64,000 bases of DNA from the NCBI GenBank assembly GCA_007644065.1, contig VJWN01000002.1, positions 2,009,831 to 2,073,830 on the forward strand, in the 5' to 3' direction. The notes beneath the pieces were generated by a model, which saw only the letters and a list, made by a program, of their open reading frames with translations, was not told the origin of the DNA and made no database searches. Shown piece after piece: positions 1 to 64,000 of the stretch (the stretch's first letter is position 1; each line of letters starts with the position of its first letter). The translations under genes were made by a program, and so were the position numbers. Origin of the DNA: Margaritispora aquatica. Taxonomy: Eukaryota > Ascomycota > Leotiomycetes > Helotiales > Discinellaceae.

Positions 1-345
1 CTTCAGGCGCGATTCTATGATGATGATGAGGAGGACGATATGGCGCCGTTGCTTCCATGCGATCGGTCCATCCCTCGCATTCCATCTCAATCGCGGCCTC
101 AAAGCCAGCGTGTAGGAGGAGAATCATCCAGCGTCTCTGCTGGGCCGGTTCATCCGCAGGCTTACTCTTACTTCCCGGCCCCTCACCCTAGTCAATCGGG
201 ATCTCAGTCCCAGCATGGTGGTGGAGGTGTTGGAAAAGCAGGTGAGTCTTCTACCCACCGCACTCCCTCCTACTACGATGAGGACGAGGATGAGGAAGCT
301 CGTCGCGAGGAGAAGCGCCGATACCGTGAGTATCGCGAGCACTAG
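1..345 (+). CDS. 3' end of an unidentified gene (partial)
   Basis: The reading frame is open from the first base of the window to a TAG at 343-345, so this is the last 114 codons of a gene whose start lies outside. The tail is low complexity: an acidic patch (residues near 6-13 of the visible part), a Ser/Gln/Pro/His-rich middle, a Gly run, then an acidic stretch followed by a Glu/Arg-rich C-terminus. No domain is recognisable in it. A tail like this is common on nuclear or cytoskeletal regulatory proteins, but nothing here decides the function. Composition and phase support coding rather than chance. Confidence 0.6.
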   Translation, partial: LQARFYDDDEEDDMAPLLPCDRSIPRIPSQSRPQSQRVGGESSSVSAGPVHPQAYSYFPAPHPSQSGSQSQHGGGGVGKAGESSTHRTPSYYDEDEDEEARREEKRRYREYREH

Positions 346-1299
346 GCGGTGAGTTGATGTGTCCCTTTTCACTTTCCTTCATTTTCCTTCCTCTCCTCTT
401 CACTCCTCTTTTCTCACCACCATCAAGGAAAATCCATGAGAAGCCGAAGAAAATAGGCTTTCTCTGGATGATAGATACATGGATAGATTGCTCACCTCTA
501 GATTTCTTTGCTATTTACCGGAATGGGAGTAACTTTGGGAATTGTAGTTTTTGAGATTGGAGTTTTTTTGACATAGACATAGGAAAATACCAAAAAAAGA
601 AGAAAACAGAAAAAAGAAAATGCAACTGGATTGCTTAAAAAAAAAGTTAACTCTCGCCTTGCCCTTGCTGTATGAATGAATGAACAGACTTGTGGTTGAA
701 ATCGTGATCGTGATCGTGACATTGACTTCAAAATAAATACCACCATGTCTATTGCAATGCAAAAAAATGCGCTCTCTGAGAGAGCTTCCATTACATGCTG
801 TAGGATTCAAAAAACACAGAAAAGAAAAGAGAAAGCTACCATATCCTACATGTTCAATAAAGTCGACTTTCCTTTATTGATGCTACAATCTAGCACAAGA
901 TAATTCGATGCCACCTGACAAGAGATAGACGGGCAAAACAATTAATGCTAATAGGGGAAAGGACACAGTAGATAGCATTGACCAACAGCGAAATCGTCAA
1001 GATCGTAAGTCAAGCTGAACATCGACAGACAAAGGCGAACGTGAACTAGGGTATTCGAACAAAGAATCGACACTCACTAACGCTTATATTGTTGTTCGGC
1101 TTCTCCATGAGCAAGAATTCCTAGCCAAGACAATACTATTGATTCTTTACCTGCCACCATCCAAACAAATCTGTGATATTTCTTCAGCTAACGCCATAGT
1201 CATGCAATCATTCGCTCAAAATACTTCACCAAACATTAACGCCTCCCCATCCACCCTCATGCATCCCGCATAGTTCCAAAAACGTACACAATGACCTCG
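346..1299. other. Intergenic between two converging 3' ends
   Basis: No supported gene. The stretch holds the 3' region of the partial gene and the 3' region of RAD50, with A-rich runs (near 585-650) and a short GTGATC-type repeat near 702-719. Two overlapping minus-strand open frames at 498-810 have no protein-like features and are rejected. Confidence 0.6.
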
Positions 1300-4200
1300 T
1301 TACATCATATCCGAAAGAGGCATCTTCTCAATCACACTCTTTTGCTCGGCATTTCTGGAGACTCGGAAGTATGTCTCACTGAACTCTGAACACTTCATCT
1401 CGCGCAAAAATTCCTCGTCGTGGGTGATGATGATCAACTGGAAGTTCGACTGGTGCTTCCGACTCTTGATGATCATGTTCAATGACTGGGCGAGAGCTTT
1501 GATATTATCTCTGTCAAGATTGGTCGTGGGCTCATCAAGAGCAATGACCTGGAAAATTAGCAAATACCTCTTAAAATGATCATGAACTTACTCCGCAGTT
1601 GACACCAAAACACTCGGCAAGAGCCAATCGAATGATAATACTAGCCAACACTCTCTGGCCAGCACTGCATCGACCACGCATGTCCATCTCAGTATCCTGT
1701 TTGACCATGACGACACGATAGTTATAATTCTTGTTCGCTGTTACATTTTCGCTCTCGGAACGAATCATGATCGTATCAACATCAGTACCTTGATAAGTGC
1801 TACGCCAGAGCTCACCAGCAATAGAATTGATTTCTTCCATCTTGATGCTGTGATATTTCATGATGGCGTTGTCCAGGGCTACTTTGCACTTTGCCATATC
1901 TTCGATCGCAGCTTTTGTTGTTTCAACTTTGACATGCGTCTCTCGGTATTTCTGACTGGCGTCTACGTAATCGGTTTTCCATTCCTCCATCTTCTCCATA
2001 AGCTCATCATCTTTGGTCTTGACAGCACTAATGACAGCACTTCGTTCAACTTGATACTTCTGTTTCTTCTTCTCCGCCTGGTTGACGGCACGTTCGTACT
2101 TCTCATATTCCTCGGAAGCATTTCGGTTCTCAAGGACGGCAATCTCGCTGTTCACATTCTCCAACTGCTTGGTGACATTGCGATATCGGATATTTTCCAA
2201 GATGCTCGATTTGGTCTGTCCACTCTCGGCTATCTTTCGTTCGACGTCTTTGTGCTTGTTTGTGACCTGTGTCTTCTCGGATTCAATGGTTGTGTGCTCC
2301 TGCTTCAAGGCTTTGATAGCCCTCTCACAGGCTCCAAGCTTTGCTGGTCCACCACCATCAATATAGTCGCTGATAGCATCGCCCACCAGCTTCAATTGAT
2401 TGACAGTTTGCGCCAGCTTGCCCTTCTCAATTTGAACATCCTTTGCCTTGAGTTGACCTCTCTGTTCAACGGCTTCACGCTGCGCCCTAGCTTTTGACAG
2501 CTCGGGTTCAAGAACGAGCAACTCTTTGTCAGCTTCGCGAGCTTTTGCCTTTAATTGCAAATCACTCTCCCGGAGCTCTTCGATAGCCCTGACAAGCGAT
2601 TGCTTCTTCTCTAGCATGGAATCTGCTGATGCGATATCAGATCGTAATGTGGTTTCCTGTAGCTCTAACTTGGATATCTCTGATCGCGCATTTTCTCTAT
2701 CAGATGAGATCTTGTCAATCTTGGCTTGTAGGACTCGGAGCTCCTCGTCACAGGCAGCCATCTGCTCTTGCATCTCTTCAATGGACATGGAGCTACCAGA
2801 AAGCTTTTGTTGAGAAGAAAGTCGAGTGATATCACGATCATAGTTGACCACCTCGTTGCTGTACTTTGTGATCTTGTTCACGTCATTGGACAGCGTCTCG
2901 ATGTCTCTCTTTTTAGCTTCTGCATCTCGGAGTGAGCTATCCTCAAACTCGCACTCCGCATCACGGGTACTCTTCTCCTTTTCTAGTCTCTTGACCTCCG
3001 CCTCTAGTTTTGGAATCTCGAGCTGTAGGCTCTTGAAGCTATCATATTGCGACCGTGCTTTGTTGGCCTTCTTCACAGCCATTTCTAGGTCTTCAAGTAC
3101 CTCGACAAGCTCCTGCTCAACAAATTTTGCCAGGAGCTTGTCCAGCTTTTGAGTAGCTGAAGTCTTCTCCTTTTTGTCTGCGAAGGATCGCTCGCAAAGT
3201 CTACAGCAATTGCTCTCATTTGCAGTGACTAAACACTTCGTAAAGAAATCGGTATAGCTCTTAGCACTGTCAAGCGCCTCTCTGGTTTTGTTGCGATCAG
3301 TCTCTAACTCCTCAAGTTGACTTGGGAAGTCTTCGATATTTGTGAGTGGTTTATCATTCTGGTCACTGATTGATTGAAGCACAATCGCCTCACACTTTTG
3401 CATTTCTTCGGTCCTGACTTTCAGTGTTGAGCGAGCGGTATCGAGCTTCAAAATTGTTTTCTCAAGATCTCGCTCAGCTCCATCCTTCTTCCTCTTTGCG
3501 TCGGTGACGACAGAAGATTTTCGGTCTAGTACAGTTTGAAATTCACGGTCCAGGTCCTTGGGATCCCAGGCACCTCCAATCAAACTATCAAGCGCTGGTT
3601 TGTGAAGTGCCACCAATGTGTCTAGGGCTCGCTGAGATTCCTTGGCAAGTTTTTTGGTGTGTTCGAGTTGGGCACGCTCGCTAGCCAAATTGTTGCTTTG
3701 AAAGAGCTCATTCTTCAATCGCTTTGACTCAGCTTGTAACTCGTGCTGGCGAGCAACTTCCACTTTTCTCTTGTTCTCCCAACCAGCAGAGTCCCAGTTG
3801 GAATTAGCCCGCTCAAGAAGACGCTGGGCATTGTGATACTTCTCATCCAATGCTGCCTTTGCACCTTCATCAATACGGATGCCATTGATCTCAGCTTGTG
3901 TTACCTTGATTCTTCTCTCAATTCTTGTTTGCTCTTGCGAGGAGAGAGATTTTTCCGAGAATAGAGTTGCTTGACGATTCTGGAATTCGGATATATGAGC
4001 CTGGGCTTCCCTCAATTCTTCTCTGGTGGCCGAGGTGGTTCGATCTAGCTCCCTGTCCTTTTCTTGAGATAGCTTGTTCATTCGTCGCACAAATTCCCCT
4101 ACCTGTTCCTCGTCGAGATCTCCATCATATCCTCGCAATGAATGATTGCGAGCAGCATCCCTTACAAATTGAACCCGATTCTGGATATTTCGCTCGTAGG

Positions 4201-5442
4201 TCAGCTTCTCCGCATTGCACTGGCCAAGCTCTGCTTGCTTCTCGGACATTTGCTGTCGCACATTGTTTTCGGATTTGTGAAGTTCAGAATACTGTGCCTT
4301 GTAGCGGTTTTCTTGCTCCTGATATTGCTGAAGCATCTCCTCGGATCGATCCAACTTTGACTGAAGTTCAAAATCCGAATCTGATGACTCCTGTAGAGTA
4401 CTACTCAGTGTCTGGAGGGTATGCTCTAAGCCTTCTGCCTGAGCTTGCTTCGACTGCAAATCATTGACAATCATGAGAGCGTCATTTCTCTTGATGAGGC
4501 TCACCCGACTTACTTCCTTTACCTCTTCCTCTTGCTGTAATAGGCTGGCTGCTTTGAGTTTCAGTTCTGCAATCTCATCGTCTAATGTTGTCATCTTCAA
4601 CTGAACCCGCTCTGCTTTGTCCTTCAATTGTTTGAAATGGGCTTCATGAATCACGTAACCGCTAAGATTGCTGACATGGGTCTTTCGTAATTTGACAATG
4701 ACATCGATGGCTTTAGTGTACTTTTGCGCTTCGAAAATCTCATCAAATTTGACCTTGAGCTTGGCAGGCTCACTCATAGGCCATAATGACTCGTCTTGAT
4801 GGCAGAATATGACGGATTCCAAAATGGCGGGAGATACACCAAGTTGTTGGGGCACGGCTTTGTCGAGCTCAGATACTTTGGAGGACACAGATATTCGCTC
4901 ACCATGGCTGGACATTACTAGCTGACACTCAAGCGTCTTCTGTGTGTATGATGCTTTCTTGACGGTCAGAGACATGCTTCGTGTGATGGTGAGGGAGTTA
5001 TTGGAGGCATTTCGGAACTTAAGCTTGACTTGAGCCAGGACTTCCTTCTCGCCACAAAGCTATGATCTGTCAGTAATCTTGCTTCTGGGTCCGCAGAAGT
5101 CCTGCTAACCTTTGGATCGTGGATGAAGGCACCACCCTTTGTGTTTGGTGGAAGCTGACCCGTCGTAGCATATTTGAGACATTCGATGATTGACTGTGTA
5201 GGTTAGAATGTACTTCGCAAAAGTTGGTAAGGGACATCTTGTACTGTCTTTCCGGACCCATTATAGCCAACAATAAGTGTCAATGGCGTTTGGAAGTGGA
5301 TGATTTCGAAATCACGGTTGCTAAAGGAACGAATTCTGAGAGTGTCAGTCAGCCTTGTATTTTGGCCACAGATACATATAACCTACCCTTGGATCCTCAG
5401 CTTCTCAATTTGAGCTTTGTAACTTCTGTTAGTGTCCTCCAT
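1300..5442 (-). CDS. RAD50: DNA double-strand break repair ATPase RAD50
   Basis: ABC-type ATPase of the Mre11-Rad50-Nbs1 complex, which tethers and processes DNA ends in the nucleus. Five exons join in phase: 5442-5387, 5335-5245, 5193-5110, 5059-1592 and 1548-1300, giving 1315 aa, the usual family length. Visible features are Walker A GYNGSGKT (residues 42-49), long heptad coiled coils, the zinc hook CRLC (696-699), the signature CSAGQR near 1209 and Walker B with [10 protein letters not shown] from about 1236. The four introns are 43-51 nt, and the first three fall within the first 80 codons. The start is uncertain: ATG 5442 gives a short unconserved N-terminal extension before [12 protein letters not shown], and more GT/AG signals lie at about 5460-5545, so an upstream non-coding or coding exon is possible. 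The neighbour WC-2 is divergent, sharing a 1.1 kb promoter region. Confidence 0.96.
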
Positions 5443-5728
5443 ATTTCTATAGCGTTGACGAGAATAGCTTACACCTAATGTTGAATGTTAGCCATACGAT
5501 AGATCGTACATCCAGGAACGAGGCTCCGACTTACATATTGTTGAGAGAGAAATGGCCTCTTATTTCTGTTCATTCGTCCAAATGAATGGTATTCCACGAA
5601 AGTTGGAACTCAAGGTGGGAAGGGGAATTGCTTTTTAAGACATAAGGTGGGAGCAAAGCAGTGGGAGTCTTTGTTGGATGGTTGGAAGACGCGACGGAAC
5701 CTCTGAAAGGAAACGCGAACGCAGCCTT

Positions 5729-5738
5729 ATCACGTGAT
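5729..5738. promoter_or_regulatory. Palindromic CACGTG E-box
   Basis: ATCACGTGAT is a perfect 10-base palindrome about 290 bases upstream of the RAD50 ATG. Fungal bHLH proteins of the Cbf1/SREBP class bind TCACGTG-type sites. That this one is bound is inference. Confidence 0.4.
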
Positions 5739-6035
5739 GATGATGCATCTATCAATTAAGCCTGCCCTTTGCCCCAACAAGGAAGGGGAAGGGGGGGAAT
5801 GGACCCAAAGAAGAAAGAAGGCAGATCTGGCGGGCTGGCGGGGAAAACCTCGGACAAATAATAATAAATTGAAGGAGACCGAACTACGATATGGTATTAT
5901 TTATATAAGCTATAAGAGAGAGAGAGAGAGCATCAGAATTCAATATAAATTTATATCTAAATTTAATCCCAATTCATACCTATAAAATGACTTCTCATGA
6001 TCACTGACTATCTTACCCTAACCTTACTAAGGCTT

Positions 6036-6070
6036 ACCTTTTACCTTTTACCTTTTACCTTTTACCTTTA
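6036..6070. repeat. Tandem TTACCTT repeat
   Basis: About five near-perfect copies of a 7-base unit (TTACCTT) follow each other, ending in a partial unit. The unit resembles a telomere-like pyrimidine repeat only superficially, since fungal telomeres are TTAGGG. It sits in the WC-2 upstream region and is probably part of a pyrimidine-rich 5' leader or core promoter. Confidence 0.6.
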
Positions 6071-6550
6071 CGAGTATTTTATTATCACCACCCTACCTCC
6101 CTTACCCGTCCACGCCGTCCCACTGCCGAACCGGACTGGAACTCAGGTGAGGCAAAGTGACTGGTCATATTTCCAAATATTTACCCTCATTCTCACTCAT
6201 TTTCCACCTTGCTGTCACCTTACCTTAGTTTTTACCTTATCTTACCTTATTTGCCATTTGTCACGTTTCAACTTTAACCTCAAAGTTCAAGTCCAAGTCC
6301 AAATCCAAATCCAAAATCGAGTCCAAGCCCCTCCAGGTTCGACGACAATTCCATCTTTACCTGACCTCAGGTAGTCTTCCTTCATGTTGATCCGTTCCGA
6401 CCTTCCAAAGTCTACCAACAACAATAGAACTACCCATTGTCTGCAGCTTTCGACTCTTCGCCAGGACAGCAATGATCTGAGAGCAAAGCGATCAGCCAGG
6501 CCTTCCCACCTCCAACTCTGTCTTTCCTCCAGCACAAGAACAATGTCAAC

Positions 6551-8208
6551 ATGTCTCAATCCCGATCACCCATAGATGGCACTTTGGTCATGGATCCTTC
6601 ACTCTTCTACACTGGTCGTCTGGACATGAACAGCCTGTCAGCCTCGCAGGTAAAGCTCTCCCCTCCTCCAATCCAAATCTCCTTCTCGCTCAGACATCCC
6701 CACATGTCTATCCCTCCGTCTCCCCTCCCCCACTACCTCTCTCTCTGAACATTATTCTCACCTTTGTATAGATAGCTTCACATGTGAACGATGCTTCCAT
6801 GACCGGCATGCTCGAGGAGAGCATGCTGGACGATTATGATAATATGCCTATAAACTTCGACACCGACAACCCTGATGAATCCAATGGGCCAAATCCATAC
6901 GCGGCGATGGGCAATGATATGCAGTCCAGCGATGTAGACTTCTCGGGGGAGGGAGGATTAATCGCAACCAATCCCGCAGACAATCCATTGACTGGTGCAG
7001 GTGCAGGACCTCTGCCGACGGGGTTTGGGACACCATCGACATTAGGTGGGGGAAGCACATTGACAGAGTTCACCAAACGAAGGAATTGGTCCCAACGAGT
7101 GGTAGAGGAGTTGAAAGATTTTCTGCACATCTTAACTCCTGACGGCAGAATACTCTACCTATCTTCGAGTGGTGAGCATCTCACTGGATATAGCAAGGAC
7201 GAATTGGTGGGCAAGTTTATTGTGGACTTTATACACCCGGATGATAGTGGTATATTCGTACGAGAGTTCAATGAATCTATTGCAAGCGGAAACCCTCTTC
7301 GGTTCTTCTATCGGTTCAGGAAGAAGGATGATACATACACTATCTTCGAGTCTCACGGACACCCGCATATCTCATCAGAAGCTGTGCAATTCGGGACTGC
7401 AAATGCAGCTGCGTTCTGTCGAGGTGTTTTCATGATGGCGAGGCCGTATCCGACCAAAAATGCGGCTTTGTTAGACTCTTTCTTGGAGCACAAAATTGAA
7501 AATGAACGTTTACGAAAGCGAATAGCAGATTTGAAGAGAGAGGAAGCCGAAGAGGCAGATGAGGCACAAAGAAGTTGGCTGAAGAGACAAGAAAACAGAA
7601 CAGACAATCCATCGGAGGAAACTGACACTATAGGCTCAGTAAGCACGACAGTGAATCCTCGTCCGAATGGCCCAGCACTAGCAGTCGATGATTCTCGAGC
7701 CATGCCACCTCCCGCCAAACCTTCACCAAACCCATCATTAACAAGGCAAAATCTGGAGGATGCAAACGCCGGGAGTAGACAAGACACGATTACAGACAAA
7801 ATGGCTCGCTACCAGGGTATCAATGCCTCTGCTCAAGAGAGTATCGAAATGCTCACAGGCTTGCGTTACCAGGAAGGAGAACGAAGTCGTGGTATCAGTA
7901 CGGGGGATCAAAGCCCAGCGCTGATTCGAGGCGATGCTGGTATCGCCATATCCATTGATAAGGATGGAAGAGGAGATAAGAAGAAAAAAATCAAGCTTCC
8001 GGATGAATATGTTTGCACAGATTGTGGTAAGTTTTGGTATGTGTGATTTTCGGACTGCGCACTCACAATATTAGGGACATTAGATTCCCCTGAATGGCGG
8101 AAAGGCCCAACAGGTCCGAAGACACTTTGCAATGCATGTGGACTCCGGTGGGCGAAGAAAGAGAAGAAAAAGGGGCCTGCTCTACCTGGAACGGGTAATG
8201 GAAACTAA
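6551..8208 (+). CDS. wc-2: White Collar-2, PAS and GATA zinc-finger photoreceptor subunit
   Basis: Partner of White Collar-1 in the nuclear blue-light and clock transcription complex. Three exons join in phase: 6551-6649, 6772-8026 and 8075-8208, for 495 aa (Neurospora WC-2 is 530 aa). A single PAS domain spans about residues 146-232 (from ELKDFLHIL to the [18 protein letters not shown] block). A short Glu/Arg-rich helical segment follows near 245-285, then a disordered Ser/Pro linker. A C-terminal GATA finger occupies about 447-472 with C-X2-C-X18-C-X2-C spacing, the WC-2 hallmark. The second intron interrupts the codon right after the first Cys pair, so splicing is needed for a complete finger; read-through would end after CGKFWYV. 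The first intron (122 nt) follows codon 33. Regulation by light is expected from the family, not seen here. Confidence 0.95.
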
Positions 8209-8658
8209 GTCGACTAACACCTTTACTCTGACGGCAAGATTACGACGATAGATACGTCGGAATTCTTTTGTACAACGAACTCATCACGGAAATGTCAACG
8301 AAACGGCAATGGAAATGCATACGGTGTTCAACAGAGGCCTGCGATGATACCAGGTGCCTTCGAGGCGTTAAGGAATTGGGGAGTAATGAGCTGGCAAGTT
8401 TCCTTCATATTTCCTTGGTTTGCAGTTGGAATATTAGTTACGACAGGCAATCTCAGGAGGAAAAATGGAGTGGAATTAGGCAATGCAGCTACAACTTACT
8501 ATTAATTATCTTTATACAAAACTTGTAGCGTCCATCTCCTAGATGCCTGATATCAAGCGATGTTATGTTATGCTTTCTCAAAGCCCAACCCATTCCTACT
8601 CCTTATCAAGCGATATAATCTATTAAATTTTAAACATCATTCTCTTGTTGTTTCTTTG
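8209..8658. other. Intergenic, converging 3' ends
   Basis: This holds the 3' untranslated region of WC-2 and the terminator side of the minus-strand gene ending at 8659. A plus-strand open frame of 86 codons (8268-8528) shows no conserved motif and is treated as untranslated sequence. Confidence 0.55.
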
Positions 8659-11298
8659 TTAAGCAGCAACGGCAGTAGCAGCATTTCCAACAAATGGAAA
8701 CACATTCTCCAGTCCAGTACTCACGGTATTCACATCCACTCCCGTCATCCAACACCATCCCAATGCACCAACACCCACCACTGCCGCCTTTCCAGCAACA
8801 TCAACAATCTTACCCACCACGCCGCTCTTCTTCCTCCCATTCCCATCCTGCTTTCCCAACGCCCTTCTCTTCTCTCTCACCCACCTTCTCAACCCAACCT
8901 TCCCAGCACCCCCATGCCTTGTATCCTCCCTCCCATAAAAGTTGACCGCAACACCTTTACTGATCTGAAAAATCCGCATCCCATCCTTCTCGCCCAGTCC
9001 AATCGGTCCATCCTCAGCCCACGCATCATCATCGTCCTCGCCACCAGGTTTATACCTCGTAATAACAGGCCACACGCTAATTTTTGTCAAAGCCCTGTAG
9101 TCCTGCCCCGGCGACGTTGGCATGCTGTTATCAATCCTCGCCAATTCCATCTGCGCGGCATCGATCTCCTTTTGCGTAGCACCTGGCACTTTGGCAACAC
9201 TAGTCTCATACACGCGTCTCGCGCTCTGCACTTCAAAATCCGTAGTACTCGCCTCTTTCGCCTCCAACTCCGTAATTCGCTGTCTTGCCTCACCCACCTT
9301 CCGATCCAATCCCTCCTTACTGCCCTCAATATAATCATGCAGTATCCTCTGCCGACTCGCAACATCCGCCTTCTTCCGTTCCTCCCCCGCCGTCTTATTC
9401 GGGCCCGGAATGACCCTCCGCATCGCCTCGTACAGATGTTCGCGCTGATTCTCGACATCCTGGACGCTGTACCGCGGCGTTTTCGCGGCTTCCGTTTCGG
9501 CCTCAACGAGCTCCGCCCGAGCGTCCGCGAGGTCGTCCGCGATGCCGCGCGCGCTGGTCTTGTACGCTGCGAGGTAAATCCGTCGGTTGGCTTCGATCTC
9601 GTTCGCGAGCGCCGTGGGGCCTCGTGAGAGGAGCGCGTTGACGGTTGCGCGGGCATGGTTCTTCGCCGTCACCCACTCTGCTCGGGCGCGGTTATACGGA
9701 TTCACAATTCGTTCTTTGCTCGCTGTAAAAATCTCCAGTTCCGTCGCAAACACGTCGTCGGGCTCGTACGTGCTGCCGGGAAACACGTCGACGAGATGAA
9801 AGATCGTGGGTGACAAACGCACCGTTAGCGAGAGGTGTGCGGCGCGCGAGACGAGGTTGTGGAGGGATTGGTAGAGATCTTGGATTAGAGGCATGGTGGT
9901 CCCTTGTGGTGGTGGGATCCCGTAGATGTAGGTTGTGAGTGGCTCAAAGAGGAGGTGGATTTGTGCAGTTAGTTTTGCGACGGAAGGGTAGAAATCCCCT
10001 GTTACGGAACCGTTTCCTAGTAGGGAGCGAACGGTGCAGGAACGCAGTTTTGTGCGGTGGAATCCTAAACAAAAGGGGAGAGATGTTAGTTTGTGATTGT
10101 TGAGTATCCTCGCTTAGGCTAAACGAGACGAAAGAAAGGAGAGGATGAAAATGAAACACCAAACAAACTCACCTTCACTCAGAAACAACGTCTTCTCAAT
10201 CCCCATCATCAACTCAGCCTCCCTCTCATCCGCCCCAAAAAGCTCCTCATCAAAAACCTTGCTCCTCAACACCCTCATCAAAACACCCATAACCAGACTC
10301 TTCCTCTCCCCCGTATCCCTCAGCAGAGCATCCCACCCCGTCACCGGATCCGGCATCGCCACCTGCTCAACCCACCACAGGAACTCAGGCGTATGCGCCA
10401 CGTCGCCCCAGGGCTCGAAGAACGTCCCCGCGCTCTTCAAGTCGTGCATGCAGAAGTACGTCTCGGCAAAGACCGAGATCTCACGGTACAGCAGCCGGAA
10501 CGCGGACATGAACCACGCGTCGGAGCGGTCCCCGCGCGAGGGCCGCGCGTACGGGATTTGCAAGGGCTGCGGCTGTAACTCTGTGATGGGGATTAAGGGA
10601 CGCAGCTGCGAGACCGTGCTGGACATGTACGTCGTGTCTCCCGGGTCCGGATTCGGAGGCACGACCACGGCGCCCGGGAGGGCAGCAGCTGCATTCGCAG
10701 CGGCAGTGGCGAGCTTCGCCCGCTTCGCGCGCGGGCTCTCCCCGTCAGTCTCATCGCTGTCCGTCTCATCGAGGACATTGCCCTGCGCATCCCTCGCTTT
10801 AACCACATTGCCCTCCTCATCTCTCTGCTCGCCCGCTCTCACGACCTTGCGCCTCAGCCGTCTGTGCATCCGGTCCGCGATCGCTTTCTCCTGCGCCGTC
10901 ACCGCGCCCCCGACGAGGAGCGTGCCGATGTTGTTCGCGAGCGCGAGTTGCGTGTCTGTGGTCCATTGGTGCGGGGGCGTGCTGATGGGCTGGATGTTCG
11001 ACACGGCGGCTTGGGAGAGTAGGTCGATTCGTGTCCGGAGGGGTGTGGTGGGCGTTATGGCTGCTGCGGGGGCGAAGGCCGCGAGGTTGATGCTGTTGCG
11101 GTGGGGGGTGTGGGGTGGTGTGGGTGGGAGGCTGAGGGTGGTGCAGGTGGTGAAGGTGTTGGTTTTGGAGGGGGGTGTGAGAGGGGCGTGTTTTTGTTTT
11201 GGGGTGATGGGCGTGCGTCGGCCGGGAGTGGTGCGCGGCGTGAATGGCTGTGGCATTCGTCGAGGCAGCGGGGATTGTGGCGGCGCTGGAGTTGTCAT
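8659..11298 (-). CDS. Uncharacterised 843-aa protein, Pro-rich N-terminus, coiled-coil middle
   Basis: Two exons, 11298-10173 and 10064-8659, join in phase through a 108-nt intron (GTGAGT to TTTAG), merging two long open frames into one protein of 843 aa. Residues 1-65 are rich in TP/SP dipeptides with basic residues (for example TPRTTPGRRTPITPK), a typical kinase-target tail. An RRLRRK basic patch and an acidic serine stretch with RAKRAK, a possible nuclear signal, follow at about 150-195. The middle region (about 250-430) is hydrophobic and helical and looks folded. Residues 500-680 are Ala/Glu/Arg-rich with coiled-coil character, and a DDDDAWAEDGP motif lies near 720. A hydrophobic Gly/Val/Ala segment sits about 45 residues from the end. 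I do not recognise a named family. GC content is higher than in the flanks, with strong C bias at third positions. Confidence 0.85.
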
Positions 11299-11991
11299 GG
11301 TGGTGGTGTGTTTCGTCGTCGTTGATGAGTCTGATTTGATTTCTCGGCTATTTATCCATCAAGTGGTTGTGTTAAGTTGAGTATGCAAGGAACGGGCACT
11401 TGGCTAAATCACTTGAATGCACAGTTCAATTTGGCGACAACACCAACATCAAGGGAAAAGGGAAATGTCACATTTTCTTGGATGAGCCATATGTTTGGTG
11501 GGGTGGACAAAGGAGGTGTATGTGCATTCCACAAAAGGTGGGTGAAGGAATGAAAACAAACGAAGCGTGAACGGATCCGGAAGGAAGCGATTGTGTTCTT
11601 TCACGACTGAAAGATTTGGCTTCTGGGAGAAGTCGACGATGAAAGATGAAAGGTGGAAGTTAAACTTGTGAACTTTTTTTGTCTTTGGTGATTTAACTGC
11701 AAAGGGTGGTGGTTGTAGGAAGACATGATGAGATGCTCGCGAGGCAAATAAGGGATATTTAACAATAACCAGCGAACTGCGAACCACTATTGATGGAAGT
11801 TTCAAATGCAATGTCCGTGAAATGGGCGAATAAATTCTTCATTCATATATCAATAAATTCATAAGTCATCCTCTCATAACTTAGCCCTGTCCTCCGTCCT
11901 ACTAGCATTAGCACTCACTCATTGAACCCATATAACCATTCATTGAAACGACAACAAAAACTACTCCCGGTTTAAGAAAGCAGATACTCAC
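11299..11991. other. Intergenic
   Basis: Promoter side of the 843-aa gene and 3' side of the RidA gene. A minus-strand open frame of 120 codons (11449-11811) has no recognisable features. Nothing else is seen. Confidence 0.5.
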
Positions 11992-12583
11992 TCACAAATG
12001 CGCCGTCAACTCAATCTCCACATCTGTGCCCAACGGTAGCTGATGCACCGCAACACAAGTCCTCACTGGCTTGGGGTCCTTGCTAAACACCTTCTCGTAG
12101 ACCTTGTTCATGGCGGCAAAGTCCTCCATTTTGGTCAGGAAGACGTTGACTTTGACGGCGTTATCGATGTGTGAGCCTGCTGCTTCCAGGACCGCGGCGA
12201 GGTTGGCGAGGCATTGTGCCTGTTTCCCTGATTAGCTTGGTTTGGTTTGACTGTAATATGTGTGCTTTTTGGTGAATTTGGAGGTATCTTCTTGGAAGAA
12301 GGGTTGAGAGATGGGAGAGTAGGTGATGAGATGAAATAAGATGAGCTCGGTGAAAAGAGGGGTTCAGGATGAGCTCAGTACATAAAGAGAGAAAGGTAAA
12401 TGGATATAAGAAATATCAACTTACAGTTCGATCACCAACACCTCCCTCAACAAGCTGCTTGCTCACAGGATCCATTCCCACGCTTCCAGAGCAGTAGACC
12501 ATGCCTTGACACTTGATGGCCTGGCTGAAGAAAGGCATTGGTGGGGGAGCCTTATCGGTGAGGACTGCTTCTTTTTGTCCCAT
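11992..12583 (-). CDS. RidA/YjgF/Mmf1 family enamine-imine deaminase
   Basis: Small trimeric hydrolase family that removes reactive 2-aminoacrylate and related enamines released by PLP enzymes such as threonine dehydratase. Two exons, 12583-12425 and 12219-11992, join in phase 0 for 128 aa, the usual family size. Visible family blocks are SQAIKCQGMVYCSGSVGMDP (residues 20-39), the QCLANLAAVLEAAG helix, VKVNVFLTKMEDFAAMN and the C-terminal PVRTCVAVHQLPLGTDVEIE, which carries the conserved Arg and Glu of the active site. No mitochondrial presequence is apparent, so a cytosolic form is inferred. The intron is 205 nt, four times longer than most in this window. Confidence 0.93.
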
Positions 12584-13137
12584 GTTTGCGGTTGTTTTGA
12601 CAATGAGCTTGAATTGAGATGGTTTTGATATGAGTGCAATAAAGATGAAGGTTTGTCTGATATATAGTTGTGTCGTTGCGTGAGTGTGAGAGTTAGAGTG
12701 TAAGTGTCCGGCTAAGTTTGCTTTCTGCCCCTCTCACGAAAGTGGGATGAGTGGGGGTTGGTGCATATGGATTTTTTTCTCGCTTGAGGGACGAAGACAA
12801 TACATATCCATACAGAATTTTATAAACGTCCTACATTATATCTTTTGTTAGTTGCCATTAAGTTCTGAGTGTGGAGAGGTTGTAATAATCGTCTATTTTA
12901 CTTATTTCACAGAGTTACCATTGCTGAGAAACTCGGTTCAATAAAGTGACCTCTTAGTTGACCCTAAGTTCAACTTCATCAGGAACTCGATTTGAAGAGT
13001 GTGTTATTTGTGCCATTACTCTTATTCAGGCAAGGAGATCGCCAACTTTGAGATACGTCGAATTCATATCCAAAATCATCATACAGCCTCTTCTCCAATA
13101 TCCACGACTCCACAGCCAATACCAGATAACACCCACC
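12584..13137. other. RidA promoter region
   Basis: Upstream region of RidA and 3' side of the enoyl-CoA hydratase gene. Plus-strand open frames at 12958-13398 run antisense to the hydratase C-terminus and are shadows. Nothing further is seen. Confidence 0.5.
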
Positions 13138-14061
13138 TCACAGCTTCGCCTTCACATCCTCAATCCCATCCGGAACCCTAATGTCAACTCCTTCCCACCA
13201 AGGCCACACACTCGGCGCATCTTTTTCCATCGTTCCCTCAAACACTGGCTCTCTCTTCTGCATAAAACTCTCGATTCCCTCCTTCTTATCCTTCCCCTGA
13301 AACAGCTCCAACAATATCTTACTATCCAACAAGTGCGTCCCCTCCGCCGTACCTGGTCCCCTCCACATGAGATCCCGCATCAAATTTGTACTGACTAAAC
13401 TCGTATTCCGCGCCACCCCATCCGCAATCTCCAGTGCTCTACTCAAGACCTTCTCTTCGGGCAAAACCTCACTAAACAACTCCCTCAGCAGCGGGTGTCC
13501 CGCCATCAATACCTCGCCGGTGGTAACCAAATGCATAGCTCTACTCAAACCAATAAGTCTTGGCAAGAAATACGAACTCGCAGCCTCCATCACAATGCCC
13601 CGTCTCGCAAACACGAACCCGATCTTCGCCTTCTCACTCACGACCCGAATCGCCATCGGCAGCGTCATGGTGATTCCCACGCCCACGGCACTGCCATTGA
13701 TGGCTGCTATGACGGGCTTCCGGCACCGATGAATCGCCATGGTGACTTTGCCACCGCCGTCGCGGTGCGTGTGTGCTGTGTCTGTGGCGTAGGAGAGGCC
13801 TGCGTCAAGGTCGGCGCCGGCGCAAAAGAGGCGACCGTGGCCTGTGACGACAATTGCTTTGACCCGTGGGTCGAGGGAGAGTAGGTCGAAGGCTGTGACG
13901 AGTGAGGTTGCCATTGCATCTGTGAATGCGTTGTGGTTCTTGGGGCGGTGGAGCGTGATCAATATTACGGGCGTAGGTGCTGGGGAATTGGAGGGGACGT
14001 GAGAGAGTTTGATGTCGGGGAGGGAGAGGGTTGCGTAGGAGTTTGGTAGTGAGGAGGACAT
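13138..14061 (-). CDS. Peroxisomal enoyl-CoA hydratase/isomerase (crotonase family)
   Basis: Single-exon gene of 307 aa. Crotonase superfamily blocks are clear: HRPKNHNAFTDAM near residue 38, the oxyanion-hole segment FCAGADLDAG (about 79-88), a second oxyanion segment AAINGSAVGVGITMTLP (about 118-134), and the active-site strand RRGIVMEAASSYFLPRLIG with its conserved Glu. The last three residues are AKL, a canonical PTS1 signal, so import into peroxisomes is expected. The pattern is closest to fungal proteins annotated as enoyl-CoA hydratase or delta3,delta2-enoyl-CoA isomerase, acting in beta-oxidation of (un)saturated acyl-CoA; which reaction it performs cannot be settled from sequence. 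It lies in the same orientation as RidA, with no evidence of a functional link. Confidence 0.93.
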   Translation of the reverse strand: MSSSLPNSYATLSLPDIKLSHVPSNSPAPTPVILITLHRPKNHNAFTDAMATSLVTAFDLLSLDPRVKAIVVTGHGRLFCAGADLDAGLSYATDTAHTHRDGGGKVTMAIHRCRKPVIAAINGSAVGVGITMTLPMAIRVVSEKAKIGFVFARRGIVMEAASSYFLPRLIGLSRAMHLVTTGEVLMAGHPLLRELFSEVLPEEKVLSRALEIADGVARNTSLVSTNLMRDLMWRGPGTAEGTHLLDSKILLELFQGKDKKEGIESFMQKREPVFEGTMEKDAPSVWPWWEGVDIRVPDGIEDVKAKL

Positions 14062-14857
14062 TGTGAGAGCGTAGGAGAGCAGAGAGGTGTCCTTGACGAT
14101 TGTGTGTGATTAGATGTATCAATTGGTAGTATAGCTATTAGTAGTGGTGTGCAGTAATATAAAATTTATAGAATCATGTATTTCTGTATATATTTAAAGT
14201 TGAGGTTGAAGTAGTGAGGATATACTCCTCGAAGGACGGGAGACGCGGGGTATCCGAAATCTGGGGTAGACTTGACAGGGATCAACAACCGAGGTCGACT
14301 CGGCTTATTGACGACGACAAAGTCTCAAGTAATTCACTGTGATTGAAATGCAATCAAAACAATAAACAAAAATGAAATTGATGGGTCTATATAAATTATA
14401 AAGCATAAACATGATGTCGATTTTCGAGGTTCAAATACCCAATCGGGCTTTATGGGTTTGAAGTGTTGGTGACAAGTAATCATTACTCAACTACAACAAG
14501 TGCAACAGTGGTTATACAATGACAGACAGAAGGAACTTTGCGGATATTACACATGCAGTCACAATTTGAGAAAATAGACTAGTTGAGCAAGATTGAGTTA
14601 GACTTGTTTGTGTATACCAAGGTACAGGTAAGATATCTAGCCAAAGATTCCACCACACATGGCCCCAAATATCCAGCCTCAAATATATGCTCTCCTATCC
14701 AGAGCATACACCATCACATCCAAGGTACATTGAAAGGAAACAGCTCAGCCAACTGGACTGTATACACACATACAGTCAACTAAGCGCAGATATACCATCG
14801 CCCTTCACTATTGCGCCTAGACTTCAAGTGACACTATGAACAAAAGATTTCCGGCAA
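14062..14857. other. Intergenic
   Basis: Promoter side of the hydratase gene and 3' side of the acidic protein gene. It contains several AT-rich stretches and one plus-strand open frame of 66 codons without features. No gene is supported. Confidence 0.5.
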
Positions 14858-15712
14858 TCAACGCAACAGTGACCAAATGGCCTCCTCATCGCCTTCGACA
14901 GCATAGTTTTGGAAACAGGAACGTCTCGATCTATCTTCATTTTTCTGTTCCTCTTCCTCCTCTCCCTCTTCTTCGGAGTCAAAATAGTACTCAGAGTCAG
15001 AGTAGTCAGACAGCTCGTCATCTGAGTCTTCAGCAAGAGAGCGAGCATGAAGAGCTTGAGCGCAAGCCAAGAAGTCGCCAAATGCATCGGCGCCATCGAT
15101 TTCGGCGCTGGAAGCAGGGTTTGAAGCAGGATTGCAGTAAGGGCCTTGCTTATTCGAGAAGCTGGTTACTGAATTTTCGTGCTCGGAAATACGCGAGGGA
15201 GAGTCGATGGCAGATACAGCCGGGCTAGACAAGCCACTCTCGGTGCTGGCACAATCCTCCATAAGGGCAACACCACCTTCCTCGTCGTCGTCATCGTCAC
15301 TGTCATCGTCGTCTGATTCCTCATTCTGACAACACTCGACATCCGACTCATCGTCCGAACCATACAACGCATCCGGTCTAACCTCCCAATCTTCATCATC
15401 GACCTCATTCCCATCATGAGCATAGAAGACATCCCAAAGATGCTTCTCGGCAAGATTAAGTTTGAAATCTTTCCCGGCGGACCAGAAGACTGCATTCCAG
15501 GTTGGCTTGTGGTACAGAGCAGAAAGCTCGCTCTCGGCCTTTTTATTGGCAGGGAGGCTGAGAAGTTCCCGCGTCAGTTCGGTGGGGAACTTGTGCTTGC
15601 CGATCGTTATGAAGAGGTGGCGTTGGTCGGTAGCGATAGCGGGACGCTGGAGAGGCCATAGTTCGCTCCTGGTGAGGATGGTCCTGGTGAAACCCACTCT
15701 TCTGGAGTCCAT
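14858..15712 (-). CDS. Uncharacterised highly acidic 284-aa protein
   Basis: Single open frame, ATG at 15712. Residues 1-110 look globular, with an FITIGKHKFPTELTRELLSL segment and a WNAVFWSAGKDFKLNLAEKHL segment. From about 105 the chain is dominated by Asp/Glu/Ser: a DDDDSDDDDDEE run near 135-147 and a second acidic block near 240-260 (DSDDELSDYSDSEYYFDSEEE). It ends in a short less acidic tail with WSLLR. The family is unknown to me. Acidic regions of this kind occur in histone chaperones and nucleolar factors, but no known chaperone fold is visible. Codon periodicity and the start context support coding. Confidence 0.75.
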   Translation of the reverse strand: MDSRRVGFTRTILTRSELWPLQRPAIATDQRHLFITIGKHKFPTELTRELLSLPANKKAESELSALYHKPTWNAVFWSAGKDFKLNLAEKHLWDVFYAHDGNEVDDEDWEVRPDALYGSDDESDVECCQNEESDDDDSDDDDDEEGGVALMEDCASTESGLSSPAVSAIDSPSRISEHENSVTSFSNKQGPYCNPASNPASSAEIDGADAFGDFLACAQALHARSLAEDSDDELSDYSDSEYYFDSEEEGEEEEEQKNEDRSRRSCFQNYAVEGDEEAIWSLLR

Positions 15713-17881
15713 TGTCTGGAGACATGTTAGTCTTTGTTCAGTAGGGATTTTTTTTTTTTAGAAGCGATGCATATAAAAGGACTAGGGTGAATTGTATTTG
15801 ATTATAGATTGAGGATATAGATTACCATGAATAAGCACTAAGGACAATGGGATACTGCAATCTGCTCATCGGCTCCAAAACTGGAGAGAGAATCAGCTAA
15901 CCATCTCAAGCACAGAAGGTAGCTGGTCCAATCGCACTCAAATCTAGACTCGACGAATAACAATCCATGTATAATTCTCGTTCCAAATACAAGAATCAAG
16001 GTAGTTTGGAGGACAAAAGCCAATCTCTTGGCGCTGTCGTCCCCTATCCCGACTAAGCGAGATTCAAGAACGACGAATCCAGCCAGATCATGACAATTGT
16101 CCTCAAAACTAGCTCACGTACACCTCAAAATTTCGAGAAATCAAAGGCTATCGCAATGGCAGATAGAAAGTCAATTGCAGGAGATTCTTCTCAAAGAACA
16201 TTATCAAAATCCAGATACAGTGCCCGATATGTCTAACCGTGTCGCTAGAAAGCACATTGTACGAACGCATGCACCAAAATAACAGGAAGACGTTTATCAA
16301 GCAGGATAATAATGCATTGCACTAGCGCATGGAATAGAAGATCAAGCACGCAAGAGGGGGAGAAATACGTACAAATCCGGTACCCGATATCAGGTATCAG
16401 TATTGCACTATAGCTTTCCAGAGTTCAGTCGCCTTCCAGGTCTTCTCACTTCCAATATCCAAAATAGTCGAAAGTAGTTGCCGAAATGATCGTGACTCGT
16501 GAGTCTTTCCAGCCTACAAGCAAATACCAAAAAAAAAAAAAGTGTTTCAGTTTCCGTCGTCGAGCTCACGCACGGTGTGTCGCGGGCTTGGAACGTGAGA
16601 AACTGGGGAGAAAAGAAGGGAAGGGGGATTTTGAGGGTATATATACACAGTGAAGACTCATCGCTGGTGCTAAAGGTCTCCACATGGGTAGGGCTAGACG
16701 GCGTATTTAGCTTCTTGATTGTCAGGATTGGGATGGGGTAGTCAGTCAGTACTTGTGCGAGTGAGATCATTGGATATTCTTGAGTTCTGTTGCTAGTGGC
16801 ATGGGTTAGTAGCTGGAATTAAGTATGGAGAGTTTCATCAGAGTGTGAGAGTGGTATTGATAGAAGTTGTGGGTTTAGTGATTGTGAATATGTTCAAATT
16901 TGACTTCGAGGAACCGCAAAGATAATGAAAGAAACCCACAAGTGAGTCTACCAACACGCGCCATCTAGATAGAATCACTATGTCGAGAGCAACACACTCA
17001 GACCTGCCTTCTTCTGCCCACGCAAATTTCGCGGCCTGAATGAGGTGCGAACCCAAAATGGCGACAACAAATCCAAAACAATATCACCACTCGGAGCCCC
17101 AACCAATGAGCACACAAATCATTCACAGAGTGATGTCACTCCTCTCTGCCCTTTACCGTCCACAAAGATAATCCAAACGTGAAAACTACCTGTTCGCATC
17201 AAATGTCAGGAGAGAACTATAACTATGTGACCCAGCTTATTGGGATTTGAACTACCCAGACCGACCAACCTAGACTTTGCCATCCCTCGCGCGCCCCACA
17301 CTCTTACCTAAAACCACTCTGTTGGGACTGAGTGATATCATAAGGTCTACTTCATCCGTGGGTTTGAGTCACAGTCAAAATCGGGCTTAAAGCCTAAGGT
17401 AGAATTCAGAATGGCCTAGTAGAAGGAAGGGACTTACGTTTATAATCGAAGCTAAAGCTAAATTTGCCGATTTGGGATGTTAATATGTTGGTCTAGTCGG
17501 AGTAAGAGGCTGTAGTCCGAAAGTGGTATAGACAGTGATGGTCTTTGTTGGGGTAGTGGAGTTTTCCATTGGCTAGGTAGCTTTGCTTTTCTGCTCTACT
17601 CTGTACCGAATTAAGCGAGGTTAGCAGGGGTGAGGACTAGACGATTGAGAATACTGACAGTTGCTTCAGTCGATTACATGAATCAGATTACCTTAAAAGA
17701 AACATTCCTCTTTTACCGATCGCGAACAGAAGATCAGAAATATCAGAATTGGATGGGCCATGGGGTTCATTTCAGGTACTGTAACACACAGCCATGCTAG
17801 GTAAGAGAAGTATTACTATTCAAAGACAAAGATCTAATTATCAAAACCAGCAAGTTCTCAAATCTAAATCTAAACCTCCAT
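15713..17881. other. Large intergenic region
   Basis: About 2.2 kb without a supported gene. It includes poly-T (15751-15759) and poly-A (16530-16541) tracts. Short open frames on both strands (for example 16408-16770 minus) lack splice partners, conserved motifs and consistent composition. The part next to 15712 should hold the promoter of the acidic gene. Confidence 0.5.
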
Positions 17882-20247
17882 CTACAACTGCCCAGCAATA
17901 CCAACAGACTTCGACTCCCCCCTCGCATGGGAATCCGCTTCACTCCTCTCCACAAGATTCAGCGGTCTATACTTCGCATCCCACATCTGCTCCCTGATCC
18001 ACTCCTCGAGCTGTCCATCCTCCGTCGGTATGCCCTCAACCTGCGTCAAGCCCTCCTCAACCGCCTGCTTGATGACTGCTCGCGCAATATGCACGCTGAT
18101 CTCCCTAACATCCACCACATCTGGCAATAATCCCCCCGTCGGGTCCTTCAGCGCAGGCGATTGCGCAGCGAGTGCCTTGACGGCTGCAACGAGCATTTTG
18201 TCTGTCAGCAGGCTCGCTTTCGAGAGCACGCACCCTAGCCCAATGCCAGGGAAGCAGGTCGAGTTATTGCATTCGGCGACTTCGTACGTCTTGCCCTCAA
18301 ATTTCACAGGCGGGAATGGACTCCCTGTCGCGATGAGCGCTTTGCCTTTCGTCCATTTTGTCAGATCTTCGGGTTTGGCTTCGTGGAGACGGGTTGGGTT
18401 TGAGAGTGGGAAGATTATGGGTCGGTCGACGTGCGAGGCCATTTCCTTGACGATTTCCTCAGTGAATGCGCCGGGCTTGGTGGAGGTCCCGATTAAGACA
18501 TGTGGTTTTACTTCTTTGATCACGGCGAGGAGGTCGTTGTGTTCTTTGCCTTCCCAGTCGGCATCATCACGTGCGTAGGGAACCTGAGCGTGGGTGAGCT
18601 TGTCTTTATGGCTTTTTACGAGGAGACCTGGTTTGTCGACACACCTGCGAGCATTAGTATTGATCTACCAAGAGCATACGGATCAAGGTAAGTACCAAAT
18701 CTGCTTCGCAGCTTCCTCCTTTGACTTTCCGCTGTCAGCAGCAATGGCATCACGAACTTGGTCTGCGATACCAGTTCCAGCAGTTCCAGAACCGAAAACT
18801 ACAATTCGAATATCCTCCAACTTCAGCTTGCTGACGTGGAGTCCGGCCATCATGGCAGCCAAGGTGACGCATCCTGTGCCTTGAACATCGTCGTTGAAAC
18901 ATGCAATTTCCGGTCGATAGCGATCAAGGATTCTTCGTGCTGTTGTATTCAGCTAATGTTTTAGGATTTAAGGATATTGAACTTACCATTCGGCAGGCCG
19001 AAATCCTCGAAATGAATATAAGCTTTTGGATACAACTTCTTGGCGGATTTGACGAATGCATCAACGAATTCATCATACTCCTTACCACGAGCCCGAGGCT
19101 TCTTAAGCCCAAGATACAAATCGTCATTTAGAAGCTCCTCGTTATCTGTACCGCAGTCCAGCACAACAGCAAGTGTTCTATTCGGATGGATACCAGCGCA
19201 CAAAGTAGTCAAGACGAGTTTAGCGACTGAGATAAGAATACCGCCCACGCCTTGATCACCAATACCGAGGATTTCTTCTCCATCTAGTGTTTGTTAGTTG
19301 GAGTTTTGGGGCAGCCGCGTCAACTAGAACTGACCAGTGACAACGATGTAGTCGATATCGTCTGGCTTTCCCCATTTTGCCAGATCGGAATATACACGGT
19401 CGATATCATTGATGTTGAGGAAACAGCCTTCTGATCTTCGGAATAGCCGAGAGTAGTTGGCTATGGCATCTCCCTCTGTCGGTGTGTAGATGATGGAGAA
19501 CATCTCCTTTAGGTGGTCTTGGATTAACTAAGTCATGGCATCATGTTAGAAACTTTCTTTTTCAGCTTTCAAAGAGTAGAAGAACAAGACATGAAGATTT
19601 CGAAATTTTCAAATTTCGCGAAATCCTCCTGCTCCGGTCTGTTTGTACTTTCAAAGGCACATATAAGGTAGGCAAAATCAAGTGAGAGCCATACTCTCAC
19701 GTGATTATGAACATCACGTGTAGACATGATAGGCTCCGATCTCATTCCAAGAATTCCGAAGCACAAAAATGCAAGAATAAAGCAAATACCTCCCATATCA
19801 TTTTAATCACTCAGCCCATCCACCTAACTGTCACTCACTCCTCGCCCGCGAAAAAAGCACAGCATAAAAGACACCACTCACCCTAAAGTACAACACCTCA
19901 TTCTGCTCCTTCAGACTCGTCATAAACGTATTCTTAGCCAAGTCATCCTGCCGCGTGGTATATTGCTGATAAGCCCTCTTGACCTGCTGATCGAGACTCT
20001 GGACATTCTGCGGCAGCAAGCCCGTCAGAGCGAAGGTCTTGCGCTCAGCAGCCGGGAACGCGGCGCCCTTGTTGAAGTAGGGTGTGTTGAGGAGGGCGGC
20101 GCCGACGAGGGCACAGTCTTGGGGCCCCGAGGTCGAAAGCGGGAGATGCCCGTATTTGGGGTGTTTGGTGAGTGGATTGTGCAGCTTGTGCGTGGAGGAA
20201 ATGGTGTTGAGGGCGTGGGTTATGGGGGTGGGGAGGAGGTCAGACAT
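17882..20247 (-). CDS. Malic enzyme (malate to pyruvate, NAD(P)-dependent)
   Basis: Oxidative decarboxylation of malate to pyruvate with NAD(P)H. Five exons, 20247-19882, 19527-19335, 19283-18987, 18939-18696 and 18644-17882, join in phase for 620 aa. Family motifs appear in order: FALTGLLPQNVQSLDQQ, IIYTPTEGDAI, the GIGDQGVGGILISVAK loop, FEDFGLPNA, the metal-binding CFNDDVQGTG, the nucleotide-binding VFGSGTAGTGIADQ, IGTSTKPGAF, IFPLSNPT, ATGSPFPPV and FPGIGLG. The N-terminus (MSDLLPTPITHAL) is not an obvious mitochondrial presequence, unlike yeast Mae1, so cytosolic location is inferred, possibly as an NADPH source. The first intron is 354 nt and carries an inverted E-box repeat (19698-19720). 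Cofactor preference cannot be read reliably. Confidence 0.95.
19698..19720. promoter_or_regulatory. Inverted E-box pair in malic enzyme intron 1
   Basis: CACGTGAT, seven spacer bases, then ATCACGTG form an inverted repeat of two bHLH-type sites inside the unusually long first intron of the malic enzyme gene. A further TCACGTG lies upstream of the gene at about 20827-20833. Function as an intronic enhancer is inference. Confidence 0.4.
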
Positions 20248-20957
20248 TTTGTTATTGTTATTGTTGTTTGCTGCTGCTATGCTTTGAGAGAGAAGAAAGG
20301 GGAGAGGGAGAAAGGGATGTATATCAGTTTTACACGATGAGAATAGTTATCAGAGGGGAGAAAGACATATATATAATAACCTACCATACCACACCTCCCT
20401 ACACACACCACTCTATAATAAACCCCACCAACGCCCCATGCTGACTGTAATCCACTAAGAAGCCACTATTCGCAGTCCTCCTATCACCATACCGTATGTT
20501 GTGGATGGACAGAAGGGCTGGTGGAGAGAGGAAGCTCGCAAAAAGCTTGACAATAGAAGTTCAACAAGTAGTTGTTCCCTGGTGTTGGACGTGCATGAGA
20601 GATGACGTTGTTTCCCGCAAGCCAGGTGCTTGATTTGACGCCCAAAAGTTGTAGTTGTAGGTGTGTGAGAGTAAGATCTTACCGATTAAGAACAATACAG
20701 TAGAGAGCTGTCGTACGATTTACCCGGATATCAATAAGTGCTTTTTAAATGGGACGAAAACTTGGTTTGGGGGTGATATTAAGATAAGAATAAGAACTGT
20801 CTGTCGCATCTGATAGAGAGTCGTAGGTCACGTGGTTGTTGACCATGTTGGGTGGAGAGGTATGTTTAAGATAGTTCTAAGGTACCATGGGGAGAGATGT
20901 GAGTAGAAAGGTGATAAATTATGTACTATTACTCATTACCTCCTCTTTCCCCTACCT
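20248..20957. other. Malic enzyme promoter region
   Basis: This is upstream of malic enzyme and downstream of the GH115 gene. It contains one GTCACGTGG E-box (about 20826-20834). No coding sequence is supported. Confidence 0.5.
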
Positions 20958-23900
20958 TCACTTCACATCCCCAAAATTCAATCCCTCATACTTCCCCACC
21001 GTATCCCTCCCGGCCAAGAAGCTCTCCGGTGGTCCCAAATAACTCGGTCTCAATCCCCCAAAATCAAGCATAATCTTCTGAATCACCACGCCTGTCTCCA
21101 CGAGCCAGATCTTCAGCGTATGACTCCCTGCTGTCCCCAGATCATGCTTCGTAGTGGTCGTCTTCCCGCTCGCTGTCAGACCCCACACTGCGTCTGAGAC
21201 GGCGCCGCCCCAGCCAGCCGGCATGTTGGTGCCGGTATAATTTCCCACGAACTGGATGGTCTTGGGTGCCTGGTCATCGATCGCGATGGCGTATTTGAGA
21301 GGCTGGGCGGAGCCTTTGTGGTTCAGTGATGGGGACAGTAGGAGTGTGATGTTCACCACTGTGGAAGCTGTGAAGGTGAAAATGTCGTATTCGAGCACAG
21401 GACCCGTGCCAGCTGGCTGGGTGGGCGCGAGGACAGGGAGCATGGTGACACCTGATTTGGTGCGGCCGTAGCTATCCAGCGTGAGGTAGTGCACGCCGCC
21501 GACGGAGGAGTTGCGCGATGCGTGAGCCGCTTCGATGGCAATGACGCCATCGCTTTCGACGAAGCCAGCAGTATTGGCGGGGATTGAGCGCGAGATTACA
21601 GGCACTTGGATGGTGGGTTTTGGGTAGGGCCCCCAGGAACCGCAGGAGGAGAGGACGCTGATGGTGACGGTTGTGGAGTTTGGCGCGGTGGGGGCTTTGG
21701 TCCAGTCGATAGAAACGAAGACCCGGGTGTCAGTGCCGTTGTGACCGCCTGTATAACCGGTGGTTTGGGAGAGTGCGACGTAGCTAGCTGCCGGAGTGAG
21801 GGTCCATTGGCAGCCTGAAGTACCGCGGGCAAAGACATCGATGTATCGAGTTTTGGGTCCATAAGGGTCCATGGGTGGGAGAACAAGAGTTGCGCCTGAG
21901 TTCGAGTGATAGCTGTCGTCTCCTGAGACTGTGGCATTTGAGGCTTCTACACCAATGCCGATGTTACCTGGCAATGCTGTCTCAAATTCTTGGACGAATG
22001 TGAGCGGTGGAGCCATGTTTCGCATGGGTTGCTGCCAGTATCCCCAGTATCCGAGATGTGTTTCTATTTCGATTAGTTCGTTTCTTTGAACACACTCGTG
22101 GAGACTCACGGTCAAGCATATGATTCCACTTCCCACCAAGCAGATCATGATATCTTTGCGTAAGCACATGATCTTGCTTGAAATCGGCCAAAACATCCAT
22201 GGCAACTGAATTTGCCGAGTTCCTCTTTTGCAGACTGTACAGAGAGTTCTTGGCAGCTCCAATATAGATCTGATTGACCACCTCACCACCAAGCACAGGC
22301 TGGAGAATCATCTCATAGTAAGCAGCTTTATACTCAGAGCCCAAATTATCGTAGATAGCCTGTGCATCAACCGCAAGCTTGGCCCATTGAGCGAGCACAG
22401 CTTCTCCTTCGTTGTAGTTGATGATGCTATACACACTCGGATCAATCAGCTCGTACTTCCTTCGTGCAGCATACATGCCGTAACGATCGAGCACAGAAAC
22501 AATGGCTGCAGCACGAGCTTCAGTAACATCAAATTCTCGAATCGCCCAAAGCTTGAGCCAAGTTGGTGCACTGTTATATCCCCATTTTGGCGTATCGTAG
22601 GCCATGTCCAAAAAGTGATTGATAGGTACCTCGAGTGGCTTCAAATCTCCCACATTCAGGATCCAGATACGGTCAGCCTGTCTGGCTAATGCAAGTTGCA
22701 TCTACAAAATGTCAGTGTGCATATATGTGCTGCGCAGAACCACATTACCTGCTCCACCGTCTTTGAAAGCTGGATAGTATTGATCCACTTGTAGCTTCGT
22801 GGATCTCCCACATAATCGACGTGGTAATAAACGCCTATGAAGTCGTCAGCCAGATCAAGTACAATTTCTCGAGCAACTTACCAGCACCACCAGATCGCCC
22901 CATCTCATTCGCAAGCGGCAATCTCCTGATATTTCCCCAATTGTCATCCGTCCACAATAGGGTCACATCATCCGGAACAGTCAGTCCCAGATTTTCATAA
23001 TAGCCCTGCACTTCCTTATACAAACACCACATTTGCGGAATATCCGTTACATTTGTTCCATTGAACACACTTGACAAAATCTCTCTTTGTGATTTGATAA
23101 CATTCTCCAACACCACAACAGCTTCAGGATCAGAGAGAGTGATGCCTGTATCACCACTTCCACGCATAGCCATGGTGAACAAGCTGCTTGCCGCGTATGG
23201 TTTGGCTCGCTGAGCTCCGTAGGTGAAGAAGGGATTGATGGATGCATTATTGACGTTATAAGACCATGAGCCCTTGCCAAAGGAGCCCCATTCGTTGGTA
23301 GCTCGCATCATTGGTTCTGTCGACGGTTAGCAGATTTCAGTATAAAAATATGCGATTTTGCTACCTGTATGACTAGTCCCCATTACAATGCCAAAAGCAT
23401 CAGCCAGAGGCTGATTAGCAGTATCATCCACGTTGAACATACTTGCCCACATAGCAGGCCACAAATAATTCGCCCTCAACCTCAGCAAAAGCTCAAACAC
23501 ATGCGGATAGAAGAAATGATTGAAACCAGGTCCATATTTGCCAGGTGCGTAATTCATGCTGCTTCTAGTCAGTCTCACCATCACAATCCAAGCCATGAAG
23601 AAAGACATACTTGATCCAATTCGTCAGAGCTGGCTGCTCATCATTGATGAAGATCCCCCGGTATTTCACACTTGGGCTCCCCTGGACTTTCTTCACGCCC
23701 AAAGCCCATACACCGGCCATTCTCTTAATTGGCACATCAGCCCACCACCACCAGGGAGACACACCAATCTGCTCGCTGATGTCGTAGAGACCAAAGATTG
23801 TGCCTCTGAGATCGCTGCCGGCAATGACTAGAGCCTTGTCTACGCCTGGGAGTGGAGAGTTGATAACTTGGGAGATGAAAGACTCCCATTTGCCTGTGAT

Positions 23901-24401
23901 GGGCGAGGCATCGAGCTTCCCAGATGAGATCAGAGCATTGATCACTGAGGACTTGCCAATTGTGCCTGCGATTATTACACATTTGCTCAAAGTGCTGCTC
24001 TGCAGGGTAGCTCCAGTGAATTGTTCTGCTGCTCCAACAGTGTACTGGTTCAACAAACATCAGTTCTTGATTACGCCCAGGACAGCCCAGACTAAGAACC
24101 AACTTACATTCACAAAACTAGTAACTGGCTTGTAGCTGTAACTGGCAGTCGTCTTTCCACCTTGCCAATTGGCCAGAGTTAAATTCTTCCCAACAACCTT
24201 ACCAAAGTCACCAGCAAGATCTTCTGCGGCGCGAAGAACTCCCCACCAGTCATCTGCACTTAACAGAATCTGGTTGTCCTTGCCACCTCCAGCCAATTGA
24301 AGCAATCCGGATGCAGAGGATGTAGTGACAGTGACATTTTGACCTAGGCCTGTAACCAAATTACAGACTCCAAGCAACGTGATGAGGCTGAATACCTTCA
24401 T
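20958..24401 (-). CDS. Secreted GH115 xylan alpha-1,2-glucuronidase
   Basis: Removes 4-O-methyl-glucuronic acid side chains from glucuronoxylan outside the cell. Seven exons, 24401-24108, 24044-23611, 23561-23365, 23316-22882, 22834-22749, 22701-22110 and 22063-20958, join in phase for 1047 aa, typical for GH115. An N-terminal signal peptide (MKVFSLITLLGVCNLVTG) is followed by family blocks: GSDLRGTIFGLYDISEQIGV, GIFINDEQPALTNW, ELLLRLRANYLWPAMW, FGIVMGTSHTEPMMR, LLWTDDNWGNIRRLP and GGAGVYYHVDYVGDPRSYKW. The C-terminal 400 residues are Ser/Thr-rich beta-domains. Many NxT/S sequons fit secretion. The exon 3 acceptor is a tandem AAG/CAG (23558-23563), so two isoforms differing by one residue are possible. 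XlnR- and CreA-like promoter sites fit induction by xylan and glucose repression. Confidence 0.95.
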
Positions 24402-25475
24402 CCTGTCTGATGTTCGACAATGTTCTTGAGCTCAAATACCACAGAGGAAGAAAAGAGAAACAAACGAACACCACCTACTTATAGGGAAAGAACTATTGCC
24501 TTCCATGCGGAGGATAATTGGGAAATACTTCCTTACCTCAAGAGTTGCACTGCAGCAGTAACAAATTTGGCATGTCATTAGAGTAGACATGCCAGCAACC
24601 ATGTCCCCAGAACCCAGCCGGTGCAAAGGATCCACCAAATATTGTCTTCCAATTTGTGCAATATTGGGCCAGTATGATTGCATCACATACCAAGCATGTG
24701 GGAAGAAGAGCTAGGAGGGGTGTTGAAAGGCATTGCGGAGCCCGGCAAATGGATTTTGCGGGGTATCAAGTGCCTGGGCATTTAGCCTGATCATCTTCTG
24801 ATCTGCATCGAAGTATTTGCCAAAGGGCCCGTGGATGAAATAGCCAACTTATGCAGTGAAGTGGCATTACCAGAAATTTGCATTCAATTGCGGGTAAAGA
24901 CGAGATGCCTGAATGCAAACATAATTGATGGATAAGGGGAAATTTATCAAGAGGTACCTATAAAGGAGGTCTCATACGAGGTACGAAGTGCCATGTAACA
25001 AAAAGTACTAACAAGTGGGAAGAATTTGTCTGATGGCAATCTTTCATATTTTTGGAATGTATGTGGGAAATGCCCAACCTTCGGATACTTACAAAGGCAT
25101 ACCAAACCACTATGCTCCCACCCATTGCCTTTATAGAGCGATTGTGCAACCGACCCCGAATCGAATGTCGCTCGAAGCCCACTTGACAACCTACCATTTG
25201 TATTTATGCAGCTACTCCAAAAAGAAACGCTAAACTCAAGTAACCGGAAACAGCACAGGGTCGAAGGGATCCACGACTTAGCTGCGCTCCATGCTTCCAA
25301 AACTCCATCCACTTCCCCATTTTGATTATGCCGATTTGTCATCGTCAGTAGGATAAAAAGTTCCAGGCGCAAGGTATTGGTGGGGATCATCCCAGAACGC
25401 CAATGAAAGAACATAAGAAATTCGCACAACCTGCCGAATTTCTCTCTCTGTATCTATATCATGCAGCGACGTTCC
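24402..25475. other. GH115 promoter region
   Basis: About 1.1 kb upstream of GH115 with no supported gene apart from the candidate regulatory sites listed separately. A minus-strand open frame of 160 codons (24947-25429) has no signal peptide, motif or splice partner and is rejected. Confidence 0.5.
24735..24787. promoter_or_regulatory. Candidate CreA and XlnR sites upstream of GH115
   Basis: Within 53 bases, 330-390 bases upstream of the GH115 ATG, lie GCGGAG (24735-24740) and GCGGGG (24758-24763), both matching the CreA consensus SYGGRG. TTTAGCC (24781-24787) is the reverse complement of the XlnR site GGCTAAA. The sites are short, so chance occurrence is possible; the fit to the enzyme's expected control is what makes them plausible. 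Confidence 0.4.
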
Positions 25476-27073
25476 TTATTGCGCTACCTCCACAAGTGAT
25501 GATTCAATGTTTCCAGCTGGGACGAATGCGTACCTTGGCATCATAGCCATTCTTTCCTCTGGGCTTAAATCGTTGTCAGAGTATATCATTTTGATCGGCT
25601 TTTCCTTCTTAGACTTCTTTTCAATAGCTTCGGGCTTCTCGGATTTTTCAGTGCTGTCGTTGGCCGGTGCGATGTCAGGAAGTGCTACAACTGGTGCAGG
25701 TAGATTCACGGCTGCAGGCAAGGGCTCTCCTTTCTTTGGAGGTTTGATACCAGCTTCAGCCATTCTGATAATCTCGTCAATGTCATCAGCTTCTCGGGTG
25801 GCACCTGATATCAGGTCATCCACCGAAGAAGCGTTAGTCGAATAATCTCCATTATAGCCAGGAGGGTGAGAATAAGCTGGTGACATAGCTGAACTTGGAT
25901 CTTTCCACCCATTATTTCCCCATCCATTTTGCGGTAACCCTTGGTGCAATTGCTGCATCTGATATGGTGCAACTGCAGGAGCTCCAAATGATGGTCTTTG
26001 CGGAAGTCCAGGAGCAGGCGGAAGGGTTGGGGGTCTGTTTGGAAGTCCGCCGAGTTGAGGAGGAGTGTTTGTTGGCGGTTGATAGCTACTGAATGAGCCA
26101 GAGGGGGAAGGACCACCAGGGAAAGCTGGAGCTGGAGCATAGCTGCCAGGTGTGAATGGTTGGGATGGATACTGCTGGGATGGTGAGAAATGAGGTTGAT
26201 ATTGTGCCCCAGGAGGGCCAGAAAATGGAGGCTGATTGAAAGGCTGTTGGTAAGCTGCTACAGGTTGCGCATATGGTTCTTGCGAAAATGATCCATAGAC
26301 CGCACCTTGAGTCGCACCATAGGGTGCCTGTTGTGGAGCGAAAGGAACCGCGTTCTATGCATATTGTCAGCAAGCTAGGTCTAGATTCGGTTAGATATGA
26401 ACTCACATAGGCAGCGGGGCTTTGTCCCATTGGACTATTCTGGTTGTTGTCCATGGGAGTATTGCCACCACTATCACCAGCAGCAGCTTGTTCTGCCTTT
26501 CGAGCTTTATGTTCTGCCAACCTCTTCTTCAAGTCTGCGGGGGATTCAAATTTGGGCTTCTTTGCCTGTCCTCCTGCACCTCCCGCACCAGGTCCCGCAT
26601 TTCCTGTCGCAGCTCGACGGTTGGCTTCAGCTTCGTAGAAACCTGCAATGATGCGCTGATTATGTGCTTGGACAACGTCTTCCGGGATACCTTCCATACC
26701 AAAGATTTCAACATCCAGTCCTGCTCTATTTGGCAGAGAATTGTCGACGCTTGTGAGGTTTTCTTTGTGTACTTGGTTCATGTGGACGGAAAGACCTGCA
26801 GCGCGTTAGGGACGTGACATTACAGTCACAGAGCTCGCGGCGACTTACCTCCTGCAGTGTTTAGTCTGCGGCCACATCGTTCACACTTGAAGTGCTTAGC
26901 TTTCTGATGGGAAATGAGAATCTTCAAATCATCAAAATCTCGCTCACCTGCGACTATTATTAGCAGATGGCACAACATATGTTTGAGATGAGAGAAAACC
27001 TACAGTAATAGCACCAGGGACGAGCAAGGAGCTCCTCGACGTCAGGGTGACCGCGCTTCTTCTTACCGACCAT
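25476..27073 (-). CDS. C2H2 zinc-finger protein of the BuGZ/ZNF207 family
   Basis: Four exons, 27073-27004, 26947-26849, 26795-26407 and 26354-25476, join in phase for 478 aa. The first 110 residues match the BuGZ/ZNF207 (plant SUF4) layout. A basic start [10 protein letters not shown] leads to PWCYYCERDFDD, then [19 protein letters not shown] and [13 protein letters not shown], which form two C2H2 fingers. [17 protein letters not shown] follows. The rest is Pro/Gln/Gly/Tyr-rich and disordered, like the phase-separating region of animal BuGZ, and ends with a Lys/Glu-rich segment and [13 protein letters not shown]. Animal members bind microtubules and Bub3 and act with spliceosomal factors; the fungal role is inferred and could be spliceosome-related. 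Introns interrupt both finger-coding exons, and all are short (52-56 nt). Confidence 0.88.
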
Positions 27074-28779
27074 TTTGTTGATTAGAATGTATTGGGGGTT
27101 TGAAGAAATATGCTTGAAGCAGTTGCAAAGTTGTTTCCTTGCGACACGAAGTTTGAATCGCGAAAGGCAAAAGGCGTTGTCGGCTCTCGCATCATGGTTA
27201 TTCCGAAGTGGCGCTATTTTAGCGTTGATTTGGTAAGCAATAAATCAAGATACCAAATCTTCACCAATTTTTTTCGACTCCCAAACACTTCTACACAACG
27301 ACCAAAAATAAAGATTCAACCAATATTTTCTCCTTCATGGCTCCATGAATTCTTTCCATTATTTGCCTTTGACATTTGCACTCAGGCATCCCTGTGGTAT
27401 TTCTCTATCGCCAATTCTTGTCATATGATGCAGGTTCAACTTACAGCTCTCCCACCACTATTGGCTCTGCACAAGAACAATGCCCTCAAAACGACATTTT
27501 GATGCTTAGGATATGAGCCTTCGACGATAGGTAAGGAGCAGTTGATATACAATCAAACACTGCTGCAGCACCTTGATCAATCACTCAGCCTCCGCGGCAC
27601 ATTGGATGAGACCTTCTTCGGAAGGCCTTTCAGCATCTCCGCGTCTTGTGGAGCGGCTGGATGGAGATTGAAAAGAGAGTTCGTATCTTCGGATGCTTTT
27701 TCTCCAAAGAGGAACGCTGCAAGAGTATTTTGGGCCTTCATAGTCCATGTCCTCTCCTCTTTTGAGGTTCTACGAAGACGTGGCTCCGTGTGCACCTACA
27801 TACTCGGACCAAGGACTGCATGTATTCAATGGCCATCCCTTCGAGTCTCTAGACGGAAAGATCTAATGGCTGGACGCTCATCAAATTTGTAAGTAGAAGA
27901 TTTTTTCCTTCTTATTGCTTGCAAATAGCAATTTCGCCCTTACTTTAATGATGAGAACCCTTATTTCACAGACCTGATCGGAGCCTACGGGCTATGTCGA
28001 CCAAAATATTGTATCCAACTGCTATCTGACATTTCAACATTCTTTGACCTTTGACAATAACTTTGAAGTGTATCAAAAGCTAACGAAATGATAGTGTTCC
28101 TGGTCTTGGGTTGAGGTTCCTGACTATATGTAATTCTGCCCAGAGAGGTCATTTCCTGAGTTTGTTCCAAGGTAACTTTTGTAGCCTTTGGGTCGGATGT
28201 ATGGCAATAGCTTATGTCGAGTGATAATTTGAGGCTCGCTAGATTAAATGAAGTCATTCTCCTCCCAACTTTTTTGGCATTTCGTACTTGCTCTTGATTG
28301 AATTTCAAACCATTGTAGCATGCAGAATGTCGAGAAATGTCACTATGGCAAAGTCATGGCTTGATCGAGACAACAACGATGCATCCGAGATCAGAAAGCT
28401 CTTGATGGAGAGAAAGTTGGTGAAAGAGTTGTACAAGACAGTACGACAGCCACAGCAATCTAGGAAATTTTGCTACCTTGATGCATACAGCATGTTTCAT
28501 CAATGTGTTTCTCTCCCACCTGCCACACATCATACCTCTAGATGAGGGGCAATTTTTTACAACTGGGCTTCAGGATCTGAAAATCAAGCAAGAGCAGTGC
28601 ATACCCTCAAAATAAGATGGCTCATGAACTGTCTGGCTATTCCTTGGATTTGCGGGTTCAGCTAAGTAAGTGAGTTTCACTAACTAGCCTGCTGTGAATT
28701 CTGCTAGTTCTATTTGAGGACATGAAGCTGGTGATTTATTGGCAAGCACTTATCAACAAATCCAAATTGGCTTGGTGTT
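27074..28779. other. Intergenic with unassigned open frames
   Basis: About 1.7 kb without a recognised gene. Three open frames are the least unconvincing: 27542-27892 plus, its antisense 27577-27795 minus, and 28288-28545 plus. The last holds a charged helical stretch after an internal ATG near 28327 (MSRNVTMAKSWLDRDNNDAS). None shows a known domain. The short minus frame next to the finger protein gene is likely its promoter side. Confidence 0.4.
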
Positions 28780-30296
28780 TCAACCCCTAAATAGATCAGA
28801 GTCTAGGGTCAAGTCGTATCCATCATCTCTGTCCCAATTATAAGCATACTGCGACAGATCCATTTGCGATCTCTGCCTTTCATCCGATCCACTACTCATG
28901 CGACACCCAACAACATGCATCCTTACCCCATTCCACCAAATCACCTTGCATGCCCAGCAAAACTCTGTCGTACAGTTCCTACACGTGAAGTGTGAACAAC
29001 CACCTTTCCGTTCGATTTTGTTGCCACATCCGTTCTTGGGGCAGCTCTTGGTTGTACGAGCGATTTCCTGCAACGTGCCCACCTGGTTATCTAGTCTCCG
29101 ACGTCGAGCCTCTGCTTCTTGTTTCCGAGCCTGCTCTTTTGCCCTGGTGGACTCAGCAAAGACAGTTTGCGCTGATTTCTTCTTGTTAAGTTCTCTTTGT
29201 TGCTTCTCCTTGTCAATGGTAACGAGGTGTGCGCATGCTCCGGAGGTATCGCCTTTGCACAAATAACAACGTCGATTGGAACAGGAGAGACATATCCATT
29301 CTGGCATACTGTCTGAGATGGGAGGATTAGCTATTTCTTTTTACCTCAGGAATATGGAACTCTTTTACTTGCCTCCCCGAGCGTGGATTTGGCCGTGTCC
29401 GCATTCGCACCACCGAAATTTTGGGTCTTTTGAGAGCGCTTCCACTGCTGATTTCTTGACATATCTAACATACCGATCAGCACAGGTCAAGATACAGTTA
29501 TGGCGCTCGTCATTCATACAATTGGAAAACGCTTCTCGAGATGAGCGGACGAAGCTCCTCTGTTGATAGAATTCCTTTACAATCTGCATCTGGACAGCCA
29601 AGCTCAAGGCGTCCTCGCTGGATCAATTGCTCGAAATTCTGTTTCAGGCATTGGTCGCATACATTACGATCGTGATTGCATTTTGAAGTCGGAGCTTTGA
29701 ATGCTATGTCATGGTCCTGGTCATAGGCTATCTCGCTACAGCATATTTCACATTCGAATACATGATACTTATCTAACAAAGCAAGCACTTTGCTATCCGT
29801 CTATTAGCAGATCTCTGAGCAGTCAGCCTACGGTTACTTACTTCACCATAACACGGGAAGCCGATTCATCTTGCAACACCCTCCTGTCTAACTGAAGCCG
29901 GCGTCTACAACCCTCAATGGCGCATTGATGCTTGCCCCTCAAGACATCCAACAAGTACATTTGATCGCATTTTGCACACACAACGCTAGTTGTGTGGCCT
30001 TTCCTGGCATTATGTGTGCGGGATTCGAGTTCTCCCTTATGTTCAGAGCATGTCAAGAACATCCATAAATGCGAACGTCTTGTAAGTTTCGTTACTATAG
30101 ACGTTTTTTGGCAAACCATGCATTTTTGTGGCCCTGTCGGTATCTTTGCATCTATCAAAGTGGTATAGGTTAGGCAGTGAGCAGGCGTATTGATACATTT
30201 CAATCCTCATCAAAATTGTGAGAAGTACGGGATCTTACAAAAGCACAGATTTAGCTCCCAGCATATCTTCCAGTCAGCAAATTCTTCGGTATCCAT
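28780..30296 (-). CDS. RBR-type (RING1-IBR-RING2) E3 ubiquitin ligase
   Basis: Transfers ubiquitin or a ubiquitin-like protein from an E2 to substrate through a catalytic Cys in RING2. Five exons, 30296-30239, 30151-29842, 29792-29520, 29464-29369 and 29308-28780, join in phase for 421 aa. An N-terminal Cys/His-rich segment (about 30-110) precedes RING1 (about 135-205: FECEICCSEI, CNHDRNVCDQCLKQNF, CPDADCKG). The IBR (about 214-275) has KDPKFRWCECGHGQIH and WICLSCSNRRCYLCKG. A charged linker leads to RING2 (about 335-385: CPKNGCGNKIERKGGCSHF, then CWACK and HVVGC). By comparison with Parkin/HHARI, Cys350 in KGGCSHF is the predicted catalytic residue. Two acceptors (before 29792 and 29308) need the second of two nearby AGs to keep phase. 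The start MDTEEFADWKIC is chosen for phase; an upstream exon is possible. It is divergent from the ubiquitin-like gene at 30630. Confidence 0.9.
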
Positions 30297-30629
30297 CGAT
30301 TCTTTCTTTGGTAGAGGTTCAAAGTGTAAATGCAAGGATTGTGAGATGTTCAACCGGATCTAGAGATGAGACCAATGCACATTTTAATTACCTTTCCAGG
30401 TGGCGCTTTGCAGAGGCTGTGGTTTTCCGATCCAAGAAAACAGCACAAATCAGGTGGTGGCTGGCTGCGTGCTGCATCCATTACCGTGTTGTCTCATACA
30501 TTCAACAGAGCCTTGCGAGGATTGGTACCCAACCCACTCTGTGCTGCAAACCCCGGTGAGGCTATGTTCTTTGATACACTTATATTCTTCGGTATGTGCC
30601 TATTCAACACACATCCCACCAAAACAAAA
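30297..30629. other. Short divergent promoter region between RBR E3 and ubiquitin-like gene
   Basis: The two start codons are 333 bases apart. The plus strand has a Cys-rich open block at 30400-30555 that starts right after a strong pyrimidine tract and CAG and ends at a GTGAGG donor-like site. The frame of the ubiquitin-like gene is also open upstream to about 30345. The minus strand has an ATG-initiated open block near 30480-30390. None can be joined to a neighbour with confidence, so all remain unassigned. Confidence 0.4.
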
Positions 30630-31477
30630 ATGACTGACTGGAGAAGTAAACAAGCAGGTGAAGCACCGGATCATTCCCTATGGGTCGAGGAGATAAACAC
30701 CAACGATGGTACCAGACATCAGCTCAACGGATTCGGTACCAGTAACACTGTCAAGAGTCTCCAGATCGCGATAGCGACCCTACTCAAAATGCCACAAGGG
30801 TGGAAAGACCTGTCAATTGCGTTTGCTGGTAGAGTGCTCGCTGATGGTAGGTAACTAATATTCTGAAAGACTTGGCCCAGCGAGTTATTAAATGCAACAG
30901 GATCTTCGACTCTTGCGTCGCATGGAGTGCAGCAGGTAACTCTTCCATGTGAAGCTGATCCAATACATTTGAAAGTTGACTTAACAGGGCGACACTGTAT
31001 ACTTCACACGTTCTGTCGCAATTCCAGACGATCCTCCATCCTACAACACTAAGGAGATCGTTCTCAGCACTGTCATGTTCAAGGATCTTGATGGCCGAAC
31101 ACTTACTACAAACAATATCCCGATTTCTTGGACGATCCGTCAGTTGAAAGACAAACTTGGGAGGGAGAAGGCTATGGAGCTTGATGACTATCGATTTCTG
31201 TGGGGCGCGAAACAGCTTGAAGATGGTATGTAAAATCCTCAATCCCATCTCAAAAGCCTTTTAATCATCATCATTTTACTCGGGGTACTCGGAGTACTAA
31301 CTGCACATTCAGAAAAAACACTAGAACTTTATGGGATCGGCAATGTGAGTTTTTCACGAGAATCCCCATCTCATTGCTCATGTACATGGACTAATACGTG
31401 CCCTTGGTACACAGGAGTGCACAATTATGATGGTCATGCGTTTGCCGGGTGGGATCATGACGCCACCCTTTGTGTGA
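30630..31477 (+). CDS. Tandem two-domain ubiquitin-like protein with C-terminal Gly-Gly
   Basis: Five exons, 30630-30846, 30901-30935, 30988-31225, 31313-31344 and 31415-31477, join in phase for 194 aa. Residues about 14-92 form a first ubiquitin-like fold (LSIAFAGRVLADGSSTLASH, then GVQQGDTVYF). Residues about 100-187 form a second (SWTIRQLKDKL, FLWGAKQLEDEKTLELYGIG, ECTIMMVMRLPGG). The chain ends RLPGG followed by seven residues (IMTPPFV), so it resembles a ubiquitin-like precursor needing proteolytic exposure of Gly-Gly (186-187), and its two-domain plan resembles vertebrate ISG15. It differs strongly from ubiquitin in sequence. Introns are 51-87 nt. Its start lies 333 bases from the divergent RBR ligase, suggesting co-expression. 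Whether it is conjugated, or is only a non-covalent ubiquitin mimic, is open. The start ATG 30630 is preferred because the first fold begins soon after it. Confidence 0.85.
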
Positions 31478-32136
31478 TTATTGAGCTCGCATATAGCGGT
31501 GTGGTGGATGATAAGCAAGGCAAGAGGCTGCCTTGACTTCCATACTCAAGTACCAACTATCTATCGACAACTTTTAAGCTCGAATCAAGCTTTTTCCTCA
31601 ATGCATTGGAGGTGACTTGGCATGCTATTATGACCCTTGCAACCAGCACGGATAATTTCTTCGCTTGCACAGCCTTGACTTGACAGTTGATACACACTGT
31701 TCGATCTACATGCATATGTCACCTACTCCAATGCTCCAGAATTGCATGTTTTTGGCGTATTTCAAGAAAGGGCATAGGCGGACAATCACGATTTCTAGAC
31801 AATGTTTCGTGTCGAAGCCAATAAGACCAGTTCACCACATTTACTCAGCATATGTGTTCATGCGCAACGCTGGCACTGCAGTAAAACAGAACCATTGGCT
31901 ATTTTAGGTGTTGTGGTCACACAGCCTTGATATCGAACTGAGGCAGAATCGTTGGCTCAATCAAGGTGTGGGGTGCAGCCTTACCAACACAATTTTGCAG
32001 CTCAAGGACGGATTCAGGCAGATTCACCGACAGAAATACCTACCAGTCGGGCACATCGTTGCTCATGTACCAAGTTGAAGAAAATTAATAGCTTGCATGG
32101 TTCATCACCGAGCCAAATCGTTGTTTTGATATCGCG
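31478..32136. other. Intergenic
   Basis: This is the 3' side of the ubiquitin-like gene and the promoter side of the coiled-coil gene. Open frames of 60-80 codons show no features. Nothing else is seen. Confidence 0.5.
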
Positions 32137-33699
32137 ATGTTTGGATCGTTGGACAAGTTATGGACGAAATCGAAAAGTGAGTTGCGAAGTCTGACGGGAA
32201 AAGATGACTCGAAAACAAGCGTAGCTGTAAAGGCACAAGCATCGCAACGACGACGACAAACGAGCGACAATGGTCAGCTTGCAGGTACAACCAGAAGTGG
32301 TGCAGCGATGCGACAGCTGCCTTCTGGTCAAAATCGATCGCGACAGATGCAGAACAGAGAGAAAAAAGCAGGAGGGGGGATGAGCGTTCTCATAGAAGAG
32401 GACCAAGAAGCTCAGGAAGAGCATGTTTCGATGAGATCACATCAGGGCTCATCCAGACCAGATGCGGATAGCTTGATTGCTACCACAAAAAAGACCGTTG
32501 ACCCTGAGACGAGATTGAATGGTAAAGAAGCTGCGCCCCACTCGCTTCTACAAAATGAACTCGCTCGCCATCAAAAAGAAAAGAAAGAATTTATGACACG
32601 GATTAGGGAACTTGGGCAGCAAATTAGCGAGCAGCGGCAAGAAATAGCGAGCATACACTCCCAATCTCATGCAACGCAATTGAGACTTAGTGGCCAAAAC
32701 TTGGTCATCGCTCAGCTCCAGAAGACGATAGATGAGAAGGAAGCCAAAAGTCGTGAGCTGCTTGATAATGAGCGTAAGGAGCTACAAGGAGACATAGAAA
32801 AATACAGGAAGAGGACTCAAAATCTCGCAGAGCAGCTACAGGAGTTGAAACGAGTTCACCAGGAGGATGAGGCAAAGAAGGACGTAGACATACGCGCTCG
32901 TCTTCAAGATATAGATCGCCTAGGTTCAGAACTTTCGAGTTGTTCGGATAGACTTGAAGGCACTAAGGGAGCTTTGTCAGATGCGCAAAGACGGATCAAA
33001 ACACTCACAAGGGCAAACGAAAAGCAGCAGCAAGAATTAGTTGCAGCATCTCTAACATCCAGAGACAATAAACTCGAAACGAAGCAACTAGTTTCGCATT
33101 TAAGAAAGGAGAATGCAAGGCTGTGTGAGGTAAATTCCCAAAGAATGACACAGCACCACACCCAAGTCCAGACACTCACAGCAGAATTAAGAAGCGAAGC
33201 GGCTATGAGGAAGAAGCAAGAAGAAGCCACAGAGAAGGAGCAAGAGCAGAGAATCATAGCAGAGAATCGGACCGCAGAGCACGAGAAGTATTTCAGAGAA
33301 GAAATGCAAAAAGCCAATGAATTTTCTCAGGCAAAAAGAGAGTGGATACAGCAAGACATGGAAGCAAAACTACAAAAAGCGACCAAAGATCATTTGGAAC
33401 AGATGAATACAGCCACCCTCGAGCTCAACAAGACGCGAGAGGAGGTGACTCAAAAAACTCTCGATCTGAATAAGCTTCGCAACGAACTCACTCAAGAGAA
33501 GCGCAAGACCCGAGATGCGACGGAGAAATATGACAGAATCAGTCAACAGATGGAATACACCCAGCAGAGATGCGCTGAGATGTACGATGAAGATACAGAA
33601 GATGATGAAGAGCAAGAAGACAAGAGAGAAACAGAAGGACAGCGAAGTGAGGGTTATTGGGAGTGGATCGCGAGTGAAATGCAACCAAACGTCGAATGA
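32137..33699 (+). CDS. Uncharacterised 520-aa coiled-coil protein
   Basis: Intronless open frame starting MFGSLDKLWTKSKSEL. Residues 1-140 are disordered and basic with RRRQ and Gln/Ser-rich stretches. Residues about 140-490 are nearly continuous heptad-type coiled coil, rich in Glu/Gln/Lys/Arg with Leu or Ile at regular spacing. A short acidic segment (DEDTEDDEEQEDK, about 497-509) is followed by a Trp-containing tail (EGYWEWIASEMQ). It has no ATPase, motor or zinc motif. Such proteins serve as structural scaffolds at septa, spindle poles or membranes, but nothing here selects one role. It lies next to the ubiquitin-like gene in the same orientation, 659 bases apart. Confidence 0.8.
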   Translation: MFGSLDKLWTKSKSELRSLTGKDDSKTSVAVKAQASQRRRQTSDNGQLAGTTRSGAAMRQLPSGQNRSRQMQNREKKAGGGMSVLIEEDQEAQEEHVSMRSHQGSSRPDADSLIATTKKTVDPETRLNGKEAAPHSLLQNELARHQKEKKEFMTRIRELGQQISEQRQEIASIHSQSHATQLRLSGQNLVIAQLQKTIDEKEAKSRELLDNERKELQGDIEKYRKRTQNLAEQLQELKRVHQEDEAKKDVDIRARLQDIDRLGSELSSCSDRLEGTKGALSDAQRRIKTLTRANEKQQQELVAASLTSRDNKLETKQLVSHLRKENARLCEVNSQRMTQHHTQVQTLTAELRSEAAMRKKQEEATEKEQEQRIIAENRTAEHEKYFREEMQKANEFSQAKREWIQQDMEAKLQKATKDHLEQMNTATLELNKTREEVTQKTLDLNKLRNELTQEKRKTRDATEKYDRISQQMEYTQQRCAEMYDEDTEDDEEQEDKRETEGQRSEGYWEWIASEMQPNVE

Positions 33700-34187
33700 G
33701 AGGGTGGTATCTGAATGTCCAGCTTGTCATATCACAAATCCGGAAGCTCAGAAGCCTAGCTAGTAGTTGTCAACATGACAATGGCTCTTTGGAATCTTGA
33801 TTACTTCAATATCGTCCATACGATTGAGACATTCTTAATATTCCCCACACCATAGGCGTATCATCTGGTCAAACAGGTGCTGCTTTAGACACGGGGAAGT
33901 CTGTAACGATGTCAGAGAGTCGTCTGCCCGATTACACTTGTACAGCAAAACTTGGGGATAGGTCACTACACATGTAAGGACAATGAAGCATACATCATTT
34001 CCCATCCTCGACTTATATCGCACTCAAACTTCTCCTCGGTTAAGTCTCAAGTCTCGAGTGAATAGAACACTTAGGAATATTACTTCTCAATACCTTGTAG
34101 GCACTAGCAAACCAGGACTATTTCTAGCGTATATTAACCATTATAGCAACACGCCATTGCTGTCCTCATCTCTTCAGCCAAGCTCAC
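33700..34187. other. Intergenic, converging 3' ends
   Basis: Between the stop of the coiled-coil gene and the last exon of the membrane protein gene. Short open frames here have no support. Confidence 0.5.
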
Positions 34188-34943
34188 TCAATACTTCACC
34201 TGCACCACAGCGGCCGCCTCCTGTGCCGCCAGGATCTTCGCGATTTTATTCGACTTTCGATTCCTATGCACAATAACACAAGAGAAGATGAAAAGAATCA
34301 AGCAAGTTCCCCTATCACATCCAATGAATTAGCGCCGATCCATTCTCTCGCCTCCTCCCTCCATTTGAAACCAATAATCACAAGCGGGGAACAAGAAGCA
34401 TAAAACTCACACACAAGTCGCTAAGAACGACAATGACATCAGAGCTTGCGGATCCTCCCAACAACTACCATCACTGTTGGAGTAATGGTACCTGCCATAA
34501 TAATCATAATACCCGCTCGAATCATCCCTATACCTCCATCCGCCAGGACAATAATCGCCTACAAATGCAACGGTGAAGCTGAACATGTAGACGGCAAGGA
34601 GGGTGCCCCACGTGAGCGTGGTGATCAGGTAGAAGGAGAGGGTCCAGCCAGGTGAGAGGCGCGTGCAGGTGATCAGAATAGAGAGGAGGAGCGTGACGAG
34701 GAGGGAGACGATGGATTGTGCGAGACCCCAGTAAGCTGGATTGGTGTTAGTTATGGATTGGACGATATATACAAAATAGGTATATAAAGAAATATTGATT
34801 TGAAGAGAAGAGGAGAGCTGAGACGTACCACTCATGTGACTTAACGAACTTATTATCGTCGCGAGAAAAGCAGCGCAAAACGAGACGTGAAGATACATAA
34901 ACCCCAGGGTCCACCAAATTGGCCATCTTCGATCGCGAGCCAT
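34188..34943 (-). CDS. Small four-helix membrane protein, MARVEL-like
   Basis: Three exons, 34943-34829, 34735-34411 and 34263-34188, join in phase for 171 aa. Four hydrophobic segments are visible: WTLGFMYLHVSFCAAFLATI, AQSIVSLLVTLLLSILIT, LSFYLITTLTWGTLLAVYMF and the segment around MSLSFLATC. The loop before the last helix is Tyr/Asp/Gly-rich (RYRDDSSGYYDYYGRYHYSN), and a short basic cytosolic tail ends in an Ala/Val run. The layout of four helices with short cytosolic ends fits small fungal MARVEL-domain proteins, which sit in plasma-membrane domains or septa. No single diagnostic residue proves it. The last exon is short and its acceptor was picked by phase, so the C-terminus is the least certain part. 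Confidence 0.7.
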
Positions 34944-36978
34944 ATCTCTATCGCTGACCTCCTAGATTCGACGTTTTCCAATCTAAGAGCGAGAGCCTCA
35001 TCATCAACAGAGGTTTTCTGGTGGGACTGATGGGTGCTCTTGTAGAAGTTACGAAGTTGGGAGGATCACGATCCCTCCCTTCGCCAAGCGAGGTGGGCGT
35101 TATGCACCAGTAGTATACCCTGATTCGATGCTGGGATACAGCTACACAGCCCGTGATGAGCAACCCTTTCCTTGGGTTTGGCGGAGGTTTAATATCGAGG
35201 GAAAGCCACTGTGCTGGGAAGTCGTACCATTATACAGGAATTCATAGGCAGTCCTGGTCAACGTACCTTGGAGGATGTAAATAGCCTAATCTCTGCTCTG
35301 GTAGTTCGCCCTGCTTGTATTGCTGTTACCGCAATGGCTATGCAGATAAAAATACCTCCACACAACGAAGCTTAGTATCACAAAACTTTTGCGAATTTGT
35401 CTGACGTGTGGTACAAAATGCCAAGTTTATGTCCAACAAATATCTTTAGAAATTGCCCTTCGTTCGGCGAAATCAAGAAATTGAAATTTCTGTCTAAACC
35501 TCAAAATCTCAGAGGCATTTATCTGCATAGCAACTTGGGTCGTCGATAAGTCCACTATCTGATCCCAAATACTTAGAGGAGGTTGCTGGAACGTAACTAG
35601 GCGAGAATGGGATTGAGGGAGCGGTAGAGGTTGATTACCACTGCTAGAATTGTCCCAGGATACATGCAAGAGCATACGGAAATGGGACGAGATTCCGGGC
35701 TGCCTGTGTATATGGACTGATAGGCCGTAGATCGGCAGTCCGGTTGACCCATCAAGCTGTGAAGGTTGCGCAGAATTCAGCTCCTGTGGTTCCACCTTTT
35801 CTGTCCACTGGATGTCTTCTTAGCGTATAATAGAGATGAATATTTGGTTAGTGAAGTTTAAGATAACTCGCAGGCTCGGAGACGGTTATCAGTATTGCAG
35901 ACAGGTGCATATGTTTTAACTAGAGTGTTTATAACTCTAATGGCTAGTGTAGATGTCGCCTTGCTAGATGTTGAGTTGATGACTGGGACGATCCTTGACG
36001 AGGTTAACCTCTTGATATTAGGGTATGCGCAAGAGCACACAAACGAGACTCGAGCGACTCCAGAGCAAGCACTAATCCGAGCTGGAAGTATGGTGGTCGC
36101 AATCACAGCAGCTAAGGTGAATGTGGCACAAAATGCAGATGCATCGTCCGTATAGGCAGCTCCATCGATCCTCAATAGCAACTTTAGTATGTTAGGGGTA
36201 GATTTTCGACTCTGTCTATAACACTCGCTTGTCCTGACTGCATTTACCAGCTGCTGCCGCAAGGGAGGTAACCAAGCACTGTCGAGGATAGCATCTTAGA
36301 AATAGCCAGGTTGAATGTGATATATGGTATAGAAAGTTGAAGAACCGATATCGTTAGAAAAAGAAGTATAGCTTGAGCTTTATATAGATCGTCAAGGAGC
36401 TGCAGCTGTAGCAGGAATGTCTATGTTGACGGAGATACCTCCGTTGATAAGCAGAAATCCATCTTCTGTCTCAATTTAAATAGTTGAGCAAGTAATTTAG
36501 ACTTCTGACTATGCTCCATTCTTCTAGTCTGTCATTCTATGGGTGCAGACTAAGACATCGAGGTCTTATACTAACGCACAAATACAATGACAAACAATGC
36601 AGTAGAATAGATACCCCTAGACTCAGTATTAATATTCTCGTTCGCTGATTCTGTTTTAGTCTGGGGACGTAAGCCATCTCCGGTACAAGCCGAAAGATTG
36701 AACAATAGCCGACGATACTTTAAAGCATCCCCTTACTCAATGATGGAAGTTCCCTTCTCGAACTTGTATGTGATTGATATTTTCTATATCTACATCCTGC
36801 ATTTTCAGCGTGGTAGCTCATCGGTGGCTTCTAATCTCTCTATCGCTTACCAGAGCCATGTAGTCTGACAACGCAAAGTATGTCTTTTCCGCATCTATTG
36901 GTACGGTACGGCTGTGGTTTGGCGGAATTCACGGTTGCCAGCATGCATTTAGACCCTTGAACTTCCTTCCGCGGTTCT

Positions 36979-37003
36979 GGCCCGGCCCGGCCCGGCCCGG
37001 CCC
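36979..37003. repeat. GGCCC tandem repeat
   Basis: Five perfect copies of the 5-base unit GGCCC stand in otherwise AT-leaning sequence about 480 bases upstream of the bacterial-type helicase gene. Each unit is a potential CpG-methylation context. The repeat is too short to call an element. Confidence 0.7.
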
Positions 37004-37128
37004 TCCCACCGCAATGCAGTGGAGTGCAGTAGAGTTGCATGGCCCAGAAATGGGCGTGGCTGGTCGTGACGGATAAAATGGAAAGGGAAATGGAAAGGAG
37101 AGGTAAGGTAAGGCGATAACGCCTATTG

Positions 37129-37156
37129 CCTAAGCTGCCTAAGCTGCCTAAGCTGC
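37129..37156. repeat. CCTAAGCTG tandem repeat
   Basis: Three perfect copies of the 9-base unit CCTAAGCTG, followed by the start of a fourth. In one frame it encodes a Lys-Leu-Pro repeat, but no gene is supported there. Confidence 0.7.
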
Positions 37157-37482
37157 TTCAAGGGTCTCGATGGAAGGTTGTTCTTTCCTTCTCTTCACCT
37201 ATCTCAGTATCTTATCTTGTTCAGTTCAGTAATCAAATTTCTCAAACTATACAGTACAGTAGATCATCTAACGAAGGCTGCTATTTTGCTACTTGCGCTG
37301 GCCTGCTTCCTCTTTCTTCTTCTCTACTTTGAACCCAATGGTTAGCAAAGCTGTCTTCGAAAAACTCGCGGCATTCGTCGCTGATCGCATCAGAGCCGAT
37401 CCTGAGCAGATCGTGCTGGAGAAGCTCGAAATCACGCGCAAGAAGTATCCTGTTAACAAAGCTCGAGGAAGTAGCAAAAAGT

Positions 37483-39246
37483 ATGATGAAATTGGCACGC
37501 CTTGAATTTTCCCAAACAGCCGTTACAACGTGGAAGACTCATGACGAGAAACATGGCAATTGGCCTGTCGTGTATATATTGGACGACGGCAATGGCGCCG
37601 CGCACGCCAATTCGAACACGCCAAGGGACATTTACGTTGGAGAGACGATCAATGCCGCTAATCGAATGCATCAGCATCTCAATACGCCTGCGAAACAGCA
37701 CCTCAAAAACATTCGTGTCATCATCGATGAGAGATTCAACAAGTCTGTCTGCCTTGACTTGGAGTCTTACCTTATCAAAATGTTGGCCGGCGACGGTGCC
37801 AATCGGGTGCTCAACCGGAATAACGGCATTACAGAAACGCAGTACTATCAATGTGAGATGTACCGCGAGGGTTTTCACAATATCTTCGAACAACTAAAAG
37901 CGGAGGGCGTCTTTACACGAAGTATTCCCGAAATCGAAAATAGCGACCTTTTCAAGTTGTCGCCATTCAAAGCACTGACGGAAGATCAAGCCAACTCGGT
38001 GGAGGAAATCGTCAGTGGGTTGCTTATTGATATCGAGAGAGGCAGCAAAAGCACGATCGTCATCCAAGGCGATCCAGGCACCGGCAAGACGGTCATGGCC
38101 ATATACATAATCAAGCTACTTATTGACATCAAGACATTTACTTCACTAGAAGATCTGGATAGCGACTTACAGTTCTCTAATTTCTTTACCGAGAGGAACC
38201 AACGGCTACTTCATGATCTCCGCATTGGCCTAGTGGTGCCCCAGCAATCATTACGAAAGTCTATCAAGATGGTCTTCAAGAAAACGCCTGGGCTTGAACC
38301 CTCAATGGTCATGGACCCTTTCAAAGTTGGAGAAGCAGAGGGAATTTTCGACCTCCTGTTGGTTGATGAAACCCATCGGCTTAATCAACGTGCCAATCAA
38401 GCAGGGGCAATCCTTAACACCAAGTTCGCAACCATCACGAGCGAGCTCTTTGGCAGCGACGATAAAAGCAAGACCCAACTTGATTGGATACGGACGAAGA
38501 GTCGACATCGAATATTCCTCTTAGATGCGGCGCAGAGTGTTCGACCAGCTGATCTGCCCACAGAGCTGTTGTCAGGTCTAGTAGCCGACACTCGTGCTTC
38601 GGGACGGCATTTTCAACTTCGGACTCAGATGCGTGTCAAAGCAGGATCCGATTTTGTGTCCTACGTTCGTTGCATTCTTGATCCTCATCCTCTTTCGCAT
38701 CCAAGAGTGAGACAGGATTTTGGAGAATATGATTTTCGCTTGTTTGACAGCGTTGCACACATGCGAGACCAAATTTTCCAACGTAATGCTGAAGTAGGCC
38801 TTTCACGGATGGTCGCTGGTTTTGCATGGCCGTGGAAGAGCAAAAAGGATAGGAACGAGATCGACATAGAAATTGGCCAGACGCAGCTCCGCTGGAACAG
38901 CGTCATCGCTGACTGGATTGCTTCTAGCAAAGCACTCGAGGAAGTAGGATCAATCCATACGGTTCAGGGTTACGATCTGAACTATATTGGTGTTATTATT
39001 GGTCTTGATCTGCGATTCGACCCTGAACGGAGGGGTCTTTTAATTGATCGCAAATCGTACTTTGATAAGAAGGGCAAGGAGAACAACCCCGTTCTCGGCA
39101 GGAAGTATTCGGATGATGACTTGCTGCGATTCATCACACAGATCTATGCGGTGCTCATGACACGTGGTATCCGTGGAATGTATGTTTATGCATGCGATCC
39201 TGGGTTGAGGGAGTATCTCAAAGTTTTCATCCCTACACGGTCCTAA
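37483..39246 (+). CDS. GIY-YIG nuclease fused to DUF2075 (Schlafen-like) helicase
   Basis: Intronless frame of 587 aa with bacterial domain architecture. The GIY-YIG part spans about 25-135: WPVVYIL, then DIYVGETINAANRMHQHL with the conserved Arg, and LDLESYLIK carrying the metal-binding Glu. The DUF2075 P-loop helicase part spans about 160-587: Walker A QGDPGTGKT (about 196-204), Walker B LLLVDETHRL (about 290-299), FLLDAAQSVRP, LRTQMR and GSIHTVQGYDLNYIGVIIG. All key residues are intact, so the gene looks functional rather than decayed. Bacterial relatives are thought to act in defence or nucleic-acid processing; the fungal role is unknown. A 48-codon open frame (37338 onward) precedes it in another frame. 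A 50-nt GT-AG intron from about 37470 would fuse that segment on, but it would remove the family-like first residues. Confidence 0.88.
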   Translation: MMKLARLEFSQTAVTTWKTHDEKHGNWPVVYILDDGNGAAHANSNTPRDIYVGETINAANRMHQHLNTPAKQHLKNIRVIIDERFNKSVCLDLESYLIKMLAGDGANRVLNRNNGITETQYYQCEMYREGFHNIFEQLKAEGVFTRSIPEIENSDLFKLSPFKALTEDQANSVEEIVSGLLIDIERGSKSTIVIQGDPGTGKTVMAIYIIKLLIDIKTFTSLEDLDSDLQFSNFFTERNQRLLHDLRIGLVVPQQSLRKSIKMVFKKTPGLEPSMVMDPFKVGEAEGIFDLLLVDETHRLNQRANQAGAILNTKFATITSELFGSDDKSKTQLDWIRTKSRHRIFLLDAAQSVRPADLPTELLSGLVADTRASGRHFQLRTQMRVKAGSDFVSYVRCILDPHPLSHPRVRQDFGEYDFRLFDSVAHMRDQIFQRNAEVGLSRMVAGFAWPWKSKKDRNEIDIEIGQTQLRWNSVIADWIASSKALEEVGSIHTVQGYDLNYIGVIIGLDLRFDPERRGLLIDRKSYFDKKGKENNPVLGRKYSDDDLLRFITQIYAVLMTRGIRGMYVYACDPGLREYLKVFIPTRS

Positions 39247-40166
39247 TATTATAGCATAAGTGATCAACAGCGCAATTAGGACTAAGGCAGTCTCAACTCG
39301 TTCTTTGGCTTGGAGAGCTAAGTCCTAGGTGAAATTAAGTGAGCGCGGACAAGATAAGAATAAGAATAGGCCAGAGCGTGGACCTCCATGAGTAGCCTGT
39401 GGCCAAGATGAAAAGAAGTTGAAACCGGTGAATTTAGTTATATAGACAGGATGACAGTTACACTCAGGGCACTTAGGGGAGTTGATTGAGCCGAGGGTGA
39501 GCCGAGGGTGATTAGCGTCTAAGCAAGAGCAGCAAGCTTACTAACTCTATACGGAACTCAAGAAGAAGAAATTTGATTTATGATACCACGGTATTCTCAA
39601 AATGATGTCTAGCAAAGAGACCACCTAGAACTATAGGCATGCTCATTAGATAGGATGTTCGAAATTCCCAACTGGTGAAAAGAAACAGATCCAAGCAGTG
39701 AATAAAGCAAACAATGAGAGCGGACTTCCGAAGCAAAGTGCTAGATATGTAGTATCTAAGGCTTGTTATCTTTATGAGAGACACATTCAGACTTGCGGGA
39801 TCGAGAAATTCATGGTAGTAATTTGGGACAATAGCATTGAAGGAAAGCATTGAAGGAAAGCAATGAAGTTTGAACAGAAGCGATGTTACGATTTGGAGCC
39901 TAAGGCAGGGATGTTGGTGTCATATGACTGTGATCACTTCGTGATAGCCTCGGAATTTCCGCTTTAGGCAAGTCGTGAAATGCAAAAAAGTCCAAGAAGC
40001 GCTCAAAGCTATTTGCCATTCACCCTCCATCGTCGATTTACGTTTCCTCCATTGCATCTCTTCAGGTTGGCAATGTTGAGAATTATGCTGTAGCTGCGCA
40101 CGGGAACGAAGTCAAGGTCGATGAAAATGTTCTGAATAGTGGCAGTGAAGGAGTAGCATCGAGGAT
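39247..40166. other. Gene-poor region downstream of the helicase gene
   Basis: No supported gene. It contains a doubled AGCCGAGGGTG unit (about 39490-39512) and a doubled ATTGAAGGAAAGC unit (about 39836-39862). Confidence 0.5.
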
Positions 40167-40385
40167 ATGGCCAAGGACGATGGTAGCAAGGCAAAGAGCG
40201 AATCCTCCACAGAAAAATACGAACCGGACCCTTTCGATACTTTCAAACCCAAGGCGACAAAGCTTTGCCATGAAATCGGCTATGGAGACCCAAGCGAAAT
40301 CGAAAGAATGGAAGGAGGAGCAGACAATAGAGTGATTAAGTTGAGATTTAGGTTCGAGCCGTCCAAGGATTGTGTGCTAAGATGA
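40167..40385 (+). pseudogene. Truncated APH-fold phosphotransferase fragment
   Basis: 72 codons from ATG 40167 to TGA. After a charged leader, the segment from DPFDTFKPKATKLCHEIGYG through PSEIERMEGGADNRVIKL matches the N-terminus of fungal aminoglycoside-phosphotransferase-like (APH) proteins, which have a kinase fold. The homologous region stops where the beta-sheet of the N-lobe should continue, and downstream sequence is AT-rich with no kinase motifs. It closely resembles residues 77-123 of the decayed copy about 1.3 kb downstream, so the two look like remnants of one duplicated gene. Confidence 0.65.
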
Positions 40386-41232
40386 GGTTCGATGCGAACT
40401 AATTAGTCAAACCGCAATGGAAATCATTGATACATCAATTTATTTCTCCAATGGGTGTGTTTGATAGTACGCGCTTAGACTTACAAGATCAAAACCCTGC
40501 CCAGACATCTTCCATAAAAGTCACTTCGCCATATTTTTATAACATTGACAAATAGTGGTTGCCAAAACGGTTTTTAATAAACTAACTGAATCCATTTTAT
40601 GGAGAAACAAAATTTTACGGAGAATAAGTGAATCTCCACCTACGATGATTACCCTGATCTCGCCATCCAGATCACAAGGTGTGGGATTTCATTGGAGATT
40701 TAAAGCTTATCCGACATTTAAAGAGGGATTGATTGAAGAATGTGAATCTCTCTTTCTAAGATATCAGATCCTCTAAGAACAGGCTTGCTGCTTGCTGATA
40801 GTGCAAATTCTGTATTTAAGGGTAATATTTCGGACATTACGAAAATTCAGATGGATATTAACAAGCCTCGCTTACCTCACATAGCCATTTCTCGGTGCCC
40901 CTCAATCAAGTATTGTTTTTAATTATGCATAGAAGGTAGAACTAGAAAGAGTATTTGATTTCAATACTGCTAGACGCCAAGAAGAGACAGGATCTCTCCG
41001 ATACGGTGTTTGTACCTGCCACTCTTGATTTTGCACCATTTTCAATTGAAGTAAACTCCAGTTCTAATCATCCAATCGTGACTACCTCACAATCTGTTTC
41101 CGTGTTTCCATCGCTCCTTATCATTCAAGAAACTCACAATCACTTTAATCACGGCAGAAATCATCAAGAATATTGCTTTCACGGCTCAGTCTTTCAGCAA
41201 TATACTCTTTCAACCACGCATTGTCTACCGCA
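40386..41232. other. AT-rich spacer between APH remnants
   Basis: Low-complexity, AT-rich sequence with short open frames (40555-40776 and 40955-41275 plus) that have no recognisable features. It may include further eroded coding sequence. Confidence 0.45.
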
Positions 41233-42434
41233 ATGCCCAACTCTTCGGATGCCTCAAAAGAAGACGATGTTGTGACAGCAATTAGAGTTACGAATGATAC
41301 AAATTGATCACCATCCTCTCGAACATCTGATCATGTACCCTCAAATGCACCTAACAACTCAAGCTCACCGACCGATCAACCATCGAACGAAATAGTCGGC
41401 TCAACCGATACCAATATTAAAGACACGGACGCAGCAGTATTTTCTGACGGTTCAAGTTCATATACGGACACGTATTGCCAAGAGCATTTCAGTACCTTCA
41501 AAAACAAGATATTCGAGCTCTGTCATGAAATTGGTCTAGCAGAGCCATATGTGATCGAGGCCATGAAGATGAAGGGTGGCTTGAATAACAGACTCTTCAG
41601 TGTTTGACTCCCATCTGTAAACAAGAGTTATTTCATTCGAGTCCGTAGAAGCGAAACGATTCAAGCCGCCTATGAAGTCGACATCGAGCCGATGTTCTGC
41701 ATTTTCTCGCAGGAATTAAACTATTTCCCGTTCTAGCAATGATTGCCTAAGATTTAACAATACATAATAGCATCAAATTACAATATCCCATCCTTGAACG
41801 AGCTCCTGGACGTCTAATTCCAGACACATACACTACGTTACCTCTCATCAATAAGCTGGAGATTACAGGACATGATGCCAAGCGGTGTATACAACTCGAG
41901 AGTATCAAGTTTCCAAGAACAGGAAGACTAGTCGGAACTGGGAATCGTTCCAAGTCCTCCCCTAGAAAGATTTATAAATCCTCAGCCGGCGACATCGGCA
42001 TTGCTAGATTTCGAATGGATGAAAGTCGAGACTATCTTCTCATGGACCCATGCATATCATTCACTAAATTCTTTACTTACTTACTTAACACCCGGAAATC
42101 AAGGGATGTAGCATAGCCTGAATTTTCGACAATGTGCTACCGGTTGAAGTTAATCGCGAAACAAATGGCAGGAATTGGTGTTGTTCGCCCGTCGGATCTA
42201 TCCAATGCGCTTTGGCATTGGGATCTCTCACTTCATAACATTCTACTACACAAAGTCATGGTCAAACCCAGAAACCATAAAGCTACGTTTAGTATAGCTC
42301 AGAAAGACTCGATCGATCCTGCACCTTATAGCAACACAAGTCTTCAGTCCCAGCGACAGACTTCGTCACCTTTCAACGACAAATCTAATGACAATGAGAG
42401 GCAAATCAATATTATCAGAGTTGATGTAGAATAG
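41233..42434 (+). pseudogene. Decayed APH-fold phosphotransferase
   Basis: One plus frame starting at ATG 41233 (MPNSSDASKEDDVV) reads on through a TGA at 41305 and another at 41605. Between them it gives a Ser-rich leader and then FSTFKNKIFELCHEIGLAEP with EAMKMKGGLNNRLF, the APH N-lobe pattern; FIRVRRSETIQ follows the second stop. After a frame change, 41753-41960 encodes LQYPILERAPGRLIPDTY and LESIKFPRTGRLVG, matching the mid-region. 42132-42260 encodes ALWHWDLSLHNILLHK, matching the catalytic HxDxxxxN loop as HWDLSLHN. Two stops and at least one frame break make it non-functional. Both stops could derive from CGA by C-to-T change. Confidence 0.75.
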
Positions 42435-43899
42435 CTACAACACCTAAGTCATTTGTTAGCACGGCGTATCCTACTTTAGTTCAAATTTGGTCTTGTTTCG
42501 TTGAAGGGATGACATGACGAGAGTGGAAAGGGGGCCAAGCGAGCTTAACGGGGTAAGGTGGCGGGTAGATAGTTGATAAGTTTGATGATGCACGATAACT
42601 TGAGCAGCACATTCAATAGGAGCCGTATTGCGTTTAGTATGTAGTTATATGGTATGGACTCACGCAGATCAAGGATCAAGGCGAGAAGAAGGAATAAGGC
42701 TGGAAGGAAAAGGGATGCCGCCGTTCTAATTTTGAAGCTTACAAAGAGAAACTTGGTGGAGACACTTGGTAGAGATGCGCTAGGGGGAAGCTCACAAACG
42801 TCGGATTGGACAAGAGACACGAGAACAGCAGATAATAACAATCATGCGAGAGTAGCATGAAGAAGGTGGATCTGATATCCATCGTGCAGGTAGACAAATC
42901 TTAGGCGAGCTGGAATCTAGATTGGGGAAGCACGGGTCCACCTGCGAATGGTTCAATGGAGGATTGTGCATTTACATAGCCTAACCATTTACTCTTTGGC
43001 AATCTGTTTAAGAATCCGAGATGATGCCGTTGCAGCCAAAGTCAAGTTCCAAGTGGTGAGTAAAGCCGAGTCCCATCTCTTTCGAGGCAAGACCCGCCCT
43101 CGCCTCCCTCTTGCTTCCCTCATACCAGTATATACCCTCTAAAACACACAAAAGAATACAATACGGCAGGAGAAAGCCATGTGCGATATGACAAGAGAAG
43201 AATGAAGGCATTTATAATACAAGAAAGAAACCCACAACTTTTCCCCACAAATGAACAACATACGGACATGCGAAATATTCAGATAACGAATCCTCGAGCG
43301 CTAAGATCTATTATACGGTATCTGAGTGCTTAGTGGAGAGATGTGCAATGTATTGTAGCAGCAAGGCTAGACAGGTAGGTACATATGACGAGCACTTGAA
43401 CAGTAAAAACAATCCACCTGAAGCGAGTTTGCTGCACGGGAAAAGGAAGCGAGTCGCACGCCGACGACAAGTGTTCAGCGGAAAAGTATTAGCAGCAGCA
43501 TGGTTATATATCAGATATGTCAGGCAAGGCTAAAGGCCTATGAGGTCTAACATTAGATCCCAAAGCGAAAGCCGGCTGAAACCACGGGAATCATGCTAAT
43601 CACTTGACCTTAACGCTTGGTATTATAAGGTACCTTGTCACCTTGAACTTGACCTTACACATTCGCGAGAAGAAGTTTAATTATGAAGGAACAAAGTAAC
43701 ATTACAAAGGGAATAAATCGCCGCTATAGCTGATAAAGCTGAACACCTTGAGGTTTTCGTTTTCCAACCCCACCAAAGAAAACCCAAACGCCAATGCTAT
43801 GCCCAACCCAAGCTAAACACCTAACCCCATAATTACAAATTCGCTCTTCCCACTTCACACCTGCCAGCTTCCTATTTCTCAATATGTACAGCCCAACGC
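42435..43899. other. Gene-poor region
   Basis: About 1.5 kb with no supported gene. Short open frames at 42545-42841 minus, 42654-42860 plus, 42948-43142 plus and 43333-43533 plus have no motifs. The last part is the 3' side of the RMD1 gene. Confidence 0.5.
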
Positions 43900-45782
43900 T
43901 CACAAAAGCTCCGTCTCACCAATCTTGGGGCTTACGAACTCTGCACCACAGATCGCCTGAAGCTGAGGTGCGCTGAAATCCTTGCTCGTCCAATTCCTCG
44001 CCATATTTACCACGGGGACAGGTCGCTCACCTTTACCTTTCTCTAATAATATAAACCGCAGTCCCACTTCGGTCACTGTGACGGCTATACTGATGACGAT
44101 GAGAATGATGACAATCCAGGTGATGGTGCTCATTTTGGTGTCTGCTATACTGTCGCTCAAGATCTCGGCAAGTTCTAGGAAGACTCTGCAGCGCTCGTTG
44201 AGGACTTTGATGCGGGGTGTGATTTCTAGATACTCTCTGATGGCGAAGTAGAGGGGATGGAGTGTGGGTTCTGAGTCCCAGAAGAAATTGGGAACGTCAA
44301 GGATGTTAGATGCTAGGTGCTGTCAGATTTTGATCATGGCTGAAGAGCGAAATATAGACTTACAGAGATTGACATCGACGCGACTCTTGAAAAGCCGTCC
44401 GAGAATCTTGACAATTTCTTTCCTTGACATTCCTAGCTGACCTGTGAGAGCGAGATGCTTTGGCACATGCTGAGCATCCAACATGGTTTGAGACATCTTC
44501 TCTTCGAAAAAGCTCAATTTCGTGCTTTGAGAAATAGCATGGCTCATAGCAAGCTTGATCATATGATCGCCGCTTCGAAGTGTAATCATATCATTAAACA
44601 CTCTAGGTCTTTCAACCAAGGGGCTGTATTCGAAATGGAGCTCTTCCGTCTCGAAGTCATCTTCCTCGACCGGCCTCACCATCAATGAAACCCCAGTCTC
44701 ATGCTCCGAGAAACTCAAATCGGCCAGAATATCCTTCTCTTGGCGTTCGGAAAAATTCCAGAATACCACAACACCATAAGAGAAGACAAACATCTCTGCG
44801 AAAGTGGTAGCGTCTGGCGCAATTCGGTTCGGACTGTCTCCGCGACGACCTTGTGCAAGCACTCGTGTCTCTTCTCGGGCCCGACGACTATCATCCAATC
44901 TTCTCTCTCTGTTCTCCTCACTCTCATCATTTCGAGGCATATCCTCTCCATATCGAACACCATAAGTATCTGTGTCTTCGAAGTACCCCTCATGATAATT
45001 CCGTTGCTCATTCCTCTCAATCTCTTCGTCCAGGACTGCCTTCCCACCAGGGCTCTTCAACACAGGACTACTCCTGACCCTAAAGCCTTCCAATCCTGGT
45101 TGTAATGGTAGATGATATACCGTGTATAAACAATCATCGTAAAGTTTCGTCTTGGCACCATGTGTATCCTTCACAAAAGCCGCCGTCGCCTTAAGCCGAT
45201 ATCCTTGAGCCGTGCAATACGCCGTAACTCTCGCCAGCTTCTCTGCTCTCTGTGCCTTGGGCAATCGCTCTGCATAACTCTTCCCACGAATGCCACCCCT
45301 CTTCTTCAGAACATCCATCTCCTCATTCCTCGGCGGGCCATCCGGGGCATCGAGTCCGAAATTTGCCAACCCATCCTCATCCTCGTCTTCCTTCTCATTG
45401 ACGGTCTCAGGAATCAGAACCAGCTTCTCGCTGACCTTCGTGCTTCGTCCCGGAGCAGCTTGCTGCGCTATGCGCGTTCCTGGTTTTTGTGGTGCTGGAC
45501 GCTGCGAGGCTGGAGGAGGTCTTCGTCCTGGTGGACCCCGCGCTTGACCAGAGGGGATCTCGGAGGCATATTGGAGGACGTTATCGACTGAGATGAAGCG
45601 TGTGGGCATGCGATTGCGAATTGCACCTTGATTGCCGGGTAACTGACGTTGTGAGTTACCTCTGGTCACGGAAGGGCGTTCTCGAGAGTCAGTGACCTGC
45701 TTTGGTCAGTTCATGCATCGCAGATCGTGCAGATGTCTCTTACCAAGACTGAAGGACCTCTTTTTCCAGTGGTGGTTGCCAT
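43900..45782 (-). CDS. RMD1/DUF155 family membrane protein
   Basis: Relative of yeast Rmd1/Rmd8 and human RMND1 (mitochondrial); yeast members were found in meiosis screens, and the S. pombe relative Sif2 as a Sad1 interactor. Three exons, 45782-45744, 45696-44364 and 44312-43900, join in phase for 594 aa. A disordered Pro/Arg/Gln-rich N-terminal third is followed by the DUF155 domain. This begins at about 150 with KLARVTAYCTAQGYRL and includes FAEMFVFSYGVVVFWNFSERQE, the acidic DDFETEELHFEYSP and ITLRSGDHMIKLAMSHAISQ. It continues across the last intron with SNILDVPNFFWDSEPTLHPLY and REYLEITPRIKVLNERCRVF. A C-terminal transmembrane helix (TWIVIILIVISIAVTV) and a short tail end it. The start gives an MATTTGKRGPSVL first exon, chosen by phase. 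Confidence 0.93.
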
Positions 45783-47642
45783 GGTGGAAATTTTTAATAA
45801 TGGTACTTAACCTTGGATCGAGACCGACAAATGCTTTGTCGATATACTTAGAGACATCTAGATAATTGGGCAGTCGATTACCAACTAGTTCGATATGGTA
45901 TCAATGGTTGGATGGTCTGGACAGTCTGGATGCCAACTTGTTGTTTGTTTGTTCATTGGTTCATGCATACAAACGTCATGCCAGTAGCTTTCGAGCTTAA
46001 CTCTATTGATTTCTTCAAGCGAGGTAAATCTGTTCTTATCGATAAGAACCATTTTGGGGAGAGATTTGCAAATCCTAAGACGACACGACATTCCTTTCAT
46101 ATTATAAATCCAAAAGGCTAAGTATAAAGCCGAGGTGCAGACAAGATTCAAGATGTTCTCAATGCTTTTGTTTTACCGTTCCTTTTTGCGGTACATTGTC
46201 ATCTTTGGTGTCTTTATCTTAGTCGCTTAATATACTGTAAGCTCTTTCAATTCTCCTGCTCTATTATTGGTTGTGAATGTTTATCTTGTGTATCACTGCC
46301 ATAAGCACATTTAACAATAAAAGATTTTATTCCTTCCTAGTAATCTTCTTCCACGATTGCTCATTCTTGTTATATCATTCAAAGCATTGTCCCCCTTTTC
46401 CTATAAAGTTAGATCAGTCAGTATCTTTATCCTCTTTTTGAGTATCCAAAAGTCATTGAATATATATATGGAAGTCAATAGCAATCAATGTCTTTCTAAT
46501 TTGAAAACTAGTGCGATTGCCTCGGTTACAAAATATTCATTGCTCTGCTCCTTCAAGAAGCGATTTCTCTCTTCAATATTAACTTCTACATGGCTAAAAT
46601 CTATTCCGGTTCCAACATAATTTATCCTTCTTAACACACCGCAATGTGATACTAATTACTCTTACGTAGTTCTTTAGAGCACCATGAATGAGGATGTTGG
46701 AGTTAGCAAAACGATAGCTCTATATCATCAATCTAACAGACACTTCACTAGTGGTTAACTCCTTCAACACCCATGATATCTCCTCTTGGCACCTTACTGC
46801 CCCCTCACGCATCCAAACATCCAAACACTCCAACAAACTTTTCCCCATTCCCAATCCTCAATTTCCCATCCTCATCCCTCATCATAAAAAAAAACATCAA
46901 ACTTCATGTCTCATAACCTCCTTGTTTCATACTCCTTCCTTGCCTTGCCCATCCACATCCATGTCACCACTCCAACCCCGTCCGTCCCCGTCCACTTTTC
47001 AACAACCCCAATATACAGGATACAGAATACAAAATAATCAAGCGAAGTGATCCCGACAAACATCCTATGCTCCATGCTCCTATGCTGTCTCAAGTCTGCG
47101 GCGGGGCCGAAGTAAGGCTGAGTAAGTGATCATGAGTGAGCATTGATGATCGATGGATGGATGAGGGAGGTTGAAGATGATCGTCACGGAAGATCAACGC
47201 CGGTTTTATGTGATGTTCAATGCTCAAAGCTCGTAGATCTATGTTTGTGTTGGGTGAGGTGAAAGTGGGAGTGTGAATTGCAAGTTGAGAGATCGGATGA
47301 ACTGTTGTCGTCGTAAGTAAGGCACAAGATAGAGAGCCGAATTGAGCATGTTCATGTGCAAAGAAAAAGTCCTTTGATTTTCGGTACACTGCCAAAGATC
47401 ATCTGCAAATTGAAAAGATCATGTGTACATTTCGCTATCGCGGGAGCATACTCTGGTTTGATTCTCACTGCGATATCTCATATGATCACAAATATTGGAA
47501 TCTCAAAAGCAGAGTGCATCATTTTATATTTCCAGTATGACAGCACATTTCGCCATTGAAGGCATCACTTCCCAAAGCATCTCTAAGTATCCCATCTAAT
47601 CATCCCGCTGAACTCACCCCTATAACATCGCGCCTCGCCAAC
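45783..47642. other. Intergenic
   Basis: About 1.9 kb between the RMD1 promoter side and the 3' end of the secreted protein gene. Much of it is AT-rich (46140-46700). Open frames of 60-100 codons on both strands show no features. Nothing else is supported. Confidence 0.5.
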
Positions 47643-49470
47643 TCACTTCTCCCACGAGAAGCACTGATCATAAAGCGGAATATCAACACTGTACAAATCG
47701 ACACTGTAGAACTGCGTCACGAACGCCGTGACATCAAACACGAAATCACTCTCGAGCTTCAGACCCTGCGCGCACGTTCCCGTGCTCGTCAGGTTCTGGA
47801 CGCCCTTGAGATCCACGCCCGCAGATGCGCTCAGCAGGAGCGAGTTCTCAAAGCCAGCCGTGGCGGTGATACCTGTGGAGAGATCGAGCAAGCCGTTGAA
47901 GAAATCAGCGGCAATCTCGACGGTCAGCACGACAGCTGGGTTGATCTGTGCGGCGACCTCGGCGGTGACGTTGATTTTTGCGTCGTAGGTTGGATTGTCC
48001 CAGCCAGAAGTGGTGGTGAGGGCCTTGTTGAGGAGATCAACGTGCACTTTGCCGTCTGGGATAGCGGCTGAGAGCTCAGTTGTGACAACTGCTTTGGCAG
48101 AGGCACCGACGAAGGCTTGCACGCCGAATTGGAGCTGTGGGCCGATTTCGAGGATACCTGGGACGGAGACGCCGTAGTAGAGAACGGCGGGGGAGTAGGA
48201 GAAAGTTGTGTTGTATTGTGCGGCGATGGTGGCACTGAGGGTGAGGTCGGCGCTGAGATCGGCATCAATGTCGAAGTAGAAGGCTTCGGTCTTCCAGGTA
48301 ATCCAGTTGTACTTGAGGTAACCTGAGAATGTCACATCGGCAGCAAGAGTAGCTGTCTCGGCTGTGGAAACGCTGAGGTAGTCATCAAGTGTGTACAGGA
48401 CTTGGTTCTCGGCTATTGTGAAGGTCTTGGCGATGTTGTACGATGGATCAATAGTTGCATCACCAAGAGCACGAGTGGTGAGGTTGGTGGCTGCAGCAAT
48501 GTTTCCAAAGGTGATTTCAGTTTGAACTGAATGTGTCAGTGTGCCTGTTTTATTAGGGATTTTGAATATAGAAACTCACCCGCAGTGCTAGAGACGTTCG
48601 TCCCGGCCGAGCTAGCCAAAGCGACGAGAGTCTTGTTATCGAAGGAGATATTGTCGACAAGGAAGAAACCACGTTTGAGCTCTGGATCGCAGTCACCAAG
48701 GTGGTTTGTGATCATGACGAATTTTCCTGTTGAGGCCCTGACATGGTCAGCGGGTGTTTAGTACTCATATACAATAAGCGAGGTGGCAAAATTGGATTTC
48801 GTCAGTGCCGAAATCAAGTCCAATGTTGGTATGATAATAGAGTAGCTGTTGCTGTCTGTCTACCTGGATAGTTTGTAGGCAGATTGATGAATGTGTAACA
48901 AATTGTCACATTCGGAGAAGCCTGCAGTCCTATTGTCCTGCTGCTACAGCCACGGAGGAGATGTAGTCGACCAACACCAGACCAGAGAAAGGATAAAACT
49001 CACCAAGAAGCCTGTGTGCTCTGAAAGACTGAGGAGTCATTGAACGTAACTGCTACGCTCACATTCGTACAATCGACATTGCTGACATACGCAATCTGCT
49101 CCAAGACGACCGTGGGATATTTCATCTCATGCTTAACCTTCATGCTACTCTGCTGTGTCGTATTGGACGAATAATACAGCGAGACATTCCAATGGGGTTT
49201 CGTGTACGACAGATCGTGTCTATCGGTGTTTGGGTTCACATGCGGTGCGAAGACGTGCTTGGCTTCCTCGAGGGGGTGAGTGAAAACTGATGAAGGAGTG
49301 GGATCAGTATTTTGACTGGCGACTGCTGCGACGACAATCGCGTCTGAAGAAGTGGAAGAAGAAACGTAATCATCGCTCTCACATGTCTCGTCAACATCGA
49401 CTTCTGCTTCAGCAACTACCAGAGCCACGCCCGTGGCGAGGGCACCCAGGAGGTGGAGGAAGGACTTCAT
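47643..49470 (-). CDS. Secreted beta-rich protein (DUF7029/DUF7223-like)
   Basis: Three exons, 49470-49004, 48737-48580 and 48526-47643, join in phase for 502 aa. A signal peptide (MKSFLHLLGALATGVALVVA) leads into a Ser/Thr/Asp-rich linker. A first domain (about 85-230) has MKYPTVVLEQIAYVSNVDC, FNDSSVFQSTQASW, ITNHLGDCDPELKRGFFLVD and ISFDNKTLVALASS. A longer second region is beta-repetitive (many Thr/Ser/Val strands, NxT/S sequons) and ends with QCFSWEK. The layout resembles fungal extracellular proteins annotated with DUF7029 followed by DUF7223; I recall that pair from memory and could not check it. The role is unknown, possibly cell-wall or extracellular-matrix. The first intron is 266 nt, unusually long for the window. 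The ATG at 49470 is chosen because the signal peptide starts there. Confidence 0.82.
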
Positions 49471-51357
49471 CGTGTGAGAAGAGAGACAAGACAAGACGGG
49501 TGTTCGGGAGGATGATCGTATTATGAGTTATAAAGTTAAGAATAAGGATAAAGATAGACTGCTGTTGCTGTGGTCTATAGCAGTTGCTAAAAGAATGACT
49601 TGGGATATGAATCTCCCTACCGAAAGAAGGGAAAGAATTTCACACAGACATGGCGACAGTGTCACTTTGTACTCCTCCTCCATCTGCTCTCCGCTCCCCT
49701 TGCTCACATACCCATGAGCAACACTTACTCAGGGTCTCTCGATCTGTGACATGCATATCCATCGCGCAAGATTGAATTTGAACTCTCAGCGGGCCTTGGG
49801 TCTGGGCAGAATCCTCATAAGGCGTGCGGGAAATCCCCCTTTGGTCGTGTTTCGCGGATATAGACAACCAATGTTCAGGGGCAAGTCGTTACTGTATGAT
49901 GGTCTTCTCTCGGCCGGCAAACGGCTGTGTGCAATAGGGAGTCGTTTCCCCATAACGTCCTCTTGAATCTCGCTCTCATTGGGCGCTTGCATCTCAACCC
50001 CATGGTGGCTGGTCACCAGCACAGTCGATGAACCCCTGAGGAATATCAATTCATCTCACCGGCCCGACCAAGAAGACAACGACGACAACTCTTCGCGCAG
50101 CACTAAAGGGCAACTTGATACCCATGATACCTACCTCCGTGCTGTACCATCGGGCGGCGCATAGCGGGGTCCTGTCACCCTGCTCCACCTCCTCCTCCGA
50201 CCTTCACGATGATAACAACGCTCAGACCAGTTCAAAAGCGCCTTCACGATTCGAAATATGGACCCCTCAAGCCTCACACCGGCGCATTATCCCAATATAG
50301 CAATGTCCACCTCGTCCGGCACTGCGCGGCCGGGAGAGGCGTTAGAATGGGGAAGCAGAGCCGAAAGCTCTCGTCCCCACTTATACCTTAAAAGGAGGAG
50401 ATATAGTTCGATTGGGACGATGAGCCGTGGGAGACAAGACCGAAAAGTAAGTGAAATATCCGTGCCTGAGTCGGCCGAGGGCAGGAACAAGAACGTGCTT
50501 GTCTTGATTCGTAATTTGAGTTCGATATTGCCCACTCGATGGTCGATAACTGGTATTTGATATAGAGCAGAATCACCTCCCTCGTGATGTTGCGATGGAG
50601 TTCTTGCACTGGCAACCCAGCCTAATAGTACCTAGGTAAGCAGTTGCAGCGGGTATAATGATGCTGTGCCAGCAGCAGTAAACAATCAATAAGCAAGATA
50701 GGATAGCATGGGTCGCGAATGCGAATGCGATTGCCGAAAAGTTAACTCTGAGAGGCATGTGAAAGTGTGATATCGATTTGAACATCCCCTTCATTCATTC
50801 ACAGCCCAAAAGTCACAAGTGCAAATACACAGTAATCACACCAGCACCGTTCGTCGACCGAATAAATGCCTTCAATGCAGTGCTACCATTTTAGAAGCAA
50901 TGCTGCCCATGAGAAAATGAAAGGATGACAGGAGGGGAGAGTGAGACCGCGAATACTCCATCCAGGGTCAGTACAGTACAAAACCCAAGCGCACAAACTA
51001 CACAGCCTTCCCTCATGTTTCAACATCAATCAATGCAAGAAAGCAAGGGTTCACTTACATACCCAGCTCACGCTTCCTAAATGGAAGGGAGAACAGAGCA
51101 CAATTTGGGTAATCCCGATGCTACTCCGGCTGGGTCATAATATGTCTCTCGATTGGTATATAAATATTGTTGTGTAAAAACAAGACACTGGTGACTGGTG
51201 ATATCTATACAAGCACAAATGCGTGCTGTAGCCAACATATCATCAACTCGCTCCCTTTCCTCTTTCTTATTAACAAAGGAAACCAGTGCAGAGCAAACAA
51301 GCAAGGCACACCGACGTCGCTAAAATGCCAAAAATGTTGAAAAAGCAATAGGTACAT
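49471..51357. other. Intergenic
   Basis: About 1.9 kb with no supported gene: the promoter side of the secreted protein and the 3' side of the copper ATPase. Open frames under 100 codons occur on both strands. Nothing else is seen. Confidence 0.5.
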
Positions 51358-54300
51358 CTACACACTCTCGAGGTTGTTCAGAGGAACATAGCCTTCCTCT
51401 TCCGTTCTCCTCCTACCGGTGACATTCCTCGCAAGATCAGTGATCTTGCCCACCAAACCACCCAAGCCCCATCCCTTACCCTTCCTCCTAATCTGCCCTC
51501 TCTCCTCCAACACGGCGTCCTCCATCCATCGTGGCCTCTTCCAGAACTTCAACAGCAAACTGCTGGCAACGACGCTTACACTACTGAGAGCCATGGCCGC
51601 GCCTGCAGCCATAGGATGCAAGTGCCATCCAAAGGGAAGGAAAAGACCCATCGCAAAAGGAAGGCCAATAACGTTGTAACCACACGCCCATGCGAGATTG
51701 AGCTTTATCCGGTTGAAGATGGACCTTGCGAGTTGGATGGACGCAGGGATGTCCATCAGATTGTCCGGACGCATAAGAACGACATCAGCGGCCTCCATGG
51801 CCACATCCGTACCTGAAGCCAATGCGATCCCGACATCTGCAGTTGCCAGCGCAGGGGAGTCGTTGATCCCATCACCAACCATTGCTACACATTCTCCTTG
51901 TGCTTGAAGTTGTCGAATGATTTCTTGCTTTTGGTCAGGCGTTACACCTGCATGGACATTTTCGACAGGAATGCCGACGATACGTGCAACGGCTATGGCA
52001 GTTGATCGCTGATCACCCGTCACTATCGAAGTCTTAACACCCATGCGCTTGAGAGCAGAAATGCATGCACGGGCGCTTTCCTTCACAGTGTCCGAAAGGC
52101 AGAGATGACCAGTGAACGCTCCGTCGATAGCAATGAAAATATTTGTAGTGCCCGCTGAGGATACTTTTGAGGAACCTGCAGCTTTGACATTTTCTTCCTC
52201 CGAAAGCTCAATAGATGCCTGGGGTACAGTAATGTTATTGTCCTTCAGGAAACGGACACTTCCAATGAGAATTCGATACCGGACACGTTCTGCAGAAGTT
52301 GCAGGCTCGACAAGAGCACTGATACCCTTGCCAACAATGGCTTCGAAATCGCCGATACTGCCATCGATAGTGCCTTCAATGCCAAGTCCAAGTTCTGATT
52401 TAGCGGATGCGAGAATTGCTTTGCCAATAGGATGTTCGCTGCCCATTTCGGCAAGTCCTAGAATTGTCCACCAGAGTTTCCTTCTCCACTCGCTGTTCTC
52501 CCAAGTAGGCACAAGTTTGGTACTGGCAACGCTCATTTTACCCATCGTCAATGTGCCAGTCTTGTCTAGCACAACTTGTGTGATTTTCGTAGCAGTCTCA
52601 AGAGCAGCGCCACCCTTGACAAGAATACCATTGCTAGCACCAACACCAGTGCCAACCATAACGGCAGTAGGCGTTGCAAGACCGAGGGCGCAGGGGCAAG
52701 CAAACACGATAACTGAGATGCAAAGCTCGACACAGACCATGAACCTTCCACCACTCTCTTCCTCGACGAAAATCTTGGGTGGGTGCGAGAGCACATGGCT
52801 GAGAATCATCCAAGTGGAAAAGGTGAGGAAACCAAGCAACAAGATGATAGGCACGAAGTAGCCAGCGATCTGATCGGCGAGTCGTTGAATGGGAGCCCTG
52901 GTCGTTTGCGCGTCTTGAACAAGCTTCACAATTTGACTCAGTTGAGTATCTCTACCTGCTCTGGTAACACGGAAATCAACTCGTCCAGCTCCATTGACTG
53001 TCCCACCAATAAGCAGACCTCCTTTACGCTTTTGAACCGGCATTGCTTCTCCAGTAACCATACTTTCATCAACATATGTTTCACCTCGAGTGACTGTGCC
53101 GTCTGCTGGAATCTTGTCACCTGGTCTAAGGATGACAATATCGCCCACTTGAATCAGCTCGGTAGGGATAATCTTCTCTTCGGCTGCATTTCCTTCTTGG
53201 TTGGCTTCTGATCTTGCCTCATTGCCAGATCCAAGAGAGAGCTCCCATCCTTCAGCCGCCTTCTCAGCAGCAATAGGATCCGCATAGATAGTGGCCATAG
53301 AAGGAGCCAAAGACATGAGTTTTGAAAGAGCTTTTGAGGTCTGTCCCTTGGCATTGTTCTCTAAAAAGCGTCCCAGAGTGATGAATGTGATGAGCATACT
53401 GCTGGTGTCGAAGATGGTGTTCGGGCGACTGTGAGGCGGTGCGACAATAGATACAGCCATTGCTGCAACGCTGAAAAAGAACGCAGCAGACGTTCCAAGG
53501 ACGACTAGGACATCCATCGTAGGCGATCCATGCTTCATGGATTTGTATGCGGAGATATAGAAACGTTTGCCAACTCCAAATTGGACGGGTATCGTAAGAA
53601 CTAAACAAATAATATCTCGCAGGTAAAGACCGGGAACAAGAAATACTATTCTGCCAATATCCATAAATGGGAGGAACATCGGGATGACCATGCTGAGCAA
53701 GAAGACAGGAAAGGCGAACGAGACTGAGATTTTGAAAGCTCGCCACCACTCAGTAATCTCCTTGGTCTTGGATAGAGACTGAAGCTGAGCGTTATTATCT
53801 TCATTGTCAGCTACAAGGGCGTTAAACCCCAGTGACTCGACAAGCTCAACTAGAGCACGAAGGCCAGCTATGCTCGGTTGATGTGAAACTGACAATCTTG
53901 AGGTTGCAAGACTGACAGTGGCCGAGTTGACTCCCGGCATAGCTTTGAGCCTCTCCTCCAACGCAGTCGCAACGGGTGCATCATTGACTCCAAATAGCTT
54001 GAATTGGGTAGTTGATGTACCAGAAGTCTGACCGAATACTCCCAGAGTAGTAGAAAGTACTTTGCAGTCAAATCCCCTATCATCAATGATCTCGGCAATC
54101 TTGTCTGCTGAGAGTTTCGCAGGGTCATGAACAATAACCGCTCGCTCTGCTAGTAGACTGATGTTGAATTGTATAAGACCGGCCAAGTCTTTGAAGCCTC
54201 CTTCAATGGCCGAAGTGCAAGCACCACAAGTCATACCCTCGATCGCAACAGTTGTCGTTGCGATCTTCTCCTTCTTATTGAGACTACCTCGTCGCATCCT

Positions 54301-54930
54301 CTCCTTTGGCGCGGGTGTTGCAATATTGCTTTCCACGACTGATGCTCCAAACCCTCGGTCCTCGATTATTTCGGCAATCTGATCCGCACTGATTATCGAG
54401 GCATCGTGCTCTACCACGGCTCGCTCCGATAGTAGTGATATACTGAAAGTTTTGACACCAGGCACATCTTTGAATCCTCCTTCGACCGCAGATGTGCACG
54501 CCCCGCATGTCATACCTTCTACAGCCAAAGTTGTCGTTGTGAACGCCTCGGCCACATCCTTTTCCTCCTCTCCGTCCTCTTCCTCATTATAAAGATAGCC
54601 TTTCCTGTTGAACATGGGCGAAGGAAGATCCGTGGCTAGCACCTCCGCATCAAATCCTCGGTCGTCGATGATTTCCTGTATCCTCTCTGCCGATATCTTC
54701 TGAGGATCGTGCATGACTACAGCCCTCTCCATTACCAGACTGACCGACACATTTCCAATGCCTTCCACTCCTTTGAACCCAGACTCGACCGCAGACGTAC
54801 ACGCTCCGCATGTCATCCCACCGACTTTTAACGTTGTACAAGCCATATGCGCCGGTGTCGCAGGAGTTGCTAGAGAAGGCCGTAATGTTGATGCGCCGGC
54901 CTTCACCTTGAGATTCGGATGAGGAGCCAT
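51358..54930 (-). CDS. CCC2: P1B-type copper-transporting ATPase (CCC2 type)
   Basis: Pumps cytosolic Cu(I) into the Golgi lumen for loading multicopper oxidases. Intronless frame of 1190 aa. Three N-terminal heavy-metal-binding domains carry GMTCGAC near residues 38-44, 134-140 and 227-233. A fourth ferredoxin-like repeat (about 300-370) lacks the CxxC. Membrane helices begin at about 395 (VSFAFPVFLLSMVIPMF). The actuator motif MVTGEAMPV lies near 625, and the ion-binding helix with FACPCALGLATP near 742-752. DKTGT with the phosphorylated Asp sits near 785, SEHPIGKAI near 833 and the hinge MVGDGINDSPALATADVG near 1020. The last helices and a short basic tail complete the chain. Yeast CCC2 has two metal domains, so four repeats is the filamentous-fungus form. 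It is head to head with the COP9 subunit gene. Confidence 0.96.
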   Translation of the reverse strand: MAPHPNLKVKAGASTLRPSLATPATPAHMACTTLKVGGMTCGACTSAVESGFKGVEGIGNVSVSLVMERAVVMHDPQKISAERIQEIIDDRGFDAEVLATDLPSPMFNRKGYLYNEEEDGEEEKDVAEAFTTTTLAVEGMTCGACTSAVEGGFKDVPGVKTFSISLLSERAVVEHDASIISADQIAEIIEDRGFGASVVESNIATPAPKERMRRGSLNKKEKIATTTVAIEGMTCGACTSAIEGGFKDLAGLIQFNISLLAERAVIVHDPAKLSADKIAEIIDDRGFDCKVLSTTLGVFGQTSGTSTTQFKLFGVNDAPVATALEERLKAMPGVNSATVSLATSRLSVSHQPSIAGLRALVELVESLGFNALVADNEDNNAQLQSLSKTKEITEWWRAFKISVSFAFPVFLLSMVIPMFLPFMDIGRIVFLVPGLYLRDIICLVLTIPVQFGVGKRFYISAYKSMKHGSPTMDVLVVLGTSAAFFFSVAAMAVSIVAPPHSRPNTIFDTSSMLITFITLGRFLENNAKGQTSKALSKLMSLAPSMATIYADPIAAEKAAEGWELSLGSGNEARSEANQEGNAAEEKIIPTELIQVGDIVILRPGDKIPADGTVTRGETYVDESMVTGEAMPVQKRKGGLLIGGTVNGAGRVDFRVTRAGRDTQLSQIVKLVQDAQTTRAPIQRLADQIAGYFVPIILLLGFLTFSTWMILSHVLSHPPKIFVEEESGGRFMVCVELCISVIVFACPCALGLATPTAVMVGTGVGASNGILVKGGAALETATKITQVVLDKTGTLTMGKMSVASTKLVPTWENSEWRRKLWWTILGLAEMGSEHPIGKAILASAKSELGLGIEGTIDGSIGDFEAIVGKGISALVEPATSAERVRYRILIGSVRFLKDNNITVPQASIELSEEENVKAAGSSKVSSAGTTNIFIAIDGAFTGHLCLSDTVKESARACISALKRMGVKTSIVTGDQRSTAIAVARIVGIPVENVHAGVTPDQKQEIIRQLQAQGECVAMVGDGINDSPALATADVGIALASGTDVAMEAADVVLMRPDNLMDIPASIQLARSIFNRIKLNLAWACGYNVIGLPFAMGLFLPFGWHLHPMAAGAAMALSSVSVVASSLLLKFWKRPRWMEDAVLEERGQIRRKGKGWGLGGLVGKITDLARNVTGRRRTEEEGYVPLNNLESV

Positions 54931-56413
54931 CTTCTATTTCAATCACAGCGGCGTTTGGCAGCGCTGCTAGGGAAGAAAGAATACTTCTTCAGTGAACTTG
55001 GGCCGGATCTCTAATCGAGCAGTTGATGTCTTACTTGGCGAATAACCCGCGCTTCCACGATAATGAATGATTCACGGTTCCGATTAACGACTGCCTATAC
55101 TGACAAATGAGCGGTAAGGCACTGCAAGAAAACAGAAGCCAGCTTCTGCGAGAAGAGTCGTAAAGAAGGAGGGAATGGAGGCGTCGAATGTCTGATTAGA
55201 GAGGTCTTTTGGGTTTGAAACCACAGCACAACCTTTCTTTTGCTTCAGCTGGGCGGCTCTCAGGCAAGTCCGCGCACCCGACTTGGGACTTGGGTGACAA
55301 ACCGACCAGGAATCTGATTCGGCAATCCTGGACGTCGATCTGTTTTAATGTGCGAGATGAATAAGAACAAGAAGATGGTTTGTCTCTAATGGAGGGGGTA
55401 TACGACCAAAAGACGTAGATGTTTATAATATGTAGAGTGAGTGGCTATTCATCTCTTCTTCTATCCAGATATCTATTGCTAAATCCCCGAACTACCGATG
55501 AGAATCAGGCTCAAGATGGGGAGGGTCGTCAATGAAGGTGTGGCTTTGATGCAGGGCATACGGAGAAGATGCGCACGACAAGCTCCTTCAAGTTCGTGCT
55601 CCGAAAGTCTTGTCACAACACCTCTGGAATTGGCCCTTTGTCCCCCTGATCAAGTTTGACAACTGCATCTACTTTGGGACAGAATATCACCTTCACTTCG
55701 CTCATACTGTACCACGCTTCATGGTACCGTAGCCAGAGCGATGCGTTTGAACTCGTATTCTAGATACACACAAGCCTATGTACCTTTGAAATCTGAACAG
55801 CACTCTGGATTTCAGATATTGTTTTTAGGCCATCTCCAGAAATCTTTCCAGGTCTCTTTTGAGAAAGTGCAACGCGTTCGCTGCATAAACCCTGTGAATC
55901 AATACTTGAGAGGGTCCTCAAGGCCCAAGTTGACGACAGTTTGACCAGAATTGCAAATAATCTCCGAAGTGATCAGATTTTCCACTGATGATGCTCATGC
56001 TCATGCTCATGCTCATGATGGGATTGTAAACGGATGAAAGAAGAGCGGCTTCTTTGTCTCTCTCTTACTCGTAAAGACGAGGATGAGACTCAAGCTTTGC
56101 CGATGTTTGAAGCTTGGCGACGATGAGTCTGTGTCCAGCGTTCCATTCCATTCGGAGGGAAGTTATTGCCACTGCCGTGAACAGTTGAAACAAGGCCAAA
56201 CAGGAGTAAGCTACTGTACGAGAAGATTGAAGTTGGTCTGGGTGATTTGGTATCAAAGATGTTTGATCGTAACCTAAGCGACAGCGGGAAGGGGACGCTA
56301 ACAACTTCATCTCTCAGCCTCGTCTCTACACTGTAACCAAACAGGCAGCCTTCTATAGCTACAACCACCAGTTTCAACATACAAGTGAGAAATACCACCG
56401 AAACAACGTCATC
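54931..56413. other. Divergent promoter region CCC2-type ATPase / CSN7
   Basis: About 1.5 kb without a supported gene. It contains a perfect GCTCAT tandem repeat (about 55993-56016). Open frames (55741-55944 plus and 56065-56422 minus) lack features. Confidence 0.5.
55993..56016. repeat. GCTCAT tandem repeat
   Basis: Four perfect copies of the 6-base unit GCTCAT lie about 400 bases upstream of the CSN7 start. It is a simple repeat with no coding context. Confidence 0.7.
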
Positions 56414-57536
56414 ATGGAGCAAATGAAAGCTATGAACGCCTTGGAGGTAGAATCCCCATCCCCCATCTTATACAGCTTCACATTCCTACCTACTAACCTC
56501 CCACCTCGCAGCCCTTCCTAGCACTCTCCAAATCCGCCTCCTCTCCCCGCGCAGCAGCAGACCTCATAGCCCGCGCAACATCCGCAAACAACACCTTCAT
56601 CTTCGCCGAGCTGCTGTCAAGACCGCAGATCCAATCCCTCGCCAGTTCACCCGAGCACATCAGCCACCTAACGCTGCTCCAAATCTTCAGCTATGGCACG
56701 TACGCCGACTACGAGCACTCGTCCACCCCGCTCCCTCCGCTCAACGACGCCCAGAAGCTCAAGCTGCGCCAACTGTCCATCCTGACGCTGGCCAAGGACC
56801 CGCAGAATCTCAACTACGCCGCGCTGCAGCAAAGCCTCGCATTGAGCAGTGTACAGGAGCTCGAGGAGCTGGTCATCTCATCTATCTACGCGGGTCTCAT
56901 CACAGGGACGCTCGATCCATACCACCAGCTCGTGCAAGTTTCGTCCGTAGCACCACTCCGAGATCTGCCTCCAAACAGCATCCCCTCCATGCTATCGACG
57001 CTGCAAGAGTGGTCTACACGGTGCACATCGACGCTCGCCGACCTCGAGAAGCAAATCGCGGGCATCAAGGCGGAGGCCCTGCGCCGCGCGAAGGAGGACG
57101 CAGAGTGGAAGGCTCATGTGAACAAGATCATGGAGGGCAACAGTGCCAACAACAATAATGACAAGACGGGCCCTGCTACCAGGAGTGGAAGTGGCTTCAG
57201 CAATGCGCTTGGTGCGGGCATGGGCAGGATCTTGGGCCAGGGAGCAGCGGCGAAGAGGGGTAGTGGGGGTTTGGATGGTGAGCATTCTTCCGATTAGGGC
57301 TCCTTCTGTGCGTGTGACCGTATCTTCTTAATTCCTTGGGTTGGGGGAGGTACCTATCTCAGATAACCAAAATATACATGACTATCAACGATTGATCTCT
57401 CATCTTGAAATGTCCAAAGCTGACTCGTGCATTAGATGACGACGATATGGACTTAGATGAAGATTCAGACAACGACACTGGTCGCACCACCCGAGCAAAC
57501 AAGAAGAGGGGTGGATTTGGCTTCGGAAAGTCATAA
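56414..57536 (+). CDS. CSN7: COP9 signalosome subunit 7 (PCI domain)
   Basis: Subunit of the COP9 signalosome, which removes NEDD8 from cullins. Three exons, 56414-56446, 56512-57277 and 57436-57536, join in phase for 299 aa. The first exon gives MEQMKAMNALE and the second starts with PFLALSKSASSPRAAADLIA. The PCI domain covers about 25-180: FIFAELLSRPQIQSL, LTLLQIFSYGTYADY, KLKLRQLSILTLA, NLNYAALQQSLAL and LEELVISSIYAGLITGTLD. A coiled-coil segment (about 190-230) follows, then a Gly/Asn-rich region. A final acidic and Lys/Arg-rich tail (DDDDMDLDEDSDNDT, ending GFGFGKS) comes only from splicing the last 158-nt intron; retention gives an alternative end GEHSSD with 266 codons. The long helical N-terminus and tail position fit CSN7 rather than other PCI subunits. 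Confidence 0.93.
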
Positions 57537-57971
57537 TTTAGGAGCGTGAAGCTGAATCGAGAAAATGAGTATCACGAGATCACGAGGCAAACGAATGGAA
57601 CTGCATTGGAGTTGAAGTCTGCAAGAACCAGACCAACGATGTCAAATTACAGAAATCTCATACAGAAACCCTTACTCGAACAAGGGTATAGAGCAGGCAT
57701 TAGCTAATTCAGACTAAAGAAAAGAGCAAAAATGTCATGAGGCACACATATCTACTGTGTTCAGGCCTCGCAATGTCATGATCATCACCCCAAACTCCTT
57801 GTGCTCTTCAAAAATGCAAATTGTCCCTCCTATAGCCTTTGTACATCTTGTGGCTTGGATCAATAAAATCCCTAAACTCCTTGTTGATCTCGCATGATGG
57901 TATCCCTAGAGCGCCTGATTAGCTCACTGACGGAAGATTTCGAGATTTGACCTTACCTTATTATTACAACC
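57537..57971. other. Intergenic, converging 3' ends
   Basis: Between the CSN7 stop and the Rax1-like stop. No features are supported. Confidence 0.55.
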
Positions 57972-59148
57972 TCACAACCTTTTTCCTGGAACAAAGACAA
58001 ATAAAATCACCAGTGCCGCATCTATCAAAATCGTGATAGTAAGCACCATCAATGAACGTTTGTTGAGTAGTCGGCGAACAAATGGCTCTCGAATCCGGGC
58101 AAAATGCATGAAATTGTACTCGCTGTATCCTACAAGAGCAAGTATAGGATCAAGTGCATACTGGTGACAGCAAAGGGCATAGACGCCAATAGTGAAAGGA
58201 AGAGTGAGCTGATAAAGTTAGTTTGGGGGCTTGTTTGAATTTTGCTGAAGGACATACCCAGGCACGTGTAGAGCGACCGTAGTCGAGGAAGATGAGGATA
58301 AATCCAGCCCAGAATGCACCAAACATAGAAAGGAGACCGATTGCCAAACGCATGGTCATAGAGGTAGGCACCAGATTTCCCAACGCCTTTGAACGCAAGA
58401 AACCAGGAAATGCATCTCGCTCCATTGCCTGAAACACGTAGTCTTTTGCAGCATCAAATACCTCCGGGTCATCTCTTCCATTCTCTTCAATTGAAACGAT
58501 AATCTCCTGGACCAACTGATCGGGGATACCGATTTCTCTCTCAGCACCTGGGAGCAAGTATGTGTAGAGGATCTTCTCAGCTGACTGCCTGATATCTGGC
58601 CGCGCGACTGTGTGCTCTGGCGATGAGTCCGATGGGTTGTTTGAACTGTCCATAAAACTGGCATGAGGACGTCTCTCTGCAGAGGTCGTATTCCGGAGGT
58701 TGTTTGAGCCAACACTTGTAGATGGAGAGTGCCCAGAAATGCCGTTTCCCGCAACTCCCTCCGACCGCAAGAAAGCTGACATCTGTGCATCCTGGTTCCT
58801 CTCCTTCTCTGTTGACAACATTGATGGTCCTCCTGCAGGGTGTTCCATATTTCCCAGACTTTCCAGCAATGCAGAAGATCTCTTTGAACCTGACTTCTCT
58901 CCATCTGGAGTCCCAATCATAACAGATCGTCGTAGTTCTCGCACATAATGACGACACATCGACATATGCTGAGCGACATCGAGCCAGAAATCTAAATAAT
59001 CTACCGATCGTTGCTGGTCGCGCATGTAGATGTAAAAGAAGAACAGATCGACCGGTGCCAGCGTCCTCCTGCTGAGGACTTCAAAGAGTGTAGGGAGTCG
59101 GTTCCGATGGAGGTCAGGGACCGGAGAGGGAGTAGTTGCATCTGCCAT
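57972..59148 (-). CDS. RGS-domain membrane protein, Rax1-like
   Basis: Homologous in layout to fungal Rax1, an RGS-like membrane protein with three transmembrane helices used in polarity and bud-site choice. Two exons, 59148-58258 and 58208-57972, join in phase for 375 aa. The RGS fold (about 18-240) has PTLFEVLSRRTLAPVDLFFF, YIYMRDQQRSVDYLDFWLDV, then a Ser-rich insert (about 80-180), and LYTYLLPGAEREIGIPDQLV and VFDAAKDYVFQAMERDAFPG. Helices follow at about 260-285 (MRLAIGLLSMFGAFWAGFI) and across the intron (LTLPFTIGVYALCC), then EYNFMHFARIREPFVRRLL and a last helix (LMVLTITILIDAALVILFVF). Without the intron the frame would end in an unrelated tail, so splicing is well supported. The promoter is shared with eL31 across 496 bases. 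Confidence 0.92.
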
Positions 59149-59644
59149 TTTTGCTGGTATGAAATCGTGAATGTATGCTTTGATTCTGCGTCGTAGTGGC
59201 TTCTCCAGAGTATTTGTTGATGAAGACTACCAAAGCCGACAATTCAGGGGCAGTTTTTCGTCGAAGTTGACTGTTCGTGTCAGGGAAACGATTGATCTGA
59301 CACAAACTTGAAATCAGCTGAACGACGGTAACATTAGCTGAAGCGCTCTGCGCGAATGTGATTCTTGAAGTTGCAGATCGTCCGCAGTATTCATTTCCCA
59401 GCCAGCCTCCACTGCCAACGAAGTTGTGATGCCTCAATATCAAGGCCACAAGTCTCTGCCCCACATCTCGCTAAAAATCCACTAGCGCACACGATCCAAA
59501 CAATCACCCAAATTGTTACTATCAAAAGTTTGACGACGGCAACCAAATTTCCACGACATTTGCGACACCACCTCCAGTACGTTCAATTACGCAGAAGGAA
59601 TCTGCAATTCAACAGCAAGCACCAGACTCTGACAATCCGCAGAA
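59149..59644. other. Divergent promoter region Rax1-like / eL31
   Basis: No gene is supported. It contains the 5' regions of both genes. Confidence 0.5.
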
Positions 59645-60169
59645 ATGTCCACCAAGACCGCAAAGAAGCCTGCGGGCAAGACCCAGCGCTCTGCCATCGC
59701 CGATGTTGTTGCGCGCGAGTACACCATCCACCTGCACAAGAGAGTACGTCGAATTGAGGGTTGAATGGAGCTTGCAAGAGTGGTGCTGACAAAATTATAG
59801 CTCCACGGTGTCACCTTCAAGAAGCGTGCCCCAAGAGCCATCAAGGAGATCAAGGCTTTCGCAACAAAGGCAATGGTACGCAGACCTCGAGACACTCCTA
59901 CCTGGACGATACGACTGCAGAGCAGGTCTACTGGAGAATTGCTGGGCTAACATTGAGTCTAGGGTACCTCCGACGTCCGCCTCGATCCCCAACTCAACAA
60001 GAAGGTCTGGGAAGCCGGTATCAAGGGTTGCCCATTCCGCCTGCGTGTACGCATTTCGAGAAAGAGAAACGATGAGGAAGGTGCAGCCGAGAAGCTATAC
60101 AGCTACGTCCAGGCCGTCAATGTGAAGGATGCGAAGGGATTGCAGACTGTTCTGGTTGAGGATGCTTAG
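59645..60169 (+). CDS. RPL31: 60S ribosomal protein eL31
   Basis: Component of the large ribosomal subunit, near the peptide exit site. Three exons, 59645-59743, 59801-59875 and 59963-60169, join in phase for 126 aa, the family length. The sequence starts MSTKTAKKPAGKTQRS and carries VVAREYTIHLHKRLHGVTFK, KKRAPRAIKEIKAFATKAMG, TSDVRLDPQLNKKVWEAGIK and RLRVRISRKRN, all highly conserved. Two short introns near the 5' end (57 and 87 nt) fit a highly expressed fungal ribosomal gene. Confidence 0.98.
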
Positions 60170-63146
60170 ATGGTCTGATGTCTTTTTTTGCGGCATGGGT
60201 TGGGCGGAGTTGCATTCGGCTGGCTAGCTACTATGAATGAAATGGTTCAGCACAAAGCAACAAAGCGAATGGACTACTGGAGCTGTGATATATGTTACGA
60301 AGGTAGCAGCTTTTGCGTTGGTGGAGGGCCGTGGTGGTCGATTTGAAGCATCGGGAGACAAGCGAGAAAATGGGACCAAAGGCAAGGTGCCAAATGCGAA
60401 ATCCGTGATATGATCCTCCTGACAATCGAGGCTGTCTATACGCGGGAAAATCAACGAGACAACTTGAATCCGAGAATTCTATTTGACCCACACATCTTTT
60501 GAGCCAAAGATTTTGGGTTGCAAGTACAAGAGTTGCAACATTACTTGTTATTTTATTTCTGCAACAACTCAAAAGGTCAAATTCTTCGTTCAGCCAGTCC
60601 CAAAGTTGGGCCACGCGTTAAAAAGGCGCGAAAGAGAAGTTGTAAAGGTTTGAGAGAAAAACCGTACACGGGTCACGATGAAGCATAGAGAAACTGTAGT
60701 GAAGCTCTATAGGTAAGGCTTCGTGGTTACTTTCTCCAGAAATCGAGTTATTTTGGTGCTATTTATTTCCTGTATTCATTTTCACATCAAGCTGCTTACC
60801 GTCTTGTTTCTTTCAAATTTTGGGCTCCTCGATATCCAATCTTCAGAAGAATGTCAGGCTTAAGCTGTGGTGACTGATCTTGGCTACTTGCAGCAGCGAC
60901 TAAAAGCAAAAAAGATGTGGAAACTATCATAATGTCAAGTGGTCATATGCTTGAGCGTTGCAATTTACTCCAAGTGGCCGAGTTTAAATCATCAATCTTG
61001 AAGGGTGATATAGGCAAATAAATTGCAAGATATAAAATATAATTCCTCCAAAGAAGTCTACTCCAATACCCTCAGAAAGGTTTCATTGTTTCGGAACAAT
61101 CTACACATTGCTAGATTAGGATATTAACCAGATTTTAGCTATAGCTTGAGGGAAAAAAACAGAAGCTCACTGCATCTATTTCAGTCTAATCTCAATGCTT
61201 CACATATTTTCACACATTCTCAGCCCCAGTTACTCTATATGAAACGCGTCCATCTGGATTATCGAGTTTAAAAGTACTTAACCGCTTTTAAACAGCTTCT
61301 CAATGAGAAATTCTCCAAGGAGCAAAAGGACTGACCACACAGTTCGCGTTTCGAGGAAATTAATTTACAGCTCATGGCTTTCCTTAAGGATCCCAATGCT
61401 GATTTAATCTTATGGCATGGATTGCATTAAGCTGCGCGGATTCACATGAGATATTTAATGATCCTGCAGAGTGACGGTGAAATCGATGCTAGTGGACTGA
61501 CTCGAAATCGACGATGGCATGCTGGCATACTTTGTCGATATTCAAAGAACAAGAAGTATCTACTGAGTTGAGGCCCGTCCGCTTTTTCCTACTGAGAAAG
61601 CGCTCACTTTTTGCCTAGGGATTAGCAAGCAAATTGGTTTTCCTGTGGGATATTCCTCGAAGCCCAAGAAATTTTTTCCCTAGAGTTACTGAACTTGTCG
61701 GATTTTGAAATTAGGAATTCTGTATTAATAATGCCCAAAGATGAGGTAGTTTGTGGCCTTGCTATGGAATCCTTTTCAGCTAGGTAGGTATCAAGGAACA
61801 TTTGAGGATTGTGATTTGCAAATGCTATTTTTTGTCCTGAGTGTCTTTTTTTAATGTGTATCTAAATTTAACCCATTCACCAAATATATCTCATTGACTA
61901 TTTGTGAATGTGCATCTCAGAGACACACAATTTCCTATGGACATTATTAACTATTCGTGAATGTGTATCTGGAAATAGCACAATCTCTAATTCGCTTCTA
62001 CTAGGCTATTTAGACTATATGTGTATCTTCTATAACGGGACGAGTGAAATAAGGCCAAGAGAATTCCCGGAGGAATGCCTCTAGTAGTATATCATGGTGA
62101 ATCAGCATAGGTATACCGGTATTAAGGGAATGCCTGAACGTGTCTGTCTACCTATGCCGCTTACCTTCATTTTGATATCTACGACATTCTAAATACGCCC
62201 CCATGAATTTTAGTAACATACGTATATGCCAAACTCAGAATAAGCCATGCCATAGCATCTGTAGGAGACCAAAGCTAATATTGCTTGAAAGAAGCCTCTC
62301 CCATGGAATGCGCAAATATTGCAATCTATGAGTGCGATTCTAGCACCTGGCTATACGTATGTACAAGCCAGCTAAGGCATTCCATGCAAGGACCTCTGGC
62401 TCGAAAATATTGAAATTGAGATGCCTTTGCTTAATTCCCTGAGGTTGTTCTACGTTTGGGTTTTTCGATAGATTGTTTAGTGCCTAGCCATTTTCACACA
62501 TGAGTATTGATCGAGGCATCAAACTAGCCTATGAAATTAGGTATCGTAGAACCTTTATAGCATAAAATGTCGCCCATACACACCAGATAACAACCTGGAA
62601 GGTTAATCCATAGACACTCGATATTACGGTAAGTTTTGGTATAAGTGGCTAGGCACTATCGAAACTTGGAATGACAACCCTGCCTTGAGGGTTTATGTCA
62701 AAAGGTCGAGGTTTGAAATCTTTCATATAATATATTTTCTATGTCTCTTTGCTTGCAAGGCCAAGTCACAACAGATTTGAGAGTAAGCAAATCACTCTCT
62801 CCCATAGGACTCTTCAATTGGCTTGGACAGACCAAAACCAGCTTCTTTCCTAGTGCTGAGTGGTTCTGGTAATCTGGCACACCCATGATGCTAAGAGGTC
62901 GGGAATCGCCTATCAAGCAACCTGAATTCCGCAAAGACTTGAACGATTCGTATTGAAGGTAACTCTATGTCGAGTACCAATACAGTATCCGAATTCCATA
63001 ATGTACAAGTTGGACAATGCCATGTCCAGTTTCAAATACTCCTCCCATGCTTCCATGCAATGCTACCCAACACAAATTGAGCATAGAGAATCCATCGCTT
63101 CCCCTAACGCCTATTTAATCTGACAATGCAGACACCCATAATTCAT
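60170..63146. other. AT-rich gene desert
   Basis: About 3 kb with almost no open frames over 60 codons; those near 60231-60614 and 62698-62934 (minus) have no features. A diverged repeated segment around (A)CTAT(T)YGTGAATGTGYATCT occurs at about 61895-61920 and 61947-61972, with a looser third match near 62010-62026. Longer AT-rich parts occur at 61080-61290. It could be transposon debris or a non-coding locus. Confidence 0.6.
61885..62030. repeat. Diverged direct repeat GTGAATGTGYATCT
   Basis: Two clear copies of ACTATTYGTGAATGTGYATCT are about 53 bases apart, each followed by an A-rich stretch and a CACAAT(C/T) word. A third, weaker copy (ACTATATGTGTATCT) follows. Flanks differ, so this is a local tandem duplication that has drifted. 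Confidence 0.5.
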
Positions 63147-63844
63147 TCACTCATCATCAATGTCCTCATGACGGCCCAGGACCTTCTTCTGGAATTCAGC
63201 TGGATCCTTGTCCCACAACTCGGCAGCTTCACCGTTCAATGGAGAAGCACTAGCCACTGATTAGTATTTACAGCATCTGAAAAAGGAAATAAACATACTT
63301 GTTTGGCTCTCCAAGCAGACTCTGAAGACTTAGAAGAACGGTCTGGATGTTGTATGCAGCGGTCCACTTGTCTTTCAAGATGTCCAGGCAGATTCTTCCC
63401 GAGAAGTCGACATTGGGGTGGTAGATAGGAGTCTTGAAAAGAACGGTTGGTGGGGCATATGGATAATTGGATGGGAACTCAAAAGAGAGCTTGAAAGATA
63501 GGTCGGCATATGGGGTTTCATCTGGTCCTTCAATGGTTGCAGTCCAGACAAGAAGATTGCCATCGGACGGGAAAGCCGAGATACCAGGAGCACCACCAGT
63601 CATCAATTGCATGAGTTCGGTTTGCAGGCTATGATATTGTCAGCAATGTGTCCTAGATTATCCTACGGAGGGGCAACTGTGATAGCAGTTTGCTGCAGGC
63701 AAGAATGACAATAGCAGAGGAAACGTACCGCTTAGTTGTGCTCTGCGCATCAGGGGCACGTCTAGGAGCGGCAAGCTTTGCTGCTTGAGCAGTAGGCACA
63801 GCACCTGGAGCAGAATTCTGGGTGTCCTCCATATCGTAGTCCAT
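63147..63844 (-). CDS. E2 ubiquitin-conjugating enzyme, UBE2C/UbcP4 type
   Basis: Likely APC/C-linked E2 needed for mitotic cyclin destruction. Three exons, 63844-63729, 63628-63299 and 63249-63147, join in phase for 182 aa. A 40-residue disordered N-terminus ([16 protein letters not shown]) precedes the UBC core: [57 protein letters not shown], then HPN and the catalytic Cys in [29 protein letters not shown] and [11 protein letters not shown]. The tail ends HEDIDDE. The [10 protein letters not shown] and [11 protein letters not shown] blocks point to the UBE2C group rather than Ubc4/5. The last acceptor needs the second of two nearby AGs; the first would give an immediate stop. Confidence 0.95.
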
Positions 63845-64000
63845 AGTATCGACAAGAAAAAGTGTGAGCTAGTAGCAAAAGTAAAAAGGGTAGGACAAAG
63901 AACTTAAGTCGCTGATTTAATGGAGCGTTGAAAGACGGCTTCAGAAACAAATCCAAGACAAAGATGAGGGTACCTTAATATAGGGTTGGTGAGGAAGGTG

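What the first reader, a model, noticed from the sequence alone, without database searches (positions are those of the whole stretch)
28780..31477. Divergent pair of an RBR E3 ligase and an ISG15-like tandem ubiquitin-like protein
Seen: an RBR gene with RING1, IBR and a RING2 carrying the predicted catalytic Cys350 faces a five-exon gene coding for two ubiquitin-like folds ending RLPGG plus seven residues; the start codons are 333 bases apart. Known: ISG15 and FAT10 are tandem ubiquitin-like modifiers, and RBR ligases use a thioester intermediate. Inference: a fungus-specific conjugation pair co-expressed from one promoter region.
Basis: partly seen in the sequence, partly recalled or inferred. 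Interest (0 to 1): 0.88.

Follow-up and report, generated by a model that had tools for sequence, protein, structure and literature searches.

The report
Fungal tandem-ubiquitin gene beside RBR ligase
In an unnamed fungus, a gene for a small protein made of two ubiquitin-like parts sits back to back with a gene for an RBR-type ubiquitin ligase; both genes look real, but whether the two proteins work together, as a fungal counterpart of the human ISG15 system would, is not yet shown.

Summary
The sequence observation holds. On the minus strand, five exons (30296..28780) give a 421-aa RBR ligase with RING1, IBR and a RING2 with HHARI-type catalytic Cys350; Cadophora and Acephala relatives (44-48% identity) confirm its start. 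On the plus strand, 30630..31477 encodes 194 aa. UBL2 is clearly ubiquitin-like (28 of 76 residues identical to this fungus's own ubiquitin) and ends RLPGG plus seven residues. UBL1 is weak (Pfam E 1.8e-4, below cut-off). No GG separates them: a fused tandem, not polyubiquitin. The start codons lie 333 bases apart.

The pairing is not shown. Two protein searches found no relative of the tandem protein, with limited power, so linkage elsewhere could not be tested; the RBR subfamily occurs in species where none was found. The genome shows one ubiquitin-type E1, so any conjugation would probably use UBA1. Adjacency is weak evidence: 0.034 RBR-UBL pairs are expected by chance within 1.5 kb and 0.068 within 3 kb, judged after the fact.

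Best reading (0.35): an orphan, independently derived ISG15-like modifier, charged by UBA1 and transferred by the adjacent RBR; nearly tied with unrelated neighbours (0.33). May work like ISG15; not a member of that family.

The parts
28780..30296 (-). RBR-type E3 ligase gene, 421 aa, five exons (30296-30239, 30151-29842, 29792-29520, 29464-29369, 29308-28780): N-terminal Cys-rich region, RING1 (about residues 137-194), IBR (about 230-273), linker, RING2 with catalytic-type Cys350 and His352, conserved C-terminal YA..WD.D.GYD..LD motif
   Evidence: Gene model; Pfam IBR 45.4 bits, IBR_1 35.1 bits; relatives and alignment; PDB profile match to RNF31/HOIP RING1-IBR (profile 163-273) and ARIH1 RING2; model of a homologue matches HOIP/ARIH2/HHARI
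30630..31477 (+). Tandem ubiquitin-like protein gene, five-exon model, 194 aa, ends RLPGG + IMTPPFV
   Evidence: Model; exon scoring; PF00240; last exon aligns with ubiquitin residues 64/65-76
30564..30846 (+). Alternative 5' end of the same gene: exon 30564-30591, intron 30592-30657, exon from 30658
   Evidence: In frame with a branch-like site; not distinguishable without RNA
30297..30629 (.). 333-base region between the two start codons (267 bases with the alternative start); candidate bidirectional promoter, untested
31066..31453 (+). UBL2 (spans two introns), keeps ubiquitin-equivalent L8, R42, K48, V70, R72, L73, G75, G76; I44 is Leu, R74 is Pro
   Evidence: 28 of 76 identical to the genome's own ubiquitin, 0 of 1000 shuffles as good

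Best explanation
The plus-strand gene encodes an independently derived, ISG15-like modifier. A ubiquitin-processing protease removes the last seven residues to expose ...RLPGG. The fungus's only detected ubiquitin-type E1, UBA1, activates it through the retained Arg72-equivalent, and a shared ubiquitin E2 carries it. The neighbouring RBR takes it onto Cys350 of RING2 and passes it to targets. The 333-base divergent promoter region would keep the two in step. Shown: the gene structures as open, spliceable models; the ubiquitin-like sequence of UBL2 (weaker for UBL1); the conjugation-type C-terminus with tail; the RBR architecture; one ubiquitin-type E1 in the genome search. Inferred: processing, activation, RBR as its ligase, co-expression.
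For: UBL2 keeps R42, R72 and GG and, conservatively, the hydrophobic patch, and ends GG + tail (the roles of these residues are recalled). No GG lies between the domains, so the tandem stays fused (sequence). ISG15 precursor likewise carries an eight-residue tail, and its two domains are only 29% and 31% identical to ubiquitin (PMC9722776 passages). An RBR ligase (HHARI) transfers ISG15 through a RING2 thioester (PMC8228270 passages). The RBR has complete RING1 ligands; Cys350 and His352 are invariant in 8 of 8 sequences. Head-to-head arrangement; this is the only RBR-UBL pair closer than 36 kb among 20 RBR and 24 UBL places. The RBR is strongly diverged in this lineage: end branch 2.2 against 0.02-0.28 in the four Helotiales relatives; window-unique changes exceed the other's in 9 of 9 relative-rate comparisons, 7 of 9 with p<0.05, the comparisons not being independent. 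This fits co-change with an orphan partner.
Against: No relative of the tandem protein was found (66 candidates at E<=0.001, 18 at E<=10), although relatives of the RBR are listed for seven named species or strains. So the RBR does not obviously need it. No dedicated E1 was found. Arg74 is replaced by Pro, beside the scissile GG, which could hinder processing or deconjugation (inference). The chance expectation for such a pair, 0.034 within 1.5 kb and 0.068 within 3 kb (the two domain matches are 1.6 kb apart by the same measure), was worked out after the fact and is not small. UBL1 is below Pfam's cut-off alone. No expression, interaction or complex prediction. The RBR's divergence may be genome-wide (no other gene was compared), and the tree tool warns that the place of so long a branch is unsure.
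Confidence: 0.35

Rival explanations
1. Unrelated neighbours: the RBR is an ordinary ubiquitin ligase of an ascomycete subfamily, and the tandem UBL is a fast-evolving ubiquitin derivative with its own role. Their closeness is chance in a compact genome.
For: RBR subfamily members exist in Cadophora, Acephala and Sporothrix, with no tandem-UBL relative found. Chance expectation 0.034 pairs within 1.5 kb, 0.068 within 3 kb and 0.227 within 10 kb. The RBR profile and the model of a homologue match ubiquitin ligases HOIP, ARIH1, ARIH2.
Against: The pair is close and divergent, and no other RBR-UBL pair lies within 36 kb. Both members are unusually diverged.
Confidence: 0.33
2. The tandem UBL is not a modifier but a non-covalent regulator of the RBR. 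It would act in trans, as the Ubl of parkin or allosteric ubiquitin and ubiquitin-like binders act on other RBRs; the C-terminal tail is never removed.
For: RBR ligases are known to be controlled by ubiquitin-like domains and by bound ubiquitin or NEDD8 (recalled; parkin structures with its Ubl and with phospho-NEDD8 are among the weaker fold matches). Pro at position 74 and the tail could block conjugation (inference).
Against: A regulator has no need for the RL.GG end and the retained Arg72. No complex was predicted or measured.
Confidence: 0.2
3. The plus-strand gene model is wrong in part or the gene is not expressed (decayed ubiquitin copy); UBL1 or the tail is an artefact of exon choice.
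For: No transcript evidence. UBL1 alone is below Pfam's cut-off. Exons 30901-30935 and 31415-31477 score worse in the coding frame than in another frame. The single-sequence structure model is useless (mean pLDDT 39).
Against: Five or six exons join without a stop across GT..AG introns. The whole-gene codon score 0.19 lies within that of the genes used for training (0.13-0.34, scored on themselves; 3.7% of random frames reach it). The last exon aligns with the C-terminal end of ubiquitin.
Confidence: 0.12

Closest known systems
ISG15 (vertebrate tandem ubiquitin-like modifier)
   Same: Two ubiquitin-like domains in one chain; C-terminal GG followed by a short tail; low identity to ubiquitin; low conservation across species; an RBR ligase (HHARI) can be its E3 (passages).
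   Different: Ends MRLPGG, not LRLRGG; no UBA7-like E1 found in this genome; a fungus, whereas ISG15 is reported only from vertebrates (PMC9722776); no sign of common descent beyond ubiquitin.
BilA of bacterial Bil operons
   Same: Tandem ubiquitin-like protein needing tail removal, encoded beside conjugation enzymes (PMC11354881 passages).
   Different: Bil operons encode E1, E2 and a protease; here only an E3 is adjacent. No sequence link tested.
FAT10
   Same: Tandem ubiquitin-like modifier (recalled).
   Different: FAT10 is made in mature form (PMC11354881 passage); its E1, UBA6, has no counterpart found here.
RBR ligases HHARI/ARIH1, ARIH2, HOIP/RNF31
   Same: RING1-IBR-RING2 with catalytic Cys and His.
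   Different: A distinct ascomycete subfamily: its N-terminal region matched no Pfam family at E<0.04, and it has a conserved C-terminal YA..WD.D.GYD..LD motif.

Membership tests
RBR E3 ligase | RING1 zinc ligands in C3HC4-like spacing | tested here: met
   C137, C140, C161, H163, C168, C171, C189, C194; seven of these invariant in 8 of 8, position 140 is His in the other seven. No RING Pfam model passed for RING1
RBR E3 ligase | IBR between the RINGs | tested here: met
   Two PF01485 stretches in the protein, the better one in RING2; the genome search places a weaker one over window 29245-29466, read across an intron; profile positions 163-273 match RNF31 RING1-IBR. P0004 lacks this part in its deposited model
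RBR E3 ligase | RING2 with catalytic Cys (and His two residues on) | tested here: met
   C350 aligns with the GGC of ARIH1; C350 and H352 invariant in 8 of 8
RBR E3 ligase | Thioester transfer activity | not testable with these tools
   Needs biochemistry
ISG15 | Two fused ubiquitin-like domains | tested here: met
   UBL2 firm; UBL1 weak (21.6 bits, below the curated 25.4; 17 of 72 identical to ubiquitin, 0 of 1000 shuffles as good)
ISG15 | C-terminal LRLRGG exposed by removal of about eight residues | tested here: not met
   MRLPGG plus seven residues: tail yes, motif differs at two places (sequence; for the motif)
ISG15 | Own E1 (UBA7) present | tested here: not met
   One E1_UFD match in the genome, beside the UBA1 domains on C23; the search is intron-blind
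ISG15 | Orthology to vertebrate ISG15 | tested here: inconclusive
   Solved-structure search ranks ubiquitin chains first; ISG15 not among the 60 shown of 367
Polyubiquitin | Near-identical repeats joined at cleavable GG | tested here: not met
   UBL1 and UBL2 give no BLASTP alignment, and 17 of 1000 shuffles equal their global score; no GG between domains. The genome's true polyubiquitin is at C49:618621-619560
Conserved RBR-UBL gene pair | Linkage in other species | tested here: inconclusive
   No relative of the UBL found; no fungal genomes could be searched for context

The most novel reading that the evidence does not exclude
A fungal lineage has independently evolved a tandem ubiquitin-like modifier of the ISG15 kind that borrows the ubiquitin E1 but has its own RBR ligase, encoded head to head and evolving fast with it: a minimal 'modifier plus E3' module without E1 or E2.
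Probability: 0.3. Interest if true: 0.85.

Novelty: new variant of a known kind. Interest (0 to 1): 0.52.

Why it matters
ISG15 is described as vertebrate-only (PMC9722776), with a bacterial analogue in Bil operons (PMC11354881). A further, independent case in fungi would show that 'fuse two ubiquitin folds and recruit an RBR ligase' is a recurrent solution. It would also give a small system in which an RBR's choice between ubiquitin and another modifier could be tested.

Tried and rejected
Polyubiquitin or recent ubiquitin copy: rejected. Paralogue of the tandem protein in the same genome: none at E<=10; the other six matches are exons of true ubiquitin genes at 37-38% identity. Second RBR of the same subfamily in the genome: none seen; other loci (C7, C5, C8, C34) match only parts from residue 108 on. 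UBL fused to the longer Sporothrix RBRs: rejected; their extra N-terminal part (about 200 residues) looks low-complexity by eye and gave no ubiquitin match in the one scanned, P0005. Dedicated E1: none found. The 13 ThiF matches fall in nine places: UBA1, a tRNA t6A dehydratase, UBA3, ATG7, UBA4, AOS1, UBA2, a bacterial-type ThiF at C9, and a weak match at C23:942325 that reads by eye like the NEDD8 E1 subunit ULA1. Viral source: none of six peptide patterns matched viral contigs. RBR relatives in prokaryote contigs: 15 pattern matches, none confirmed. Structure of the tandem protein: single-sequence model mean pLDDT 39, and Foldseek gave no PDB match at E<=0.001; ubiquitin and ISG15 chains appear only at E 0.44 and weaker among unrelated proteins, which I do not count as evidence. 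Effect of Pro at position 74 on proteases: one literature search, no paper. Species identity: not established; the nearest named relatives of the RBR are Helotiales. Literature: in eight searches I saw only the listed titles and abstract starts, and some lists were cut (20 of 908, 12 of 14, 10 of 490); none listed reports a fungal tandem ubiquitin-like modifier or such a gene pair. The library is open-licence papers only.

Full report
WHAT IS THERE. The window lies in contig C12 of a 42.4-Mb genome held as the window's own assembly. I rebuilt both genes from splice sites and open frames. The minus-strand gene has five exons and encodes 421 aa. Its closest relatives found are hypothetical proteins of Cadophora and Acephala (Helotiales) at 44-48% identity, then Sporothrix proteins at 36%. 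They support the exon structure, and the three that include the N-terminus support the start codon. Residue 350 is the Cys of RKGGC in RING2, aligned with the GGC of ARIH1. A profile of the eight proteins matches RNF31/HOIP over RING1-IBR, and ARIH1, Cullin-9, ARIH2 and parkin over RING2. A predicted structure of the Cadophora relative P0001 is of modest quality (mean pLDDT 52). Its best PDB matches are HOIP, ARIH2 and other RBRs, at E 5e-7 and weaker, with low TM-scores, so it agrees mainly at the level of single domains.

The plus-strand gene encodes 194 aa in either of two models that differ at the 5' end. Pfam's ubiquitin model matches it at 8.8e-18. Taken alone, UBL2 is clear (46.3 bits) and UBL1 is weak (21.6 bits, below the curated 25.4). 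Aligned with the fungus's own ubiquitin, UBL2 is identical at 28 of 76 positions and UBL1 at 17 of 72; none of 1000 shuffles reached either score. UBL1 and UBL2 are hardly alike: no BLASTP alignment, and 17 of 1000 shuffles equal their score. UBL2 keeps the ubiquitin-equivalent L8, R42, K48, V70, R72, L73, G75 and G76; I44 is Leu and R74 is Pro. UBL1 lacks the C-terminal GG, so the two domains cannot be released from each other as in polyubiquitin. Seven residues (IMTPPFV) follow the final GG. Codon use of the whole gene is in the range of the window genes used for training (0.19 against 0.13-0.34, those scored on themselves; 3.7% of random frames score as high), though two of its short exons score worse than in another frame. 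That of the RBR is low (0.03), above its other frames as a whole but not in exon 29464-29369.

IS THE PAIRING MORE THAN CHANCE? In the whole genome I counted 26 IBR matches in 20 places (E<=0.001) and 29 ubiquitin-family matches in 24 places (E<=1; 19 of the 29 over the curated cut-off, the window's own UBL2 exon not among those 19). This is the only RBR-UBL pair closer than 36 kb; its two domain matches are 1.6 kb apart. With these numbers 0.034 pairs are expected within 1.5 kb and 0.068 within 3 kb by chance. That is a hint, but it was computed after the pair had been noticed, and a reader would have remarked on many other E3 types. Both counts come from an intron-blind search and are lower bounds.

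DISTRIBUTION. The tandem protein found no relative among about 5.8 billion proteins, either whole (66 candidates, none at E<=0.001) or by its UBL2 half (18 candidates, none at E<=10). The search needs shared five-residue words. In a simple simulation (independent positions) a relative of 46% identity shares at least two of the words used in 55% of cases, and one of 35% identity in 11%; how many shared words the tool demands is not stated. A small gene with four or five introns may also be missing from annotations. So orphan status is likely for close relatives and open for distant ones.

The RBR is strongly diverged here. In a tree of eight proteins its end branch is 2.2 changes per column against 0.02-0.28 in the four Helotiales relatives (the Sporothrix proteins have 0.15-0.95); its placement beside Acephala (93/97) is not firm, and the tool warns about such long branches. 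With Sporothrix as outgroup (my assumption), the window protein has more unique changes in 9 of 9 comparisons, p<0.05 in 7 of 9. I used three of the four Helotiales relatives (P0004 was not used), and the nine comparisons share sequences. Whether this is special to the gene or general to the genome is unknown.

THE REST OF A CASCADE. A modifier needs an E1. The genome search gave one E1_UFD domain, beside the UBA1 domains. The 13 ThiF-domain matches fall in nine places, and none that I could assign is a UBA6- or UBA7-like enzyme; one of the nine was assigned by eye only. If the tandem protein is conjugated, UBA1 is the likely activator; the retained Arg72 is what UBA1 is known to need (recalled). 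There are 31 E2-domain matches; none can be assigned to it.

HOW IT PROBABLY WORKS. My leading reading is tail removal, activation by UBA1, a shared E2, then transfer through Cys350 of the neighbouring RBR. Everything after the gene structures is inference. The precedent is good: HHARI, an RBR, uses a RING2 thioester to transfer ISG15, and ISG15 has an eight-residue tail and two domains of 29% and 31% identity to ubiquitin (passages of PMC8228270 and PMC9722776; ARIH1 mono-ISGylation of cGAS seen only as a search listing with abstract start, PMC9551088). Close rivals are unrelated neighbours and a non-covalent regulator.

MEMBERSHIP. The minus-strand protein is an RBR ligase by sequence, of an ascomycete subfamily with its own N-terminal region and C-terminal motif. 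The plus-strand protein is not ISG15: the terminal motif differs, the ISG15 E1 was not found, and ISG15 is reported only from vertebrates. It resembles ISG15 in build and may work like it.

VERDICT. The sequence finding stands in its stated details; the 5' end and the first ubiquitin fold of the tandem protein are less firm than the rest. Interest 0.52.

Noticed in passing
window 63271-63639 (-): Open frame of a ubiquitin-conjugating enzyme (PF00179, E 4.4e-41; it looks UBE2C-like by eye, recalled), about 32 kb from the pair and the best E2 match of the genome. No sign that it belongs with the pair.
   Followed up: partly
window 37333-39243 (+): Open frame with a Schlafen group 3 helicase domain (E 9.8e-62) and a weak GIY-YIG match (below cut-off) in front of it.
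   Followed up: no
window 20961-24059 (-): Exons of a GH115-type glycoside hydrolase.
   Followed up: no
window 51361-54933 (-): 1191-aa open frame of a heavy-metal P-type ATPase with four HMA stretches.
   Followed up: no
window 43903-45705 (-): DUF155 (RMND1/Sif2-Sif3/Mrx10) protein in two open frames.
   Followed up: no
L071 743-1888 (-): 381-aa ThiF-domain frame on contig C9; a 162-residue part of it has as closest solved relatives TcdA/MoeB-type proteins rather than eukaryotic ubiquitin E1s; perhaps acquired from bacteria.
   Followed up: no
alignment A1, window RBR residues 400-415: The RBR subfamily shares a strongly conserved C-terminal motif (YA..WD.D.GYD..LD) of unknown role after RING2, and a Cys-rich N-terminal region without any clear Pfam match.
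   Followed up: partly
P0004 (Cadophora sp. DSE1049): The deposited protein lacks about nine residues after RING1 and nearly the whole IBR in the alignment; probably a gene-model error.
   Followed up: no
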